Of a stretch of DNA of 64,000 nt, positions 1 through 64,000 are shown in pieces. Origin of the DNA: Arcobacter ellisii. Lineage in GTDB: Bacteria; Campylobacterota; Campylobacteria; Campylobacterales; Arcobacteraceae. Each line of letters opens with the position of its first letter. Positions within the stretch are counted from its first letter, which is position 1. The stretch is from NCBI RefSeq assembly GCF_003544915.1, contig NZ_CP032097.1, positions 1,550,001 through 1,614,000 on the forward strand, in the 5' to 3' direction. The notes under the pieces are model-generated. The model had not been told where the DNA came from and did no database searches. It was given only the letters and a program-made list of their open reading frames with translations. The translations under genes and the position numbers were made by a program.

Positions 1-1411
1 ATAAAACTTTAGTTTTTAATTGATCTAATTGATATTTAGTTAAGTTTTTAATTAAAGTATCATTTATCATCTCTTTTGTTAAAGTTCCTGCATTTAGCAT
101 TTTTTTGATTACTTTTTCTAAATTCTTTTTTGTTGCTTCAAATGCTTTTTCTTCATCAGTCAATGAAATATACTCTTCATCCAAATATTTCATTACAGAA
201 TCACCTGGATATTTATAAGTTGTTACACCTTTATAGTTATATTTTTGGCATTTTAATCTTGGAATATAAACACCAGTAAAAACATATCCTAAAACAGTGT
301 TTATTCCTTCTAGTGTTCTTAAAGGATTATGGGAACAGATATAATCACCTTTTACCATAGTTGGTGAATTCAATAATGAAGTGATATTATTGTGTAAAAT
401 AATAAAACTTCCTTTTATCTCTTTTGGACCACCTCTTAAAGAGTTAAGTTCATTTTTATGAGCTAAAAAACTTCCACCAACTTTTTTAGGACTTCCTTCT
501 AAAGATACTAATTCATTTTCACTAATGTCAAAATCTCCATCAACATTATTAAAATTTATAGGCAGTTTAAAAAGATTAGTTAATCTTCCTGATAATTTAA
601 CATCTCCAGCAACATCAACTGAACCATCAGATAATATTGTAAAACCTTTAATATCATATTTATTTAGCCAATTTAAAATATCTTCATTGTTGTTTAAAGC
701 AACCATTGGTTTATAAATATGTGATATTACTTCACTACCTTTATATTTCCAATATTTTTCTTCTTCATTAAATCTTGAAGTTAAATTGTTTAATTTTATA
801 TCTGTTACTAAATCTCCACCAATTTCATCAGCAAGACCTTCTAAATCAGCTAGATTATTTCCATTACAAATATAATCATGTTTAACTGTAACTGGACCAC
901 CATTTAATCTTTCTATAAAATTATGAGAACAATCAAAATAAGTATCAATATTTTTTGGACCACCCTCTAATGATACCAATTTGTTATCATTACATTTAAA
1001 ATGACCTTTTATAGTTCTTGGACTTGCTTTTATTGATGTTAATTCGTTAAATGAACAATTAAAACTTCCTTTTACCTCTTTTGGAGCATAAGATAATGTT
1101 TTTAACTGATTGTAAGAACAATCAAAATCCCCAACTTCTGTAGGAGCATCGAATAGAGAAACTAATTTATTTTTTGAACAATTAAAATCTTTTACTACAA
1201 CTTTAGGACAACCTTCTAATGTAGTTAAATTGTTATTGCTTATATCAAAATATCCCTCTATTCTATCGAATTTAATAGGAATCTTTTTTCCATTTAATCT
1301 TTCATTTAAGTTTACATTTCCTTGGACTGATACATATAAATCTTCTGAAATCATGTAATTATTAATAGAATGTTCTTTTAGCCAATTTTCGATTTCTCCG
1401 AGATTAAGCAT
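1..1411 (-). CDS. Leucine-rich repeat protein, partial (C-terminus beyond window)
   Basis: The gene reads leftward off the window edge; 470 codons are visible without a stop. The ATG at 1411 follows an AGGAT ribosome site. The protein consists of leucine-rich repeats of about 20-23 residues with pattern F-x-C-S-x-N-x-L-x-x-L-x-G-x-P. There are two modules: each opens with a short helix containing W-L (near residues 10 and 248), then a segment ending in G-x-F-D-I-S, then repeats. This looks like an internal duplication. No signal peptide or membrane segment is visible, so it is probably cytoplasmic. Such repeats are protein-binding scaffolds, but the partner is unknown. The visible C-terminal part is charged and helical rather than repeat-like. 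Confidence 0.75.
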   Translation of the reverse strand, partial: MLNLGEIENWLKEHSINNYMISEDLYVSVQGNVNLNERLNGKKIPIKFDRIEGYFDISNNNLTTLEGCPKVVVKDFNCSKNKLVSLFDAPTEVGDFDCSYNQLKTLSYAPKEVKGSFNCSFNELTSIKASPRTIKGHFKCNDNKLVSLEGGPKNIDTYFDCSHNFIERLNGGPVTVKHDYICNGNNLADLEGLADEIGGDLVTDIKLNNLTSRFNEEEKYWKYKGSEVISHIYKPMVALNNNEDILNWLNKYDIKGFTILSDGSVDVAGDVKLSGRLTNLFKLPINFNNVDGDFDISENELVSLEGSPKKVGGSFLAHKNELNSLRGGPKEIKGSFIILHNNITSLLNSPTMVKGDYICSHNPLRTLEGINTVLGYVFTGVYIPRLKCQKYNYKGVTTYKYPGDSVMKYLDEEYISLTDEEKAFEATKKNLEKVIKKMLNAGTLTKEMINDTLIKNLTKYQLDQLKTKVL

Positions 1412-1691
1412 ATCCTACCTTTTAAATATTATTTTTCTAATTTTACTCTAAATTTTATCATTTTATTTCTTATAGCATACTATAATCAATATATACAAAA
1501 TAACCACTTCTTATAATTGCTCTTTAAACAAAAAATAAATTTCAAAAGTCAAGACAAATGATTATTTTTTTTAAATTTTTATCTCTTTAAATTTAGAGGA
1601 TTAGGCAATAGTTCTGGAAAATTGTTCTACCTTTAATCAATACTTTTTTATATAATAAAAAATTAACTAATCTTTTTAAATAGGAAAAATT
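1412..1691. promoter_or_regulatory. Divergent intergenic region upstream of the molybdenum hydroxylase operon
   Basis: This 280-bp AT-rich gap separates the leucine-rich repeat gene from the rightward operon. A TATAAT -10-like hexamer lies at 1651-1656, about 35 bp before the first start codon. No convincing -35 box is seen. No ORF or RNA structure was recognised. Confidence 0.35.
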
Positions 1692-2144
1692 ATGAATGAA
1701 GTTACTATAAACAATAAAAAATATGAATTAAAAAATATTTCAGAAGATACACCAATATTATGGGTATTAAGAGATTATCTTAATTTAACTGGAACAAAAT
1801 TTGGTTGTGGAGTTGCCCAATGTGGAGCCTGTACAATTTTACTTGAGAATGAATCTATAAGAAGTTGTTCAACACCAATATCACAAGCTTTTGGAAAAAA
1901 TATCACAACAATAGAAAATCAAGAGGATAAACAATTAAAAGCTTTAAGAATTGTTTGGCGTGAATATGATGTTGCACAATGTGGATATTGTCAATCAGGT
2001 CAACTTATGAATGCAACAGGATTATTAAAATCAAAAACAAATCCAACAGAAACAGAAATAAAAGAGGCAATGCAAGGAAATATTTGCAGATGTGGAACAT
2101 ATAATAAAATTTTAAAAGCTATAACAACAGTGGCAAAAGGATAA
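1692..2144 (+). CDS. (2Fe-2S)-binding subunit of a xanthine oxidase-family molybdenum hydroxylase (IorA-like)
   Basis: A 150-residue iron-sulfur subunit passes electrons from the molybdenum site of the neighbouring large subunit. The N-terminal plant-ferredoxin-type cluster motif is G-C-G-V-A-Q-C-G-A-C near residue 37. The C-terminal helical cluster motifs are C-G-Y-C near residue 97 and C-R-C-G near residue 132. The length fits the IorA/aldehyde-oxidase small subunit family. An AGGAAAAATT ribosome site precedes the ATG, and the Mo subunit starts 3 bp after the stop. Isoquinoline 1-oxidoreductase is the best-known relative; the substrate here cannot be told from sequence. Confidence 0.9.
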   Translation: MNEVTINNKKYELKNISEDTPILWVLRDYLNLTGTKFGCGVAQCGACTILLENESIRSCSTPISQAFGKNITTIENQEDKQLKALRIVWREYDVAQCGYCQSGQLMNATGLLKSKTNPTETEIKEAMQGNICRCGTYNKILKAITTVAKG

Positions 2145-2147
2145 AAA

Positions 2148-4292
2148 ATGAAATTAACTAGAAGAGAATTTATTAAAAATAGTGCACTTGTTAGTTCAGC
2201 TTTTGTTATAGGATTTAATCTTCCAATTAAAGGAATGGCAGCTCAATTAGAAAAGAAAAAAGAAGTTATTGAACCAAATGCTTTTATAAAAATTGATAAA
2301 GATAATAAAATCACATTTATTCTTGGTCAAGTTGAGATGGGGCAAGGAGCATATACAGGAATTGCCATGTGTATTGCTGATGAGTTAGATGCTTATTGGG
2401 ATGAGATTATTTTTGAACCAGCACCAGTTAAAGATGTTTATAATATTCCAGGCATGCCTATGATGTTAACGGGTGGTTCTATGAGTATTAAAACTCAACA
2501 ACAACGTGTACGACAAGTTGGTGCAACTTTAAGATATATGCTAAAAACTGCTGCATCAAAAAAATGGCAAGTTAGAATTTATGATGTTGAAACAAAAGAT
2601 TCATTTGTAATAAATAAAAGAACAAAAGAGAAATTATCTTATGGTAGTTTAATTGATGAAATAAAAAATATGCCAATTCCAAGTGATGTGAAATTAAAAG
2701 ATAAAAGTGAATATAACTTAATAGGAAAAAGAGTTAAAAGACATCCAATAGAAGTTGAAGAAAAAATAACAGGAAAGGCTAAATTTGGTATTGATGTTAG
2801 ACTTCCTGATATGAAATACGCAGCACTTGTTCAACCAAGAGTATTTGGTGGAAAAATTAAAAGTTATGATGACTCTAAAGCAAAAAATATGGCAGGAGTT
2901 TTAAAAATAAAACAACTTCCAAATGAAAAAATTGCTGTAATTGCAAATCATTGGTATCAAGCAAAACTTGCAAGCGAAGCAATAAATGTTATTTGGGATA
3001 ATGGGGAGTTTGAAAAAATTAGTACAGCTGATTTAGAAAAAGAGTATAAGAGTTATTTAGGTAAAGAAGATTTACCAATAATGAAAAAAGATGGTGATAG
3101 TAAAACTGCATTTGATAAAGCTTTTAAAGTTGTAGAGGCTGAGTATTCTTTCCCATTTTTAGCCCATGCTCCAATGGAACCACTAAACTGTACAGTTCAT
3201 CATCAAGGTTCTAAAGCATTTATGAGCGTTGGTGGACAATTTCAAACTTTATATAGAGGAACAGCTGCAAAAATTTTAGGAATAGAACCTGAAAATGTTG
3301 AATATTATAATAATTATTTAGGAAGTAGTTTTGGAAGAAGAGCAAATCTTGCAAGTGATTTTGTCGTTGATGCTGTTTTAGTTGCAAAAGATGAAGCTTG
3401 GCCAATTCAAACTTTATGGACAAGAGAAGATGATATAAAAATGGGTTATTATAGACCAATGACTTTAAGCAAAGCAAAAATGGCAGTTGATAAAAAAGGA
3501 AATATCACAGCTTTTAAAGCTGATATAATAAATCAATCTTTAACAAAAGGAACAATGTTTGAATCAATGATGTTTAAAGATGGGATAGATAAAACTCAAA
3601 GAGAAGGTCTTGATGACCATCCATATAAAATAGCAACTCATGATTTAAAAGCCTTTTGTCCAAGTTCTCCTATTCCTGTTTTATGGTTACGTTCAGTTGG
3701 GCACACTGTTTCAGCTCCTATTGTTGAAAATATAATTGACCAAGCTGCAATAGCAAGCAATCTTGACCCAATAGATTTTAGAATCAAAAATTTAAAAGAG
3801 CCAAGATTTATAAAACTTCTTGAAAATGTTTCAAAGCAATCAAACTGGAAAAAACGAGAAAAAAATAGTGGTTATGGAGTTGCAATTGCTGAAAGTTTCG
3901 GTAGTATCGTGGCTTACGTTGTAAAAGTAAAAGTTGAAAACAATGATTATAAAGTTGAACATGTTTGGGCAGCTGTTGATTGTGGAATAGCTGTAAATCC
4001 ACTAGGAATTGAAAATCAAATTGAAGGTGCAATTAATTTTACAATTGGATATATTAAATCTGCTCAAATTACCCTAACAAACGGAGCAGTTGACCAAAAC
4101 AATTTTTATGATTATGAAGTAAATAGAATTAGTGATGCGCCACTTAGTATAAATGTTGAAATTATAAATTCAGGTGAAAAAATAGGTGGAATTGGTGAAG
4201 TTGGAGTTCCTCCAATGTTTGCTGCTATTATAAATGCACTTTATGATGTAACTGGAAAAAGATACACAAGTTTTCCTATAAAACTAGGATAA
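2148..4292 (+). CDS. Molybdopterin-binding catalytic subunit, IorB/xanthine dehydrogenase family, Tat-exported
   Basis: A 714-residue Mo-cofactor subunit. The N-terminus has a twin-arginine signal (T-R-R-E-F followed by a hydrophobic stretch), so the folded holoenzyme, probably with the small subunit, should be exported to the periplasm. Family landmarks in order: E-M-G-Q-G near residue 64, T-G-G-S-M-S near 105, A-P-M-E-P-L near 341, W-L-R-S-V-G near 510, and G-I-G-E-V-G near residue 683, which holds the conserved active-site glutamate of this superfamily. The single-chain architecture with signal is IorB-like rather than XdhB-like. The substrate, probably an N-heterocycle or aldehyde, is inference. 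Confidence 0.9.
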   Translation: MKLTRREFIKNSALVSSAFVIGFNLPIKGMAAQLEKKKEVIEPNAFIKIDKDNKITFILGQVEMGQGAYTGIAMCIADELDAYWDEIIFEPAPVKDVYNIPGMPMMLTGGSMSIKTQQQRVRQVGATLRYMLKTAASKKWQVRIYDVETKDSFVINKRTKEKLSYGSLIDEIKNMPIPSDVKLKDKSEYNLIGKRVKRHPIEVEEKITGKAKFGIDVRLPDMKYAALVQPRVFGGKIKSYDDSKAKNMAGVLKIKQLPNEKIAVIANHWYQAKLASEAINVIWDNGEFEKISTADLEKEYKSYLGKEDLPIMKKDGDSKTAFDKAFKVVEAEYSFPFLAHAPMEPLNCTVHHQGSKAFMSVGGQFQTLYRGTAAKILGIEPENVEYYNNYLGSSFGRRANLASDFVVDAVLVAKDEAWPIQTLWTREDDIKMGYYRPMTLSKAKMAVDKKGNITAFKADIINQSLTKGTMFESMMFKDGIDKTQREGLDDHPYKIATHDLKAFCPSSPIPVLWLRSVGHTVSAPIVENIIDQAAIASNLDPIDFRIKNLKEPRFIKLLENVSKQSNWKKREKNSGYGVAIAESFGSIVAYVVKVKVENNDYKVEHVWAAVDCGIAVNPLGIENQIEGAINFTIGYIKSAQITLTNGAVDQNNFYDYEVNRISDAPLSINVEIINSGEKIGGIGEVGVPPMFAAIINALYDVTGKRYTSFPIKLG

Positions 4293-4295
4293 TTT

Positions 4296-5078
4296 ATGTT
4301 TTTAGATAAAAAAATTTTAGATTTTATAAAAAATTGTAAAAATAGAAAATTAGATATAACTATAACAACAGTAGTTGAAACTTTTGGTTCTACATATGCA
4401 AAAGTTGGAAATATGATGCTTGTAAATTCACAAAATGAATTTACAGGTATTTTAGGAAGTTCTTTTTTACAAAATAAAATTTTAGAGTTATCAAAAATTT
4501 CATTAGAAAAAAAAGAGATAAATTTTTTTGAATCAATTGCTAAAGATGAATCAACAGGTCATGGAACTTCAAAATATAAAGTTGAACCTTTTTTTTATGA
4601 TAAAGATTATAAAGATTTAGATAAAAATTTAAAAAAACTTTTTTCACTTTTGATTTTTGGCTCTGGAGCTCATGTTACTTCTTTGATTTTAATGGCGAAC
4701 TTATTAGGTTGGGAAACAACAGTTATTGATGTAGAAATTCATAATGAATTTGTAAAAGAAGCAGATACATTAATAGAATTAAAAAAACTTGAAGATATTT
4801 TATCTATGGATTTAAACTCTTTTGACGCAAGTGTAATTTTAAGTCATAGTCCAAAAACTGATGATATTTATCTAAAAGCTTTGATTAATTCAAATATGAA
4901 TTATATTGGAATGATGGGAAATAAAAAAAATATGCAAAGAATAAAACAAGAGTTTAATTTACAAAATGATAAAAGATTTTTTGCTCCAATTGGTTTAGAT
5001 ATTGGAGGAAATACTCATCAAGCTATTGCTTTATCAATTTGTGCTCAAATAGAAGCTAGAAAAAATAAAAAGATTTGA
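4296..5078 (+). CDS. xdhC: XdhC/CoxI-family molybdenum cofactor sulfurtransfer protein
   Basis: A 260-residue XdhC-family protein. In this family the protein binds molybdenum cofactor, promotes its sulfuration and delivers it to xanthine-oxidase-type enzymes. The C-terminal Rossmann-type half shows I-F-G-S-G-A-H, a later M-G-N-K-K-N-M-Q-R segment, and the family signature L-D-I-G-G-N-T-H-Q-A-I-A near residue 236. It starts 3 bp after the Mo-subunit stop, and the cytidylyltransferase follows within 1 bp, so the four genes are almost certainly one maturation operon. Confidence 0.88.
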   Translation: MFLDKKILDFIKNCKNRKLDITITTVVETFGSTYAKVGNMMLVNSQNEFTGILGSSFLQNKILELSKISLEKKEINFFESIAKDESTGHGTSKYKVEPFFYDKDYKDLDKNLKKLFSLLIFGSGAHVTSLILMANLLGWETTVIDVEIHNEFVKEADTLIELKKLEDILSMDLNSFDASVILSHSPKTDDIYLKALINSNMNYIGMMGNKKNMQRIKQEFNLQNDKRFFAPIGLDIGGNTHQAIALSICAQIEARKNKKI

Positions 5079-5079
5079 T

Positions 5080-5658
5080 ATGGAAAAATTGAATAATTTA
5101 GCAATTTTAATTTTAGCAGCAGGAAGTTCAAGTAGACTTGGCAAGCCAAAACAGTTATTAAAATATAAAAATGAATCTCTTTTAAAAATATCAGTTAAAA
5201 AAGCTTTGAAAATTTCAAGTAATATTTTTGTTGTTCTAGGACATGAAAAAGAAAAGTGTGAACATGAGTTAAAGGAATTTAAAAATATAAATCTAATTTA
5301 TAACAAAAATTATAAAGATGGTATGGGAACTTCTATATCTTTTGGTATTAGTTATACAAAATATTTTGAAAACACTTTAATAATGCTTTGTGACCAACCA
5401 TTTATACCAATAAAACATCTAAACTCTTTAAAAAAAGAAATTGATAATAAATCTATAATCTCTTCAATTTATGAAGAAAATGAAAATCCAACTGTTCCTG
5501 CTATTTTTCCTAAAAAGTTTTATAACAAACTTTTAAAATTAGATACCAACAAAGGTGCAAAAGAGATTCTAAAAAAAGAAAAAAATATATCAATAAAACT
5601 TTTAAAAAAGTATTCAATAGATATTGATACAAAAGAGGATTTAAACTATTTAGAGTAG
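5080..5658 (+). CDS. MobA-like NTP transferase (molybdenum cofactor cytidylyltransferase type)
   Basis: A 192-residue nucleotidyltransferase of the MobA/MocA fold. The N-terminal nucleotide-binding loop L-A-A-G-S-S-S-R-L-G is followed by G-K-P-K-Q-L-L. A metal-binding L-C-D-Q-P lies near residue 102 and an N-P-T-V-P-A segment near residue 143. In the operon of a hydroxylase with XdhC, the most likely role is making the cytosine-dinucleotide form of the cofactor. It is the last gene of the operon; the convergent diguanylate cyclase ends 4 bp away. Confidence 0.85.
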   Translation: MEKLNNLAILILAAGSSSRLGKPKQLLKYKNESLLKISVKKALKISSNIFVVLGHEKEKCEHELKEFKNINLIYNKNYKDGMGTSISFGISYTKYFENTLIMLCDQPFIPIKHLNSLKKEIDNKSIISSIYEENENPTVPAIFPKKFYNKLLKLDTNKGAKEILKKEKNISIKLLKKYSIDIDTKEDLNYLE

Positions 5659-5661
5659 AAT

Positions 5662-8600
5662 TTATAAAAATTCCACTCTATTTCTTCCTTTGTTTTTTGC
5701 TTTATATAATGCTTTATCAGCCCTACTTACTATAGAGTTTTCATTATCTAACTCTTTACTAATAGTTAAACCAAAACTACAAGTTTTTTTACCAACTTTA
5801 AAAAAGTGATGTTCTTCAATCTCTTTTCTTAATTTTTCAGCAAAAGCTTCTAACTCCTCTTTTGTAACATTTGGAACAATTATTAAAAACTCTTCACCAC
5901 CCCATCTTCCTAAAATATCGCTACTTCTAACATTTTTATTAAGAACAGAACAAATTTCTATTAAAACTTCATCTCCAATATTATGTCCAAAGGTATCATT
6001 TACATCTTTAAAAAAATCTATATCTAAAATAATCAATCCAAAACCAATATTTGTTCTATGAAATCTTGATAATTCATACTTTAAGGAATCATCTAGTTTA
6101 TGTCTATTATGAAGATTTGTTAATTTATCTGTATTAGACATTTTTTCTAATTCAAAATTTTTTATCTCTAAAATATCTTGAAGATTTTTTAAAGAGTTTA
6201 ATGCTTTTTTAGTTTTTTCTTTTTCATTATAAAGTTTTCTATTCCAATAAATTGTAATAAAAATTAAAATAAAAATAGGAACAATTATTTTCCATAAAAT
6301 CATATAATCAACTGATTGTTCAAACTTAATAGAAAACCATTTATTATAGGCATTTTGTTTATCATTTTCTAAAATAGAATTTACACCCTTTTGAAAAATT
6401 CTATTTAAAATAGGTTCATCATTTCTTGTTGCAAGAGATAAATCCCATTTTACATCAAGTTTTCCAGCAATTTTTATGTTATAAAAATTATTCTCTTGAA
6501 TTTCATAACCAATTGAAACCAAAGTATCAATAAAAGCAAAAACTTTTTTCTCAGATAATAATTCCAAGCCCTCTTTTATATTTGTTACTTCAATAAACTT
6601 TTTATTTGGATATCTTTTTTTTAGAATTTCACTATAAGCATAACCTTTTACTAAAGCTATCTCTTTATCTAAAATTTGCTCAATATTTTCAATAAAAAGT
6701 TCTTTATGTAATGTTGCTATCACAAAAGGAAAAGATAAATAAGGGCTTGTAAAATCAAGATACTTACTTCTTTCTTCTGTTTTCATAGCTAAAGATAAAA
6801 TATCACACTCTCTATTTTTAGCAAACTCTAAACTTTGTTCCCATGAAGATGTTTTTATCAACTCTATATTTATATTCAATTTTTGTGACATTTTTTTAAT
6901 CAAATCTGCTGCCATTCCTTCGTGAAAACCATTTTCATTTATTCTTTCAAGTGGCATCCAATTTGGGTCAACACACATTTTTATTAATTTCTTTTTTGAT
7001 AAATATGATAATTCATCATCATCAAGTTTAATATTTAATTCATCAATCTTATCAGTAATATCATATTTCCCAAACCATTTCTCTTCTAATTCATCTAACT
7101 CTTTTAAAGTTAAACTATTTAATCCTTTATTTAAAAGCTGATTTAAAATAGGTTTATCTTTTGAAGTTAAAAATCTATATGAAGTTCTTTCAGTAGAATT
7201 AAAATCTGCAAAAACCGAAGAAATCTTTATATTTGTAAAACCTTTTTTCTTTATAAAATATCTAGTCATTAGATTCTCGCCAATCATTGCATAGGCTTCA
7301 CCTTTTGAAACTGCTTCTAACATCTCTTCAAAATTATCTACAACTAAAAGTTTTATTTTTGGATAGTTTTTTGAAATAAACTCTTCACTTGACCAAGATT
7401 TCCCAACAACTAATATTTTCCCATTTAACTCTTCAATATTTTTAATTTCAGGATTCTCTTTTCTTGTTACAAAATGTGTTTCATACCAAATATATGGGTC
7501 TGAAAAAATTCCATCATTTTCTCTTTGAGGTGTTTTTGTTAGAGTATGTAATAAATCTATTTTTTTATCTTTAAAATCATTATAAAGTTGTGACCAACTA
7601 TCACTTGTTTCATATTCAAATTTAACACCAATTTTTTTTGATAAAAGATTTAAAATATCAATACTAAATCCATAAGGTTGATTCCCAATTGTAAAATCAA
7701 AAGGAGGAAAGTTTGTTTCATTACTAACTTTTATTATTGGATTTTCTTTTATAAATTTTTTCTCTTCATCACTTAATAAAATAGTTTTTATATTTTGTGA
7801 CTCTTTTTTATCAAACCATTTTCCTTTTAAATCTCTTTTTTGCGTAATAGAAAGATTTTCCAAAGCTTTATTAATCATTTGAGCTAAAATTGGATACTCT
7901 TTATTAACTGCAAAATGAAAATCATGATAAACCCCTACTCTGTTATCAAATATTTTATAAACCTTTTTTAAATTCACATAAGAATCTTTATCCATAAGAT
8001 ATTCCATAACAGCATCTGATTCTATTGTTGCATCTGCTTTACAATCAGAAACAGCTTCTAAAGCTTCTTGCATATTTTCAACTTCCAAATGAGTAAAATT
8101 TATACCTTTATTTTTTAGTAACTCTAAATATGTATAACCTTTTGGAAAAGCGATTATTTTGCCTTTTAAATCATAAGCATTTTGAATAGAATCTTCACCA
8201 TTTCTAACAATAATTACATCTTGAGCTTTTAAATATGAGTTTGTTAGTATTGAATTTTCTTTATAAAAATTTGATTCAAAAATAGATGTTAAAATATCAA
8301 GTTCTCCTTTTTTAAAACTTTCAATTTGATTATCCCAATTACCATCTATTTTAAACTCAACATTAAATCCCAAAGATTTTAATAATATCTCAATTAACTC
8401 TATACTATAACCTGTTGGTTTATTATTTTTTATATAATCCAAAGGTGGATAAAACTTATCACTTGCAATTTTGATTGTTGGATGTTCTTTTAAAAAATTT
8501 TCTTCCTCTTTTGTTAAAGAGATAGTTGTAGGATTTTTTATAAATAAAATATCTTCAAGATTATCTTTTTTTGGTGCAAAACCCAATTCGATATATAATT

Positions 8601-9501
8601 CAGCAATTTTTCTTACCTTTTCAATATCAATACTTCCTAAAGAGTAATTTTTTTGTAAAATAAATTTTTTACTCTCATTTGCTTCAAATAACAATGCATC
8701 TTTTGTTTTATGTTGTGTATTATATTTTTCTAAAATTAGATTAACACTTTCATTTATATTATTTAAAGCATAATCCCAACCTTTATTTGTTGCCTCAACA
8801 AATTCTTTAACTAAAAGAGGATTTTGTGTTGCAAATTTTTTAGAAGTAAAAAGATTTACTTCGTAAAATTCAACACCATAATTATTTGGGTCTAAAATAT
8901 TATAAGGTAAACCATTTTTTATAAAATGATAAGGCTCATTTGGTAAAAAAGTTGAAGTTGCATCAATTTTATCTTTTTCAAAATTTGGAATATCAAAATT
9001 TGGTTCAACTAATATTAAATCATCTTTTGAAATATTAAAGACCTTAAACATTTGTTGAAAACTTGCACTTGAAGCATCAAATAAAGGAATCATTACTCTT
9101 TTTCCAATCAAATCTTCAGGTGTTCTAATCTCTGGTCTTGTAATTAGTGCTAATGGCGAACGTTTAAAATAGTTGGCTAAAAAAACTATATCTTTTCCAT
9201 TTAACCACTCATTTATAAGGCCAGAACCCCAAACTCCTATTTGTACATTTTCATTTAAAACTTCATCCATGATATTTGATTTTCCATCAAATTCAATAAA
9301 TTCAACATCAACACCCAAATCTTTATAAAATCCTTTTTCCTTTGCCATATAAAATCCAGCAAATTCAAATTGATGTTTCCATTGAAGTTGAAGTTTAATT
9401 TTTTTCTCTTGATTTTTTGCATAAGAATTTAATGTAAAAATAAAAATTAAAAAAAGAAAAAAAAGAGTTTTTAATCTCAAAATATACCTTTTATTATTCA
9501 A
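5662..9501 (-). CDS. Multi-sensor diguanylate cyclase: NMT1-like domain, three SBP_bac_3 domains, TM, GGDEF
   Basis: A 1279-residue membrane signalling protein. After a signal peptide (about 1-28) comes an NMT1/THI5-like solute-binding domain (about 31-315). Three successive SBP_bac_3 amino-acid-binding-type domains follow (about 325-570, 575-815, 830-1065), each opening with an I-K-(V/I/M)-type strand. Next come one transmembrane helix (about 1070-1092), a short coiled coil and a C-terminal GGDEF domain. The catalytic motif is G-G-E-E-F, and an R-S-S-D product-inhibition site lies five residues upstream, so cyclase activity and feedback control look intact. Periplasmic ligands probably tune cyclic-di-GMP; the ligands are unknown. 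Four tandem binding domains is an unusually high number. Confidence 0.9.
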   Translation of the reverse strand: MNNKRYILRLKTLFFLFLIFIFTLNSYAKNQEKKIKLQLQWKHQFEFAGFYMAKEKGFYKDLGVDVEFIEFDGKSNIMDEVLNENVQIGVWGSGLINEWLNGKDIVFLANYFKRSPLALITRPEIRTPEDLIGKRVMIPLFDASSASFQQMFKVFNISKDDLILVEPNFDIPNFEKDKIDATSTFLPNEPYHFIKNGLPYNILDPNNYGVEFYEVNLFTSKKFATQNPLLVKEFVEATNKGWDYALNNINESVNLILEKYNTQHKTKDALLFEANESKKFILQKNYSLGSIDIEKVRKIAELYIELGFAPKKDNLEDILFIKNPTTISLTKEEENFLKEHPTIKIASDKFYPPLDYIKNNKPTGYSIELIEILLKSLGFNVEFKIDGNWDNQIESFKKGELDILTSIFESNFYKENSILTNSYLKAQDVIIVRNGEDSIQNAYDLKGKIIAFPKGYTYLELLKNKGINFTHLEVENMQEALEAVSDCKADATIESDAVMEYLMDKDSYVNLKKVYKIFDNRVGVYHDFHFAVNKEYPILAQMINKALENLSITQKRDLKGKWFDKKESQNIKTILLSDEEKKFIKENPIIKVSNETNFPPFDFTIGNQPYGFSIDILNLLSKKIGVKFEYETSDSWSQLYNDFKDKKIDLLHTLTKTPQRENDGIFSDPYIWYETHFVTRKENPEIKNIEELNGKILVVGKSWSSEEFISKNYPKIKLLVVDNFEEMLEAVSKGEAYAMIGENLMTRYFIKKKGFTNIKISSVFADFNSTERTSYRFLTSKDKPILNQLLNKGLNSLTLKELDELEEKWFGKYDITDKIDELNIKLDDDELSYLSKKKLIKMCVDPNWMPLERINENGFHEGMAADLIKKMSQKLNINIELIKTSSWEQSLEFAKNRECDILSLAMKTEERSKYLDFTSPYLSFPFVIATLHKELFIENIEQILDKEIALVKGYAYSEILKKRYPNKKFIEVTNIKEGLELLSEKKVFAFIDTLVSIGYEIQENNFYNIKIAGKLDVKWDLSLATRNDEPILNRIFQKGVNSILENDKQNAYNKWFSIKFEQSVDYMILWKIIVPIFILIFITIYWNRKLYNEKEKTKKALNSLKNLQDILEIKNFELEKMSNTDKLTNLHNRHKLDDSLKYELSRFHRTNIGFGLIILDIDFFKDVNDTFGHNIGDEVLIEICSVLNKNVRSSDILGRWGGEEFLIIVPNVTKEELEAFAEKLRKEIEEHHFFKVGKKTCSFGLTISKELDNENSIVSRADKALYKAKNKGRNRVEFL

Positions 9502-9614
9502 TAATATTTATCATTATATCCTCTTATGTATTAATTATTTATATCTCAAAATTAAAGTATTTTATAAAACTAATTATTTTATCATTGCCCATAAAAATAT
9601 TTAAAGGATTTTTG

Positions 9615-10523
9615 ATGAAAATAGCAATCATTGGTGCTGGTTTTTCTGGCTGTAATTTATATAATAATTTAAAAGAAAAATATCAAGATATAACTATTTT
9701 TGAAAAATCAAGAGGTGTTGGAGGAAGAATAAGTACAAAATATATAAATGATAAATTTATTGACCACGGAACTTCTTCAATAATACCAATAACTGATGAT
9801 TTAAAACTCTTTTGTCTTGATTTAGTAAAAAATGATGTATTAAAAAGTAAATATGATGAATTCATTCCTAAAAATGGAATAAATAATATTTGTAAATTTC
9901 TAATCAATGAAAATGATTTAGTAAAAAATACAAAAATTGAAAAAATTATTAAAAAAGATAAAAAATGGGTTTTAGAAGACTCAAATCAGAAAATTTATGA
10001 TGATTTTGATTTACTTTTTCTTACAATTCCAACTACACAAATTTTACAATTGGATATGGAACTTCCAAATGATTTAAAAGAGAAACTACAAACTATCAAA
10101 TATGACTCAACTTTTTCTTTGATTTTATACTCAAATGAAAATATAAAATTAGATGAAAACAAAATATATGAAAACCAAAATGTAAAAAATATTATAAATA
10201 ATTCAAAAAAATATGCTTACAAAGATTTTAGTTCTTATGTAATTCACTCATCAAAAGAGTTTGCAAATGAAATAAATGAAAAAACAAAAGAGGAAATCTA
10301 TGAAATTTTTTTAAATAGTTTTGAAAAAGAAGTTGTAAATGAGTTAAAAAAATTTACACAAATTCCTCATCTTTGGAAATATGCCTTTGCAAAAAACTCT
10401 TTAGATATGCCATATTTTTTTGATAAAGAGTTAAAATTAGGTGTTTGTGGTGACTATTTTAGTCATAATAATTTAGAAGCATCTCTTTTAAGTTCAGAAT
10501 TTTTAGGAAATCTAAACTTATAA
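9615..10523 (+). CDS. NAD(P)/FAD-dependent amine-oxidase-like oxidoreductase
   Basis: A 302-residue flavoprotein. It begins with a Rossmann dinucleotide loop G-A-G-F-S-G, an acidic residue ending strand 2 (F-E-K), then G-V-G-G-R-I-S, typical of the amine oxidase/renalase-like COG3380 group. A second FAD-contact segment, G-V-C-G-D-Y-F, lies near the C-terminus. The start at 9615 is chosen because AAGGA sits just upstream; an in-frame ATG ten codons earlier at 9585 has no ribosome site. Its substrate is not known. It is transcribed divergently from the cyclase. Confidence 0.8.
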   Translation: MKIAIIGAGFSGCNLYNNLKEKYQDITIFEKSRGVGGRISTKYINDKFIDHGTSSIIPITDDLKLFCLDLVKNDVLKSKYDEFIPKNGINNICKFLINENDLVKNTKIEKIIKKDKKWVLEDSNQKIYDDFDLLFLTIPTTQILQLDMELPNDLKEKLQTIKYDSTFSLILYSNENIKLDENKIYENQNVKNIINNSKKYAYKDFSSYVIHSSKEFANEINEKTKEEIYEIFLNSFEKEVVNELKKFTQIPHLWKYAFAKNSLDMPYFFDKELKLGVCGDYFSHNNLEASLLSSEFLGNLNL

Positions 10524-10530
10524 ATAGTTT

Positions 10531-11280
10531 TTAGTTTTTTATAGTTAATCTATAACCAAAACTATAAATATTTTCAACATTTAAAAGAGGGATTTTTTTT
10601 CTAAGTCTTGAAATTATATTTTTTAGATTTGAAATATCCCCTTGACTTTCAAAATCATCTCTCCATAAATAAGAGATTATCTCTTCATTTGAGTAAGTTT
10701 TTTCTGGATATTTTAAAAGAAGTTCAACTAAATAAAGCTCTTTTTTTGTTAGTTTTAAAATTTCTTCTTTGTATGTCAGTTGTTTTAACTCTTTATTCCA
10801 AATTAGTTCATCATCAATTTTTATAAATAAAGAAACTTTTGAATCTTTTTTATATTTTGTTTCATAAATTTCTTTTGAAATTTTAAAAATCACATCTAAA
10901 AAAGTGTTATAGTCAATTGGTTTTAAAATAAATTGAGAAATACCTACATTTATAAGTTCCATCAAATAATCTTTTTCGTTGTATGCGGATAAAACAATAA
11001 CTTTTTGTAAAGGATTTATTTTATAAATATTTTTAATCAAATCAATACCATTCATATTTGGCATTTGAATATCAGTTATTATTAAATCATAAAACTCTTC
11101 ATTTGATTTATAATATTCATTATATTTACTTAATCCATCTTTTCCATCAATAGCAATATCAACTTTATCAAAAATATCTCCAAGTAAAAAACCCATCTCT
11201 TTTACTATATTTTCATCATCTTCTACAAATAAAACTGAGATTTTTTTACCATATTTTTCTAAAGAGATATAATCTATCAA
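10531..11280 (-). CDS. OmpR-type response regulator (receiver plus winged helix)
   Basis: A 249-residue response regulator. The receiver domain (about 12-130) has an acidic pair E-D-D at 20-22, phospho-acceptor D70 in I-T-D-I-Q-M-P, S/T switch position L-S-A near 98, and conserved K120 in L-K-P. The C-terminal winged-helix DNA-binding domain (about 150-247) ends in the usual G-Y-R-L wing. It lies 11 bp downstream of the CheA-like gene on the same strand. The likely partner is therefore that protein or a nearby histidine kinase; which one cannot be told. Confidence 0.9.
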   Translation of the reverse strand: MIDYISLEKYGKKISVLFVEDDENIVKEMGFLLGDIFDKVDIAIDGKDGLSKYNEYYKSNEEFYDLIITDIQMPNMNGIDLIKNIYKINPLQKVIVLSAYNEKDYLMELINVGISQFILKPIDYNTFLDVIFKISKEIYETKYKKDSKVSLFIKIDDELIWNKELKQLTYKEEILKLTKKELYLVELLLKYPEKTYSNEEIISYLWRDDFESQGDISNLKNIISRLRKKIPLLNVENIYSFGYRLTIKN

Positions 11281-11291
11281 TGTTAATTCCT

Positions 11292-12329
11292 TTAATTAGC
11301 TTCTAAAATAGTTTTTACATCAATTATTATACCAATACTTCCATCACCTCTTACAGTTGCACCAGCAACACTTTCAACTTTTCTGAAATTTGTCTCTATT
11401 GCTTTTAGAACTACTTGCTGTTGTTGTAAGAATTCGTCTATTAAAAAAGCAGCTTTTTGTTCTTGGGATTTTACAATAATTAAAATTCCATCTTCTAATT
11501 TTTTTGATTTGGGAACAATATTAAAATACTCATATAATCTTATTATTGGAATAAATTCATTTCTTAACATCAATAATTGACTACTTCCATCACCTACAAA
11601 CTTTATCATATCAGTTGTTGGTTGAATTGATTCAACAATAGAAGAAGTAGGAAGAATAAATATATTATTTCCAATTTTTATATTTAATCCATCTAAAATA
11701 GAGTGAGTTAAAGGTACTATTATTGAAACTTTTGTTCCTTTATCTGTTTCACTTTCCACTTCTAAATCTGCATTAAATTTATTTGTGTACTCATTTATTC
11801 CAGTCATCTCTTCAATATCTTCTTTGTTAAGTCCTACACCATCATCTTCTATACAAAAACTAATTTGTCCATTTAATTGATTTACAATTAATTTTAAAGT
11901 TGCTTCTTCATTTTTATCTTTTAAAACTCTCTCTTCTACAGTTTCAATTCCATAACTAACAGCATTTGAGATGATTTTTTTAATTAAAGTATCTAATAAT
12001 TCAATAAGTGATTTATCAACTTTGGTCTCTCCACCAACTAAGATAAACTTTATTTTTTTATTTTGGGGAATTATCTCTTTCAAAAAATTATTGTATGTTT
12101 CATACATACTTTCAAATTTAACCATTCTTATATCTGTTGCATAATCTTGAAGTTCAACTATATGTCTTTGTAAAAGATTGATTTTTTCAAGTAGGCTTTT
12201 TTTAGCTTCTCCTGAAGGTAAATTATCAATTGTTTGAGCCATCATAGAATTTGTGATTACTAAATCACCTACTTTATTTAAAAGTTTTTCCAATTTTTCT
12301 AATTCTACACTTACATTTGTATTTGTCAT
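11292..12329 (-). CDS. CheA-like protein lacking the HPt domain (dimerisation, HATPase-like and CheW-like domains)
   Basis: A 345-residue protein matching the middle and end of CheA. There is a P3-like helical dimerisation region (about 1-68), a P4 HATPase-like domain (about 70-210) and a P5 CheW-like domain (about 212-343). The N-terminal His-phosphotransfer domain is absent. The N box is weak (N-A-V-S-Y-G-I-E); D-D-G-V-G remains, but the long ATP lid and G-R-G-V-G-M-D box of CheA are missing. It probably scaffolds or senses rather than phosphorylates in the usual way. It sits between a small lipoprotein gene and a response regulator in one operon. Confidence 0.8.
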   Translation of the reverse strand: MTNTNVSVELEKLEKLLNKVGDLVITNSMMAQTIDNLPSGEAKKSLLEKINLLQRHIVELQDYATDIRMVKFESMYETYNNFLKEIIPQNKKIKFILVGGETKVDKSLIELLDTLIKKIISNAVSYGIETVEERVLKDKNEEATLKLIVNQLNGQISFCIEDDGVGLNKEDIEEMTGINEYTNKFNADLEVESETDKGTKVSIIVPLTHSILDGLNIKIGNNIFILPTSSIVESIQPTTDMIKFVGDGSSQLLMLRNEFIPIIRLYEYFNIVPKSKKLEDGILIIVKSQEQKAAFLIDEFLQQQQVVLKAIETNFRKVESVAGATVRGDGSIGIIIDVKTILEAN

Positions 12330-12353
12330 TAATTTCTCTTTATTATAAATTTG

Positions 12354-12521
12354 TTAAATACAAGAAGCCCTATCTTCATATGTTCCTGTTCTAAAATTTA
12401 ACACTTTTTCTACTTTGAAAATTTTCCCTTGCTTTTTGCAATCTTCTTGGGTTACTTCTTGATTATTCATACATCCTAAAAATAGAACATTTATAATAAT
12501 AACAATAAATAAGTTTCTCAT
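12354..12521 (-). CDS. Small lipoprotein, 55 residues
   Basis: The ATG at 12521 follows AAAGGAAACGTT, a good ribosome site; a longer in-frame ORF from 12599 lacks one. The N-terminus is a signal sequence ending in the lipobox L-F-L-G-C. The mature part is about 38 residues with two cysteines that could form a disulfide, and reads like a small DUF-type envelope lipoprotein. It is the first gene of the CheA-like/response-regulator operon, 24 bp upstream of the CheA-like start. Function unknown. Confidence 0.65.
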   Translation of the reverse strand: MRNLFIVIIINVLFLGCMNNQEVTQEDCKKQGKIFKVEKVLNFRTGTYEDRASCI

Positions 12522-12712
12522 AACGTTTCCTTTTGACTTATTTACTATTATACTACTAATTTTGTATAAAAAATAATATTTTAATGAGAAAATAAACAAA
12601 AAGAATTTATCTGTTTCTATTTTTACATAAATTTTTTAAAATAGCAATCTTAAAAGCTTAAAAATTTTATTATTTTGATAAAATCAAATAGAAGATAAAA
12701 TCATAGGTAAAC

Positions 12713-13765
12713 ATGGAAGATAAAAACAATATTTTTATAAACTTAAATGAAGTGATAAACAACACAATCGAAGGAATTTTAATAATTGAAGAGGGTTTTA
12801 TAAAAAATATAAATCACTCTTTATTGGAAATTTTAGGTTATGAAAAAAAAGATGAATTGATTGACAAATTAGCAACTGGAATTTTAATTCCAACTTCAAA
12901 AGAAAAATTTATCAAATATAATGAAAAACTATTTCAAGAGATATCTTTAATCACAAAAGATGGAAATATAATCCCCGTAATCATAAAAATCAAAAATCTA
13001 AACTATCAAAATAAAGATTATAAAATGGTTTTTATTTTGGATTTGAGTGAATTAAAAGAAAAAGAAAAAATGGTAATTCATCAATCAAAACTCTCTGCAA
13101 TGGGAGAGATGATTTCTATGATTGCACATCAATGGAGACAACCTTTATCTACTATTTCTAGTATGTTAACTAGAATAAAACTGAAAAATGATATGAATAA
13201 ACTTGATAAAATTTTCTTAGATAATATGTTAAGTGATATGAATAAATATATCCAATATATGTCAACAACAATAGATGATTTTAGGAATTTTTTTACAATT
13301 GATTCAAAAAAAGAGTTGCTTTGTTTAAATGAAATTGTTTTAAGTGCTTCAAAAATGTTGGAAAAAACTTTTTTATCACAAAAGATAAAAATTGAAATTA
13401 CAAATAAAGAGTTAACAAAAATCAATCTTCCAAAAAATGAATTAATCCAAGTGGTTTTAAATATTTTAAACAATGCAAAAGATGCTTTTTTAGAAAAAAA
13501 CATTTCAAACTCAATTATAAAAATCTCTTTTGAAGAGGAAAGAAATCAACAAAAAATTTTTATAGAAGATAATGCAGGTGGAATTAGTGAAAATATAATT
13601 TCAAAAATATTTAATCCATATTTTTCTACAAAAACTAAAAAAAATGGTTCAGGCTTAGGATTATATATTTGTAAAAATATTTTAGAAAAAGATAACCTTG
13701 GAGATATAGAGGTTTCAAATATAGAAAATGGAACTATTTTTATTATTACAATCAATAAAAACTAA
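12713..13765 (+). CDS. PAS-domain sensor histidine kinase, cytoplasmic
   Basis: A 350-residue kinase with no transmembrane helix. A PAS-like domain (about 10-115) precedes the HisKA helix with phospho-acceptor H139 in I-A-H-Q-W-R-Q-P. The HATPase domain has N box N-I-L-N-N-A-K-D, G1 box E-D-N-A-G-G, and G2 box G-S-G-L-G-L. All catalytic boxes look intact. It converges with the next kinase, stop codons 3 bp apart. The partner regulator is probably one of the two winged-helix response regulators in this block. Confidence 0.9.
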   Translation: MEDKNNIFINLNEVINNTIEGILIIEEGFIKNINHSLLEILGYEKKDELIDKLATGILIPTSKEKFIKYNEKLFQEISLITKDGNIIPVIIKIKNLNYQNKDYKMVFILDLSELKEKEKMVIHQSKLSAMGEMISMIAHQWRQPLSTISSMLTRIKLKNDMNKLDKIFLDNMLSDMNKYIQYMSTTIDDFRNFFTIDSKKELLCLNEIVLSASKMLEKTFLSQKIKIEITNKELTKINLPKNELIQVVLNILNNAKDAFLEKNISNSIIKISFEEERNQQKIFIEDNAGGISENIISKIFNPYFSTKTKKNGSGLGLYICKNILEKDNLGDIEVSNIENGTIFIITINKN

Positions 13766-13768
13766 TTT

Positions 13769-15415
13769 TTAAAAAGGAATTGTAATTATAAAGTTAGCTC
13801 CTTTGTACTCTTTTTTATTATAAATATATGTTTCATTTTGAGCTATTATTTTTCCATGAAAATGTTTTTCAATTATCTCTCTTGACATAAATAATCCAAT
13901 TCCTGTACCTTTATCTGAACCTTTAGTTGTAAAATATGGGTCAAATATTTTTTCTAAAATAGTTGGTTCAATTCCATTTGCATTATCTTTTAACGAAATA
14001 TAAGCCTCATTTTCTATTTTTTTAATAGTTACAAAAATAAATCTCTCTTCATATGGTAACTCTTCTAAAACATCTCTTGCATTATTTAAAATATTTATAA
14101 AAACTTGTACTAATTCATTTTCAAAACCAAGAATTGTCACATCTTCACAATCTTCAATAACTTTTATCGCCCTATTTGTAAATCTAGAACTTGTTAATTT
14201 TAATGTTTTATTTAAAACATCTTTTATATTAAATTTTTCTTTGATTTTATCAACTCTATAAAAATCTCTAAAATCATCAATTGTATTTGATAAAAATTTT
14301 GTACTATTCATAATATTATCAACAGCTTCATTTAAAAGTTCATCAGTTAAAGTGTCATACTCTTTATTTAATTTTATTCCACTAGCACTTGTTGAAATAA
14401 AACTTAATGGCTGTCTCCATTGATGTGCTATATTTTCAATCATTTCTCCCATTGAAGCCATTTTTGATTGTTGGAAAAGCATATTATCTTTTTGTCTATT
14501 TTGTTCAACTTCCTCTTTTATCTCTTTTTTAAGATTTTCATTTAATTTTTTTAATTCATAAGTTTTTTCTTCAACTTTTTTTTCTAAATCTCTGTTTAAT
14601 TGGGTTAATTTGCTATCCATCAACTCAAGTTTTACAATATCTTTTTCCAACTCTTTATTTGAAATTTCAAGTTGTTTTTCATTTTCTTCAATCTTATCAA
14701 GCATTTTATTTATCTCATTTGATAAAATACCCAACTCATCTTCTCTTTTAATATCAGCCCTTTGATTTCTATTTCCTGTTGCTGTTTGAGTTGCAACTTT
14801 TATTAAAGTATATAAATCTTTTGTAATATTTGTTGCTAAAAAATAAGAAAAAAGATATCCAATAATTATTGCAATTAATATAAATAAAATCGCTTCATAA
14901 AAAATTTGTTCTAAATTTTGAGAAATTTCATTTTGATTTAAAGCAATTCTTACCCAAGCGATATGTTGATTTTCCCTAAAAATAGGCATTATATAATCTA
15001 TTATTTCATCATTTTGAACAAGCATATATGGTTCTATTTTTTTTGATAATAAAAAGGCTAAACTTAAATCATCTGATAAATATAAATTTATATACTCTTT
15101 ATCATTGTGAGCGATAATTTTTCCTTCTTTATTTAAAATCATTGCATATTCCAAATTTGGATATTTTGAGATTGAAGAAATCAACTCTTCTAAACCTATA
15201 TAATCATTTGATAATATCCATAAAACAGAATTTTGAGCAACACTTTTTGTCAAACTTTTAACTTGTTTTATATTTTGGGTATATAAAAAATTTTTTTGTT
15301 CACTTAATAAATCATAAACAAAAACACTCATTAAAATAATATGAGTTAAAGTAATGGTAATAATCAATCTTCTTTTTATAGATTTTAAATAAAATGTTTT
15401 GATTTTTTCTATCAT
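13769..15415 (-). CDS. Membrane sensor histidine kinase with HAMP domain
   Basis: A 548-residue kinase. An N-terminal transmembrane helix (about 17-38) and a second (about 173-195) bracket a periplasmic sensor region of about 135 residues. HAMP and a long coiled coil (about 245-310) lead to the kinase core with I-A-H-Q-W-R-Q-P-L phospho-acceptor site. The N box is N-I-L-N-N-A-R-D, G1 D-N-A-N-G and G2 G-T-G-I-G-L. Its start overlaps the stop of the upstream PhnD-like lipoprotein gene by 4 bp. The lipoprotein may therefore present a ligand to this kinase. Confidence 0.92.
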   Translation of the reverse strand: MIEKIKTFYLKSIKRRLIITITLTHIILMSVFVYDLLSEQKNFLYTQNIKQVKSLTKSVAQNSVLWILSNDYIGLEELISSISKYPNLEYAMILNKEGKIIAHNDKEYINLYLSDDLSLAFLLSKKIEPYMLVQNDEIIDYIMPIFRENQHIAWVRIALNQNEISQNLEQIFYEAILFILIAIIIGYLFSYFLATNITKDLYTLIKVATQTATGNRNQRADIKREDELGILSNEINKMLDKIEENEKQLEISNKELEKDIVKLELMDSKLTQLNRDLEKKVEEKTYELKKLNENLKKEIKEEVEQNRQKDNMLFQQSKMASMGEMIENIAHQWRQPLSFISTSASGIKLNKEYDTLTDELLNEAVDNIMNSTKFLSNTIDDFRDFYRVDKIKEKFNIKDVLNKTLKLTSSRFTNRAIKVIEDCEDVTILGFENELVQVFINILNNARDVLEELPYEERFIFVTIKKIENEAYISLKDNANGIEPTILEKIFDPYFTTKGSDKGTGIGLFMSREIIEKHFHGKIIAQNETYIYNKKEYKGANFIITIPF

Positions 15416-16311
15416 TTTATTTCCCTAATATTTTGTTCAAAATCAGTTATAAAATCTTTAACAATATTATAAGTATTTTCATCTGCTTTTTCAAAATGTG
15501 TCAAATTTATTCTATAAAGAATCAATTCTCCTTCAGGATTTGTATTTAATTCAAGAATTAATTTACTAATCTTTTCTACTAACTCTTTTGGCATATCCTC
15601 TTTTGCAACTAAAGCATTATTTGGTAAACTTTTTGTCTCCCATAATACTTTCATTTCATTTGCGATTTCAGGTCTTTCCTTTTTAAATTTTTCCCAAGGT
15701 TGAGTCCAAGTTGCACACAAATCGGTTGTTTTTAAATAGATATTCATCAAAGCTGATTCTTGTGAACCAACATAAATATTTTCAATATCTTTATTTACAT
15801 CTATTCCATTTTCATATAAAAAATATTGAGGTAAAAGTGTCGCTGCAAGTGCAGTTGAAGCAGGATAACTTATTTTTTTTCCTTTTACATCTTCAAAGCT
15901 TTTTATATCACTATCTTTTCTTGCTAAAATTATTCCTCGAAAATTCTCATCTCCTGCCATTTTTGCGAAAACTTTATATCCATATTTTAAAGACTCTAAA
16001 GTTTGATAAGGATTTGGTAGAGCAAAATCAAAATGTTTTAAAGATAATTTTTCATTAAAAGAGTCGTAATTTCTAGAAGCTTCTAACTCAATTCTAACAT
16101 CTTTTAAATTTTTATTTAGATAGTCAACCAAAGGTTGATAAATTTCAAAAAGATGTTTTGGATTATATAAAGGATGAACACCAAAAATATATACTTTTTT
16201 ATCAATAATTACTTTATCTTTTTGGTATGTGGGAGAATACTTTATTGAAGTATCCTCACATGAATTAAAAAAAAACAATATAAAAAGTATTAAAATTAAT
16301 TTTTTTATCAT
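15412..16311 (-). CDS. PhnD-family solute-binding lipoprotein
   Basis: A 299-residue phosphate/phosphite/phosphonate-type substrate-binding protein. The first 18 residues form a lipoprotein signal ending F-N-S-C, so it should be anchored in a membrane facing the periplasm. The body contains G-V-H-P-L-Y-N-P, the F-A-L-P-N-P-Y segment and G-K-K-I-S-Y-P-A typical of the family. No ABC permease or ATPase is next to it. Instead it overlaps a HAMP histidine kinase by 4 bp and follows a response regulator, so a sensory accessory role is more likely than transport (inference). Confidence 0.85.
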   Translation of the reverse strand: MIKKLILILFILFFFNSCEDTSIKYSPTYQKDKVIIDKKVYIFGVHPLYNPKHLFEIYQPLVDYLNKNLKDVRIELEASRNYDSFNEKLSLKHFDFALPNPYQTLESLKYGYKVFAKMAGDENFRGIILARKDSDIKSFEDVKGKKISYPASTALAATLLPQYFLYENGIDVNKDIENIYVGSQESALMNIYLKTTDLCATWTQPWEKFKKERPEIANEMKVLWETKSLPNNALVAKEDMPKELVEKISKLILELNTNPEGELILYRINLTHFEKADENTYNIVKDFITDFEQNIREIK

Positions 16312-16349
16312 AAAATTATTATATTGTAATTTTAGAAAAAAGTAAAAAA

Positions 16350-17039
16350 CTAGATGCTATTTAATATATACCCTCTATTTGAATAATTTCTAATAAATGT
16401 ATCATCTGTTTTTTCTCTAATATGATTAATAACGTTTCGTAAAGAGTATTTTGAAAAAACTTTTCCTTTCCAAACTACATTTGCAATATCTTCATAAGTT
16501 ACTAAAGAGTTTGGATTTTTAGCTAATAAGTTAATCAATTTTTTTTCTGTTCTTGTTAGTTTTATTATCTTTTTACCATGAAATAGCTCTTCTCTTGTAA
16601 TATCAAAATAGTAACCATTTTCAAACTGCACCTTTTTATTTGTATTTAAAAAGTTTATGCACAATTCAATAGTATTTAATAAAAATTCTACACTAACAGG
16701 TTTTTGTAAAATTGAATAAACATTAATAATTTTATATAAAGATAAATCTTGTTTTACATCTTTCTCCAATAAAATTATAGGTATATTAAAATTATAAGAT
16801 TTTGTAAGTTTAAACACATCTAAAAATTTTTTCAAGTCATTATTACTATTATCAAAGATGATTACATCAAAATTGTTAATCACACTATTTAATAAATAGA
16901 ATTTGTTGTTTTCAAAAAAAGTAAAATCGAAAGTTAAACTAACTTCTTTCTTTAATTTATCCATATAAATTAAATCATCACTTATAACTAATATAGACTT
17001 GTTTTTTTTATCTTGTGTATCTATAAAAATAGTATCCAT
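16350..17039 (-). CDS. Winged-helix response regulator with divergent receiver
   Basis: A 229-residue regulator. The receiver (about 15-128) retains D63 in I-I-F-D-N-S and K112 in Q-K-P-V; the acidic pair is D21-D22. The Trans_reg_C winged helix (about 138-228) has T-R-T-E-K-K-L and ends in R-G-Y-I-L. It lies 38 bp upstream of the PhnD-like lipoprotein gene, so regulator, lipoprotein and kinase probably form one leftward signalling operon. Confidence 0.85.
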   Translation of the reverse strand: MDTIFIDTQDKKNKSILVISDDLIYMDKLKKEVSLTFDFTFFENNKFYLLNSVINNFDVIIFDNSNNDLKKFLDVFKLTKSYNFNIPIILLEKDVKQDLSLYKIINVYSILQKPVSVEFLLNTIELCINFLNTNKKVQFENGYYFDITREELFHGKKIIKLTRTEKKLINLLAKNPNSLVTYEDIANVVWKGKVFSKYSLRNVINHIREKTDDTFIRNYSNRGYILNSI

Positions 17040-17143
17040 TAAAAAAATTCCTTTTAATTATTTGTATAGAGGAATTTTAATAAACAAAAGTATTACAAAA
17101 GTATCATTTTGTTATTTTTTTGATATTTTTTTATTTATTTCAA

Positions 17144-17168
17144 TTAATAGCCTTTTAAAGGCTATTAA
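17144..17168. terminator. Hairpin after the nitroreductase operon
   Basis: A perfect 12-bp inverted repeat (TTAATAGCCTTT with its complement) with almost no loop lies 5 bp past the nitroreductase stop. No strong U-run follows on the minus strand, so termination strength is uncertain. Confidence 0.5.
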
Positions 17169-17172
17169 TAAA

Positions 17173-17808
17173 TTATTTTATAAATTCTACTACTTCTTCA
17201 AAAGGTAATCTAATTTGAGTTGATTGAGGATTTATTCTATAACCAAAAGGTAAAACCATTGCTAATTGGAATTTTTTAGTATCAAGTCCTAAAACTTCTT
17301 CAACTTTTGCTTTATCAAATCCTTCGATTGGACAAGAATCAATTCCTTTAATAGCAGCAGCTGTCATCATATTTCCTGCAGCTATATAAGTTTGTCTTGC
17401 AGTCCAAGAATAAACATTTTCATCACTATCTAAAACTTTTGTAACTGTTAAGTGGTCTTTATATAATTTATTATAAAAATCTTTTTTCTCTTGAGGCATT
17501 TCTCGTCTTGCAAATCTAGTTGCTGGAATTCCTGATTCTGGTTTAACAGCATCAATTGCAGCAAGTATAACAACTAAATGAGAACAAGTTGTAACTTGTG
17601 GTTGATCCCAACAAAATGGTCTTAATTTTGCTTTTAACTCTTCATTTGTAATAACTAAAAACTTCCAACCTTCTTGACCAAAAGAACTAGGACTTTTTCT
17701 TGCTACTTCTAAAATAAATTTCATATCTTCATCTCTGATTTTTTTTGTTTCATCAAAAATCTTACAAGCATGTCTAAAATCCATAGCTTCCATAAATGTT
17801 TTTTCCAT
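17173..17808 (-). CDS. NAD(P)H-dependent nitroreductase (NfsB-type)
   Basis: A 211-residue FMN flavoprotein of the nitroreductase fold. The N-terminal R-H-A-C-K segment and S-P-S-S-F-G-Q-E-G-W bind FMN phosphate and ring in this family; A-A-A-I-K-G-I-D-S-C-P-I-E-G-F is the usual C-terminal flavin segment. It reduces nitroaromatics or quinones using NAD(P)H and is cytoplasmic. It is the last gene of a four-gene leftward redox operon with an old yellow enzyme, an ABM monooxygenase and MdaB. Confidence 0.9.
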   Translation of the reverse strand: MEKTFMEAMDFRHACKIFDETKKIRDEDMKFILEVARKSPSSFGQEGWKFLVITNEELKAKLRPFCWDQPQVTTCSHLVVILAAIDAVKPESGIPATRFARREMPQEKKDFYNKLYKDHLTVTKVLDSDENVYSWTARQTYIAAGNMMTAAAIKGIDSCPIEGFDKAKVEEVLGLDTKKFQLAMVLPFGYRINPQSTQIRLPFEEVVEFIK

Positions 17809-17848
17809 AAGTTTTTCCTTTTTAAATTAAATTTTTTTTCTTTTTTTA

Positions 17849-18880
17849 TTATACAAAAGCTCTTTGATAAGAACTATTTATTTTCTCTTTTTCTTTAAAC
17901 TCATTTGCTGCATAAAATACAAAATTTGGATTTCTAAGTAACTCTCTACCGTATGCAACAAAATCACAAGTACTATTTTCAAGTAAATATTCTCCTTCAA
18001 TTGCTGTTGTAATTAATCCAACTGCAATAACAGGAATGTTTACATTTTCTTTTATTTTTTTTGCCCAAGAAGATTGATATAAAGGTTGAATTGTTGGAGC
18101 GTTATCTGGTTTTTCTAAATTTCCACCACTTGATACATGAATTGCATCAACACCAATTTTTTCTAACTCTTTTGATAAATAAATAGAATCTTCAATATTC
18201 CAACCTCCACTCATCCACTCATCTGCACTAATTCTAACAATCAAAGGCAAATCTAATTTTTGTTTAATCTCAGTGGCTATTTCTAAAACTAATCTACATC
18301 TATTCTCTAAAGTTCCACCATAAATATCTGTTCTATTATTTGAAATTGGTGATAAAAACTCACATAATAAATAGCCATGAGCTGCATGAAGTTCAATAGC
18401 GTCATAATCTGCCTCTTTTGCTCTAAAAGCTGCTTTTATAAATAGTTCTTTAATATCTTTTATCTCTTCTATTGAAACTTCTTTTGGAAGTTTATATGGA
18501 GCCTCTTTTGAAAATGCAATTGAACTTGGAGCTATTGGAGTTGAATCAGTTACAATTGATTTTCTTCCTGCGTGGGCAATTTGAATTGCTGTTTTTGCAC
18601 CAAAAGAGTGTATATCTTTGTTTAATTGTTTATGTTTTTCTATTAAAGAATCATCCCAAAGACCTAAATCATTTGATGAAATTCTTCCTTTTGGCTCAAT
18701 TGCAGTTGCTTCAACTATAATAAATCCAACTCCACCTAAAGCTCTTGATACATAGTGATATTTATGAAAATCTTTTATTTCTCCACTCTCATCACTTTTA
18801 TACATACACATAGGTGGCATTACAACTCTATTTTTTAACTCTAATACTCCAATATTTGCACTTTTTAATAATAGGCTCAT
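17849..18880 (-). CDS. NADH:flavin oxidoreductase, YqjM-type old yellow enzyme
   Basis: A 343-residue TIM-barrel FMN enzyme. P-P-M-C-M-Y near residue 21 carries the cysteine that marks the YqjM-like subclass. The substrate-binding pair is in H-A-A-H-G-Y-L near residue 164, followed by N-N-R-T-D-I-Y-G-G. The family reduces activated alkenes such as enones and quinones with NAD(P)H. The start ATG follows AAAAGGATTTTTT. It is 11 bp downstream of the ABM gene in the same operon. Confidence 0.92.
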   Translation of the reverse strand: MSLLLKSANIGVLELKNRVVMPPMCMYKSDESGEIKDFHKYHYVSRALGGVGFIIVEATAIEPKGRISSNDLGLWDDSLIEKHKQLNKDIHSFGAKTAIQIAHAGRKSIVTDSTPIAPSSIAFSKEAPYKLPKEVSIEEIKDIKELFIKAAFRAKEADYDAIELHAAHGYLLCEFLSPISNNRTDIYGGTLENRCRLVLEIATEIKQKLDLPLIVRISADEWMSGGWNIEDSIYLSKELEKIGVDAIHVSSGGNLEKPDNAPTIQPLYQSSWAKKIKENVNIPVIAVGLITTAIEGEYLLENSTCDFVAYGRELLRNPNFVFYAANEFKEKEKINSSYQRAFV

Positions 18881-18891
18881 AAAAAATCCTT

Positions 18892-19188
18892 TTAGATTTC
18901 TAATTTTTCTAATTTGTTGATTGTTAATCCCTCTATTTTGTTTTCAATTTTTGATACAAAAGTTTTAAAATGCTCTTTTTCTTCATGTAAAGACAAAAAG
19001 TCTTGACTTTCCCAAGTCTCTACAAAAGTAAAACTAAAATCATCACTTAAATCTTTATGTAAATCATACTGAATACAACCTTCATCAAATTCATGAGTTG
19101 CTTTATGAAGTTTTAAAAGTTCATTATAAACTTCCTCTTTAAAAGCTTCTTTTACTTTTATTGTTGCAACTATTACTATATTTTTCAT
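18892..19188 (-). CDS. Antibiotic biosynthesis monooxygenase (ABM)-family protein, YgiN-like
   Basis: A 98-residue single ABM ferredoxin-like domain. F-T-F-V-E-T-W-E-S and the H-x-x-x-x-H-F pattern near residue 72 are typical. YgiN in E. coli is a quinol monooxygenase working with MdaB in quinone redox cycling. Here the gene lies 8 bp downstream of mdaB, so the same partnership is a fair inference. The ribosome site is ATAGGAAT. Confidence 0.88.
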   Translation of the reverse strand: MKNIVIVATIKVKEAFKEEVYNELLKLHKATHEFDEGCIQYDLHKDLSDDFSFTFVETWESQDFLSLHEEKEHFKTFVSKIENKIEGLTINKLEKLEI

Positions 19189-19196
19189 ATTTATTC

Positions 19197-19778
19197 CTAT
19201 AAAAAGTTTTCAGTTAAAACTGCTTCAAATTTCTCTAACTCTTTTTTTAAATCTAAATCACCTTTAAAAATATCATGAACTGAATAAGTTTTAAGTGGCT
19301 CTAGTCCACAAAATTGGAAAGTTTTGTGAGTTGCAATATGTGCTTGGTCTAAAGATAAACCATCAAAAAAACCTTTTGGATTATCAAATTCACTTGTTGG
19401 ACAATTATAAGTTACACTTAACATATATTTTTTACCTTTTAATAATCCTCCTGTTCCATAAGTTTTACTCTCATCACTTCTACTTCTTCCATCACTTGTG
19501 TAATGTCTTCCTTGAGTAAATGTTTCATCAAAATATTTTTTTGTTATCCAAGGAACACCCATCCAATAAACTGGATATTGAAATAAAACATAATCAGCCC
19601 ATTCAAATTTTTGGCACTCTTCTTCTACATCATAACCTTTTTCAATATGTGTATGTTTTACTTCAAAACCATTTTTAAGAAAAAAATCATTTGCAGTATC
19701 TATATAGTGTTGAGTTAATTCACCCTTTGCTACTACATCATAATATTGATGACCATTTAAAATTAGAACTTTTTTCAT
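19197..19778 (-). CDS. mdaB: NADPH:quinone reductase MdaB (modulator of drug activity B)
   Basis: A 193-residue flavodoxin-like FAD quinone reductase. The N-terminal L-I-L-N-G-H-Q-Y-Y segment, F-Q-Y-P-V-Y-W-M-G-V-P-W and the G-R-S-R-S-D loop match MdaB closely. It makes two-electron reductions of quinones, protecting against oxidative stress. It is the first gene of the leftward operon, with an AGGAG ribosome site, and diverges from an HxlR regulator. Confidence 0.95.
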   Translation of the reverse strand: MKKVLILNGHQYYDVVAKGELTQHYIDTANDFFLKNGFEVKHTHIEKGYDVEEECQKFEWADYVLFQYPVYWMGVPWITKKYFDETFTQGRHYTSDGRSRSDESKTYGTGGLLKGKKYMLSVTYNCPTSEFDNPKGFFDGLSLDQAHIATHKTFQFCGLEPLKTYSVHDIFKGDLDLKKELEKFEAVLTENFL

Positions 19779-19831
19779 ATTATCTCCTTTTATGATTTGA
19801 AAATTATATATATAATAAACTTAATTTACTC

Positions 19832-19853
19832 TTACTTTACTTTAGGTAAGTAA
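19832..19853. promoter_or_regulatory. Candidate HxlR operator between mdaB and hxlR-type gene
   Basis: An inverted repeat with arms TTACTT and AAGTAA, spaced 10 bp, lies in the divergent promoter region. HxlR-type regulators commonly bind such dyads between themselves and the redox genes they control. The assignment rests on position and symmetry only. Confidence 0.45.
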
Positions 19854-19908
19854 TAGAAATTAATTTATAATATGTTATAATCAAAACTGAAAATTTAAGG
19901 AATTTAAT

Positions 19909-20280
19909 ATGTATTATATAAATGATAAAGAATATAGATGTACTGTTGCTGTAACACTAGATATTTTTAATGATAGATGGAAATTAGGAATTATTTGGCA
20001 CTTACTTGATGGAGAAAAAAGATTTAAAGAGTTACATGAAACAATTAGTGAAATAACTCAAAAAACTTTAACCGTGAAATTAAAAGAGTTAGAAGAAAAA
20101 AATATTATTCACAGAGAAGTTTATGCTGAAGTTCCACCAAAAGTTGTTTATAGTTTAACAAAAGCAGGAGAAAATTTAAGACCTGTTCTTGAAGAGATGC
20201 ATAAATGGGGAATTGATTATGTAAAAGAGTTTGGGAAAATAACATCTGATAACCCTTGCCCAAATACTTTTTGTGACTAA
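19909..20280 (+). CDS. HxlR-family transcriptional regulator
   Basis: A 123-residue winged-helix regulator. C-T-V-A-V-T-L-D near residue 11 carries the N-terminal cysteine that is redox- or electrophile-sensing in HypR/YodB/QorR relatives. The recognition helix region is K-R-F-K-E-L-H followed by L-T-V-K-L-K-E-L-E. Divergent placement next to the quinone/electrophile detoxification operon supports a quinone- or electrophile-responsive repressor (inference). Confidence 0.9.
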   Translation: MYYINDKEYRCTVAVTLDIFNDRWKLGIIWHLLDGEKRFKELHETISEITQKTLTVKLKELEEKNIIHREVYAEVPPKVVYSLTKAGENLRPVLEEMHKWGIDYVKEFGKITSDNPCPNTFCD

Positions 20281-20283
20281 AAT

Positions 20284-20357
20284 ATGGAAAATTTTGTATT
20301 AATTTTATTAGCCATAGTGGTTGGTTATGTAATAAATAGATTAAATATTTTTTCAAA
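20284..20357 (+). pseudogene. AEC-family transporter, 5' fragment (codons 1-24), interrupted by the island
   Basis: An ATG 3 bp after the HxlR stop opens a hydrophobic N-terminus (M-E-N-F-V-L-I-L-L-A) typical of auxin-efflux-carrier-family permeases. After 74 nt the reading enters the IS21-type end and stops. The remaining gene is at 41570-42392. Joining 20284-20357 to 41570-42392 gives 897 nt, exactly 299 codons including stop, in one frame with a natural join (…N-I-F-S-K-D-A-P…). The fragment itself is not functional. Confidence 0.92.
20352..20357. repeat. Left copy of the 6-bp target-site duplication TTCAAA
   Basis: TTCAAA directly abuts the left end of the island (5'-TG…). The identical hexamer abuts the right end at 41564-41569. 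One copy belongs to the original transporter gene. Confidence 0.88.
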
Positions 20358-20434
20358 TGTAAATTCCAAGCTTTTTTGATCTCTATCCAAAAATAGCCTG
20401 ATCAATTCCAAAATAAATTAAAAAAAATTTATTA
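20358..20434. repeat. Left IS21-type terminal repeat region
   Basis: Three short blocks (20358-20369, 20375-20386, 20399-20407) recur inverted and in the same order and near-identical spacing at the right end. Multiple end repeats are a feature of IS21-family transposase binding. The istB stop lies directly inside. Confidence 0.85.
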
Positions 20435-21166
20435 TCATTTTTTTAATTTATTTTTTCTCATACTATCACCATATAATTCAATTTTAATTGAACCATGTGT
20501 TAATCTATCAACAATTGCATCAGCTAACGTTTTATTTTTCATACAAGACACCCAATTTTCAACTGGAACTTGTGATGCAAAAATTATTGAAGCAATATCT
20601 TCTCTAACCCCAATTACTTCAAATAATATACTTTCATCATCAATGCTTAATGGTCTAGCTCCAAAATCATCTATTATTAATAAATCTATTTTTTTTAAAT
20701 TATCTAAATATTTAGAATATTTATCTAAATCTCTTTGAATATGAACTTCTTCAATTAATTCACTTATCCAAAAATATCTTACCGTATAACCTCTATAAAT
20801 TGCTTCTTTTCCTAATGCTTCAGATAAAAAACTTTTACCCATTCCTGTTGGTCCAGTTATAACAATATTTTGTTTTTGTTTTATAAACTCACATTTTGAT
20901 AATTCTTTAAATCTTATTGGTTCTAATCCTCTTTTTGTATGTAAATCTACAGATGATAAGGTAGCTATTGGCTTTTTGAATTTAGCTTTTTTCATTGCAT
21001 TATGGATTCTTCTATTATCTTTATATAATATTTCTGATTCTAGCATTAAACATAAACGTTCATCGAAAGTTAAATTATAAGATTCTGGATTTTCATTTTG
21101 ACTATGATATTCTTGTATAGCACCTTTCATATTTAATGTTAGAAGTAAGTTTTTAATCATATTCAT
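20435..21166 (-). CDS. istB: IS21-family transposition helper ATPase IstB
   Basis: A 243-residue AAA+ ATPase. Walker A is G-P-T-G-M-G-K-S near residue 104; Walker B is L-L-I-I-D-D-F-G near residue 163. S-Q-V-P-V-E-N-W and I-V-D-R-L-T-H-G are the usual IstB sensor segments. The length matches intact IstB. It assists IstA in target capture. Because istA is truncated here, IstB cannot mobilise the element unless IstA is supplied from elsewhere. Confidence 0.95.
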   Translation of the reverse strand: MNMIKNLLLTLNMKGAIQEYHSQNENPESYNLTFDERLCLMLESEILYKDNRRIHNAMKKAKFKKPIATLSSVDLHTKRGLEPIRFKELSKCEFIKQKQNIVITGPTGMGKSFLSEALGKEAIYRGYTVRYFWISELIEEVHIQRDLDKYSKYLDNLKKIDLLIIDDFGARPLSIDDESILFEVIGVREDIASIIFASQVPVENWVSCMKNKTLADAIVDRLTHGSIKIELYGDSMRKNKLKK

Positions 21167-21167
21167 T

Positions 21168-21720
21168 TTATTCCTTTAAATTATTAAAATATCTCAAATT
21201 TTTATGTTCACCAAAAGTTTCCATTTCATCATTAATATCCATATTTTTATTTCTTCTACAAATTTGTTCAATCTTAGCTTTATCAAATATTTTACGAGTA
21301 ATAAGGTAGTCTGCATTTTCATTAAAGTTTTCATATTGTCCAGATTCAATTTTATAAATAATACTATTTAACCGAATTTGGCTTTTAGGTGTAATTCCAT
21401 TTGTTTTTAAAAATTCTTCCACAAATTGGTACGTTTTGTTTCCTATAATCTTCGCTCTTGCTTTTAAATTATTAATATCCAAATCTTCTAACCATTGTTG
21501 CTTCTCTTTTGGTAGATGCTCCTTATTAGTAAAAATCTTTTTGTTTTCTGATTTAATCCAAAAACCTATTTGTTCGCCATTATGATATATCCATATACTA
21601 TCTTTTGAATGCCAAACTTCAACTTTTAATTGATTGTATTGATATGGTACAGAGTAAAATTTATTCTCTAATTGTATGTATGAATCCCTTACTATAAGTG
21701 AAGTTCTAGTTCTATAAGAT
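21168..21720 (-). pseudogene. istA: IstA transposase, C-terminal remnant
   Basis: The frame ending at 21168 is open leftward from the IS3 boundary at 21720. It encodes the C-terminal beta-rich part of IstA (S-Y-I-Q-L-E-N-K-F-Y-S-V-P-Y, then V-E-V-W-H-S-K). The catalytic DDE core and N-terminus are missing. After removing the IS3 element and one copy of its target duplication, the frame continues about 55 nt further, to around 23060. IS3 therefore landed in an istA that was already cut by the DNA carrying the Fic operon, or the cut came later. The stop is 2 bp upstream of istB. Confidence 0.85.
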
Positions 21721-21809
21721 GGAATGACCCCAAAAATATAGACATAAAATAATTCAGTTAATTAATATAACAATTTAGAGAAAATTGTAAATAATTGAAG
21801 GAATTAAAA

Positions 21810-22094
21810 ATGGGAAGAAGAGAATATAGTGAAGAGTTTAGAAGGGATGCTGTAAAACAAGTTGTTGAGAATGGATATGGGATTGTTGAAACAGCTGAGA
21901 GATTAGGTGTACATCATGATTCTTTGAGAAATTGGATAAGAAAGTACCAATCACCTGAAGCAGAAGTAGAAACAAAAAAGTTTCAAGATACACAAGCTGA
22001 AATAAAAAGATTACAAAAAGAGCTAAAAAGAGTTACAGAAGAACGAGATATATTAAAAAAGGCCGCAGCGTACTTTGCAAGCAACCCAAATTAA
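21810..22094 (+). CDS. IS3-family transposase OrfA (helix-turn-helix)
   Basis: The start is the ATG at 21810, preceded by GAAGGAATTAAAA; an upstream TTG at 21795 overlaps that ribosome site and is unlikely. The 94-residue protein has an HTH (R-R-D-A-V-K-Q-V then E-T-A-E-R-L-G-V) and a C-terminal leucine-zipper-like helix, as in IS3 OrfA. The codons TTA-AAA-AAG at 22053-22061 hold a classic -1 slippery heptamer followed by a GC-richer stretch. The OrfB frame is open across this point, so an OrfAB fusion transposase is expected. Confidence 0.92.
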   Translation: MGRREYSEEFRRDAVKQVVENGYGIVETAERLGVHHDSLRNWIRKYQSPEAEVETKKFQDTQAEIKRLQKELKRVTEERDILKKAAAYFASNPN

Positions 22095-22111
22095 AGTACG
22101 CATTTATTAAA

Positions 22112-22978
22112 GTGCATGAAATACAGTACACAATAAGAAGAATGTGTACTGTGTTAAAAGTTCATCCAAGTGGGTATTATAAATGGTTAAAACAACCTAT
22201 TTCAAATCTTGAAAAAGAGAATCAAGAACTTCTTATTGAAATAAAAAAAGCATATAAAGAATCAAATGGAATTTATGGTTATAGAAATATTCATAAGGAT
22301 TTGAAAGCTTCAAATATTCATGTAAATAAAAAAAGAGTTGCAAGATTAATGAAAGAAGCAAAACTTTGTGGAATAGGAAATTATAAAAGAAGACCTAAGT
22401 ATAAAGCAGGTTCAATTCATAAAGCTCATCCAAATCATTTAAAACAATGTTTTATATCACAAACTCCAAATGAATCATGGGTAAGTGATATAACTTATAT
22501 AAGAACTCATGAAGGATGGATATATCTTGCAATTATCTTAGATTTATTTTCAAGGAAAATTATAGGATGGGCAACAAGTCATAGAATTACAACAGATTTA
22601 ATAATTCAAGCATTAAAAAATACTAAATATAGAATTCCAAAAGATGGAGTAATTTTACATTCAGATCAAGGGAGTCAATATAGCTCATATGAATATAAAA
22701 CTTTTTTAAAACATCATAACATCACACCAAGTATGAGTAGAAGAGGAAATTGTTATGATAATGCAGTTGCAGAAAGTTTTTTTAAAACATTAAAAAAAGA
22801 GTTAGTAAGAAAAACCATTTTTAGAACAAGAGAAGAAGCAAGAGATAAAATATTTGAATATATTGAGATGTTTTATAATTCAAAAAGAAGACATAGTTAT
22901 TTAGGTTTTATAAGTCCAAATGAATTTGAGAAAAGGTACAATGAAAATGTTACTCAACCTGAGGTGTTAACTGATTAA
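22112..22978 (+). CDS. IS3-family transposase OrfB (DDE integrase)
   Basis: A 288-residue rve-type integrase. HTH_21 lies at the N-terminus (about 40-95). The DDE triad is in W-V-S-D-I-T-Y, H-S-D-Q-G-S-Q-Y and N-A-V-A-E-S-F-F. The ORF begins at a GTG, but its frame is open upstream to the slippery site in OrfA, so the natural product is the OrfAB fusion. No disruption was seen. Confidence 0.93.
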   Translation: MHEIQYTIRRMCTVLKVHPSGYYKWLKQPISNLEKENQELLIEIKKAYKESNGIYGYRNIHKDLKASNIHVNKKRVARLMKEAKLCGIGNYKRRPKYKAGSIHKAHPNHLKQCFISQTPNESWVSDITYIRTHEGWIYLAIILDLFSRKIIGWATSHRITTDLIIQALKNTKYRIPKDGVILHSDQGSQYSSYEYKTFLKHHNITPSMSRRGNCYDNAVAESFFKTLKKELVRKTIFRTREEARDKIFEYIEMFYNSKRRHSYLGFISPNEFEKRYNENVTQPEVLTD

Positions 22979-23067
22979 AAAAGTGTCTACTACTTCGGGG
23001 TCATTCCAGATTGAGCATCTAGGCAATTAAGAATTAGTTGTTTAAATGAACGGTTAGAGTTATAATT

Positions 23068-23637
23068 TTAGAGAGTAGATTTTTGTAAACCTTTTGTTAT
23101 TATATTTTTAATTTTTTCACAATCTGCAATCATACAATCAATTGATGCATTTATGTATTCATTATTTTCTAGTGCTTCTTCATAATTAATATATTCATAA
23201 CCATTATATGTAACTATCATATCAAAGAATAATCTCAAAGTTCTTCCATTTCCTTCATTGAAAGGATGTAGAACATTTAGTTCACAAATATAAAAAGATA
23301 GTTTATCTATAAATTCAGATTTTTTTGAAGTATCTTCATAGTTCTTTAGAAAATTGTCATTTTTTAATTTTGTAAATATCTCTTTTGAAATATTTACAGT
23401 TCTATATTTTCCTGCCCAAGTATATAAAGGTGCAAAAATTGTTTCATGAACTTTACATAAATATTTTTCATCGAAGTTAATGTTTTCATTCAATTCATTG
23501 TGAAGTTTTTCATAAGCTCTAACTAATAACTCTTTTTCAATTTCAGTTAGTATTTCAAGTTCTTTGATTTCTAGTTTATTTATAGGAACATCACTATTTT
23601 CATAGTAAATGTGATTTGAAGGTGGATAATATTTCAT
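23068..23637 (-). CDS. fic: Fic-domain toxin, AMP transferase type
   Basis: A 189-residue Fic protein. The active-site loop is H-P-F-N-E-G-N-G-R-T near residue 120, with catalytic histidine, phosphate-binding G-N-G-R and acidic metal residue. Fic enzymes usually transfer AMP to target proteins. No inhibitory S/T-x-x-x-E-G motif was seen in the Fic chain itself. That motif is instead in the small upstream ORF, which overlaps by one base. This is the class I arrangement (VbhT/VbhA type), so it is probably a toxin-antitoxin pair stabilising the island. Confidence 0.9.
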   Translation of the reverse strand: MKYYPPSNHIYYENSDVPINKLEIKELEILTEIEKELLVRAYEKLHNELNENINFDEKYLCKVHETIFAPLYTWAGKYRTVNISKEIFTKLKNDNFLKNYEDTSKKSEFIDKLSFYICELNVLHPFNEGNGRTLRLFFDMIVTYNGYEYINYEEALENNEYINASIDCMIADCEKIKNIITKGLQKSTL

Positions 23638-23771
23638 TATTTAATTAAAGACAAATACTCTTTAACTTTTTTTAATACTACTTTATCTTTAACTGGAGCA
23701 TAACCCTCGATTTGATTTGAAACAATTGCTGATTTTAATGCTTTTTCTTTAGAAAATGGTGTTTTACTCAT
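23637..23771 (-). CDS. VbhA-like antitoxin of the Fic toxin (44 residues)
   Basis: This short ORF has an ATG at 23771 after the ribosome site TTAGGAG, and a TAA that shares one base with the fic ATG. Residues 18-23 read S-N-Q-I-E-G, fitting the Fic-inhibitory motif S/T-x-x-x-E-(G/N), inside a helix like that of VbhA. The motif glutamate in such antitoxins pairs with the Fic arginine and blocks ATP binding. Translational coupling and 1:1 order support an antitoxin. Confidence 0.82.
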   Translation of the reverse strand: MSKTPFSKEKALKSAIVSNQIEGYAPVKDKVVLKKVKEYLSLIK

Positions 23772-23933
23772 AACTAAACTCCTAATATTTATAATTATAA
23801 CAAAAACTTCAATAATTAACTATTATAAGTTTTGTAACATCAGTAATTAATTTTATATCATTGTTGTCAAACTTGAAAAAAGAATTGAAATTCTGATTAA
23901 TAAATTTGTTTAAAATATTAATTAATTTTTTCA

Positions 23934-23949
23934 TGCAATAACGTACTAT
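23934..23949 (+). promoter_or_regulatory. Shared promoter motif, copy a (upstream of LysE-family gene)
   Basis: TGCAATAACGTACTAT lies 20 bp upstream of a TATACT -10-like box (23970-23975) and 52 bp before the start codon. Three more copies occur at 27519, 29155 and 31584. The position overlaps where the -35 would be, as for a class II activator site. Confidence 0.7.
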
Positions 23950-24000
23950 CGAAAAAAACATTTAAAATATATACTTCTTAAAATTTTTTTAGGAATTTAT

Positions 24001-24594
24001 ATGGATATTTTATTCTTCTTGTCATATTGTATGCTAATAACAATAGCACCTGGTCCAGCAAATATTGTAATTTTATCAACTGTTCAAAATGATAGTGTAA
24101 AAAAAGCAATTGAATTTTGTTATGGTGCTACTTTAGCTTTTGGGATTATTTTAGTTTTATCTGTTATTTCAAACTCAATTCTTACTAAATACATACCAAA
24201 TATACTTATTTTTATGCAAATTATTGGAACAATTTATATACTTTATTTAGCATATTTAATTTTTAATATGGATTTAGCAAATACAAATAAAAAAGAAGTC
24301 GGTTCTTTTAAAACTGGATTTTTAATGCAATTTATTAATCCTAAAGTAGTGATTTTTTGTTTAACTATTTTTCCAAGTTTTATAATGCCATATTATAGTT
24401 CTATTTATGAATTATTAGTATTTGCATTTGTTATTACTATAATTGGAGCAATTGCATTCTTTTCTTGGATTATATTTGGGAAATTATTAAAAAGTTTTTT
24501 ACAAAGATATAAAAAATCCACTAATATCGTTTTATCTCTATTCTTAGTTTATTGTGCTTACATGATTTCAGGAATTGAAAAGTTTTTATATTAA
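24001..24594 (+). CDS. LysE/RhtB-family amino-acid exporter 1
   Basis: A 197-residue membrane protein with about six hydrophobic helices. The N-terminal helix carries the family signature A-P-G-P-A-N, and F-I-N-P-K-V-V-I-F lies mid-protein. LysE/RhtB proteins export amino acids or related metabolites. An AGGAATTTAT ribosome site precedes the ATG. Its promoter carries copy a of the shared motif. Confidence 0.9.
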   Translation: MDILFFLSYCMLITIAPGPANIVILSTVQNDSVKKAIEFCYGATLAFGIILVLSVISNSILTKYIPNILIFMQIIGTIYILYLAYLIFNMDLANTNKKEVGSFKTGFLMQFINPKVVIFCLTIFPSFIMPYYSSIYELLVFAFVITIIGAIAFFSWIIFGKLLKSFLQRYKKSTNIVLSLFLVYCAYMISGIEKFLY

Positions 24595-24601
24595 AATAAA
24601 T

Positions 24602-24624
24602 ATGTAGTAAAATTCTTACTACAT
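24602..24624. terminator. Bidirectional hairpin between convergent genes
   Basis: A perfect 9-bp stem (ATGTAGTAA / TTACTACAT) with a 5-nt loop sits between the LysE stop and the nitroreductase stop. It is followed by ACTTTTATT on the plus strand. Confidence 0.65.
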
Positions 24625-24628
24625 ACTT

Positions 24629-25294
24629 TTATTCATAAAACTTTATGAATTCTTCTAATTTAATTCTTTGTGTTTTAAAACTATTTATTTTTTCAGTTTC
24701 ATCTTCATAACCAATTGCCATTCCACAAACTAAAATCTTATCTTTTGAAATATTTAATTCATTTTTTACAATAGTTGGGAATTCTGCAAGTGAAGCCATA
24801 GGACAAGTTGCAAGTCCAAGTTCTGTCGCTACTAACATAATTGATTGTAAAAATATTCCATAATCAATATAAGAACCTTTTTCTAAAGAAGAATCCATAA
24901 AGAAATAGATAACAGTAGGTGCTCCAAAAGCTTTATAATTAGCTTTCCATTGTTCTATTTGTCTTTGTTTATCCTCTTTTTTTATGTCCAAAGTACTGTA
25001 TAAAAGTAAACCCATTTCTTTTCTTCTACTTTTAAAAGGCTCAACCCACTCTGAAGGATAATACTGATAATCCATCTTTTCTTTTTGATTATTATCAAAT
25101 GCTTTAATCATCTTATTTTCAATTTCAAGTTTTTTATCTCCACTTACTACACAAACTTCAAAAGGTTGCATATTAACACCTGTAGGACATAAAATAGCTG
25201 CTTCAAATATTGTTTCAATTTTTTCTACTTCAACTTCTTTATTTGTAAATGCTCTTACAGATTTTCTTTTTTTTAAACTTTCTATTACAGTCAT
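24629..25294 (-). CDS. Nitroreductase-family flavoprotein 2
   Basis: A 221-residue nitroreductase-fold protein. R-K-S-V-R-A-F-T near residue 10 and A-A-I-L-C-P-T-G-V-N-M-Q-P-F hold the FMN phosphate contacts; the C-terminal A-T-E-L-G-L-A-T-C-P-M-A-S-L is typical. It is clearly different from the MdaB-operon nitroreductase. It follows the MFS gene by 11 bp, so the two are co-transcribed leftward. Confidence 0.88.
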   Translation of the reverse strand: MTVIESLKKRKSVRAFTNKEVEVEKIETIFEAAILCPTGVNMQPFEVCVVSGDKKLEIENKMIKAFDNNQKEKMDYQYYPSEWVEPFKSRRKEMGLLLYSTLDIKKEDKQRQIEQWKANYKAFGAPTVIYFFMDSSLEKGSYIDYGIFLQSIMLVATELGLATCPMASLAEFPTIVKNELNISKDKILVCGMAIGYEDETEKINSFKTQRIKLEEFIKFYE

Positions 25295-25305
25295 AATTTC
25301 TCCTT

Positions 25306-26508
25306 TTATAAACTTTTATAGTTTATTTTTTTATCATCCATATTTATGTGAATAATAGCAGCTAATATAGATAAAAATACACAAGCAATCCAAATAGTAT
25401 CATAAGAACCTGTCTTTTCATAAACAATTCCTCCTACCCAAGCTCCTAAAAAGCTTCCTAATTGATGAAATAAAAAAACAATTCCATATAGTGTTGCAAG
25501 TGCTTTTACTCCAAAAATTTGTGCTACAAGTCCACTTGTTAAAGGAACTGTTGCTAACCAAACAAATCCAATTAAAATACCAAATAAAAGAGCTGTTGTA
25601 TTTGTAAGAGGAAATATAATCAACAACGCAAAAATAAATGCTCTTGAAAAATAAAGTCCCGTTAAAAGTTTTCTTTTAGAAAATTTATCTGCTAAAGTTC
25701 CAAACAAAAATGAACCAAAAATATTTAATAATCCAATTAATGCAAAGGCGTAAGTAGCTATTTCACTATCAATTTTTCCATCTTTTAAATAAGTTGGAAA
25801 ATGTGTCATTATAAATGCCACATGAAATCCACAAACAAAGAATCCAATATTTAATCTCCAATATCCACTATGTGTTTTTGAACAATATAAGGCTTTTGAA
25901 ATAGATTCTTCATTATCTATATTATTTGAATTATTATCAAATTGTGAAGTTTTCATAAAAAAACCTAAAAATCCAATAATTAAAGCAAATAAACAAAAGA
26001 TATAAAAGACAATATTTAACTCAAAATGATTAAGTAAATTTTTTGTAATAGGAATAAATATAAACATACCAAATGAAGCAGCAGCTGTTGCAATTCCAAA
26101 TACCATTCCTCTTTTATTTGGATTTACTATTTTTGCTATTGCTCCAAGAACAACTACATATGTTGTGGCACTTAGAGCTAATCCTACTAGGAGACCTACA
26201 CTTATATATAATCCAAATACATTTGAAAAAACAGTTACTAAAAATAATCCTAGAGTATATAAAAAACTTCCAACTAATAAAACTTTATCATAACCATATT
26301 TATCACTTAAATAACCTATAAAAGGTTGAGCTAGTCCAAAAAGTAAATGTTGTATTGCTAAAGCTAATCCAAAATTTGCTCTAGTAATATCATATATTTG
26401 TATGAATGATGGAGCAAACATACCAAAACTTTGTCTTATTCCCATCGATATAATTAGAATTAGAATACCAAATACAATTAATAAATTTCTTTTTTGTTTT
26501 ACATCCAA
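25306..26508 (-). CDS. MFS transporter (12 TM)
   Basis: A 400-residue permease with about twelve hydrophobic helices. The inter-helix 2-3 loop G-Y-L-S-D-K-Y-G-Y-D-K and its C-half counterpart G-T-L-A-D-K-F-S-K-R-K mark the major facilitator superfamily. The start is a TTG at 26508 after AAGGAAAAGAC; no better ATG fits. It diverges from the LysR gene 110 bp away. The substrate is unknown; co-localised LysE exporters suggest efflux of a small metabolite. Confidence 0.88.
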   Translation of the reverse strand: MDVKQKRNLLIVFGILILIISMGIRQSFGMFAPSFIQIYDITRANFGLALAIQHLLFGLAQPFIGYLSDKYGYDKVLLVGSFLYTLGLFLVTVFSNVFGLYISVGLLVGLALSATTYVVVLGAIAKIVNPNKRGMVFGIATAAASFGMFIFIPITKNLLNHFELNIVFYIFCLFALIIGFLGFFMKTSQFDNNSNNIDNEESISKALYCSKTHSGYWRLNIGFFVCGFHVAFIMTHFPTYLKDGKIDSEIATYAFALIGLLNIFGSFLFGTLADKFSKRKLLTGLYFSRAFIFALLIIFPLTNTTALLFGILIGFVWLATVPLTSGLVAQIFGVKALATLYGIVFLFHQLGSFLGAWVGGIVYEKTGSYDTIWIACVFLSILAAIIHINMDDKKINYKSL

Positions 26509-26618
26509 GTCTTTTCCTTATTAAAACTAATTTTTTGGTTATAATAACAAAAACTAAAACATTTGTAAAATAAATATTTTAAAATTTATAATTCGATTTT
26601 TTCGATATAAGGATTTTT

Positions 26619-27503
26619 ATGGATTTAAAAACTATTAAAACTTTTAAAACTATTATCAATGAAAATGGCTTTGTTAATGCTTCTTATAAATTAGGATGCA
26701 CACAATCAACAGTAACATTTCATATACAACAATTAGAACAAGAATTAGGTATGAAATTATTTGAAAAAATTGGACGTAAAATGGTTTTAACACAAGATGC
26801 AAAAGATATTATGCCATTAATAGATGATATATTATTATCATTAGAACAAATCAAAAACTATAAAAAAGATTCGAATGAAATTACTGGAAAATTAAGAATT
26901 GCAATGCCAGAAACACTTTTAATTTATAAAATGCAAAAAGTTTTAAAAGAATTCAAATTAAAAGCACCAAATGTAGAACTTTCAATACAAGGTATGAATT
27001 GTTATGAAGTTAGACAACAATTATTAAAAGGAAATATTGATTTGGGTATTCATTATGATGTAGGAAAGTATATAGATACTTTTATATCAAATAGACTAAA
27101 TAATTTTAAATTAACACTTGTTGCCTCACCAAATTTATCAAAAAAATATTTTAATTTTGTAATGAATAATCAAGTAAAACCATTATCTATTGTAAGTAAT
27201 CATCCACGTGCTCTTTATAAAGAATATTTTCTGAAATATTTAAATTCAAAACAGATAATTTTACAAAATACCCTAGAAGTAGGAAGTATTGAAGCAACTA
27301 AACAAAGTATCTTATCAAATTTAGGAATTGCTTATGTTCCTGAATTTACTGTTGAAAATGAGATTAAAAATGGTGATTTAATTGAATTAGAACATGAAAT
27401 CGAAGATACAAGCATTAATGCAATATATGTATATCATAAAAATAAATATATTACAAAAGCAATGAGTTTATTTATTAAATTATTACAAAAGCAATTGAAA
27501 TAA
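26619..27503 (+). CDS. LysR-family transcriptional regulator (island cargo)
   Basis: A 294-residue LysR protein. The N-terminal winged HTH (about 1-60) has the usual S-Q-S/T-V-T-F-H-I-Q-Q-L-E-like recognition segment and F-E-K-I-G-R-K. The effector-binding half starts near residue 90 (G-K-L-R-I-A-M). Divergence from the MFS/nitroreductase pair suggests it controls those genes. It could also bind the shared promoter motif, though the AraC gene is an alternative. Confidence 0.92.
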   Translation: MDLKTIKTFKTIINENGFVNASYKLGCTQSTVTFHIQQLEQELGMKLFEKIGRKMVLTQDAKDIMPLIDDILLSLEQIKNYKKDSNEITGKLRIAMPETLLIYKMQKVLKEFKLKAPNVELSIQGMNCYEVRQQLLKGNIDLGIHYDVGKYIDTFISNRLNNFKLTLVASPNLSKKYFNFVMNNQVKPLSIVSNHPRALYKEYFLKYLNSKQIILQNTLEVGSIEATKQSILSNLGIAYVPEFTVENEIKNGDLIELEHEIEDTSINAIYVYHKNKYITKAMSLFIKLLQKQLK

Positions 27504-27518
27504 TTTAATGCAATAATG

Positions 27519-27534
27519 TACTATGAGATAAGCT
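27519..27534 (+). promoter_or_regulatory. Shared promoter motif, copy b (upstream of phzF-type gene)
   Basis: TGCAATAATGTACTAT lies 20 bp upstream of a perfect TATAAT (27555-27560). The PhzF gene starts at 27582. Two adjacent 8-bp half-sites (TGCAATAA, TGTACTAT) match at five positions. Confidence 0.75.
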
Positions 27535-27581
27535 TATAAAGAAGTATAATTTTAAAATTTGAATAATTAAAGGTTTTTTAA

Positions 27582-28376
27582 ATGAATATTATAAAATTAA
27601 ATCAATATATTGTAAATGCTTTTACAGATTTAGTATTTAAAGGAAACCCTGCTGCTGTTTGTATATTAGATTCTTGGTTGAGTGATGAAATCTTATTAAA
27701 AATTACACAAGAGAATAATTTATCAGAAACTGCATTTGTAGTTAAAACAAATGATAAATATCATTTAAGATGGTTTACTCCAAATGGGGAAATAGATTTA
27801 TGTGGTCATGCAACTTTAGCAACAGCATTTGTATATTTAAATTATATTATTCCAGATAAAAAAAGTATTGCATTTGATACATTAAGTGGAGTATTAACTA
27901 TTACTTTAAAAGATGATTTATTTACAATGGATTTTCCAGTATATGAATTAAAAAAAGTTGATGTAACAAACCAAATGAAAGATGCATTAGGAGTTGATAT
28001 TATTGAAGCCTATATGGGAAGAGATTTACTTTGTATTTTAGATTCAAAAGAAGAAGTTCATAATATAGAACCAAATTTTGAAAAGGTTAAACAACTTGAT
28101 GGATTATTAGTTCATGTTAGTGCAAAAGATGATAAGGTAGATTGTATATCAAGGTCATTTGCTCCTAAATGTAATGTTTTAGAAGACCCTGTTTGTGGTT
28201 CAGGACATTGTCATATAGTTCCTTATTGGGCAAGAGTTTTAAAAAAAGATGAAATAGTTGCTTATCAAGACTCTTTTAGAGGTGGATATTTATATACAAA
28301 ATTAAATGAAAAACGATTGGAAATAAGTGGGAAAGCTGTTTTATTTTCAAAAGGTGAAATATATTTAGGTTTTTAA
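27582..28376 (+). CDS. PhzF-family isomerase-like protein
   Basis: A 264-residue two-domain PhzF/YddE-like protein. N-L-S-E-T-A-F near residue 46 holds the conserved catalytic glutamate of the family. L-R-W-F-T-P and D-L-C-G-H-A-T-L-A follow, and the C-terminal half has E-D-P-V-C-G-S-G-H-C-H. Family members isomerise small metabolites; the substrate is unknown. The stop directly abuts the ATG of the AraC-type gene, so they are translated from one mRNA. Confidence 0.9.
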   Translation: MNIIKLNQYIVNAFTDLVFKGNPAAVCILDSWLSDEILLKITQENNLSETAFVVKTNDKYHLRWFTPNGEIDLCGHATLATAFVYLNYIIPDKKSIAFDTLSGVLTITLKDDLFTMDFPVYELKKVDVTNQMKDALGVDIIEAYMGRDLLCILDSKEEVHNIEPNFEKVKQLDGLLVHVSAKDDKVDCISRSFAPKCNVLEDPVCGSGHCHIVPYWARVLKKDEIVAYQDSFRGGYLYTKLNEKRLEISGKAVLFSKGEIYLGF

Positions 28377-29150
28377 ATGGAAAAGTTTGAATATAAAAAT
28401 GCTTTAGGAATAACAGCTTTAAAAGCTAGTATGAGTAAGTTTTCATATAAAAAACACGCACATGAAGAGTATGCAGTTGGAGTAACATTAAGAGGTATCC
28501 AAGAGTATAATTTAGATGGTGTTTTACAAACTTCATATAAAAATGGTGTAATGTTATTTAATCCTGAGCAAATACATGATGGTAATGCAGGTCATTATAA
28601 AGAGGGGTTAGATTATGTTATGCTTTATATTAAACCTGAACTTTTTTTAGAAGGTTTAGAAAAAAAAGATATTGTAAAATTTTCAAATCCAGTAATTTAT
28701 GATGAAAAAATTAAATATGATATTTTAAATCTAGGAAGTGCAATTTTAAACCAAAAAGATGAAGCAATTTGTAGTGAATTATATTTGAACATGATTGATA
28801 ATTTTAGCTCAAAAGATTTTTTAAACGAATATAGAAATGAATCTGAGTTTATAAAGAAAGCAAAAGAAATCATTTATTATGAACTTGATGATGTTTTAGA
28901 TATTGAAATGATGTCAAAAGAGTTTAATATCTCAAAATTCCAGTTTATACGAATGTTTAAATCAAATACAGGTCTTAGTCCTTATCAATATTTTTTAAAT
29001 ACAAAACTTATTCATGCAAAAAAATATCTTGATATAACAAAAGATTTATATGGTTGCGTAGTTGAGTTTGGATTTACTGATTTATCCCACTTAAATAGAC
29101 ATTTTAAAAGAGTTTATGGTGTTACTGCATTTGAATATATTTCAAAGTAA
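28377..29150 (+). CDS. AraC-family transcriptional regulator (island cargo)
   Basis: A 257-residue regulator. An N-terminal cupin-like sensor (K-K-H-A-H-E-E-Y then F-N-P-E-Q-I-H-D) precedes two C-terminal HTH motifs. The last region, V-V-E-F-G-F-T-D-L-S-H-L-N-R-H-F-K, is the AraC signature. It starts the base after the PhzF stop. It may bind the tandem half-site motif found at four promoters in this block, including its own (inference). Confidence 0.92.
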   Translation: MEKFEYKNALGITALKASMSKFSYKKHAHEEYAVGVTLRGIQEYNLDGVLQTSYKNGVMLFNPEQIHDGNAGHYKEGLDYVMLYIKPELFLEGLEKKDIVKFSNPVIYDEKIKYDILNLGSAILNQKDEAICSELYLNMIDNFSSKDFLNEYRNESEFIKKAKEIIYYELDDVLDIEMMSKEFNISKFQFIRMFKSNTGLSPYQYFLNTKLIHAKKYLDITKDLYGCVVEFGFTDLSHLNRHFKRVYGVTAFEYISK

Positions 29151-29154
29151 TTAC

Positions 29155-29170
29155 TGCAATTTTGTACTAT
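29155..29170 (+). promoter_or_regulatory. Shared promoter motif, copy c (upstream of cupin gene)
   Basis: TGCAATTTTGTACTAT lies 20 bp upstream of TATTAT (29191-29196), and the cupin ORF starts at 29226. Distance to the -10 equals that of copies a and b. Confidence 0.7.
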
Positions 29171-29225
29171 CCTTAAAAATTATAAAACTGTATTATTTTA
29201 AAAATCTTATATAAGGTATGAATAA

Positions 29226-29543
29226 ATGATAGTAAAAAAAGAGAATGCAACTAACAAACAATTTTTAGGAGTAGATTTTGTAGTTTTAGCAATTGGTGAG
29301 AAATCAATGGTTACAAAAATGCTTTATAAAACAACTGATAATGTACCAACTCATTCACACCAAAATGAACAAAATGGATATGTAGTTTCTGGAAAATATA
29401 GATTAAAATTTGGAAACTTTGATGAAATCTTAGAATCAGGGGATTCATATTCAATTCCAAAAAATGTAGAGCATAGTATTGAAATATTAGAAGCTGGAGA
29501 AGTAGTTGACGTATTTACTCCAATTAGAGAGGATTATTTATAA
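29226..29543 (+). CDS. Small cupin-domain protein
   Basis: A 105-residue single cupin. Motif 1 has H-S-H-Q-N-E-Q-N-G-Y-V near residue 40 and motif 2 has P-K-N-V-E-H-S near residue 78, leaving His and Glu ligands for a metal. Such proteins bind or isomerise small ligands. It is probably a single-gene unit under its own copy of the shared promoter. Confidence 0.85.
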   Translation: MIVKKENATNKQFLGVDFVVLAIGEKSMVTKMLYKTTDNVPTHSHQNEQNGYVVSGKYRLKFGNFDEILESGDSYSIPKNVEHSIEILEAGEVVDVFTPIREDYL

Positions 29544-29756
29544 AATTTTAGTTTTTTATATTAATGTTGGTTTGAGAATTTCGCTAATTAAATACTACAT
29601 TTTACTTTCTATAAATATATTTTCCTAATAAAAATAAGATGGATTATACTAAAGAATATACTCAGAAAAATGACAAAAAAATTATATATTAATTTATTAA
29701 TAATTATTGATAAATTTTTAGCTAAAATTTCTTAATTTAAAATTGAGGTAATACAA

Positions 29757-30386
29757 TTGGATACAACATTAACAACATTTCTTATAACAATAACTATTTT
29801 AACTATGGTTCCAGGTGCTGATACAATGATTATGTTTAGAAATACTCTAAGAGGTGGCATTAAAGATGGTCTTGTATCTAATCTTGGGATTAGTATGGGA
29901 TTAATGTTTCATGCAACACTTTCTGCTATTGGAATATCTGCTATTCTTTTATATTCTTCAACAGCATTTATGCTACTTAAAACAATAGGTGCTATATATT
30001 TATTATGGTTGGGATTTTCTAATATTAGAACATATTTTCAATCAAAAGGAAAAGAACAAAAATTAAATGTTAAATCTTCAGATTTTTTATTTACACGTTC
30101 TATAAAAGAAGGTTTTTTATCTAATGCATTAAATCCAAAGATTGTAATTTTTTATATGGCATTTTTACCACAGTTTATCGATAATAGTGGTTCTGTTTTA
30201 TTTCAATCTTTATATTTAGCATTTTTTCATTTTTGTATTTCATTTATATGGTTATCAATTCTTGCTTATACAATAGTTTCTGCAAATGGATTTATTATGA
30301 GACCAAATGTAAGAGAAAAATTAGAGCTATTTTCTGGTGCAATTATGGTATTACTTGGATTAAAATTGCTGTTTGAAAAAAGATAA
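29757..30386 (+). CDS. LysE/RhtB-family exporter 2 (TTG start)
   Basis: A 209-residue membrane protein with V-P-G-A-D-T in helix 1 and A-L-N-P-K-I-V-I-F in the middle. The likely start is the TTG at 29757, preceded by GAGGT at 9-bp spacing; the next ATG is too far inside helix 1. No copy of the shared promoter motif was found upstream. The 213-bp gap before it shows no other feature. Confidence 0.85.
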   Translation: MDTTLTTFLITITILTMVPGADTMIMFRNTLRGGIKDGLVSNLGISMGLMFHATLSAIGISAILLYSSTAFMLLKTIGAIYLLWLGFSNIRTYFQSKGKEQKLNVKSSDFLFTRSIKEGFLSNALNPKIVIFYMAFLPQFIDNSGSVLFQSLYLAFFHFCISFIWLSILAYTIVSANGFIMRPNVREKLELFSGAIMVLLGLKLLFEKR

Positions 30387-30455
30387 TAAATTTTGACAAA
30401 CATTTCATAGTTTATATCTAAACATTAAAACATAAAATTAAAAAAAGGATTTTTC

Positions 30456-30934
30456 ATGCCCTCTATATAGGATTAGCTGCTATATTTAAACATTCTCCTA
30501 CTTTATATATTGTAGTGAAGCTTTTAGGTGCAGCATATTTAATATATTTGGGAATTAAGTATTTTAAATCAAGTTTTAAAAATGATGAAGTTGCAGAAGT
30601 AAAGAAAACTAGTTATAAACCTTTACATAGAATATTTTTTGAAAGTATTTTAATAGAGATAACTAATCCAAAAATAGCATTATTTTTTATTGCATTTTTA
30701 CCTCAATTTGTAAATCCTGAAATTGGTTCTGTTTCATTCCAATTATTAATTTTTGGGATAATTGTAGTAGTTACAGCAATACCTTGTGATATGTTAGTTG
30801 CAATATTTTCTAGTAAAATTTCTTCACTTATAAAAGAGAGTAAAAAAGCACAACAAGTACAAGAAAGAGTTTCTGCTTCAATTTTATTTGCTTTAGGCTC
30901 TTACATTGGTATTAAAGAATTAAGAAGTATTTAG
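30456..30934 (+). pseudogene. LysE/RhtB-family exporter 3, 5' deleted
   Basis: A good ribosome site (AAAAGGATTTTTC) and an ATG at 30456 lead, after four codons, to a stop. From about 30467 a different frame encodes the central and C-terminal part of a LysE protein (I-G-L-A-A-I-F, then L-L-G-A-A-Y-L-I-Y-L-G, later T-N-P-K-I-A-L-F-F). About 50 N-terminal residues including the P-G-P signature are missing. A frame-breaking internal deletion between start and helix 2 explains this. An in-frame GTG at 30515 would give 139 residues, unlikely to function. Confidence 0.8.
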
Positions 30935-30943
30935 GAATTAATT

Positions 30944-31579
30944 ATGTTAGATTTTTCATTATATATAAATGAATTCTTATTAGTCGTAATCACAATGTTT
31001 TTTGCAACAGTTAGCCCAGGACCTGATTTTGCGTTTATTTTAAAACAAGCTGTAACTTACGGAAAAAAAACATCTATTTATACAGCACTTGGTATTGGTT
31101 CGGCAGTTTCAATTCATATTTTTTATACGATTATAGGAATTGGACTTATTATCTCAAAATCGCTTATATTATTTACTATTGTAAAATTTTTAGGCGCAGG
31201 CTATTTAATCTATCTGGGATATAAAAGCTTTAAATCTTCTGGATTTAAAATAGATAAAGAGAAAAGTAGTGAAATAATTACAATAGGAAATAAACAAGCA
31301 TTTCTTCTTGGATTTTTATGTAATGTTTTAAATCCAAAAGCTGCATTTTTTATTATATCTATATTTACAGTTACAATTAGTGCTGAAACACCATTTATAG
31401 TTCAAAGTATTTATGGATTATCATGTATTTTAGTTGTTTCATCTTGGTACATATTTTTAGCATTTGTATTGAGTCAAGATAATATAAGAGTATTTTTCAA
31501 TAAATTTGGAAAATGGTTTGATAAAACCGTAGGAATGATTTTAATATCTATGGGTATTAAAGTTGCTTTGAGTAAATAA
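30944..31579 (+). CDS. LysE/RhtB-family exporter 4
   Basis: A 211-residue membrane protein with the intact signature V-S-P-G-P-D-F in helix 1 and V-L-N-P-K-A-A-F-F mid-protein. It starts 9 bp after the broken LysE gene, so they were one operon. It is the last gene of the cargo block; copy d of the shared promoter motif follows its stop. Confidence 0.9.
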   Translation: MLDFSLYINEFLLVVITMFFATVSPGPDFAFILKQAVTYGKKTSIYTALGIGSAVSIHIFYTIIGIGLIISKSLILFTIVKFLGAGYLIYLGYKSFKSSGFKIDKEKSSEIITIGNKQAFLLGFLCNVLNPKAAFFIISIFTVTISAETPFIVQSIYGLSCILVVSSWYIFLAFVLSQDNIRVFFNKFGKWFDKTVGMILISMGIKVALSK

Positions 31580-31583
31580 TTCT

Positions 31584-31599
31584 TGCAATAATGTACTAT
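31584..31599 (+). promoter_or_regulatory. Shared promoter motif, copy d (orphan, no gene follows)
   Basis: TGCAATAATGTACTAT lies 16 bp upstream of a perfect TATAAT (31616-31621). No ORF of the cargo type follows; instead the sequence meets a repeat at 31678. The gene once served by this promoter appears to have been lost at the junction. Confidence 0.7.
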
Positions 31600-31914
31600 T
31601 CTTAAAATTTACAAGTATAATATATTAATCTTGATTTGAAAATTTTACTTTTCAGACATATAAAATATGTAAATTAAACTATCAGCTATTGGCACAAAAC
31701 TCTGAACAGTCTCTAAATGATTAAATATAAGTGTATCTATCCTAAAGGTTTATAGATACATAAAAGACATAATTTAGGGTAGTACAATCGCTGAATCAAT
31801 TTTTAAAGCACATAATTTGGGGTAGTTCATCAGCTTTAAAGTCCTTATGTCAGTCATTTGTGATTTTAAAGCACCTAAAATAACCTTATAAAAGACAAAT
31901 TATGAGGTAACATT
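31600..31914. repeat. Gene-free region with repeats upstream of the recombinase
   Basis: Contents: the direct repeat at 31678-31708; an 8-bp stem GTATCTAT/ATAGATAC (31733-31740, 31752-31759); and short repeats of the type ACATAATTTRGGGTAGT at 31767 and 31810, with a weaker relative at about 31896, i.e. at about 43-bp multiples. TTTAAAGC (31803-31810) and GCTTTAAA form an inverted pair around the second copy, and TTTTAAAGCACMTAA recurs near 31866. They may be recombinase or regulator binding sites. Confidence 0.55.
31678..31708 (+). repeat. Left copy of an imperfect 31-bp direct repeat
   Basis: It matches 41280-41310 at 25 of 31 positions, same orientation, sharing the core ACAAAACTCTG. It lies at the join between the LysE cargo and the recombinase block. 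It could be an attachment-site remnant bounding a 9.6-kb unit. Confidence 0.5.
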
Positions 31915-32502
31915 ATGAAAAAGAAAAAATTCACTAAAATTAGAGAAAATATAACTGAAATTGAGTACCAAAAACTATTAACCTACCTAAATGGAAAAGA
32001 AGATTTAACTACTAACACTAAAAACAATCTAAGAAGAACATTTATACTATTGTATTTTACAGGTATGAGAATTAATGAAGTTAAACAATTAAAAGTAAAA
32101 GATATAAATACAATCTTTGAAAAAGAGGAGTTAATTATAGTTACTCATAAAACTAGAAAAGAAAGAAAACTATTTTTTTCAAAAGAAGCTATAAAACAAA
32201 TTAAAAAACATTTTTTATTTAATGATAATTCAAAAGATGAAGATTTTATTATAACAACAAAAGGTAATCCTTTAAAAACTCCAAGTAGTTCAACATTCAT
32301 TGCAAAAGTAAATTGCTTTATTCAAGAAGTTCTAGGACATAGATATTCTTCTCATTCTTTTAGAGCAGGAATAATAACTGATATGTCAAAATCAATTAAT
32401 CCAAAATTCATTAAAGAGTTTATTGGTCATAGTGATATAAAAACCACTATGAGATATATTAGACCAACAGATAAAGATTTGAAAAAGTGTTTAATTAGAT
32501 AA
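31915..32502 (+). CDS. Minimal tyrosine recombinase (catalytic domain only)
   Basis: A 195-residue site-specific recombinase. The catalytic set is complete: R52 in T-G-M-R, K79 region in T-H-K-T-R-K, H147-x-x-R150 in H-S-F-R, H172 in G-H-S-D, and nucleophile Y181 in M-R-Y-I. The N-terminal core-binding domain of phage integrases is reduced to about 30 residues, giving the size of FimB/FimE-type enzymes. Repeats directly upstream and a direct repeat pair at 31678/41280 suggest sites. It is probably the recombinase of the metal/thiol cargo segment. Confidence 0.9.
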   Translation: MKKKKFTKIRENITEIEYQKLLTYLNGKEDLTTNTKNNLRRTFILLYFTGMRINEVKQLKVKDINTIFEKEELIIVTHKTRKERKLFFSKEAIKQIKKHFLFNDNSKDEDFIITTKGNPLKTPSSSTFIAKVNCFIQEVLGHRYSSHSFRAGIITDMSKSINPKFIKEFIGHSDIKTTMRYIRPTDKDLKKCLIR

Positions 32503-32606
32503 AAAACAAACTTTATATTTTAATTAGATTTATAAGCTTACTTTTCTATTCCATAATCTCTAAAGATTTGTGGAACTTTGCATTTTTTATTTTTTGAACA
32601 CTTTTT

Positions 32607-32659
32607 GGAACATGGAAAATACATTAATATCCTACATGTTCCATAACCTAGAGGTTATG
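32607..32659. repeat. Two palindromic elements downstream of the recombinase
   Basis: GGAACATG and CATGTTCC form an 8-bp inverted pair with a 20-bp spacer (32607-32642). A separate tight hairpin CATAACCT/AGGTTATG lies at 32642-32659. The second could terminate the convergent genes; the first has the arm-spacer-arm look of a recombination or operator site. No other feature is seen in 32503-32703. Confidence 0.4.
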
Positions 32660-32703
32660 TAACATTTAATATGAACTTTCAAAAAACTGTTTATAGTTTT
32701 ATC

Positions 32704-33115
32704 TTACTTAATATTATCAATTTTAGGAAATTTAAAAGTTTTACTTGTAGGTGCATAACAAAGCCCTAACTTAGAACAACCTTGATATTGAACTTCTAAA
32801 TTAAATGGTACATTGCCTATTTTTTCTTTGATTAAAGTAGATGGAACATTTAATGAAAAATCTTTAACTATTACTTGGTCACCCTTAAAGTTTTCAGTTG
32901 CAGGTTTAGCAATGTAATTTGTTAAATCAATCTTTTTAGGCTTTGTGATTAATACTTTCAATTTTTTATCATATACATATATATCCTTATATAATGAAAG
33001 TTTAATATCTATGCTATTTTGTTTTATTTCTACACTTGGTTTAATAGCAACATCCGGCGATACAAAATCTTTTGCTCCAAAGCTATAGATTACAATACTT
33101 AAAAGTACGAGTAGT
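32704..33115 (-). pseudogene. DsbD N-terminal (alpha) domain protein or fragment
   Basis: The open frame from about 33115 encodes a signal-like stretch (K-K-L-L-V-L-L-S-I-V-I-Y) and a domain matching the periplasmic alpha domain of DsbD. Its cysteine pair is in Y-Q-G-C-x(6)-C-Y-A-P, in the position of the DsbD electron-transfer cysteines. It stops after the domain; the membrane and thioredoxin parts are absent. No ATG, GTG or TTG is found in frame near the expected start. An ATT after AAGG at 33121, or an internal ATG at 32961, are the only options. It is therefore either a broken remnant or a stand-alone domain with a rare start. Confidence 0.6.
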
Positions 33116-33171
33116 TTTTTCGTAATTACACCTTGTTTTAATTTTGAGTGATATTAACACTCTTGATAAGT

Positions 33172-33237
33172 ATATTAGTATATTCTAATTTAAATAAACA
33201 TTAAAATATTGACAATTAAATTAGAATATACTAATAT
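33172..33237. promoter_or_regulatory. Metalloregulator operator pair and promoter of the CDF/ArsR operon
   Basis: A perfect 22-bp inverted repeat occupies 33172-33193 and 33216-33237. Each arm contains its own dyad (ATTAGTATATTCTAAT in the left arm, complement in the right). TTGACA at 33209-33214 and TAATAT at 33232-33237 are 17 bp apart. The right operator therefore fills the spacer and -10 of the rightward promoter, the usual ArsR/SmtB repression geometry. The left operator faces the divergent dsbD-like gene. Confidence 0.8.
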
Positions 33238-33276
33238 AGATTATTGTTTTTAGAATATATAAAAAAAGGAAGAAAT

Positions 33277-34071
33277 ATGGAAAAGACAACATTTGAAATC
33301 AAAAAAATGGATTGTCCATGTGAAGAAAACTTACTCAGAATGAAACTTGATGTTATTGAAGAGGTTAAAAACCTTGAGTTTGATATTCCAAATAGAAAAT
33401 TAACTGTTTATCATATTGGTAATATTTCTGAAATTGAAAGTTCAATAAATGATTTAAAACTAGGGGATACCCTTTTAAGTAGTGAAACTACAGAAGAAGT
33501 TGAGTTTAAAGAAGAAAGTGGACAACGTAAGTTACTTTGGACAGTACTAGCTATTAATTTTGCATTTTTTTTGATAGAAATGTCAACTGGTATTATTTCA
33601 AAATCAATGGGACTTGTTGCAGATAGCTTAGATATGCTTGCCGATTCATTTGTATATGGTATTAGTCTATTAGCAGTAGGAGGAACAATTGCAAGGAAAA
33701 ATAATGTTTCGAAACTTGCTGGATATTTCCAAATTCTACTTGCAATTATAGGATTTATTGAAATTGTTAGAAGGTTTCTTGGTGATGATAAAATGCCTGA
33801 CTTTTGGACAATGATTATTGTATCAACTTTTGCACTTATAGCAAATGGAATTTGTTTATATCTGTTTATGAAATCTAAAAGTGAAGAATCGCATATGCAA
33901 GCTAGTATGATATTCACTTCAAATGATATAATAATTAATTTTGGAGTAATTGTTTCTGCTGTACTTGTGTCAGTGTTAAATTCAAATAAACCAGACTTAA
34001 TCGTTGGAGCGATAGTATTTATTCTAGTAATTTATGGTGCAATTAGAATATTAAGGCTTACGAGAAACTAA
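33277..34071 (+). CDS. CDF-family heavy-metal cation exporter with N-terminal HMA-like domain
   Basis: The start at ATG 33277 follows AAAAAAGGAAGAAAT; an upstream in-frame TTG at 33244 lacks a ribosome site. The 264-residue protein begins with a metal-binding-like domain (about 1-65) bearing M-D-C-P-C-E-E-N. About six helices follow. The transport-site helix has A-D-S-L-D-M-L-A-D-S near residue 120 (DxxxD type). The usual C-terminal cytoplasmic domain is missing. It exports a divalent metal under ArsR control; which metal cannot be told. Confidence 0.85.
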   Translation: MEKTTFEIKKMDCPCEENLLRMKLDVIEEVKNLEFDIPNRKLTVYHIGNISEIESSINDLKLGDTLLSSETTEEVEFKEESGQRKLLWTVLAINFAFFLIEMSTGIISKSMGLVADSLDMLADSFVYGISLLAVGGTIARKNNVSKLAGYFQILLAIIGFIEIVRRFLGDDKMPDFWTMIIVSTFALIANGICLYLFMKSKSEESHMQASMIFTSNDIIINFGVIVSAVLVSVLNSNKPDLIVGAIVFILVIYGAIRILRLTRN

Positions 34072-34127
34072 TAATCAATCGTAAAAGATAGCTATATAGG
34101 TTTTTAGTAAGATAAAAAAGGAAAAGT

Positions 34128-34487
34128 ATGACAAATACAATAAACTGTGTCCGAGATAAAAATAATGATGTTTTGGTTAAAAAAGCAAAAAAAGACATTA
34201 GTAAAAATAAAAAAAATATTGATTATCAATCAAAAGTTTTTGCTCTTTTAGGTAGTGGAGTTAGATTTAGAATTGTTTATTTACTTTTAAATAATAAAGA
34301 ACTATGTGTATGTGATTTTTGTGATATTCTAGAAATGAATCAATCTCCTATCTCTCAACACTTAAGAAAATTAAAAGATGCAGGTATTTTAGAGAATAAA
34401 CGTGAAAAATTGGCAATATTTTATTTCATTCCTGACTCAATGAGAGAAATACTACAACTTTTAATTAATAGCAAAGCAAAAGAGTGA
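34128..34487 (+). CDS. ArsR/SmtB-family metalloregulator
   Basis: A 119-residue winged-helix repressor. E-L-C-V-C-D-F-C-D-I-L in the alpha-3 region is the cysteine metal-binding motif, followed by the recognition helix Q-S-P-I-S-Q-H-L-R-K-L. It lies 56 bp after the CDF gene, in the operon driven by the operator pair at 33172-33237, so it is probably autoregulated. The stop overlaps the 4-bp target duplication of IS3 element 2, so that insertion spared the coding sequence. Confidence 0.92.
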   Translation: MTNTINCVRDKNNDVLVKKAKKDISKNKKNIDYQSKVFALLGSGVRFRIVYLLLNNKELCVCDFCDILEMNQSPISQHLRKLKDAGILENKREKLAIFYFIPDSMREILQLLINSKAKE

Positions 34488-34522
34488 TCTGTCAACACTT
34501 TATAGGACATAAAAATTATAAT

Positions 34523-35396
34523 TTAACTAACCATTTCTAACCGTAACATTTTCTCTTCAAACTCACTTGGTGACATATATCCATTTGATGAATGTAATCT
34601 TTGTCTATTATAAAAAATTTCTATATATTCAAATATTTTTTCATTAGCTTGTTTTCTTGTTAAAAAATTCTCATGGTGAATTAATTCAGTTTTTAAAGAG
34701 TGAAAAAAACTCTCTGCAACTGCATTATCCCAACAATCTCCTTTTTTGCTCATACTTTGAATAATTCCATATTTTTCTAATAAATTTTTATGTTCATAAG
34801 AGGCATATTGACTTCCTCTATCTGTATGATAGATTAATCCTTTATTTGGGTTTCTTCTTTTTATCGCCATTAAAAGTGCATCATTTACCAAAGAAGTATG
34901 AAGAGAATATCTCATTGACCAACCAACAACTTTTCTTGAATAAATATCTATTACAACTGCAAGATATAACCATCCTTCTTTGGTTGGAACATATGTAATA
35001 TCTCCAACATAAACTTTATCTGTTGAAGAACTATAAAAATCTCTATTTACATAATTTGGTGCTATTGGTAGAGTATGATTTGAAGTTGTTGTTATAACTT
35101 TAAATCTTTGTTTCATTTTTACTTTTAGATTCAATTGTTTTAGAGATTTTTGGATTTTTCTTCTTGAAACAATAAGTCCATATCTTTGTTTTAAAATCTC
35201 TTTTAATCTTCTTGTTCCATAAGTAGCTCTTGATTGCTCAAAATATTTTTGATAAGATTATTAAACTCTACATCAACTCTATTTACTACACAACCTTTTT
35301 CAATCCAGTTGTAGTAACAACTTCTACTAACTTTAAAAAGTTTACACATCAGTTGTATATTAAAACTCTTTGAATGATTTTTTATCCAAGCATACT
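34523..35396 (-). pseudogene. IS3-family transposase OrfB, single-base frameshift
   Basis: The downstream part (34523-35134 and further upstream) has the DDE core: [14 protein letters not shown] and N-A-V-A-E-S-F-F. The upstream part of the ORF is in a different frame. The break is in an A-run at about 35246-35250 (minus strand), where one missing A would restore a continuous protein. The HTH_21 region is therefore separated from the catalytic core and the element is probably dead. Confidence 0.85.
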
Positions 35397-35690
35397 TTAT
35401 AGAGTTTCTTTCGCGAAGTATGCTGCTGCCTTTTTTAAAATCTCTTTTTCTTGTTTTAAAATTGCAAGTTCTTTTCTAAGTCGTTTATTCTCTTCTTCTA
35501 AAGTTTCATTTTTTACTTCACTAGAAGGTTTAAGATTATTTTTAATTTTATATTCATTTACCCATAATGCTAATGTTCCTTTATTTAATCCTAAATCTTT
35601 TGCTATTGATGAAATAGATTTATCATTATTATCAATACAAAATTTTATTGTTGAATCTTTAAACTCTTGGGTGTAATTATTTTTTCTCAT
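35397..35690 (-). CDS. IS3-family transposase OrfA (element 2)
   Basis: The start ATG at 35690 has a GGAGAATAG ribosome site; the frame also extends to 35720. The 97-residue HTH protein has F-K-D-S-T-I-K-F and I-A-K-D-L-G-L-N-K-G-T-L motifs and a zipper-like C-terminus. A slippery A-AAA-AAG heptamer lies at 35430-35436 on the minus strand, so OrfAB would again be made by -1 frameshifting were OrfB intact. Confidence 0.88.
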   Translation of the reverse strand: MRKNNYTQEFKDSTIKFCIDNNDKSISSIAKDLGLNKGTLALWVNEYKIKNNLKPSSEVKNETLEEENKRLRKELAILKQEKEILKKAAAYFAKETL

Positions 35691-35756
35691 TCTATTCTCC
35701 ACTTTCACTAATTTTAACATAGTATTTTTCTATGTCCTATTTAGTGTAGCCAGATC

Positions 35757-35881
35757 AACTTTATATGGGTATTCAAAATGCTACAAAGAAATGGAATATG
35801 CCAATGTGGAACTGGAACTTAACACTTTCACAATTGGCAATATTTTTTGAGGGTAGATTAGATAGTGAGCTTAAAATTTAA
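35757..35881 (+). pseudogene. IS256-family transposase, C-terminal remnant
   Basis: About 40 codons in frame, ending K-K-W-N-M-P then W-N-L-T-L-S-Q-L-A-I-F-F-E, match the C-terminus of IS256/mutator transposases (tryptophan-rich end and L-A-I-F-F). The rest is missing. The remnant directly follows IS3 element 2. Its sequence end differs from the larger IS256 pseudogene at 38180, so it derives from a different element. The cut probably predates IS3 insertion. Confidence 0.75.
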
Positions 35882-35918
35882 GTGATAGTATGATAAAAAT
35901 ATGCAAAGGAATTTTTAA

Positions 35919-36179
35919 ATGATAAATTGGTCAGAAGCAAACGATTCAGAGTTAGTGTGTTATTGTATAGAAGTTGATAAAAAAACTATAGTAGATGCTA
36001 TAAAAAATGGAAATGACACTCTTTCTAAAATTAAAGAATCTACAAAAGCTTGTACTGGAAGCAGTTGTAAAGAACTAAATCCATCTGGTGAGTGTTGCTC
36101 AAAAGATATTAAAAATTTAATCAAGTTATACTCTGGTAAAGATACTAAAGAAGAATGCTGTAGCTGTTGCAATAGCTAA
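35919..36179 (+). CDS. BFD-like [2Fe-2S] protein with cysteine-rich tail
   Basis: An 86-residue protein. V-C-Y-C-I-E near residue 13 and A-C-T-G-S-S-C near residue 43 give the C-x-C…C-x4-C cluster pattern of bacterioferritin-associated-ferredoxin domains. The last 35 residues carry further cysteines (G-E-C-C-S and E-C-C-S-C-C), which could bind metal. Similar cluster domains occur in CopZ-type metallochaperones. Next to an ArsR/CDF unit, a metal-handling or redox-sensing role is plausible (inference). AGGAATTTTTAA precedes the ATG. Confidence 0.8.
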   Translation: MINWSEANDSELVCYCIEVDKKTIVDAIKNGNDTLSKIKESTKACTGSSCKELNPSGECCSKDIKNLIKLYSGKDTKEECCSCCNS

Positions 36180-36187
36180 ATAGGTGT

Positions 36188-36205
36188 GATAGGATTTCTC
36201 CTATC
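36188..36205. terminator. Hairpin after the BFD-like gene
   Basis: A perfect 7-bp stem GATAGGA/TCCTATC with a 4-nt loop lies 8 bp after the stop. No clear U-run follows, so strength is uncertain. Confidence 0.45.
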
Positions 36206-36287
36206 AGAATTACTTTGACACGGAATATTTAACGGTCTCTTGGTATCAATAAACTTGAAATATGATTTTTTAATTAAAAAATATTTA

Positions 36288-36929
36288 TTATAATTCTGAG
36301 TTAATTAACCTTTTCAAATTTTCTAAGCCAAATTCTTGTAGTGGCTTACCATTTACAAAATAAGAAGGTGTTTTATTAGCTTCTAGTTTTTTAGCATCTT
36401 CTAAATCTTGCTTAATTATCTGATTTACTTTTTCACTATTCATATATTGCTCTATTTTTCCCATATCAATATTTTTAATAGTTTTTAAAATTTCCCTTAA
36501 CACTTTTAGATTAACTTCATGATGTACAACCCAATATTCTTGAGTTTCAAACATAAGTTCTAACGCTTCCATAAATAGACCCTGTTCCCTTGCTGCTTCT
36601 AACATCATAACTGCATAATTTGAGTTTTTATGAAATGGTGCATATCGAAGAACTAATTTAATTTTTCCTTCATTTTGTTTCATTATTTCTTTAACATAAG
36701 GATGAAATTGTGCGCAAGTTTCGCAAGCTGGATCAAAAAATTCTACTAATTGCACTTTTGCATTTGAATTTCCTATTACAAAAGAGTGTTCTCTTTGAAA
36801 AATAGAAGATTGAGTTTTTAACATATTTTCAAATTTTTCAGACTGATTATTTTTATAAATGTAGGCTGAACCTAAAAATATTAAAAATAATGATACTAAT
36901 GACATTAATACAAGTTTTTTATTCTGCAT
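36288..36929 (-). CDS. DsbA-family thioredoxin-like protein, membrane-anchored
   Basis: A 213-residue thiol oxidoreductase. One N-terminal hydrophobic helix (about 7-25) anchors or exports it. The active site is D-P-A-C-E-T-C-A-Q-F near residue 73 (C-E-T-C), followed by R-Y-A-P-F-H-K-N and a cis-proline segment T-P-S-Y-F-V-N-G-K near residue 189, as in DsbA-like proteins. It diverges from dsbB, whose product would reoxidise it. Together they form an oxidative disulfide pair on the island. Confidence 0.87.
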   Translation of the reverse strand: MQNKKLVLMSLVSLFLIFLGSAYIYKNNQSEKFENMLKTQSSIFQREHSFVIGNSNAKVQLVEFFDPACETCAQFHPYVKEIMKQNEGKIKLVLRYAPFHKNSNYAVMMLEAAREQGLFMEALELMFETQEYWVVHHEVNLKVLREILKTIKNIDMGKIEQYMNSEKVNQIIKQDLEDAKKLEANKTPSYFVNGKPLQEFGLENLKRLINSEL

Positions 36930-37064
36930 AAAATATTAAACTCCAATTTAGATTTTAATTATTCTAACATACTTTGTGTGTAGTGTTTGTTGATTTTAAA
37001 TTTAAGGTATACACACAAAATACACAAAAAACTAGTTATCATATAAGAAAATTTAGGATGTATT

Positions 37065-37493
37065 TTGGTAGGAAAATTTGATTTAACAATTTTTTTAAGT
37101 TTTATTGTAGCTTCAATAGCTACATTAGGTAGTCTATTTTTTAGTGAAATAATGAATTTTATTCCATGTGTTATGTGTTGGTACCAAAGAATATTTATGT
37201 ATCCATTAGTAATCATATTTTTAATAGCACTATTATATCCTGATGATAATGTGTTTAAATACTCAATAGGTTTAGTGCTAATAGGATGGGGATTTTCTAT
37301 TTATCATAATCTCTTAATGTGGGGAATTATTCCAGAAAACATAGTACCTTGTACTAATGGTGTACCTTGTAGTACAAGATATATAGACTGGTTTGGATTT
37401 ATTTCTATTCCTTTTTTATCGCTTATTGCATATAGTTTAATTTTGATTTTACTTTGTATTGGCAAAAAGAAATTATTAAAAAAACAAAAATAA
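37065..37493 (+). CDS. dsbB: Disulfide bond formation protein B (BdbC/DsbB type)
   Basis: A 142-residue protein with four transmembrane helices. The two redox cysteine pairs are I-P-C-V-M-C-W-Y-Q-R near residue 36 and V-P-C-T-N-G-V-P-C near residue 101. DsbB proteins reoxidise DsbA and pass electrons to quinones. The start is a TTG at 37065 after TTTAGGATG. It is followed 16 bp later by a TlpA-like lipoprotein gene. Confidence 0.92.
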   Translation: MVGKFDLTIFLSFIVASIATLGSLFFSEIMNFIPCVMCWYQRIFMYPLVIIFLIALLYPDDNVFKYSIGLVLIGWGFSIYHNLLMWGIIPENIVPCTNGVPCSTRYIDWFGFISIPFLSLIAYSLILILLCIGKKKLLKKQK

Positions 37494-37509
37494 ATTTATA
37501 GGAAAATAT

Positions 37510-38070
37510 ATGAAAAATAGATACTTGTTACTTTTACTTTTATTGTTATTTGCTGGTTGTGAAGGAGATAAAGCTAAATTAATCAAACAAAATGATGAAA
37601 AAAACTCAACGGAATTAAAAAAAGAAGAGAATAAAACTTATAATTTGAAAACTATATATGGAGAAAATATAAAATTAACACTAAATAATAATATATTAAT
37701 AGCTGATAAAATAGAAAATAAAATGGTTCTTATAAATTTTTGGGCAACTTGGTGCCCACCTTGTATAAAAGAGATACCTGTATTTAATGAACTATATGAA
37801 AAATATAAAGATAATTTTATCATTATTGGTGTTCTGTATGAAAAAAATATTGATGCTAATACCATAACAAACTTTATAAAAGAAAATAACATAAAATTTC
37901 CTATTACAATTAGTGAAGATGAAAACTTTAGAATGGCAAAAGAGCTTGGTGATGTTAAAAAAATTCCCGAGTCATTTTTATATAGTAAAGAAGGATTTTT
38001 CATAGAAAAATATGTTGGTATAGTTAATGAGAAAAAATTAATAGAACATATTGAAAATAATATAAAATAA
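37510..38070 (+). CDS. TlpA/ResA-like thioredoxin lipoprotein
   Basis: A 186-residue lipoprotein. The leucine-rich signal ends in L-F-A-G-C. The thioredoxin fold has the active site W-A-T-W-C-P-P-C near residue 82 and a cis-proline in K-I-P-E-S-F near residue 153. TlpA-like proteins act as periplasmic thiol reductants or oxidase-assembly factors. With DsbA, DsbB and a DsbD alpha domain in the same segment, it belongs to a mobile thiol-redox set. Confidence 0.88.
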   Translation: MKNRYLLLLLLLLFAGCEGDKAKLIKQNDEKNSTELKKEENKTYNLKTIYGENIKLTLNNNILIADKIENKMVLINFWATWCPPCIKEIPVFNELYEKYKDNFIIIGVLYEKNIDANTITNFIKENNIKFPITISEDENFRMAKELGDVKKIPESFLYSKEGFFIEKYVGIVNEKKLIEHIENNIK

Positions 38071-38134
38071 TATCTAAAGAACAATGCGATAAAAAATGAA
38101 ATTTGTATATGAAAAAATAGATTTTTAGAGAAGG

Positions 38135-39440
38135 TGAGCCTGTAAAATAAACTGTGTAAGTTCACCAGTTAGCATATAATCACTTTGTATATTTTTCCAT
38201 AATTTCACTGAAAAATATACAAAGTTGAGGATAAATTTCACTCCAATTTCTAACCCCATTACGATTCCATTTCTCTTGAGCCTCCTGTGTTGCTAAGTAA
38301 AGCATCTTAAATGCAGAATCTATTGTTGGAAATGAACCTTTAGAATTTGTTCGTCTTTTTATACTTGAATTCAAAGATTCAATTGGATTTGTTGTATAAA
38401 TTAATGTTTGTACTGATTTTGGATATTTAAAAAAAGTAGCTAATTGATTCCAGTTATTTGTCCAAGATTGAGTGATGTGAGGATATTTTTTGCCCCAACT
38501 TTCATCAAACTCTAAAAGTGCAGTTTGGGCATCTTCTTCTGTTGATGCACAATAAACAGTTTTTAAATCATTTGCAACAGCTTTTGCCTGTATACACAGG
38601 ATTTCATCTATCTTTCCACGATACATAACGAAGTGAAGAACGAATTTGATGAACTATACACCTTTGTATTTCAGCTTTAGGATAAACTGCTTCAATAGCT
38701 TGATTAAATCCATTTAAACCATCTATTGCAAATATTAGAACATCTTCTACTCCACGATTCTTCAATTCATTTAAGAGTGTTAACCAATATTTTGAAGTCT
38801 CATTTTCTCCTATCCAAATTCCCAATATCTCTTTTTTACCATCAATCGTAATTCCTAGCATTATATATGCAGCTATATTTTTAACTACTCTATCAACTCT
38901 TATTTTTAAAACAGTTGCATCCATAAAGATTATTGGATATATTGCTTCTAGTGGACGACTTTGCCACTCTTTGGCTTTATCCATAATTGCTTCAGTAATA
39001 TTTGAAATGGTTTGTTCTGAAAGCTGATAGCCATACAAATCATCTAAATGATTTTGTATATCTCTAACACTCATTCCTTTAGTGTAAAGTGAAAGAATTA
39101 AATCTTCACTACCTTTTAAAAGTCTTTCTCTTTTTTTAACTAATTGTGGTTCCTTAGCTTGCTGTAGCAAACGAAGTGCAGCTAAAATGTTCCATCTCTA
39201 TCTCTTGGTATTGAAACATCAACTTCACCATATTTAGATTTTAAAGTCTTTTTATTTGTTCCATTACGATAGTTTGAATTATCAGATTCTTGATGTTTAT
39301 CATAACCAAGATGTGAAGTCATTTCAACTTCACTAGCTGTTTGAATAGATTCTCTAAGAAGGTTTTTAAATTCTTCTAAAATTCCATCTAATGAAATTTC
39401 TTTACCTTCTTGTATTTGTCTTTTTAACTCTTCTTGACTT
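38135..39440 (-). pseudogene. IS256-family element, transposase broken by two short insertions and truncated
   Basis: The transposase reads leftward in three pieces. The N-terminal part (about 39430-39186) runs into a stop; the middle is 38649-39153 (I-F-M-D-A-T-V-L with catalytic Asp, F-A-I-D-G-L-N-G-F); the C-terminal part starts in another frame near 38630 and ends at 38180 (T-N-P-I-E-S-L-N with the catalytic-Glu region). Breaks are an extra about 32 nt at 39154-39185 and about 22 nt near 38590-38612; each extra piece contains a small palindrome. The right end, 38135-38165, resembles IS256 inverted repeats. The left end is cut by the IS1634 element. Confidence 0.8.
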
Positions 39441-41102
39441 TCTCAAAAAAGAGTAAAAATCAAATTTTACACTCAACAAACCCCTTTATTAAGGGATTTT
39501 AATTTTAAATTTGGGTGTCTAGCCTATTGATTATCTCTTATTAGCTACAATTTTATATGTTTATTCGTAAAAGAAAAAATCCAAGTGGCAGTATTAGTAT
39601 TCAAATTATTGATAAGAGTAATGGTAAATATAAAGTTGTTGAAACAATAGCATGTGTAAAAGATAAAAAAGAGTTAGAGTTTTATATTGCAAAAGCAGAA
39701 TCAAGATTAAAACAACTTAATCCAAATTTATTTGATGCAGTTGAATTTAATGAGAAAAAACATAGATTTATTGGTATAAAAAATAAAGAGATTTCAGTTG
39801 TAGGACCAGATATTATATTTGGATATATAATGGAATATATAGGCTGTGATAAAATACTTAAAAAATTAAAAGAAAAAGAGTTGTTTAAACAGCTAGTTTT
39901 ATCAAGAATAATTGATCCAGGTAGTAAATTAAATCTTATAGATTATTTGTATATTTATAAACATCAAAATCTTGATAAAAATGAGATATATAGATTTTTA
40001 GATACATTAAGTTTAAATTTAAAAGATAAAATAGAACAATGTATATTTGAATATACATCAATGGTAACTGGTGGAATTAGAGTAAGTTTTTATGATGTAA
40101 CAACATTGTACTTTGAAGCATCAAGTGAAGATGATTTAAGAAAAGTAGGATTTAGTAAAGATGGAAAATTCACAAAACCACAAATAATTTTAGGACTCTT
40201 AACTTCATTAGAAGGTTATCCTTTAGGATTTGAAATACATGAGGGTAATTGCTATGAAGGTAAAACTTTTATTCCAATGCTTGAAAAGTTTCAAAAGAAA
40301 TTTAATATAGAAAAACCAATAGTTGTAGCTGATAGTGGATTACTAAGTGAAGCAAATATATTAGAACTAGAAAAATTGAATTATAGATATATTTTAGGTG
40401 CTAGAATAAAATCAAGCTCAAGTGAAATAAAAAATAAAATCGTATCACTAAATTTAAATGATGAGAAAAATAATGAGACAATATATTTTTCAAAAAATCA
40501 AAAGATGATAGTTTCATATTCACAACAAAGAGCAAAAAAAGATAGATATACAAGAACAAAAAATTATGAGAAATTAAAAATAAAAATAAAATCAGGTAAT
40601 CTTACAAAAGCACATTTAAATAATAAGGGTTATAATAAATATTTAGTACTTTCAGATTCTCAAACAACAATATCAATAGATGAAGATAAATATAATTATG
40701 ATTCAAGCTTTGACGGATTAAAAGGGTTTGTTACAAATGATTTTTCATTAAATCCAACACAAATAATTGAACATTACACAAATCTTTGGCATATAGAAAG
40801 AGCTTTCAGAATTTCTAAAACAGATTTAAAAATTAGACCAATATATCATAGATTAGAACATAGAATATATTCACATATTTTAATTTCATTCGTTGCATAT
40901 ACAGTATATAAAGAGTTTGATAGAAAATTAAAAATAAATAATATTTCAATTAAAAGAAAAAATGCAATAGGATTTATAAAATCTATGTACGGAATAGTTC
41001 ATGATAATGAAATTTCATTATTAGAATTATCTCCAGAACAAGAACAAATATATAAACTATTTTATTAAACCTAATATTGGGTGTCTATTTGAGAAAGTCA
41101 AG
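39433..41102 (+). mobile_element. IS1634-family insertion sequence
   Basis: Perfect 15-bp terminal inverted repeats CTTGACTTTCTCAAA (39433-39447) and its complement (41088-41102) bound one transposase gene. A short direct repeat TTGGGTGTCTA occurs inside both ends. No target duplication was found at the outer borders. It lies at the truncated end of the IS256 element. Confidence 0.85.
39557..41068 (+). CDS. IS1634-family (IS4 superfamily) transposase
   Basis: A 503-residue DDE transposase. Catalytic candidates are Asp in F-Y-D-V-T-T-L near residue 179, Asp in V-V-A-D-S-G-L-L near residue 258, and Glu in I-E-R-A-F-R-I-S-K near residue 417 (the Y-x2-R-x3-E-x6-K-like region of IS4 relatives). 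The length is full for IS1634 and no frameshift is seen, so the element may be active. The ATG is the first in frame. Confidence 0.9.
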   Translation: MFIRKRKNPSGSISIQIIDKSNGKYKVVETIACVKDKKELEFYIAKAESRLKQLNPNLFDAVEFNEKKHRFIGIKNKEISVVGPDIIFGYIMEYIGCDKILKKLKEKELFKQLVLSRIIDPGSKLNLIDYLYIYKHQNLDKNEIYRFLDTLSLNLKDKIEQCIFEYTSMVTGGIRVSFYDVTTLYFEASSEDDLRKVGFSKDGKFTKPQIILGLLTSLEGYPLGFEIHEGNCYEGKTFIPMLEKFQKKFNIEKPIVVADSGLLSEANILELEKLNYRYILGARIKSSSSEIKNKIVSLNLNDEKNNETIYFSKNQKMIVSYSQQRAKKDRYTRTKNYEKLKIKIKSGNLTKAHLNNKGYNKYLVLSDSQTTISIDEDKYNYDSSFDGLKGFVTNDFSLNPTQIIEHYTNLWHIERAFRISKTDLKIRPIYHRLEHRIYSHILISFVAYTVYKEFDRKLKINNISIKRKNAIGFIKSMYGIVHDNEISLLELSPEQEQIYKLFY

Positions 41103-41563
41103 AGTAAATGAAATTAATCATCTACTCTTAAAATCTATGCTGTTAAACTTTCAAGTGCTATGTGGATAAAAATTTGTTACATAGATGAGTTTTAAAAACG
41201 AGTTCCACAACCTGTAGTTTTTTGAACTTTCTTTAAGTTTTAAACTAAATTGTCGAATTATATGAATTAGATTTTTATGACTATTAGCTGCTGATACAAA
41301 ACTCTGGACAAAGTCACTTTTTTGTTTAAAGCTTATAATTTAATATATTTTATATGTTTACTAAACGGTCTCTAACGAAACAACTCTTTTTATTTTCTTT
41401 TAAAAATACAGTTTCAATTTTTATACTCACTAACATAGAATTTTTATTTATTAAATAAAAATATTATTTGGATTTAATTTAATCAAATATAAAACTAATT
41501 CTATAATTTTTTGTAATTGATCAAAAGTTTTTGTAATAGAGATCAAATTAATTGGAATATACA
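41103..41563. other. Gene-free right flank of the island with IS21-type terminal repeats
   Basis: From 41103 to about 41500 there is no ORF with recognisable content. It holds the direct repeat at 41280 and an isolated ACGGTCTCTAA that also occurs in part at 36229. The last 50 bp contain the inverted counterparts of the left end: 41515-41523, 41536-41547 and 41552-41563. No IstA N-terminus was found inside, so istA's 5' part has been deleted. Confidence 0.6.
41280..41310 (+). repeat. Right copy of the imperfect 31-bp direct repeat
   Basis: It matches 31678-31708 at 25 of 31 positions in the same orientation. In both places GTCTCTAA follows, directly at 31708 and after about 60 further bp here (near 41373). 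The two copies may therefore derive from one longer repeat with a deletion in the left copy. Confidence 0.5.
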
Positions 41564-41569
41564 TTCAAA

Positions 41570-42392
41570 AGATGCACCAACTATTTTAAATCAATTTGCT
41601 ATTTATATCTCACTTCCTGCTATGATTTTACTTCAAATTCCAAAACTTAGTTTTTCAATTGATATGATTATTCCCATAATTGTAGCTTGGCTTGTAATGG
41701 GAATTAGTGCTTTATTAATTCTTTTTTTATCAAAAGTTTTCTCTTTTTCAAAAGAGATTACAGGTTCTTTAATGCTTGTTTCAATTTTAACAAATAGTTC
41801 TTTTTTAGGAATTCCAATAATAAATGCTTATATGGGCGAAAGTGCAATGCCTTATGTTTTAGTTTATGACCAATTAGGAACTTTTATTGCCCTTGCAACT
41901 TATGGAACTTTTATAGCTTCTTATTATTCAAATAATTCAAAAATTACTTTTAAAATAATTACTCTAAAAGTTTTAACTTTTCCACCATTTTTATCTTTAG
42001 TTGTAGCTTTATTTTTAATTGGAGTTGAATTTAATCCAATAATTTCAAAAGTTTTAAGCTCATTTGCAAGTACAATTGTACCAATAGCTTTAGTTGCAGT
42101 TGGTCTTCAACTTCAATTAAAACTTCCACGTGAAGAAATAAAACCTTTTAGTGTAGCTTTAATAGTAAAATTGATTATTGCACCACTAATTGCCTTTGTT
42201 ATTTGTAAAATTTTTGCTTGGGATAATCAAGCTTCAATCGTATCAATCATGGAAGCAGGAATGGCTCCTATGATAACAGCAGGTGCAATAGCTTCAATGG
42301 CAGGACTTGCACCAAGACTAAGTTCTGCAATTGTGGGATATGGAATAATTATCTCTTTTTTAACAACTGGAATTTTATTTAATCTTCTTTAA
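41570..42392 (+). pseudogene. AEC-family transporter, 3' fragment (codons 25-298)
   Basis: The remaining 274 residues of the interrupted permease: K-D-A-P-T-I-L-N-Q-F-A, then about nine hydrophobic helices with N-S-S-F-L-G-I-P near the middle and E-A-G-M-A-P-M-I-T near the end, as in auxin-efflux-carrier family proteins. No stop or frameshift was seen within it. An ORF could start upstream inside the island DNA at 41517, adding foreign residues, but it lacks helix 1. TTCAAA at 41564-41569 is the right target duplication. Confidence 0.92.
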
Positions 42393-42396
42393 AAAA

Positions 42397-42425
42397 AGAG
42401 ATTTAAAGAAAATCTTTAAATCTCT
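42397..42425. terminator. Bidirectional terminator between AEC gene and chemoreceptor gene
   Basis: A perfect 12-bp stem AGAGATTTAAAG/CTTTAAATCTCT with a 5-nt loop, followed by AATTTTTT on the plus strand and by an A/T-rich tract on the other side. Confidence 0.8.
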
Positions 42426-43707
42426 AATTTTTTCTATTAAACTCATCTCTTCCAAAGAAATTTGTTTTATTTGTTTCTACAACCATTGTTGTAGCCATTT
42501 GGTCATTTTGATTTGCAATTTCTCTTGTTTCTTGGGCTCTTAAGGCATTTTGTTGAGTTGCTCTATCCAAATCTGCAACTGCAACATTTACTTGCTCTAT
42601 TCCTTTTTCTTGCTCTTTTAAAGAAGAAGAGATATTTTCTATAATTTCTTTTGTTTTTTGAATATTTTCATTTAAAACATCATACTCTTTTATCATATCA
42701 GTTGAAGCATTTTTACCATTGTTTGCCTCTTTTGTTGCACTTTCAACTAAAGATTTTATCTCTTTGGCTGCATCTGCACTTCTACTTGCTAAATTTCGTA
42801 CTTCCGCTGCAACAACTGCAAATCCACGTCCAGCTTCTCCAGCAGTTGCAGCCTCAACAGCTGCATTTAAAGATAAAATATTTGTTTGAAATGCAATTTG
42901 GTCAATTACAGTTATTGCTTCTTCGATAGATTTTGTTTTATCATTAATTCTATCCATCAATTCAGCACTATTTTTTGCACTTTTATAACCACTTTTTACT
43001 GAGATTAAAAGTTCATTTGAGTAAGTTAACATTTTATCAACATCCAAACTATTATTTCTAACACTACTTGTAATCTCTTCCATTGAAGCTGATGTCTCTT
43101 CAAGAATTGTTGCTTGAGTAACAATATTTGCACTTAATAATTCCATATTATTTTTTAGTGAATCTGCATTTTTTTTGAACATATTTCCACTTTTTAAACT
43201 ACTTAATAACATTCTTGAAATTTTTACATTTAGTTTATTTATAGCTTCAATTAGAGTTTGTAACTCTTCTGATTTATTGTTTTTTATTTCAACTGTAAAA
43301 TCATTTTTTTGATATTTTTCAAAAAATTGTAACATCTCATCAAAACTACTTGATAAATTATTTGCTGTTTGATTTATATTATCTGCAATAGTTTGGAAAT
43401 TTTGATTTTTTGTTTTTATATTTATTTTATTCTTAAAAATATTTTTCGACATCAAAGAACTTTGAGTAACTAATTCTTCTATAAAATCCTCTTCTAAATC
43501 ATCTTTTTTTTCATCTAAAATTATTAACTCTTTTTTCTCTTTTAACAAATTCATTCCATAAAAAAAGAAAAATGAGATAATACAAATAAAAATCAAACTG
43601 GAAATAAGAAAATATTCACTATTTATATGGGATAAATAAGACAAAAATCCTACTGAAAATATTGTTGTAATATATCCTGCAACTAGATATTTTTTTGCAT
43701 TTTCCAT
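42424..43707 (-). CDS. Methyl-accepting chemotaxis protein without a periplasmic sensor domain
   Basis: A 427-residue chemoreceptor. Two N-terminal hydrophobic helices (about 7-28 and 33-54) are almost adjacent, so almost nothing is exposed outside. The signalling hairpin contains [17 protein letters not shown] near residue 290, the CheA/CheW contact tip. The middle (about 95-170) is a degenerate linker. It may sense membrane or cytoplasmic state. It ends inside the shared terminator hairpin. Confidence 0.9.
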
Positions 43708-43916
43708 AATTTTGCCTTATATTAAAATTTGTCACTATTCTACATCAAAAAAGTTAAAAGAAAAGCTTAAAAAATTTCGTTATTTTTTGATTATAGTAGC
43801 ATTAAAATAGCATTTTATAAAATTATTATTTTTTCATATAAAGAAAAGATACAATTTTAGTCTCATAATCAACATAAACTAGATACAATACGCAAAAATT
43901 TTGTATAGGAAACCTT

Positions 43917-44651
43917 ATGTTTGATTTAGTTAAAAAAATGTTATTTATTTTTCTTATCACAACTTGTAGTTTAAATGCTGCAATAAAAGAAGTATCAAAA
44001 AATGAAATAACTCAAATGGAACAATTAGAGTTATTTAAAAGAGCACAAATAAAAATCGTAAAAGCTTTTGATATTGGAAGTTTATATATTCTAAGTATTA
44101 ATGTACAAGGAAATAATGATGAGATTTATTTAACAAAAGATAAAAAACTTATTCTTTCAGGTGATGTAATTGATGTAAATAATGGAATGAAAATTTCAGC
44201 TCCTGTTGATTTAACAAAAGCAAAAGGAAAAGAGGCATTTGTTTATGGAAATGGAAAAGAAGAGTATTATTTATTTACAGACCCAGAGTGTCCATATTGT
44301 AAAAAATTAGAATCATACCTTCCACAAATAAAAGATAAAGTAAAAATAAGAGTATTTTATTTTCCTTTAGAATCACATGAAAATGCAAAAGATTTATCAT
44401 TATACATTATGAGTCAAAAAACATTAAATGCAAAAATTGATGCAATGTTTGATGCAAGTGAAAATTTAGATAAAGTAAAAAATGCAAAATATACACAAGC
44501 CCAACTTGCAAAACTTGAAAAACAATTAGAAGAACAAATTCAATTAGGAATTTCTTTAAATGTTCAAGGAACACCAACAATATTTGACAAAAATGGAAAT
44601 AATATTATTTGGGTTAACTTACTTGAAAAATTTGGAATAGAAGTTAAATAG
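43917..44651 (+). CDS. DsbC/G-like periplasmic thiol:disulfide protein
   Basis: A 244-residue exported thioredoxin-fold protein. The signal peptide covers about 1-22 (ends L-N-A-A). An N-terminal dimerisation-like region (about 25-115) precedes the thioredoxin domain with D-P-E-C-P-Y-C-K-K near residue 122 and cis-proline G-T-P-T-I-F near residue 221. C-P-Y-C is the disulfide-isomerase-type motif. It is chromosomal, separate from the island's Dsb genes. A GTAAAATCA hairpin follows directly. Confidence 0.88.
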   Translation: MFDLVKKMLFIFLITTCSLNAAIKEVSKNEITQMEQLELFKRAQIKIVKAFDIGSLYILSINVQGNNDEIYLTKDKKLILSGDVIDVNNGMKISAPVDLTKAKGKEAFVYGNGKEEYYLFTDPECPYCKKLESYLPQIKDKVKIRVFYFPLESHENAKDLSLYIMSQKTLNAKIDAMFDASENLDKVKNAKYTQAQLAKLEKQLEEQIQLGISLNVQGTPTIFDKNGNNIIWVNLLEKFGIEVK

Positions 44652-44672
44652 TAAAATCATTTTTGATTTTAC
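44651..44672 (+). terminator. Hairpin terminator after the DsbC-like gene
   Basis: A perfect 9-bp stem GTAAAATCA/TGATTTTAC with a TTTT loop starts at the stop codon. TATTTTGG follows. Confidence 0.6.
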
Positions 44673-44718
44673 TATTTTGGTAAAATTTTATTTACTTTTT
44701 AAATCTTTTTGTTAAAAT

Positions 44719-44804
44719 AACGACTCGAGATCTCAGGTAGAGATTCCATCGTTAATTTAAACAAATTTACTGCATGGCCAAAATTAAATTTTAATTTTGG
44801 AGAT
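44719..44804 (+). promoter_or_regulatory. Structured leader, candidate translational RNA switch
   Basis: Upstream of the diiron-oxygenase operon: outer stem AACGA (44719-44723)/TCGTT (44749-44753), internal loop CTCGAG/TCCA, inner stem ATCTC (44730-44734)/GAGAT (44740-44744) with loop AGGTA. Downstream, a 23-bp perfect palindrome (44778-44800) ends in the GG of the Shine-Dalgarno GGAG (44799-44802). GAGAT at 44800-44804 can alternatively pair with ATCTC at 44730-44734. This would exchange an open and a masked ribosome site. A TAAAAT -10-like box is at 44713-44718, which leaves the first stem's inclusion in the RNA uncertain. It matches no riboswitch class I can name. Confidence 0.5.
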
Positions 44805-44809
44805 TCATT

Positions 44810-46060
44810 TTGAATAATCAAAATCATTGTATATCTATATTTACTGGTGATTTACCTCCTTCAAAAGCACTATTTTTGAAACTAGAAAATGCTTTTTTAT
44901 TAGCAAATATTTATGAAATAATTGAAATTATTTCACTAAAAGCAAATATTGAAATTGAACTTCAAGGATGGGCAAAACTTAAAGGTCATCTTTTTTTAGG
45001 TAGAACTACATTAAAAAATCAATACTCTTATAAAATCCAAAAGATAAGTAAAAATTCTTTTACTTCAAAAGCTTTTTGGGGCAAAAAAATGAAAGGTATT
45101 GATACTTCAAATCCAAAACTAAAAGACTTAGAGTTAAGTGAGAAAATTTTAGCAAAAGCTCCAATTGATAATGGGCTTTTAACAAGGGGAATTATAACTC
45201 AAGAAAATAGTCCAATTTATGATTTTGAGTTATCTTTTAAAGAACAAGTTTGGTCAAATCCTATTTCAGTTTTGTATGAAGAAGGAAAAAATCTTCAATG
45301 GAATGCAACAACGGATATTCCTTGGAGTGAAATACCAAATCTAAATCCAGTTTTAGAAAAAGCTGTATGCCAAATCATGACTTATTTAGTTGAAAATGAA
45401 TTTTCAGCTTTATATATTCCTGGAAAATTTATAAGTAAAATAAATCCATACTATATGGAAGTTCCTCTTTTTTTATCATCACTTATGAATGATGAAGCAA
45501 GACATATTGAAGTTTTTACAAAACGTGCAAATGCAAATGGTGGAGGATTTCAATATTCAAGTGAAGTAACTCAACGTTCACTTTTCTCACTTTTTAAAGA
45601 AAATGACTATATAAAAAGTTCATTTTTACTTCATGTTATGGGTGAAGGTACTTTTGTAGATTTACTCTCATTTTTGGAAAAACATATGCCTGATGATGCA
45701 ACAAAAAAAATCATTCGTTTAGCAAAAAGAGATGAAATGCGTCATGTTGCGTATGGTGTTGAACATGTAAAATCAGCCATTGAACAAAATCCAAATAGAA
45801 TAAATGCTTTAAAAAATACTGCTTATAAAAGAAAAGAGTTTATGGATGAAGTAAGTAGTGAATCTTCTATTTTACTTGAATCACTTGCAATTCTAGCAGG
45901 TGGAAGTAATGAGCCAAAGGATTATAAAAGAGGATTTGATTTAGTTGAAGAATTAAAACAAAAAATGAATACAAACAGAATAAAAAGATTAATAGATATA
46001 GGTATGGATGAAGATTTAGCAAATGATATTTCTAAAGTTCATACACCAAATTTTATGTAG
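44810..46060 (+). CDS. TusA-like domain fused to a ferritin-like diiron oxygenase domain
   Basis: A 416-residue protein beginning at a TTG 7 bp after GGAG. Residues about 8-80 resemble TusA/SirA sulfur-carrier folds (ending W-A-K-L-K-G-H, as W-C-R-x-x-G-H in the family), but the catalytic cysteine position reads L-P-P-S. Residues about 165-370 are a four-helix diiron domain: Glu in V-E-N-E-F-S-A-L near 208, E-A-R-H near 230, Glu in M-G-E-G-T-F near 279, and E-M-R-H near 305. Both E-x-x-H pairs are intact, so O2 chemistry is likely. The substrate is unknown. It is first in a three-gene operon. Confidence 0.7.
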   Translation: MNNQNHCISIFTGDLPPSKALFLKLENAFLLANIYEIIEIISLKANIEIELQGWAKLKGHLFLGRTTLKNQYSYKIQKISKNSFTSKAFWGKKMKGIDTSNPKLKDLELSEKILAKAPIDNGLLTRGIITQENSPIYDFELSFKEQVWSNPISVLYEEGKNLQWNATTDIPWSEIPNLNPVLEKAVCQIMTYLVENEFSALYIPGKFISKINPYYMEVPLFLSSLMNDEARHIEVFTKRANANGGGFQYSSEVTQRSLFSLFKENDYIKSSFLLHVMGEGTFVDLLSFLEKHMPDDATKKIIRLAKRDEMRHVAYGVEHVKSAIEQNPNRINALKNTAYKRKEFMDEVSSESSILLESLAILAGGSNEPKDYKRGFDLVEELKQKMNTNRIKRLIDIGMDEDLANDISKVHTPNFM

Positions 46061-46070
46061 TAGGGGAAAA

Positions 46071-47198
46071 ATGTCAAATTTATATAATGAAATGTTAGAG
46101 TTTGCAAAAGAGAATATTGCACCATATACTAACAATGTGGATATTGAGGGAAAATTTCCAGTTGAAAGTTTCAAAGCTATCAAGGGAAAAAAATTAACAG
46201 GTCTTTTAGTTCCAAAAGAGTTTGGAGGAATGGGACTAAATTTTCAAGACCATACACAAACTATTTTAGCTTTTGCAAATTATTGTGCAACAACAGCTTT
46301 ATGTTATATGATGCACAATGTTGCAACAAATTGTATTGCAACTTATGGAAGTAATGAACTAAAAAAAGAGTTTTTACCAAGAATTGCAAATGGTGAAATT
46401 ATGTTAGCACTTGCATATAGTGAAAGTGGAACAGGAACACACTTTTATAATCCAGAAATTAAAGTTACAAAAGAGAATGAAACTTTATTTATGAATGGTA
46501 GAAAAAGTTTTGTTACATCTGCTACTTATGCTGATTATTATTTAATTGATGCAAACTCTGTTGAAAGTGAAGGTTTAGATAACTGGATTATTTCAAAAGA
46601 TTTAGCTGGAATTACTTTTGAAGAGAGTGCTTGGAATGGTCTTGGTATGAGAGGAAATGCTTCTTGTCCAATGATTTTAAAAGATGTAAGAATTGATGAA
46701 AAATCAAGGATTGGTGCAAGTGGAAGTGGACTTGATCAAATATTTAATTGTGTTGGACCATTTTTTATCATGGGATTAGCAGCAGTTTATAGTGGAGTTG
46801 CTTTAAATGCTTGTAATTCAATCAATGAGTATTCAATGAATAGAAAATATAGTGATGAAACAGCTTTATGTAATATTCCAACTGTTCAAAATCATATCTC
46901 TGAAATCTATACAAATGCAGCAAGTGCGAAATATTTTACATTAAGTGCTGCGAAAAGTGTAATTGAAGCTGACCCAATGGCACAAGCAAATGTATTAGCT
47001 GCAAGAATTCATGCATCTGAAATGGCTGTAAAAGTTTGTACACTAGCTATGAAGATTGGTGGAGGTACAGCATATGCTAAAAGAATAAATATTGAAAGAT
47101 TGTTAAGAGATTCTTTAGCAGCACAAGTTATGGCTCCAAGTACTGATGTTCTTACGACTTGGCTTGGAAAAGCTTTAACAAATCAATCAATTTTATAA
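46071..47198 (+). CDS. Acyl-CoA-dehydrogenase-like flavoprotein, probably a monooxygenase-type member
   Basis: The start at ATG 46071 follows TAGGGGAAAA; a longer frame from 46023 overlaps the upstream gene and has no ribosome site. The 375-residue protein has the ACAD three-domain fold: L-V-P-K-E-F-G-G-M-G-L near 42, A-Y-S-E-S-G-T-G near 114, and C-terminal K-I-G-G-G-T-A-Y-A near 327. The catalytic glutamate expected near the end of true dehydrogenases is not seen (M-A-P-S-T-D instead). That pattern occurs in flavin monooxygenases of this fold such as DszC/SfnC-like enzymes. The substrate is unknown. Confidence 0.8.
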   Translation: MSNLYNEMLEFAKENIAPYTNNVDIEGKFPVESFKAIKGKKLTGLLVPKEFGGMGLNFQDHTQTILAFANYCATTALCYMMHNVATNCIATYGSNELKKEFLPRIANGEIMLALAYSESGTGTHFYNPEIKVTKENETLFMNGRKSFVTSATYADYYLIDANSVESEGLDNWIISKDLAGITFEESAWNGLGMRGNASCPMILKDVRIDEKSRIGASGSGLDQIFNCVGPFFIMGLAAVYSGVALNACNSINEYSMNRKYSDETALCNIPTVQNHISEIYTNAASAKYFTLSAAKSVIEADPMAQANVLAARIHASEMAVKVCTLAMKIGGGTAYAKRINIERLLRDSLAAQVMAPSTDVLTTWLGKALTNQSIL

Positions 47199-47207
47199 GG
47201 ATAAAAA

Positions 47208-48038
47208 ATGCAAAAACCAATAGTTGTGGGTTCAGTTGCTTATGACCCAAAAGTTGTACCAATTTGGGATATTATTAGAGATTATTTTAATGATAATGGA
47301 ATAAGGCTTGATTATATTCTATTTTCAAACTATGAAGCACAAATTGAATATTTATTATCTGGAAAAATAGATATTGCATGGAATACAAATGTTGCTTGGG
47401 TGCGAACTTATGAATTAAGTAATCAAAAAGCACAAGCTTTACTTATGAGAGATACAGATATTGATTTTAAATCTGTGTTTATCACAAAAGCAAAAAATGG
47501 TATTAAATCAATTCAAGATTTAAAAGGTAAAAAGTTTGGTCTTGGAAGTGCAGATTCAGCTCAAGCAGCAATTTTACCTTTAAAATATCTACAAAATGAA
47601 CTAAAAGAAAAAATCAATGAAGTTGAAATCATTAAATTTAATTCAGATTTAGGAAAACATGGAGATACAGGAAGAAGTGAATTTGATATCATCGAAGCAA
47701 TAAAAGAAGATGAAATTGATGCAGGAGCAATTGGTATTAGCACTTGGATTAGAATTATTGAAGAGGGATTATTTCCTGCAGGTGAAATCGAATCTTTTTA
47801 TGTAAGTGAGGGATATTGTCATTGTAACTTTACAGCTCTGAATAGTTTAGATGAAAAAGTGAAAAAAACATTTGTTGATATGATGCTTTCACAAGACCCA
47901 AATGAACCAATCATCAAAAAAATGATGCAAATGGAAGGTTTAAATAAATGGGTTGTTACAACTACTGAAGAATTAAAAGGTTATGATGTTTTAACACAAG
48001 CTATGTTTGAACAAGATTTAATGAAAAATAATTGGTAA
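47208..48038 (+). CDS. PhnD/NMT1-like binding-fold protein without signal peptide
   Basis: A 276-residue type-II periplasmic-binding-fold protein of the PhnD group (G-S-V-A-Y-D-P near 8, I-D-I-A-W-N-T-N-V-A near 58, D-L-K-G-K-K-F-G-L-G near 104). No signal peptide or lipobox is present, so it should be cytosolic, and there are no ABC permease genes nearby. Cytosolic members of this fold include enzymes (THI5, MqnA/MqnD). With the two oxidative enzymes it likely forms one biosynthetic or catabolic pathway (inference). It has several cysteines and histidines near residue 204 (G-Y-C-H-C-N). Confidence 0.75.
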   Translation: MQKPIVVGSVAYDPKVVPIWDIIRDYFNDNGIRLDYILFSNYEAQIEYLLSGKIDIAWNTNVAWVRTYELSNQKAQALLMRDTDIDFKSVFITKAKNGIKSIQDLKGKKFGLGSADSAQAAILPLKYLQNELKEKINEVEIIKFNSDLGKHGDTGRSEFDIIEAIKEDEIDAGAIGISTWIRIIEEGLFPAGEIESFYVSEGYCHCNFTALNSLDEKVKKTFVDMMLSQDPNEPIIKKMMQMEGLNKWVVTTTEELKGYDVLTQAMFEQDLMKNNW

Positions 48039-48040
48039 AA

Positions 48041-48071
48041 AAATAAGTATCTTTTAAAAAGATACTTATTT
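48041..48071. terminator. Bidirectional terminator between the PhnD-like gene and yeiH
   Basis: A perfect 13-bp stem AAATAAGTATCTT and complement, with a 5-nt loop, followed by AAAAAAAG on the plus strand and preceded by T-rich complement for the minus strand. Confidence 0.85.
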
Positions 48072-49071
48072 AAAAAAAGAATTTTACTAAATAATATCCC
48101 ACAATAGTTAGCCAAACAAATAAAATCAAAGATAAATAAAATGGTTTCATACCAATATTTTTAAATTTATTAAAACTTGTTTCCATTCCTAAAGCTGTCA
48201 TTGCCATCGTTAGAGCAAAATTATCTACAAAATTTATAGTTTCAATTGTTTTAATACTTAAAAACCCAAAAGAGTTAAATCCTACAACAACTATAAATAT
48301 AATTGCAAACCAAGGAACCATAATTTTTGTTTTCTCTTTTTTATTATGAAATGTAGTTTTTATAAGCCAAAATGATAATAAAATTAAAAAAGGAACTAAA
48401 AATATCACTCTTATCATTTTTACAATAATTGCATCTTTAGCTACCATTTCTCCTAAACTATTTGAAGAACCTACAACGTGTGCCACTTCATGTAAAGTTG
48501 CTCCTATATAAACTCCCATTTGAGAAGGATTAAAATCAAATATTCCTAGTTTATATAAAAATGGATATAAAAACATAGCAATAGTTCCAAAAATCACCAC
48601 AAAAGAAACAGCTATTGCACTTTTATAAGCTTCATTTTTTAATACACTTGAAGTTGCCATTACAGCAGCAGCTCCACAAATAGAACTTCCTGCACTACAT
48701 AAAATCGCAATTTCTCGGTCAAGTTTTAAAACTTTTACTCCAATAAAATATCCAAAAATAAAAGTAAAAAGAACTATACAAAAAGCAATAAAAATTCCAC
48801 CAAATCCAACTTCTTGTAGATTTTGTAAAGTCAATCTAAATCCATATAAAATAATTCCAAATCGTAAAATATATTTTGTTGAGAAGATTATTCCACTTTT
48901 TCCAAAATCTAAAAATTTGTGTTTTATTGTATTTGCATAAAAAATTCCAAGAACTATTCCAATAATAAGTGAACTAATTCCTAAATTTCTAAAAAAATCT
49001 AATTCTGCTAAAAGTGTTGCAAATAAAGAAAATATTCCAACAAATAAAATTCCATAAAAAGTATTTTTCAT
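48070..49071 (-). CDS. yeiH: YeiH-family putative sulfate exporter
   Basis: A 333-residue membrane protein with about ten helices. C-S-A-G-S-S-I-C-G-A-A-A-V near residue 124, then G-A-T-L-H-E-V-A-H-V-V-G near residue 190 are signatures of the UPF0324/PSE family. It is divergent from a LysR gene, the common yeiE-yeiH arrangement. It may export sulfate or sulfite released by neighbouring sulfur chemistry; that link is inference. Confidence 0.9.
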   Translation of the reverse strand: MKNTFYGILFVGIFSLFATLLAELDFFRNLGISSLIIGIVLGIFYANTIKHKFLDFGKSGIIFSTKYILRFGIILYGFRLTLQNLQEVGFGGIFIAFCIVLFTFIFGYFIGVKVLKLDREIAILCSAGSSICGAAAVMATSSVLKNEAYKSAIAVSFVVIFGTIAMFLYPFLYKLGIFDFNPSQMGVYIGATLHEVAHVVGSSNSLGEMVAKDAIIVKMIRVIFLVPFLILLSFWLIKTTFHNKKEKTKIMVPWFAIIFIVVVGFNSFGFLSIKTIETINFVDNFALTMAMTALGMETSFNKFKNIGMKPFYLSLILFVWLTIVGYYLVKFFF

Positions 49072-49168
49072 AATAACTCCTTTAATTTTGTAAGTATAAC
49101 TCCATTTTTTTAATTTGTAAAATATATTAATTTTAATATAATGATTAATATTTTTAATAAGGAAAAAT

Positions 49169-50053
49169 ATGACACTAAAAGAGCTACATTTTTTTTATAA
49201 ATTAAGTGAAAATCCTCAAGTTACGCAAGTAGCAAATGAATTAAATATTAGTCAATCAGCAATTTCATTAGCAATTAAATCGCTAGAAAACTCTTTAAAT
49301 GAACAACTATTTGATAGAATTGGAAAAAAATTAATTCTAAATGAAAAGGGAAAATATTTCAAAGAAAAAACTCTTCCTCACTATTTAGCACTTATGGATG
49401 CACAAACAATTTTCCAAGAAAATAAACTAGCAGGAAACATAAAAATAGCTTCAAGTAGAACTATTTCTAACTATATAATGCCAAATATTTATTATGATTT
49501 TTTGACAAAATACAAAGATGTAAAACTTGATATTTCAACTATAAATTCAAGTAAAATTATTGATAAAATCTTAAAATCTCAACTTGATATAGGTTTAATT
49601 GAAGTTGATACACAAAATTCAAGTTTAATAAAAGAAAAACTATGTGATGATGAATTAATAGTTGTTACAAGTGATGAGAACCACCCAAAAATTGCCTTTA
49701 TTGATGCTATCAAAAAAAGATGGATTTTAAGAGAAACTGGCTCAGGAACAAGGGAAATTTTTATAAATTGTATTGGAGAAATATCTAAAGAGTTAGATAT
49801 TTTTATGCAATTACAAGATTTTGAAGAGATTAAAAAAATTGTTTTAAATAATCCAGATACTGTAACAGCTATCTCAAAAATAATTGTAGAAGAAGAACTA
49901 AAAGAGAAAAAACTCTTTCAAATAAAACTAAAAAATTTAGAACTAAAAAGAGAATTTTATTTGGTTTATCATAAAGAAAAAACGAAAAATCTACTTTTTG
50001 AAACCCTGATTGAATTTCTAAAAAATAGATTTAAAGAGTTTTATCTTCCGTAA
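49169..50053 (+). CDS. YeiE-like LysR-family regulator
   Basis: A 294-residue LysR protein. The HTH has S-Q-S-A-I-S-L-A-I-K-S-L-E near residue 30, followed by F-D-R-I-G-K-K. The effector domain carries R-E-T-G-S-G-T-R near residue 192, a substrate-loop segment typical of CysB/YeiE-like members. Divergence from yeiH (97 bp) suggests it controls that exporter. Its 3' end overlaps the convergent PEBP-type gene by 13 bp. Confidence 0.9.
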   Translation: MTLKELHFFYKLSENPQVTQVANELNISQSAISLAIKSLENSLNEQLFDRIGKKLILNEKGKYFKEKTLPHYLALMDAQTIFQENKLAGNIKIASSRTISNYIMPNIYYDFLTKYKDVKLDISTINSSKIIDKILKSQLDIGLIEVDTQNSSLIKEKLCDDELIVVTSDENHPKIAFIDAIKKRWILRETGSGTREIFINCIGEISKELDIFMQLQDFEEIKKIVLNNPDTVTAISKIIVEEELKEKKLFQIKLKNLELKREFYLVYHKEKTKNLLFETLIEFLKNRFKEFYLP

Positions 50054-50565
50054 TATGAAATTAGTGAAGCTTTTGCTAAAGAATGAGAGTTTAAATAAAA
50101 TCCTACAAGTGCTGGATTTGCATTTTTATCTAAACCTAAAGTTTCAATATCAAGAGCATAAACTGTAAATTCATATCTATGAGCTTTATCTCCAATAGGA
50201 GGACAAGCTCCACCAAAACCACTTTTACCATAATCAGTTATACTTTGAATAACATCTTTTGATTCACTATTTCCAAAACCTCTTGGAAGAGTAAATTTAT
50301 CTTTTGGAATATCAAAAACTAACCAATGCCACCATCCAGAACCTGTTGGTGCATCTGGGTCATAAACAGTTACTGCAAATGATTTTGTACCTTTTGGAGC
50401 ATCTTTCCATGAAAGTTCAGGAGAGATATTTTCTCCCGTACATCCAAAACCATTAAACACTTGTTTTGATGTTAATTGACCTTCTAAATCTGAACTACTT
50501 AAAGTAAAATTATCTGCTAATAAAAAAGTAGCACATAAACCTAAACTTAAAAATATTTTTTTCAT
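50041..50565 (-). CDS. YbhB/YbcL-family (PEBP/Raf-kinase-inhibitor-like) periplasmic protein
   Basis: A 174-residue PEBP-fold protein with a signal peptide (about 1-17, ending L-L-A). The ligand pocket shows Y-D-P-D-A-P-T-G-S near residue 68, W-W-H-W-L-V-F near residue 78, and G-P/A-C-P-P-I-G-D-K-A-H-R-Y-E-F-T-V near residue 142. Family members bind anions such as phosphate; the bacterial role is not settled. It ends inside the LysR gene's 3' end. Confidence 0.92.
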   Translation of the reverse strand: MKKIFLSLGLCATFLLADNFTLSSSDLEGQLTSKQVFNGFGCTGENISPELSWKDAPKGTKSFAVTVYDPDAPTGSGWWHWLVFDIPKDKFTLPRGFGNSESKDVIQSITDYGKSGFGGACPPIGDKAHRYEFTVYALDIETLGLDKNANPALVGFYLNSHSLAKASLISYYGR

Positions 50566-50574
50566 TTTTTCTCC

Positions 50575-51384
50575 TTATAATAAATTTAAAATTGAACTAA
50601 TCTCTTCATTTGTAAGCTCAAACTCACTAATTTTTAAATCTTCTATCATATGTTTTGTTGAAGTTGTACCATTTAGTGGAACTATATTTATATGATTTAA
50701 AAATCTATAAAAAATCTCTGCTACACCTTTTTCATATTTTACTGATAAATTTTTTAATATATCACTATTTAAAATATGAGGATTTGCTGTTAGTGACCAA
50801 AAACTCTCATAAGTTATACCATTTTCTTTACAAAAAACTCTTATTTCTTTATCATAACCACTTTGGGCATAAAATCTATTTTGAATAATAGTTGGTTTTA
50901 TTCTTGCATTGTTGTATAAATATTTTAAAACATCCAGCTCATAACAATTACTAATTCCTAAAGCTCCTACTTCTTTTTTGTCATAAAACTCTTCCATTTT
51001 TTGCCAAACTTTTTGAAGTTTACTTCCAGGATATACAGGAGAGTGTAAAATATAAGCATCTATAAATGAGGTTTTTAGATTTTTTTTAGAAGTTTCAAAA
51101 GATTTCTCTACTTGAATTTCTATATCATCACTTTCTAAATATGGCATATTGTTTTGGTCTTGCCCATCAATTGGAGTAAATTTTGTTTGAATAAATAAAT
51201 CTTCTCTTTTTATACCACTTTCAAAAGCCTTTTGTAAACCTAAACCAACTAAATCCTCTCTATAATGTTTTGGTTGACACGCTGTATCAATACCTTTAAA
51301 TCCTTGTTTTAACGCCTCAAAAACTAAAGTAGTTGTATTTTCTTTTTTCCAAGCTGTTCCATAAATCATATTTGGTATTTTCAT
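50575..51384 (-). CDS. Aldo/keto reductase
   Basis: A 269-residue TIM-barrel NADPH oxidoreductase. The catalytic tetrad can be placed at D in G-I-D-T-A, Y in K-H-Y-R-E-D, K in I-Q-T-K-F and H in I-L-H-S-P. The cofactor segment near the C-terminus has P-L-N-G-T-T-S. It lies between the EamA and PEBP genes, all leftward with gaps of about 10 bp, so it is probably one transcript. Confidence 0.9.
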   Translation of the reverse strand: MKIPNMIYGTAWKKENTTTLVFEALKQGFKGIDTACQPKHYREDLVGLGLQKAFESGIKREDLFIQTKFTPIDGQDQNNMPYLESDDIEIQVEKSFETSKKNLKTSFIDAYILHSPVYPGSKLQKVWQKMEEFYDKKEVGALGISNCYELDVLKYLYNNARIKPTIIQNRFYAQSGYDKEIRVFCKENGITYESFWSLTANPHILNSDILKNLSVKYEKGVAEIFYRFLNHINIVPLNGTTSTKHMIEDLKISEFELTNEEISSILNLL

Positions 51385-51393
51385 AATCTTCTC

Positions 51394-52275
51394 TTATTTT
51401 TGTTTTAATAAAACTATTGTAGCAAATGTTGAGATTATAATTCCTATAAAAACATTAAAACTAATAGTCTGTTTTTCTATTATAAAAGATAAAATTGCAA
51501 CCATCGCTGGACTTAAATAGACATAAGCCATCAATTTTTTAGGACCTAAAATAATAGAACTTTTTTGATATAAATATAGAGTTACAACTGTCGTTCCAAT
51601 CACTAAATAACTCATCCAATAAAATAAATCCCCTTTGATTTTTTCCCATCCAAAAGGTATATTTAAAACTTGCATTGTTATAAACATCCAAAAACATCCA
51701 CCAATTAGTGTTGTAAAAACTAAAACTAAAAGAATATCTCCTTTTCTATGTAAAAGTTTTAAAAATATTGAATATAAAGCCATTGAAGTTGAAGCAAGTA
51801 AAAAAATAATATCTCCTTCACTTAAAGAAAAGCCTAAAAACAGTTCAAAATCTGCTTTAAAAATAACAATACAAGTTCCAATAATTCCTATAAAATATAT
51901 AAAAAGTTGTTTTAAACTCATTTTTTCTTTAAAAAAGAATATACATAAAATTCCTGTCATCAAAGGAACTAAAGTATATAAAGTTCCTGTGTTTAGGGCT
52001 GTTGTTGTTTCTAAAGCTTTGAACATTCCAATAAAATATAAAGAATAAAACAATCCTATAATCATAGCTCTTGGAAATGTTGAAATAATTTTTGCTCTAA
52101 ACTCTTTTTTTATTAAAATGATTGGAGCTAAAATAATAGCTGCTAAAACAAATCTATATAAAGTTAAGGAGATAGAATCAATTACTCCTGAAAGTTTTGC
52201 ACTTGCTATAAATGAACCAGCAACTAAAAAAGTAGCTATAAATACCATAAAATGAGCTTTTAAAGTTTGTGTCAA
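51394..52275 (-). CDS. DMT-superfamily (EamA) transporter
   Basis: The likely start is a TTG at 52275, preceded by AAAAGGATTTTT; an in-frame ATG twelve codons upstream at 52311 has no ribosome site and would add a charged leader. The 293-residue protein has ten hydrophobic helices in two EamA repeats; a charged loop K-K-E-M-S-L-K-Q follows helix 4. Substrate unknown. It is the first gene of the leftward EamA-AKR-PEBP unit. Confidence 0.85.
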   Translation of the reverse strand: MTQTLKAHFMVFIATFLVAGSFIASAKLSGVIDSISLTLYRFVLAAIILAPIILIKKEFRAKIISTFPRAMIIGLFYSLYFIGMFKALETTTALNTGTLYTLVPLMTGILCIFFFKEKMSLKQLFIYFIGIIGTCIVIFKADFELFLGFSLSEGDIIFLLASTSMALYSIFLKLLHRKGDILLVLVFTTLIGGCFWMFITMQVLNIPFGWEKIKGDLFYWMSYLVIGTTVVTLYLYQKSSIILGPKKLMAYVYLSPAMVAILSFIIEKQTISFNVFIGIIISTFATIVLLKQK

Positions 52276-52410
52276 AAAAATCCTTTTAATATAAAAAATA
52301 AACCTAATCATAGTGGAATAAGTTTTTGAAGTTATTTATATGGTGTTAGTTTTTTAAAAATTTTGTATATTTATTGTCTTATTATTAAAAATTGTATAAA
52401 ATTTTACCAA

Positions 52411-52460
52411 GTAAGTAAGGACGACCTTACCTCTACACTTATTTTAGAGGACGACCTCAA
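52411..52460 (+). promoter_or_regulatory. Guanidine-II (mini-ykkC) riboswitch
   Basis: Two short hairpins, each with an ACGA loop: GTAAGG-ACGA-CCTTAC (52415-52430) and GAGG-ACGA-CCTC (52447-52458), separated by 16 nt. Two ACGR-loop stems in tandem define the mini-ykkC class, which senses guanidinium. The following AAAGGAAATTTT ribosome site and SMR exporter gene fit its known targets. Confidence 0.93.
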
Positions 52461-52480
52461 TTTTTTTTAAAGGAAATTTT

Positions 52481-52798
52481 ATGAGTTGGGTCACTCTTAT
52501 TATTGCTGGAATTTTTGAAATATTCTGGGCAATTGGTCTTAAATACACAGATGGTTTTACAAAATTAATCCCTAGTTTACTTACAATATTTGCTATGTTA
52601 ATTAGTTTTTGGTTATTAAGTATTTCACTAAAAACTCTTCCACTTGGAACTGCTTATGCTGTTTGGGTAGGAATAGGAACAATTGGAACTGTAATAGCTG
52701 GAGTAATTCTTTTTAATGATTCATTAAATCTATTAAGAATCGTAAGTATAATTTTTATAATTCTTGGTATTATTGGATTAAAAATCACAACTTCATAA
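52481..52798 (+). CDS. gdx: Guanidinium exporter Gdx (SugE-type SMR protein)
   Basis: A 105-residue four-helix SMR transporter. Helix 1 carries the essential glutamate in G-I-F-E-I-F-W-A-I-G, a SugE/Gdx pattern rather than EmrE; helix 3 has Y-A-V-W-V-G-I-G-T-I-G. The guanidine-II riboswitch immediately upstream strongly supports guanidinium/H+ antiport. The DASS transporter gene follows after 10 bp and may be co-transcribed. Confidence 0.95.
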   Translation: MSWVTLIIAGIFEIFWAIGLKYTDGFTKLIPSLLTIFAMLISFWLLSISLKTLPLGTAYAVWVGIGTIGTVIAGVILFNDSLNLLRIVSIIFIILGIIGLKITTS

Positions 52799-52808
52799 AA
52801 GGTTAATT

Positions 52809-54164
52809 TTGATTAAAAATATTCTATTTTTTCTCTTTCCAATCATAATTTATTTTATTGCATCAAATTTTATAATTGATACTAAAAATCTGATTTTAAT
52901 AACATTACTTATAACAACAATTGTTTTTTGGGCAACTTCAATAATACCAAATTATCAAACTTCTCTTATATTTTTATTTACAAGTTTGATATTTTCTTTA
53001 AGCAGCAAAGATATCATCTTTTCAGGATTTTCATCTTCTGCTTTTTGGCTTGTATTTGCAGGTATGCTAATAGCAAGTGCTATCAAAAATGTAAATTTGA
53101 GTGAAAGATTTTCTACACTCTTTTCTTTTATAAAAAATCCCACTTATCTAAATATTTTGATTTTTATTAATATTTTTTCTTTATTATTTAGTTTTGTTAT
53201 GCCCTCAAGTTTAGGAAGAGTTATTCTTTTAATTCCAGTTGCAATAATTGTCGCTAAAAACTTTGGTTTCAAAGAAAATGACAAAGGTTACACAGGAATA
53301 ATGTTAGCTTTCATTTTTTCAACTGTAATACCAGCTTTTACAATCTTACCAGCAAACGTTCCAAATATGATATTAAGTGGTTTAACATATGAAATTTATG
53401 GTTTTGAGCTTTTATATTCACACTATTTAGTTGCTAATTTTTTTGTTTTAGGTTTTATAAAAAACTTAATTCTTCTAGTTTTGTTATATCTTATGTACAA
53501 TGATACTCCTAAATACACTTTTTATAAAAGTGAAAAAACTCTCTTATCAAAAGATGAAAAAATCGTGATTTTTACTATTATAGCTATGATATTCTTTTGG
53601 GCAACGGATTTTATACATGGAATTTCTGCAAGTGTGATAGCAATAGTAGGTGTTTTATTTTTAGCAAATCCAACAATAAATATCATAAAAACAAAAGATG
53701 TAAATAGCATAAATTTTGCTTCTTTACTTTTGGTTGCTTCTATTATTAGTTTAGGAAATATTGTTGCTACAAATGATTATATAAAAGAGATTTTAACATC
53801 AACTATTAATCTTTATAAACCTACAAATTATGAAGTTTTAAATCAAATAATTATTAGTTCATTTATGTCATTTACAGGTATTTTTATAACTCAGCCATCA
53901 ATTCCTGCAATATTTACTCCAATGGCTGAACATATAAGTTCAATAAGTAATTTTAGTTTAAATGAAGTGATTATGATGGAAGTATCAGCTTTTTCTACTC
54001 TATTTTTACCATATCAATCTCCACCAATAATAATTGGTTTAGCTTTGGCAAATATCAAACAAACACAAGCTATTAAGTTTTTATTGATACTTGCAGTTAT
54101 TACTATAGTTTTTCTATTTCCATTACAATATTATTGGATGCAGTTTGTAAAAACTATTATTTAA
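52809..54164 (+). CDS. DASS/SLC13-family sodium:anion symporter
   Basis: A 451-residue membrane protein with about eleven helices. The two conserved substrate/Na+ segments are recognisable: M-P-S-S-L-G-R near residue 133 and T-Q-P-S-I-P-A-I near residue 361. Members move dicarboxylates or sulfate. It starts at a TTG after AAAAGGTTAATT. Cotranscription with gdx is possible but no functional link is known. Confidence 0.85.
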   Translation: MIKNILFFLFPIIIYFIASNFIIDTKNLILITLLITTIVFWATSIIPNYQTSLIFLFTSLIFSLSSKDIIFSGFSSSAFWLVFAGMLIASAIKNVNLSERFSTLFSFIKNPTYLNILIFINIFSLLFSFVMPSSLGRVILLIPVAIIVAKNFGFKENDKGYTGIMLAFIFSTVIPAFTILPANVPNMILSGLTYEIYGFELLYSHYLVANFFVLGFIKNLILLVLLYLMYNDTPKYTFYKSEKTLLSKDEKIVIFTIIAMIFFWATDFIHGISASVIAIVGVLFLANPTINIIKTKDVNSINFASLLLVASIISLGNIVATNDYIKEILTSTINLYKPTNYEVLNQIIISSFMSFTGIFITQPSIPAIFTPMAEHISSISNFSLNEVIMMEVSAFSTLFLPYQSPPIIIGLALANIKQTQAIKFLLILAVITIVFLFPLQYYWMQFVKTII

Positions 54165-54782
54165 TCACTCCATACCTATTCTTAAAAATCCAGTAAATGC
54201 CGCATTATCAGGATGAAGAGATTTATGAACATTTTTTTTCATTTCGTTTAAGATTTTTTTATATGAATCATAAAACTCAAAACTAGGAGTTGGTTTATAA
54301 ACCAACTCTTTTATCTCAAAATATTTAAGTACATTTTTTGTGGTTGTAGGTTTTATAAAATACTCTTTTTGTCTATCGTTATAATATAAAACAACAGAGA
54401 TTATCGTCCATTTTGCAAGATTATATTGAGATAAAAACTCTACAATTCCCTCAAATCCATTTTTCTGATTTCCGTGTATTAGTTCAAAAAGCTCTATACT
54501 TAACATATCTTTTTCATAAGAAGTTAAATTTGCTAACATATCACGAAATTTTAGTTTATCAAACAGTGAAACTAAAACAGATTTTTGAATAATTTGAAAA
54601 AAAGATTCTACAATCAAATTTGGGTTTGAAAAGTTCTCTTTTTTTAGATTTTCTTTTGTAAACTCTTCAAGTTTTGAAGGATTAAACTTTTTCATAGTTG
54701 GGAAAAATTTTGCATCTTAAAAACCTGTTGGATAAAAAGTCAAAAACTCCTCTTCCATATCCTTTAGTTTTTTCATATTCAT
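54165..54782 (-). pseudogene. Uncharacterised protein, apparently split by an in-frame TAA
   Basis: The main ORF (54165-54695, 176 residues, helical, no TM) begins M-K-K-F-N-P-S and has no ribosome site of note. Upstream in the same frame, an ATG at 54782 with AAAAGG gives M-N-M-K-K-L-K-D-M-E-E-E-F then a TAA at 54717-54719, seven codons before the main start. Reading through the TAA gives a continuous soluble protein of about 205 residues. A GAA-to-TAA change would explain this. The alternative is a 21-residue leader peptide and an independent gene. It follows the TetR gene in the same direction. Confidence 0.55.
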
Positions 54783-54783
54783 T

Positions 54784-55359
54784 TTAAACCTTTTTAAAAG
54801 AGATTATATAAGAAGATAAAATATCTATAACATCAAGGTAATCTTGGATGTTTCCACTTGCTTTTGCAGATAAAATTGCACCTTCAATTGTAGAAGCAAT
54901 ATACAATGCAAGTTTTGTCGTATCACACTCTTTCATCTCATCTTTTTTTATTGCTAAATCTAAAATATCTTTTATATTTTTTCTAAATGTTTGATAAATC
55001 TCTTCCATCAAAACTTTAAAATCTTCATCAATATTTGACATCTCTTGAACAATATTTGCTATTGGACAACCTTTGTTAAAATCCCTATTTGTTGTATCTT
55101 TTATACTTTTTATAAAAGCTTCTAAATAACCACTTTCTAAAGCTATTATTGAAGAGTATCTTTGTACAAATTGTTCATAAATTTTCTCTTTTATAGAGAC
55201 TAATGCCATCTCTTTTTTATTTTCAAAAAAATGATACATTGAACCTTTATGCACTTTTGCATTTTTTAAAATCGTTGTAAGTGATGCACCTTGATAACCC
55301 TTTTGATAAATCTCATCAAAGGTTGAATCTATTAAATTTTTTCTTGTATTTTTTTCCAT
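54784..55359 (-). CDS. TetR-family repressor
   Basis: A 191-residue regulator. The N-terminal HTH has Y-Q-G-A-S-L-T-T-I-L-K near residue 21 and K-G-S-M-Y-H-F-F near residue 34. The C-terminal domain has G-C-P-I-A-N near residue 97, common in the AcuR/NemR-like group. Two matching dyad operators lie in the divergent region upstream. It is expected to repress itself and the CMD gene. Confidence 0.93.
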   Translation of the reverse strand: MEKNTRKNLIDSTFDEIYQKGYQGASLTTILKNAKVHKGSMYHFFENKKEMALVSIKEKIYEQFVQRYSSIIALESGYLEAFIKSIKDTTNRDFNKGCPIANIVQEMSNIDEDFKVLMEEIYQTFRKNIKDILDLAIKKDEMKECDTTKLALYIASTIEGAILSAKASGNIQDYLDVIDILSSYIISFKKV

Positions 55360-55380
55360 TTTGAATTATATCATTTTTGA

Positions 55381-55432
55381 CTTGACAAATTGGTCAAGTT
55401 TTATTAAAATGACACTTGACCAAATAGTCAAT
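55381..55432. promoter_or_regulatory. Twin TetR operators
   Basis: Dyad 1 is at 55381-55398 (CTTGAC…GTCAAG arms, 6-bp centre). Dyad 2 is at 55415-55432 with arms CTTGAC and GTCAAT. Starts are 34 bp apart. They lie between the divergent TetR and CMD genes; TTGACC in dyad 2 could double as a -35 for the CMD promoter. Confidence 0.8.
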
Positions 55433-55449
55433 TATAAAAAGGATTTAAA

Positions 55450-55986
55450 ATGCCATTAATTAAAACTTATGAAACAGAAGAAGCAACAGGTGAATTACTT
55501 GAAATTTATAATGAAATTATAAAAGTAAGAGGAAGTGTTGGAAACAATGCAAAACTTTTTAGCTCAAGCCCAGAACTTTTAAAACAACAATTAGATTTTA
55601 TAAAATATTACTCAACTCACCCTACTTTATCTATGCCACTACTTGCAAGTATTAGAATATGTGTTTCAAGTAAAGAAGAATGTAATTTTTGTATAGATTT
55701 CAATACTGCTTTATTGGTTAATTATTCAAAATGGAATTTAGAAGAAGTAGAATTTATGAAAAAAAATTTAGAGAGTAAAAAACTAACTCAAAAAGAAAAT
55801 GCCCTTTTAAAATTTGTAATTAACTCTATGAAAAATCCCCATAAAGTAGATAAAAATGATATAGATGCACTAAAAAAACTAAACTGGGAAGATAAAGATA
55901 TTCTTGATGCTTTAAATCATGGAGCAAGAATGTTAGCAACTGATATTTTATTTAACGCATTTAAAATTGAAGATTATGAAGCTTGA
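55450..55986 (+). CDS. Carboxymuconolactone decarboxylase-family (AhpD-like) protein
   Basis: A 178-residue helical protein. E-E-C-N-F-C near residue 77 gives the C-x-x-C motif with a nearby conserved pattern, as in AhpD-like peroxide-linked members; I-R-I-C-V-S precedes it. Redox-active rather than decarboxylase function is likely. Regulation by the divergent TetR via twin operators is strongly suggested. Confidence 0.85.
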   Translation: MPLIKTYETEEATGELLEIYNEIIKVRGSVGNNAKLFSSSPELLKQQLDFIKYYSTHPTLSMPLLASIRICVSSKEECNFCIDFNTALLVNYSKWNLEEVEFMKKNLESKKLTQKENALLKFVINSMKNPHKVDKNDIDALKKLNWEDKDILDALNHGARMLATDILFNAFKIEDYEA

Positions 55987-55990
55987 GATT

Positions 55991-56022
55991 TATAAGAAGT
56001 TTTAATTTTAAAACTTCTTATA
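55991..56022. terminator. Bidirectional terminator between the CMD gene and yjdM
   Basis: A perfect 14-bp stem TATAAGAAGTTTTA with complement, 4-nt loop, followed by AAAAA on the plus strand. Confidence 0.85.
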
Positions 56023-56032
56023 AAAAAGCGTT

Positions 56033-56383
56033 TTAAGATTTTTTAACAAACTCTTGTTTTAATTTTATAGCTCCAACACCTGGAACTTTACAGTCGATAT
56101 TGTGACCATCATTTCCATCAACAAGTCTAATACCTTTGATTTTAGTACCAACTTTTATACCAGAAGAACTTCCCTTAACTTTTAAATCTTTTATAACAGT
56201 AACATCGTCTCCATCTTGTAAAATAGTACCATTTGCATCTTTTACAACTAACGTATCACTATTGCTACTTTCTAAAGATGAATCTTGAGACCACTCGTTA
56301 GCACACTCAGGACAGATATATAAATTCCCATCTTCGTAAGTATATTCACTTCCACATTTTGGGCAGTTTGGTAATTGACTCAT
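56033..56383 (-). CDS. yjdM: Zinc ribbon protein YjdM (formerly PhnA family)
   Basis: A 116-residue protein. The N-terminal zinc ribbon is C-P-K-C near residue 7 and C-P-E-C near residue 24. The C-terminal beta domain (about 47-114) has [15 protein letters not shown] and ends G-A-I-K-L-K. The length and both domains match YjdM. Despite the old name it is not phosphonoacetate hydrolase; its role is unclear. Confidence 0.95.
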
Positions 56384-56549
56384 TATTTTCCTTTAAACAT
56401 TAAATGCCTCATTATACAATAATAATACTTTCTTATAATTTAGGGGTATTTTAAGCTTTATTTCAATATTTTTAAAAATATCTTAAAATACTCCAAAATA
56501 AAATTTGTATTATAATTTTCTTTTAGCCTATTATAAATTCATCTTTTTC

Positions 56550-56990
56550 TTATTTTATAGAAACATAAATCTCTATTTCATCTTCATCTGTGAACTTTTC
56601 AAAATCAATTTCAAAAGCTCTTTCATAATCGCTGTTTTTTTCAAAATATTCCCAAATCTCTTCCCATAAATCAGTTACAATCATAGGAAGTTCTCCTTGT
56701 TTTGAAAAAACTAAATATTTTTTATCTTCAATTATTATGGCATTTTTAGGTTTTGTAACTTCAACTCCAACTGTAACTTTATAATTTCCAGTTTCATTAA
56801 ACTCATAATTACTATAAACTCCATACATAAAATCACTTTTTGCTTTATCAAATGTTTTTTTATAAATATCTTTTTGAAAATACTCTTCCCAAAGTCCAGC
56901 AATTTTGCCATTTTCACTCATTTCTAATTCATTATTTGTAATCGTACTTATTCCTGAAATCATTAATTTTTTGATTCTTGTAACTCTCAT
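56550..56990 (-). CDS. GyrI-like/AraC effector-binding domain protein
   Basis: A 146-residue single-domain protein of the GyrI-like fold (two SHS2-type repeats): G-K-I-A-G-L-W-E-E-Y near residue 28, Y-G-V-Y-S-N-Y near residue 57 and L-W-E-E-I-W-E-Y-F near residue 107. Such stand-alone domains bind or hydrolyse small cyclic ligands or inhibit gyrase. There is no DNA-binding domain. No specific function can be assigned. Confidence 0.8.
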   Translation of the reverse strand: MRVTRIKKLMISGISTITNNELEMSENGKIAGLWEEYFQKDIYKKTFDKAKSDFMYGVYSNYEFNETGNYKVTVGVEVTKPKNAIIIEDKKYLVFSKQGELPMIVTDLWEEIWEYFEKNSDYERAFEIDFEKFTDEDEIEIYVSIK

Positions 56991-57075
56991 TTTTACTCTT
57001 TCTTTTTTTATTATTTAAGGATTATATTAAAGATTTGCTAGTAGTATCTTAAAAAGAACTATTTTAGGAAATATT

Positions 57076-57864
57076 ATGAATATTATTGATTTTGAAAATA
57101 TAAATGTAGGATATGATGAAAAAATTATTTTAAAAGATGTAAATTTAAAAATAAAAGAAAAAGAGCATTGGGCAATTCTTGGAGCAAATGGAAGTGGAAA
57201 ATCAACTTTGATGAAACTAATTCAATCAGAAATTCATCCAAGAAAAACAAATGAATATAAAAAAGAGATTTTAGGAAAAGCAACCTACTCTATTTTTGAA
57301 CTAAGAAAAGAGTTAGGAATTATAACAAATGATTTACACAACTATTTTGCAAGAGAAGCTGGTTATCTAAATGGTTTTGAAGTTGTTTTAAGTGGACATT
57401 ACAGCTCTGTTGGGATATTTACTCATCAAGATTTTACAAAAGAACAAATCATAAAAGCAAAAGAGGTTTTAGAGTTTTTAGAGATAGTTGATTTAAAAGA
57501 TAAAAAAGTTGCTGAAATGAGTACAGGACAATTAAGAAAATGTATAGTTGGAAGAGCTTTGATACACAACCCAAAAGCTTTTATTTTAGATGAACCAACA
57601 GTTGGACTTGATATAAAAGCACAAATAAATTTTATAAAAATGCTGAAAAAACTTTCACTTACTTCATCGATTATTTTAGTAACTCATCATCTTGAAGAGA
57701 TTTTTGAAGAGATAAAAAATATAGCTTTAATACATAATAATACAATCTATAAAAGTGGAAAAAAAGAAGAGATTTTAACAAATGAAAATCTATCAGAAAT
57801 TTTTGATACAAAGTTATCTATTGGTGAAAAAAATGGAAGATATTTTGTGGAAGAGATTTTATAA
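57076..57864 (+). CDS. ABC transporter ATP-binding protein, orphan (ModF/YlmA-like)
   Basis: A 262-residue single ABC ATPase. Walker A G-A-N-G-S-G-K-S-T near residue 37, signature M-S-T-G-Q-L-R-K near residue 147, Walker B F-I-L-D-E-P near residue 172 and switch histidine in V-T-H-H-L-E-E. There is no permease or binding-protein gene beside it. It may work as a soluble regulator or with a distant permease. Confidence 0.88.
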   Translation: MNIIDFENINVGYDEKIILKDVNLKIKEKEHWAILGANGSGKSTLMKLIQSEIHPRKTNEYKKEILGKATYSIFELRKELGIITNDLHNYFAREAGYLNGFEVVLSGHYSSVGIFTHQDFTKEQIIKAKEVLEFLEIVDLKDKKVAEMSTGQLRKCIVGRALIHNPKAFILDEPTVGLDIKAQINFIKMLKKLSLTSSIILVTHHLEEIFEEIKNIALIHNNTIYKSGKKEEILTNENLSEIFDTKLSIGEKNGRYFVEEIL

Positions 57865-57881
57865 TCTCTTCTTTTATTTTT

Positions 57882-57903
57882 AATGATAAATCTACTTATC
57901 ATT
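57882..57903. terminator. Bidirectional terminator between the ABC ATPase and hipA
   Basis: A perfect 8-bp stem AATGATAA/TTATCATT with a 6-nt loop, followed by TAAAAAAA on the plus strand. Confidence 0.75.
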
Positions 57904-57920
57904 TAAAAAAATTAATACTC

Positions 57921-59060
57921 TTATGACCATTTTTCAATCAAATTATCAATAAATTCTGATAAATATTCATCTTTTTTATATGTTTTTGCTTCTTCAATAA
58001 TCTCATCTTTTGCATTTATACATATTGTATAAAGCTCTTTAACCTCTTTTGCTGTTAAATCACAAAATTCTATACCAAATCTTAAAAGCTGTTTTTCTTT
58101 CCACCATTTTTTACTTCCTAAAAGATGAAGTGCTGGAATATCATTTTTAATATACACCGTTGTGGTTACCACATCATAAGCAGGAGCTAATTTGATATTT
58201 AAAATATCATCATAAATCAATCCAAAGTTTTTAAGATGGGCATCTCCATTTTTTAATAAAAAATTTATAACTATCATTTTAAAAAAGTTTTCTAAAGACT
58301 CTTTTTTATATTTTGGCGATACAAAAGTTTTTATTGTTTTGGCTATTTGCTCATAAGTTCCTTCGTATTTATCATTACGATTTTTTCCAAAAAGTACGCA
58401 CATATCTTCAAAACCTAAATAAGTATTGTCTTCTTTTATATCAAATCTTTTCATAATAAAAAGTTTTCTATCTTGTGATAAATAAAACTCAGGAACACAA
58501 ATATTTGCCTTTTGAACTACTCTCATACACAAGTATTCATTAAGTGCAAGTTCTGGGTAATCTTCTCCCCAAGATTTTACAATATAATCTTCAAGTTTTA
58601 AAGTAGCTTTGTTTTCTATTTGAGCTAAAACCTTTGGTTGAACTCCTGAAATTGGTGAATTTAAAGCAAACCTAGATACCAGTTCATCAAATAATTTTTC
58701 ATTTGACGAATGAAGTAAATCATCTAAAACAAGAGGTTTCAACTCTACTTTTAAATCTTGTTCATAAGAGACTCTTCCTTTTATACTTGGTGACATAAGT
58801 TTTAATAAACCAAAATCATCAGTCTTTGTGAACTTTGAAAAGTGTTTTTTGATGATAGATAATAAATAACCCTCAGGTAAGTGCATTTCAAATAAAGGAT
58901 GAAGATTTTTACTATTCCAAGATTTAGCTCGAACTGGCATAGTAAGAGATATAAAATCCTTTTTATCTTCTGTTTTATAAGAAAAAATATACTCATTTTC
59001 TTCAAATGATAAAACACCAGATGTTTTAGAATTAACCTTTACAGTTAAAAAATCACTCAT
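57921..59060 (-). CDS. hipA: HipA-family serine/threonine kinase toxin
   Basis: A 379-residue HipA-like protein. The N-terminal couple domain (about 1-95) has L-P-E-G-Y-L. The kinase part shows G-V-Q-P-K near residue 142 (ATP-loop segment), lysine in Y-I-V-K, L-N-E-Y near residue 172, catalytic N-G-D-A-H-L-K-N near residue 269 and metal-binding A-P-A-Y-D near residue 294. These are the complete HipA catalytic elements. Its start overlaps hipB's end by 8 bp, the normal antitoxin-first order. Confidence 0.93.
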   Translation of the reverse strand: MSDFLTVKVNSKTSGVLSFEENEYIFSYKTEDKKDFISLTMPVRAKSWNSKNLHPLFEMHLPEGYLLSIIKKHFSKFTKTDDFGLLKLMSPSIKGRVSYEQDLKVELKPLVLDDLLHSSNEKLFDELVSRFALNSPISGVQPKVLAQIENKATLKLEDYIVKSWGEDYPELALNEYLCMRVVQKANICVPEFYLSQDRKLFIMKRFDIKEDNTYLGFEDMCVLFGKNRNDKYEGTYEQIAKTIKTFVSPKYKKESLENFFKMIVINFLLKNGDAHLKNFGLIYDDILNIKLAPAYDVVTTTVYIKNDIPALHLLGSKKWWKEKQLLRFGIEFCDLTAKEVKELYTICINAKDEIIEEAKTYKKDEYLSEFIDNLIEKWS

Positions 59061-59301
59061 TTCTCAAATCCTCCAAAGTAGGAAATAAACTTTTTTGTTT
59101 GATACAAAATTCATAACCCAAATAATCGAGTATTTGCATGACTTTTTTTATCCCTACATCTACACCTCTTCCATTTTCTAGTGAAGAAAGTGTAGCTCGT
59201 GAGATTTTTAAATCATCACAAATCTTTGATTGAGATATAGAATTTTCTTTTCTATATTTTTTTATTTGTAAGCCTAGTTCTTTTAAATCCATTTTTATCA
59301 C
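59053..59301 (-). CDS. hipB: HipB-family XRE antitoxin/repressor
   Basis: An 82-residue XRE helix-turn-helix protein. The HTH is S-Q-S-K-I-C-D-D-L then S-R-A-T-L-S-S-L-E-N-G-R-G near residues 23-46. The C-terminal tail is short. It overlaps hipA by 8 bp and has two dyad operators just upstream, so autorepression is expected. Confidence 0.92.
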   Translation of the reverse strand: MIKMDLKELGLQIKKYRKENSISQSKICDDLKISRATLSSLENGRGVDVGIKKVMQILDYLGYEFCIKQKSLFPTLEDLRNE

Positions 59302-59304
59302 TTT

Positions 59305-59362
59305 TGTCTAATATATTAGACATTTTATAATTTTATTTATATTTTGTCAAATATATTATACA
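59305..59362. promoter_or_regulatory. Twin HipB operators
   Basis: A perfect 18-bp palindrome TGTCTAATATATTAGACA at 59305-59322 and a near-copy TGTCAAATATATTATACA at 59345-59362. Their starts are exactly 40 bp apart, about four helical turns. They lie directly upstream of hipB, between it and the KAP gene stop. Confidence 0.88.
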
Positions 59363-59370
59363 TTTAATGT

Positions 59371-61191
59371 TTATTTAATTATCTCTTTATTTTTTTCAAT
59401 TCTTTCTAATGCAATTATAAGATTTGATTTAACTTCTTTTTCTAAATTGTAAGTACTCACTTTAACTTCATTACTTTTTAAATGATTATCAATTTTTTCC
59501 AACAATTCTCTTAAAAAAGTTTCTTCACATAACAACTCTTTTATCCAAAAATTATATCTATCTTTTATAATACCGCCAAAACAATGCATGGTTACACCAT
59601 TCGTTTTCATAAATGAATTAAATAAATCATCAATATTTATTTGACTCAATATGGGTTTATCTTTATAATCAAATATTCTTATATCATTTTTCCCTTCTAA
59701 TAACTCAAAAAACTTTTTTGAATTTTTTTCTTTTATCGCATCAACAATTAGCTTTGAATTATTTTTCAAATCTAAAATCTCTTGCACTTTCAAAAACTCA
59801 TCAATATACTTTTCAAATTCTTTAAAGGAATCACTTTTAAAATATTGTATATTCTCATAATTATTTCCCATAAATTCTTTTCTAATGAGAAAAATATTTT
59901 TAAAATCAAAACTACCTTCATCAAATAATGACTTAAAATTCTTTTTAATCAAAGTAAAAAGTTCTTCAAAGTCTATTATAAATAACTTTTCTTCTTGAAA
60001 AAACAATAACATTGAAGCAACTAATTTAAAATGTTTATAGTCTTTATATTCATTATCACAAAATCTTTTATAGACATCTTTTAGTAACTCTTCAAACTCA
60101 TCATCTCCTAAATTATACCAATTTGTTAATTTTTGCCATGATGGAGTATTTTCATCAAAATAGTATTTACTATTTCTTAAAGATAAATCTATCTCATCTT
60201 TTTGAATATTTGAATTTAATAATATCTCTTTCCATAAATCAAAAGAAATAATTACATTTGAATTATCATTAAGGTTATATTTATTTAAAAAGGATTTATA
60301 TTTTGTTTTTTCTGCTTCATCTTCTTTTTTATTATAAGTTAATGAATGATATTCTTCACTCAATTTAGGTAAATCTAAAATATGATTATTACCTTGTCTA
60401 ATTTCAAATGAAAATAGAAAAAACCAATATAAAATATCTTTTATCAATTCTTCTTTTGATTGATGATTTACTAATACTTCATCATAAAATCTTTCAAAAT
60501 CAAGTAAAGTTTGTCTTAAAGCTCTTAGATTTTTAGATTCTAATTTTTCAAAAAGTTCTAATATATTTGATTTTTCTTTTTCTAAAATATTCTCTTTTAT
60601 ATTATTTGTATTTTCTAATTCGGTTAAAAAACTGTCATAAGCAGAAAGTGCATCTGAAATAAACTCAAAAGTTTTTCCAATAAGCTTTTCTTTTATTAGT
60701 GTATATTTTTCTGTTTTTTCAAGTTCTTCTTCATTTGCAATTAACATTACTTTATAAGATTGATGTTCTACAAAATTATTGATATACCCTAATAAATCAA
60801 CAATATTTATACTACATCTTTCTAAATCATCAAATATTAGAATATTTCCTTTTGCATTTAAAGATGAAAGAGATTTTTTTATTTGACCTAAGGATTTTTT
60901 GATATTTTCATTTATAAAAGCATTTGCTAATTTTCCAGCAAAAATACTTTTTTCATTAAATATCTCAGGATTAGATGATTGTAAAAATTTTGTTTCAATT
61001 TCATCATAATTTTTTACACCATATAAACTTACATAAATATATCTTTGTTTATTCTCTTTTAATTTATCTTTATATTTATTTATAAAATGAGTTTTTCCAC
61101 TTCCCCATTTTCCTTTTAATAAAACTGCATATTGTGGATTTGGAAGTTTTATATAATAATCTAAAAATTGTGATATATGTTCATTTGACAT
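59371..61191 (-). CDS. KAP-family P-loop NTPase
   Basis: A 606-residue NTPase. Walker A is G-K-W-G-S-G-K-T near residue 26; Walker B is I-L-I-F-D-D-L-E-R near residue 117, with D-D-L-E-R the KAP hallmark. Unlike many KAP proteins, no clear transmembrane pair is inserted in the P-loop domain. The C-terminal 350 residues are helical and unrecognised. KAP NTPases are often found in phage-exclusion and defence loci; the HipBA neighbour fits such a locus (inference). Confidence 0.85.
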   Translation of the reverse strand: MSNEHISQFLDYYIKLPNPQYAVLLKGKWGSGKTHFINKYKDKLKENKQRYIYVSLYGVKNYDEIETKFLQSSNPEIFNEKSIFAGKLANAFINENIKKSLGQIKKSLSSLNAKGNILIFDDLERCSINIVDLLGYINNFVEHQSYKVMLIANEEELEKTEKYTLIKEKLIGKTFEFISDALSAYDSFLTELENTNNIKENILEKEKSNILELFEKLESKNLRALRQTLLDFERFYDEVLVNHQSKEELIKDILYWFFLFSFEIRQGNNHILDLPKLSEEYHSLTYNKKEDEAEKTKYKSFLNKYNLNDNSNVIISFDLWKEILLNSNIQKDEIDLSLRNSKYYFDENTPSWQKLTNWYNLGDDEFEELLKDVYKRFCDNEYKDYKHFKLVASMLLFFQEEKLFIIDFEELFTLIKKNFKSLFDEGSFDFKNIFLIRKEFMGNNYENIQYFKSDSFKEFEKYIDEFLKVQEILDLKNNSKLIVDAIKEKNSKKFFELLEGKNDIRIFDYKDKPILSQINIDDLFNSFMKTNGVTMHCFGGIIKDRYNFWIKELLCEETFLRELLEKIDNHLKSNEVKVSTYNLEKEVKSNLIIALERIEKNKEIIK

Positions 61192-61266
61192 AAGCTAACC
61201 TATAATTTTTTTATTTATTATATCTAGAAAAAAGTGTGATAATAAAAAAGATTACAATTTGAAAGA

Positions 61267-61290
61267 AAGCTTTGGGAGATTCCAAAGCTT
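61267..61290. terminator. Terminator after dapE
   Basis: A perfect 9-bp stem AAGCTTTGG/CCAAAGCTT, loop of 6 nt, with TTTTTT on the plus strand and TTTCTTTC on the minus strand. It lies 19 bp past the dapE stop. Confidence 0.8.
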
Positions 61291-61308
61291 TTTTATACTT
61301 AGTAGAAA

Positions 61309-62409
61309 TTAAAAGTTTTTAATCAAATCCTCAAATACAGCAGTCAATCCCTCAACTTCTTTAACAGTTGTTCTCTCACCAACACTATGAATAGTATCAT
61401 TTATAACTCCAAACTCGATAGCCTCTATTCCAAATGCTCCAAAATATCTGGCATCACTTGTTCCACCAGCTGTGCTGTGTTTTGTTGTTATTCCTAAAAC
61501 TTCTTTTATTGAAGTTTCCATGGCTTTAACAACCTTTGATTCTTTGTTTGTTACAAATGGATATGAACCTTGAGTTGTTCGTAAAGTGTAGTTTAAATGC
61601 CCAAAGATTTTTTCTATATAGGCTTCTACATCCTCTTTTTTTGTGTTTGTTGAATTTCTTACATTAAACATCAAATCAAGTTTATTTGGCGTTACATTTG
61701 TTACTTGCATTCCTGCTCTTATATCTGTGATTACCAATTTACTTGGAGCAAAATATTCATCTCCATTGTCCAAATCATATCCTGCAATTTTTTCCAAAAG
61801 TGGAGCTATTTGATGAACTGGATTTATTCCTTTTTCTGGATAGGCTGCGTGTCCTTGTTTTCCTTGGATTGTTAAATATCCATTTATGCTTCCTCTTCGA
61901 CCTACTTTTATAGCATCACCAAACACAACTTCACAAGTTGGCTCTGCTACAACTGCGTAGTTTGGAATCATATTAATCTCTTTTAGGTGTTCAAGCATTT
62001 TGATAGTTCCGTAAGTTCCCTCACCCTCTTCATCTGATGTCAGAAGAATTGATAATGTTCCATCGAAATTTTTGGCATTTTTACAAGCATATAAAAAAGC
62101 AGCATCTCCACTTTTCATATCTTGCGCACCTCTTGCAGTTATTACTCCATCAACTACATCAGCTGCAAATGGATCAACCGCCCAACCTTCTCCCGTTGGA
62201 ACTACATCAATGTGACCTGCAAAACAAAGGTGTTGCGGGTTTTCGTTGAATTTTTTATAATAAAATCTATTTTTTACACCCTCCATATCAACTTTTATAC
62301 AAGTCCACTCTGTCCCTAAATACTCTTCTATAAAATCAAATGCTCCATCATCATTTGGAGTTAGTGATTTGAATCTTAATAATTTTTGAAATAATTCTAT
62401 AATAGTCAT
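61309..62409 (-). CDS. dapE: Succinyl-diaminopimelate desuccinylase DapE
   Basis: A 366-residue M20 metallohydrolase in lysine/meso-diaminopimelate synthesis; it removes succinate from the diaminopimelate intermediate. Zinc-site segments: G-H-I-D-V-V-P near residue 64, R-G-A-Q-D-M-K-S-G near residue 92, catalytic D-E-E-G near residue 126, and G-G-T-S-D-A-R near residue 314. The dimerisation domain has R-R-G-S-I near residue 170. The length matches DapE and it is a chromosomal housekeeping gene. Confidence 0.96.
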   Translation of the reverse strand: MTIIELFQKLLRFKSLTPNDDGAFDFIEEYLGTEWTCIKVDMEGVKNRFYYKKFNENPQHLCFAGHIDVVPTGEGWAVDPFAADVVDGVITARGAQDMKSGDAAFLYACKNAKNFDGTLSILLTSDEEGEGTYGTIKMLEHLKEINMIPNYAVVAEPTCEVVFGDAIKVGRRGSINGYLTIQGKQGHAAYPEKGINPVHQIAPLLEKIAGYDLDNGDEYFAPSKLVITDIRAGMQVTNVTPNKLDLMFNVRNSTNTKKEDVEAYIEKIFGHLNYTLRTTQGSYPFVTNKESKVVKAMETSIKEVLGITTKHSTAGGTSDARYFGAFGIEAIEFGVINDTIHSVGERTTVKEVEGLTAVFEDLIKNF

Positions 62410-62519
62410 TTAATATCCTTTTAATTACGGGCAATTTTAGCTAACTTAACTTTATTTTGTTATAATAAAAAACTATAAAAAATTTTAATTTTTATTATTT
62501 AATTACCAAAGGCTCTATC

Positions 62520-64000
62520 ATGGGAAAATTAGAAAAAACATTTTATTGGTTCTGTTTTATACTTTTAGTATATACAACAATTGGTTTTAAGCTAGTTCCA
62601 AATATTGTAAAAGACCAATTAATCAAAAATTTAGATGAAAATTTAACTTTAAAAACCACTATTGAAAAAGTTGAATTTAATCCTTTTACTCTTAATATAA
62701 AAATTGAAAATTTTAAACTTTTGGATGAAAACAACAATTCTGATATCTCTTTCAAAGAATTAACTATTGATTTTGCATTTATGCGTTCTATTGAAAAAAG
62801 ACATATAAGTTTCCAAAATATATATTTAGATGAACTTTATCTAAATATTACAGAAGATAAAAATGGTGCTTTAAATCTTACAAAATTGGTAAAAGATACT
62901 CCAAAAAAAGAAGAAAAAGAAGAAACAAGTTCTACTGATATTAAATTCCTAATTTCAAAAATTGATTTAAAAAATGCTGATATAAATTTTACAAGTGAAA
63001 AAGAGGAAAAACCTTTTTCTCTTAATTTAAAAGATATTGATTACACAATTTATGATTTAGGAACATATAATAATGCTCTATCTTCAAATAATCTTAAATT
63101 TAGAATAAATGAAGATACAAATGTATCAATTGGTGGAGCATTTAAACTTGAACCATTTAAAATGTATGGAAAAATTGACGTTTCAAATCTAAAAATAAAA
63201 GAATTTTTAGATTTCAAAAAAGATATTTTCAACTTTGATATAAACAATGATGCAAATATAAATCTTATTTTAAACTATAATATTGATACAACAAATGATT
63301 TTGATTTAAAACTAAATAGTGATTTACTAGAGTTAAATAATCTTGAATTAAAACAAAACAATAAATCAATAGCAAATCTAAAAAAACTTGATATTAAAAA
63401 ATTTGATTTTGATTTAATAGGTCAAAATATCAAACTTGATGGAGTTAAAATTGATAGTTTAAATGCAAATATGATTTCTGATAAATCAGGTATCAACTTT
63501 GCAAATCTAATAAAAACTAATTCTTCAAAAGAAGAAAATAAAAATGAACAAAAAGTTGAAACTGCACAAAATAGTGAATCTAAACCTTGGATTGTAAATT
63601 TATCAAATATTGAAGCAACAACAAATTTTAATTTTGATGATAAAACAAATAACAGTTTAATCAATGTAAAAACTACAAACTTAAATCTTAAAAATTTACA
63701 AATAATTGATTCAAAAATTGATTTGAATTCTCTAAATATAAATAACTCAAATCTAAGTTTTATTGATAATAAAAATAAATTAGATATTCAATCAAAAAAT
63801 ACAAAAATAAATCTAAATACTTTATCTTTGAATAACTCTATTTTAGATATTGATACTATAAATTTATCAAAAGAGAATCTAATTTTTAATGAAAAAAAAT
63901 CTAAATTAAATATTGATTCAAAAAATCTAAATTTAGTTTTAAATGCCCTAAAAATTGATGGCAATAAAATTTCAATTAAAAATTCATCTTTAAAAACACC
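62520..64000 (+). CDS. DUF748/AsmA-like envelope protein, partial (runs off window)
   Basis: The start ATG at 62520 follows AAAGG; 493 codons are visible with no stop. A transmembrane helix (about 8-25) precedes a long, asparagine/lysine-rich, repetitive beta-type region with V-E-F-N-P-F-T-L and I-K-N/L-patterns, characteristic of DUF748 and AsmA-like proteins. These span the periplasm and help move lipid or maintain the envelope. The C-terminus lies outside the window. Confidence 0.85.
   Translation, partial: MGKLEKTFYWFCFILLVYTTIGFKLVPNIVKDQLIKNLDENLTLKTTIEKVEFNPFTLNIKIENFKLLDENNNSDISFKELTIDFAFMRSIEKRHISFQNIYLDELYLNITEDKNGALNLTKLVKDTPKKEEKEETSSTDIKFLISKIDLKNADINFTSEKEEKPFSLNLKDIDYTIYDLGTYNNALSSNNLKFRINEDTNVSIGGAFKLEPFKMYGKIDVSNLKIKEFLDFKKDIFNFDINNDANINLILNYNIDTTNDFDLKLNSDLLELNNLELKQNNKSIANLKKLDIKKFDFDLIGQNIKLDGVKIDSLNANMISDKSGINFANLIKTNSSKEENKNEQKVETAQNSESKPWIVNLSNIEATTNFNFDDKTNNSLINVKTTNLNLKNLQIIDSKIDLNSLNINNSNLSFIDNKNKLDIQSKNTKINLNTLSLNNSILDIDTINLSKENLIFNEKKSKLNIDSKNLNLVLNALKIDGNKISIKNSSLKT

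Follow-up and report, generated by a model that had tools for sequence, protein, structure and literature searches.

An undescribed, widely conserved operon of Arcobacter ellisii predicted to join a cytosolic binding-fold protein and a flavoprotein to an exchangeable third enzyme

The closest described relative of the locus reported here is the mycobacterial Rv1678–Rv1681 cassette (NF049986, NF049984, NF049985 and NF049973), in which a homologous acyl-CoA-dehydrogenase-type flavoprotein (ACAD) and a homologous PhnD/PtxB-fold binding protein (SBP) are adjacent and in the same order, the SBP shares its pocket motifs, and the third enzyme has a probable TusA-like N-terminus. The literature found on Rv1679, Rv1680, Rv1681, FadE16 and MoeX consisted of diagnostic or annotation papers only. 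Other described systems resemble single parts of the locus. For example, YedF (TIGR03527) resembles the TusA-like/diiron protein (DIIR) in its TusA-like domain and its selenium-linked genome context, while R2lox, the azoxy synthase VlmB and aldehyde-deformylating oxygenase (ADO) share with DIIR a ferritin-like diiron fold and E-x-x-H pairs. Similarly, the phosphite-binding proteins PhnD1 and PtxB, as well as ArrX and AioX, share with SBP its fold and oxyanion-site motifs (a Ser-containing helix start and G-x-H). In addition, the folate-independent methionine synthase MesD/MesX combines a core MetE with an O2-dependent partner (PMC7857596), a parallel to a third version of the cassette described below.

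The window analysed is a stretch of 64,000 nucleotides from the complete, 2.8 Mb genome of Arcobacter ellisii (NZ_CP032097.1, positions 1,550,001 to 1,614,000), whose nearest named relatives with this locus are Aliarcobacter. Three genes lie head to tail on the + strand: DIIR (44810..46060; TTG start, 416 aa), ACAD (46071..47198; 375 aa, the start at 46023 in the open reading frame list being too early) and SBP (47208..48038; 276 aa). The gaps of 10 bp (DIIR/ACAD) and 9 bp (ACAD/SBP) bear out the tight spacing remarked on in an earlier sequence-only reading of this DNA, which had placed the three genes in one unassigned oxidative pathway. In a sample of 46 loci, taken from a scan of bacterial and archaeal genomes with SBP, the order DIIR-ACAD-SBP was kept in the Arcobacteraceae, Helicobacteraceae, Sulfuricurvum and Brachyspira, and in essentially all Campylobacterota and Brachyspira loci long enough to show the trio. 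The recurrence of this order in ~45 loci from two phyla is above chance and answers the check on co-occurrence that the sequence-only reading had proposed. No neighbour other than the trio members was constant across the sampled loci and the flanks vary, and a conserved order within unconserved flanks supports the assignment of the three genes to one pathway. YeiH and YeiE, from which a hint of sulfur chemistry had been drawn, adjoin the trio only in the window genome and in one other sampled locus (L022) and were rejected as pathway members; this part of the hint fails because neither is a conserved neighbour. The trio is patchily distributed (18 of 100 relatives; 40 of 298 Campylobacterota), which fits loss and transfer, and was found in none of 298 Bacillota genomes save for one ‘Clostridia’ MAG with a Helicobacter-like contig. 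Within the plasmid collection, ACAD-SBP occurred on three actinobacterial plasmids and DIIR on none. As the earlier reading had held, no characterised pathway with this gene set was found in the databases and literature searched and, judged from sequence, the trio is a real, widely conserved and undescribed operon that behaves as a unit.

DIIR consists of a TusA-like N-terminus (approximately residues 6–77) and a ferritin-like diiron oxidase domain (approximately residues 143–412). TusA structures were the top matches for a profile of 17 DIIR relatives (1dcj, E 1.6e-4), Pfam TusA matches relatives of DIIR (E 6.9e-6 for that of locus L046), and the N-terminus follows the TusA order of beta-alpha-beta-alpha-beta-beta in an AlphaFold model of moderate confidence (pLDDT 74.9). 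The CPxP cysteine of TusA is missing from the aligned DIIR rows, where LPPSK or a similar motif stands instead, and a domain search found no DsrE domain. In the diiron domain, whose fold is nearest to VlmB, ADO and R2lox (Z ~17-20), two E-x-x-H pairs (E229/H232 and E309/H312) line up with those of R2lox, and E195/E197 and E279, invariant in the aligned rows, probably provide the remaining iron ligands. The score of DIIR against the NCBIfam R2lox model (32.4 bits, cut-off 194) places it outside that family. Both the lost TusA cysteine and the full set of diiron ligands had been proposed from the window, and both are upheld by the relatives, the latter with the role of the additional carboxylates inferred.

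By sequence, ACAD has a normal acyl-CoA-dehydrogenase fold, and all 21 of 21 aligned rows have Ala (MAPSTD) at the position of the YEG catalytic glutamate, a statement that covers that position (RDSLAAQVMAPSTD); the absence of the dehydrogenase glutamate, already noticed in the window, thus extends to all aligned relatives. The nearest NCBIfam model is Rv1679/FadE16 (NF049984), on which ACAD scores 271.5 bits, below the cut-off of 600, and it also resembles the 3-sulfinopropanoyl-CoA desulfinase and SfnB families. SBP falls within the PhnD/PtxB branch of the type II SBP fold (Pfam PF12974, 7e-26). Its model (pLDDT 93.8) aligns with phosphate-bound 7s6g at Z 24.6, and its best structural matches are binders of phosphite, methylphosphonate and arsenate (Z 23-25). 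The protein begins MQKPIVVGSVAY and the first strand of the model starts at residue 5, leaving no signal peptide; the signal peptide or lipobox and adjoining transporter genes of ABC transporter SBPs are thus missing, and no transporter gene was a conserved neighbour across the sampled loci, which corroborates the earlier description of a binding-fold protein lacking both. Conserved motifs include WNTNVAW, GSADSAQAAIL, GKHGDTGRSE and HCNF, and the nearest NCBIfam model is Rv1680 SBP-like (NF049985; 320.2 bits, below the cut-off of 400).

The enzyme that accompanies ACAD and SBP varies among lineages. An Rv1681-type radical-SAM gene scoring above its family cut-off follows ACAD-SBP in 8 of the 8 actinobacterial genomes fetched first and occurs in 0 of 7 DIIR genomes, and in those eight genomes no full-length DIIR was found, just weak diiron-domain paralogues. 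In other Actinobacteria, DIIR either follows ACAD-SBP, in the place of the radical-SAM gene, or comes first. Approximately 65 N-terminal residues of the radical-SAM protein align with the TusA-like domain of DIIR (hhalign E 2.4e-4 versus 0.2-0.5 for five control slices; probability 14-44%) and Pfam TusA matches one member of the radical-SAM family (E 0.003), while a search of the PDB gave no convincing match for this N-terminus; a TusA-like domain is therefore probable here, on evidence that is weak in absolute terms. The SBP pocket motifs WNTN.A. and GKHGDTG are alike with either partner, and a tree of ACAD and SBP, in which deep support is uneven, nests the radical-SAM group within the actinobacterial branch, so that the swap looks derived there. 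In a third version, found in Campylobacter-group genomes and one actinobacterium, ACAD-SBP is followed by MetE-like and OsmC-like genes and the SBP pocket differs (WNSP, HGDHVGG); locus L166 has this SBP motif with no adjoining MetE-like gene. As DIIR can be replaced by a radical-SAM enzyme or by the MetE-like/OsmC-like pair, the core of the cassette is ACAD and SBP, with one exchangeable step. Of the claim that two O2-type enzymes operate in this pathway, half is therefore supported: the diiron part does not hold as a universal feature, since radical SAM takes its place in Actinobacteria and O2 would be one of at least two solutions.

Upstream of DIIR lies a structured 5' leader (44729..44806, + strand) that went unremarked in the sequence-only reading. 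The likely -10 box of the operon promoter is TAAAAT (44713..44718, + strand; a 9/12 match of a kind that is not above chance in the region), preceded by a weak -35 element, TTTACT, at 44691, and TAnAAT stands at the -10 place in relatives too. In the Arcobacteraceae the leader is 75-85 nt long with three covarying hairpins, which in the window are P1 (44729-44735/44739-44745), P2 (44746-44749/44774-44777) and P3 (44779-44785/44793-44799), the last partly including the Shine-Dalgarno sequence GGAG (44799-44802), 7 nt before the TTG start that is common to most Arcobacteraceae leaders examined. Across an alignment of 16 sequences, 94.4% of pair cells are standard and six pairs change on both sides, a level of pairing reached by 0 of 500 shuffles and not by slid controls. 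No Rfam 15 family matched the leader at gathering score. A model of the leader found 17 places in the genomes of 100 relatives, of which 15 (in 15 genomes) are directly before the trio and the others are a relict in a genome that has lost the trio (G022) and an incomplete copy at a contig end; copies on other genes, which might have served as a clue to the ligand, were not found among these relatives. When leaders from the Arcobacteraceae, Helicobacteraceae, Sulfuricurvum and Brachyspira were scanned for P1 alone (a 5-bp stem and a 5-nt loop, [CA]G[GT]NN), it was found in 27 of 32, where shuffled leaders gave an expectation of 1.3; among coding windows it turned up in 8 of 224. The arms of P1 differ by lineage with pairing kept (22 distinct hairpins, 99% paired versus 64% in shuffles, the hairpins behind the 99% having been chosen from the leaders because of their pairing). 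Visual inspection for a pseudoknot linking the P1 loop with the segment that precedes P3 gave no consistent support. From these sequence patterns, the leader is a candidate translational riboswitch of an unrecognised class.

The explanation that we favour, with a probability of about 0.58 as a whole, is a single cytosolic pathway or complex under the control of the leader, with ACAD and SBP as its core, an exchangeable third enzyme and an oxyanion substrate. The three gene products would act together in the cytosol, where SBP, no longer engaged in transport, would close on a small substrate with an oxyanion head group (phosphite- or phosphonate-like) and hand it to the flavoprotein for an oxidation that can proceed without the dehydrogenase glutamate. 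Next, the product, free or carrier-bound, would be docked by the TusA-like domain beside the diiron centre, which would finish the reaction by hydrogen abstraction or oxygenation, a step that radical SAM would perform in some actinobacterial versions. The leader would act as the sensor of the product, or of some metabolite related to it, and mask the ribosome-binding site before the TTG start. Brachyspira is regarded as anaerobic; that it carries the O2-type DIIR despite this reputation counts against the explanation.

The leading guess for the substrate of the cassette is a small oxyanion, possibly selenophosphate, and several lines of genome context bring selenium into the argument. The gene selD is present in 40 of 40 SBP-positive Campylobacterota genomes versus 181 of 256 others (Fisher p 6e-6, ignoring phylogeny) and in 6 of 6 actinobacterial diiron-type genomes. 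It lies directly upstream of DIIR in Sulfuricurvum, two of those genomes having a second selD elsewhere, and in one actinobacterial locus (L164) selD, selA and selB are directly upstream of the cassette on the same strand. SBP, nearest to phosphite binders, also scores on a ‘putative selenate’ SBP model, and the TusA-like protein YedF has already been linked to selenium, with orphan selD genes implying an unrecognised trait (PMC5322559, PMC9312934). It is thus possible, though tentative, that the operon encodes a new SelD-dependent selenium trait in which SBP binds SelD-made selenophosphate as a phosphite analogue, ACAD and DIIR assemble or alter a selenium-containing cofactor or other small molecule, and the leader senses it. 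However, the background of selD is high (66-75%; 75% of the Campylobacterota sampled), the window genome has its selD ~250 kb from the trio, and selD occurs in just 3 of 10 radical-SAM-type genomes versus a background of 162 of 246. Radical-SAM cassettes in genomes lacking selD argue against selenophosphate as a universal substrate and, because this version has the same SBP pocket motif without the link to selD, selenium is leading, and unproven, for the diiron version alone. For that version, a selenium-bearing substrate (selenophosphate or a derived seleno-compound) is the most likely class, if weakly supported. The part of the sulfur hint that came from the TusA-like domain stands to this extent: the domain suggests chalcogen handling, and selD context points more to selenium than to sulfur. 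The fullest form of the idea pairs a novel small selenium compound with a novel riboswitch class in the leader that senses it: SBP would be the cytosolic selenophosphate-binding subunit, and the flavoprotein and a diiron enzyme tethered through TusA would work with it to produce the compound. This form is rather improbable.

Sulfur or methyl metabolism offers another reading, in which the cassette oxidises a sulfur compound and recovers sulfur or methyl for methionine synthesis. Consistent with this, the MetE-like protein of the third version has zinc and homocysteine residues that seem intact on visual inspection (HxC, E, C; GS, GE, DEP), an OsmC-like protein accompanies it, ACAD resembles the two families named above, and a MetE domain is found in 38 of 40 SBP-positive versus 166 of 256 SBP-negative Campylobacterota genomes (p 3e-5). 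That co-occurrence may instead reflect loss of MetE in reduced genomes, YeiH/YeiE lack conservation, and the chemistry of the MetE-like version need not carry over because its SBP pocket is different, which together make this reading unlikely. Very improbable is a vitamin pathway in which SBP is an HMP-P synthase-like enzyme, akin to THI5, that replaces ThiC: SBP does match Pfam NMT1/THI5 (1e-9) and finds THI5 at Foldseek rank 43, but PhnD and PtxB match it far better. Replacement of ThiC was rejected, as ThiC is present in the window's own genome and in 57 of 60 relatives, including nearly all that bear the trio. The leader, too, may be something other than a riboswitch, namely an element bound by a protein, an RNA thermometer or a simple hairpin that affects translation, a possible though disfavoured reading that gains from the clear conservation of P1 alone outside the Arcobacteraceae, from an A+U-rich P3 over the Shine-Dalgarno sequence that could serve as a thermosensor, and from the leader of locus L033, which folds no better than shuffles. 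Against this, the P1 arms, which flank a conserved pentaloop containing NG, show compensating changes in two phyla that would be unexpected for a DNA operator, and a simple thermometer needs neither P1 nor P2.

The RNA leader, the exchangeable third enzyme and the tracking of selD by the diiron version are new relative to the sequence-only reading. The cassette is conserved in host-associated Helicobacter, Brachyspira and Aliarcobacter, and its actinobacterial Rv1678–Rv1681 counterpart is equally unexplained. The exchange of an O2-dependent diiron enzyme for a radical-SAM enzyme that needs no O2, both on one common small domain, would be an unusually clean natural experiment in performing one step with and without oxygen. 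If the leader is a riboswitch, its ligand would name a metabolite of the pathway, while the linkage to selD opens the long-standing question of unrecognised SelD-dependent traits to direct test.

Compared with the described systems, the locus differs from each in composition. In the mycobacterial cassette the third enzyme is a radical-SAM protein, whereas the window has DIIR with no adjoining Rv1681-type gene and no Rv1678-like membrane protein, and its ACAD and SBP fall under the curated cut-offs of that cassette's families. MesD/MesX differs in that the cassette is without DUF1852, and no MetE-like gene stands beside the trio of the window. Unlike PhnD1/PtxB and ArrX/AioX, SBP is predicted to be cytosolic, without signal peptide or transporter, and has the additional conserved motifs HCNF and WNTN. 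DIIR is only ~15-20% identical to R2lox, VlmB and aldehyde-deformylating oxygenase and is set apart from them by its TusA-like N-terminus; and while YedF combines TusA with DsrE and has no diiron domain (PMC5322559), in DIIR the TusA-like domain is fused to a diiron oxidase.

In one genome (G022), a relict of the trio's RNA leader (L087; G022:C7:35643-35718) is followed by a gene for a 4Fe-4S protein, with no trio downstream, and the loop of its first hairpin (P1) is mutated, which together point to recent loss of the operon. The trio of L031 (contig JAAUYS010000151, from a 'Clostridia' MAG) is almost identical to those of Helicobacter loci L034 and L043, and this contig was probably misbinned; apart from it, none of 298 Bacillota genomes had the TusA-like/diiron protein.

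Within the window, a transposase-like ORF (39557-41068) lies upstream of the trio region, and a gene for a DsbC/DsbG-like periplasmic thiol protein (43917-44651) sits immediately 5' of the RNA leader, a placement shared with a few close Aliarcobacter relatives and not seen elsewhere. A Guanidine-II (mini-ykkC) riboswitch (52413-52459; 40.7 bits) precedes a gene of the small-multidrug-resistance type (52481-52798), a common layout for guanidine exporters. Outside the window, the selenophosphate synthetase gene selD of the same genome (G000:C1:1846590-1847510) contains a single TGA codon in frame, which would fit a SelD that itself contains selenocysteine.

Some actinobacterial ACAD-SBP genes (flavoprotein and PhnD/PtxB-fold protein; flanking regions L225:208-9853, L165:337-4628 and L223:1336-10261) neighbour genes for DoxX/DoxD-type proteins, other radical-SAM proteins and glycosyltransferases, as well as a TIGR04282 'arsenosugar' glycosyltransferase-like protein. 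L223, an M. vanbaalenii plasmid, additionally encodes a deiodinase-like protein, a CMD protein, CcdA and a redoxin.

In a separate cassette, ACAD-SBP is followed by a MetE-like and then an OsmC-like gene (L165:4705-8650, L168:4516-8218, L170:1223-4779 and L171:4898-8640). Its MetE-like proteins retain the zinc and homocysteine residues, as judged by eye, and in L165, L168 and L171 the OsmC-like protein seemingly lacks the usual OsmC cysteines. This cassette may represent a further folate-independent methionine-synthase-like system.
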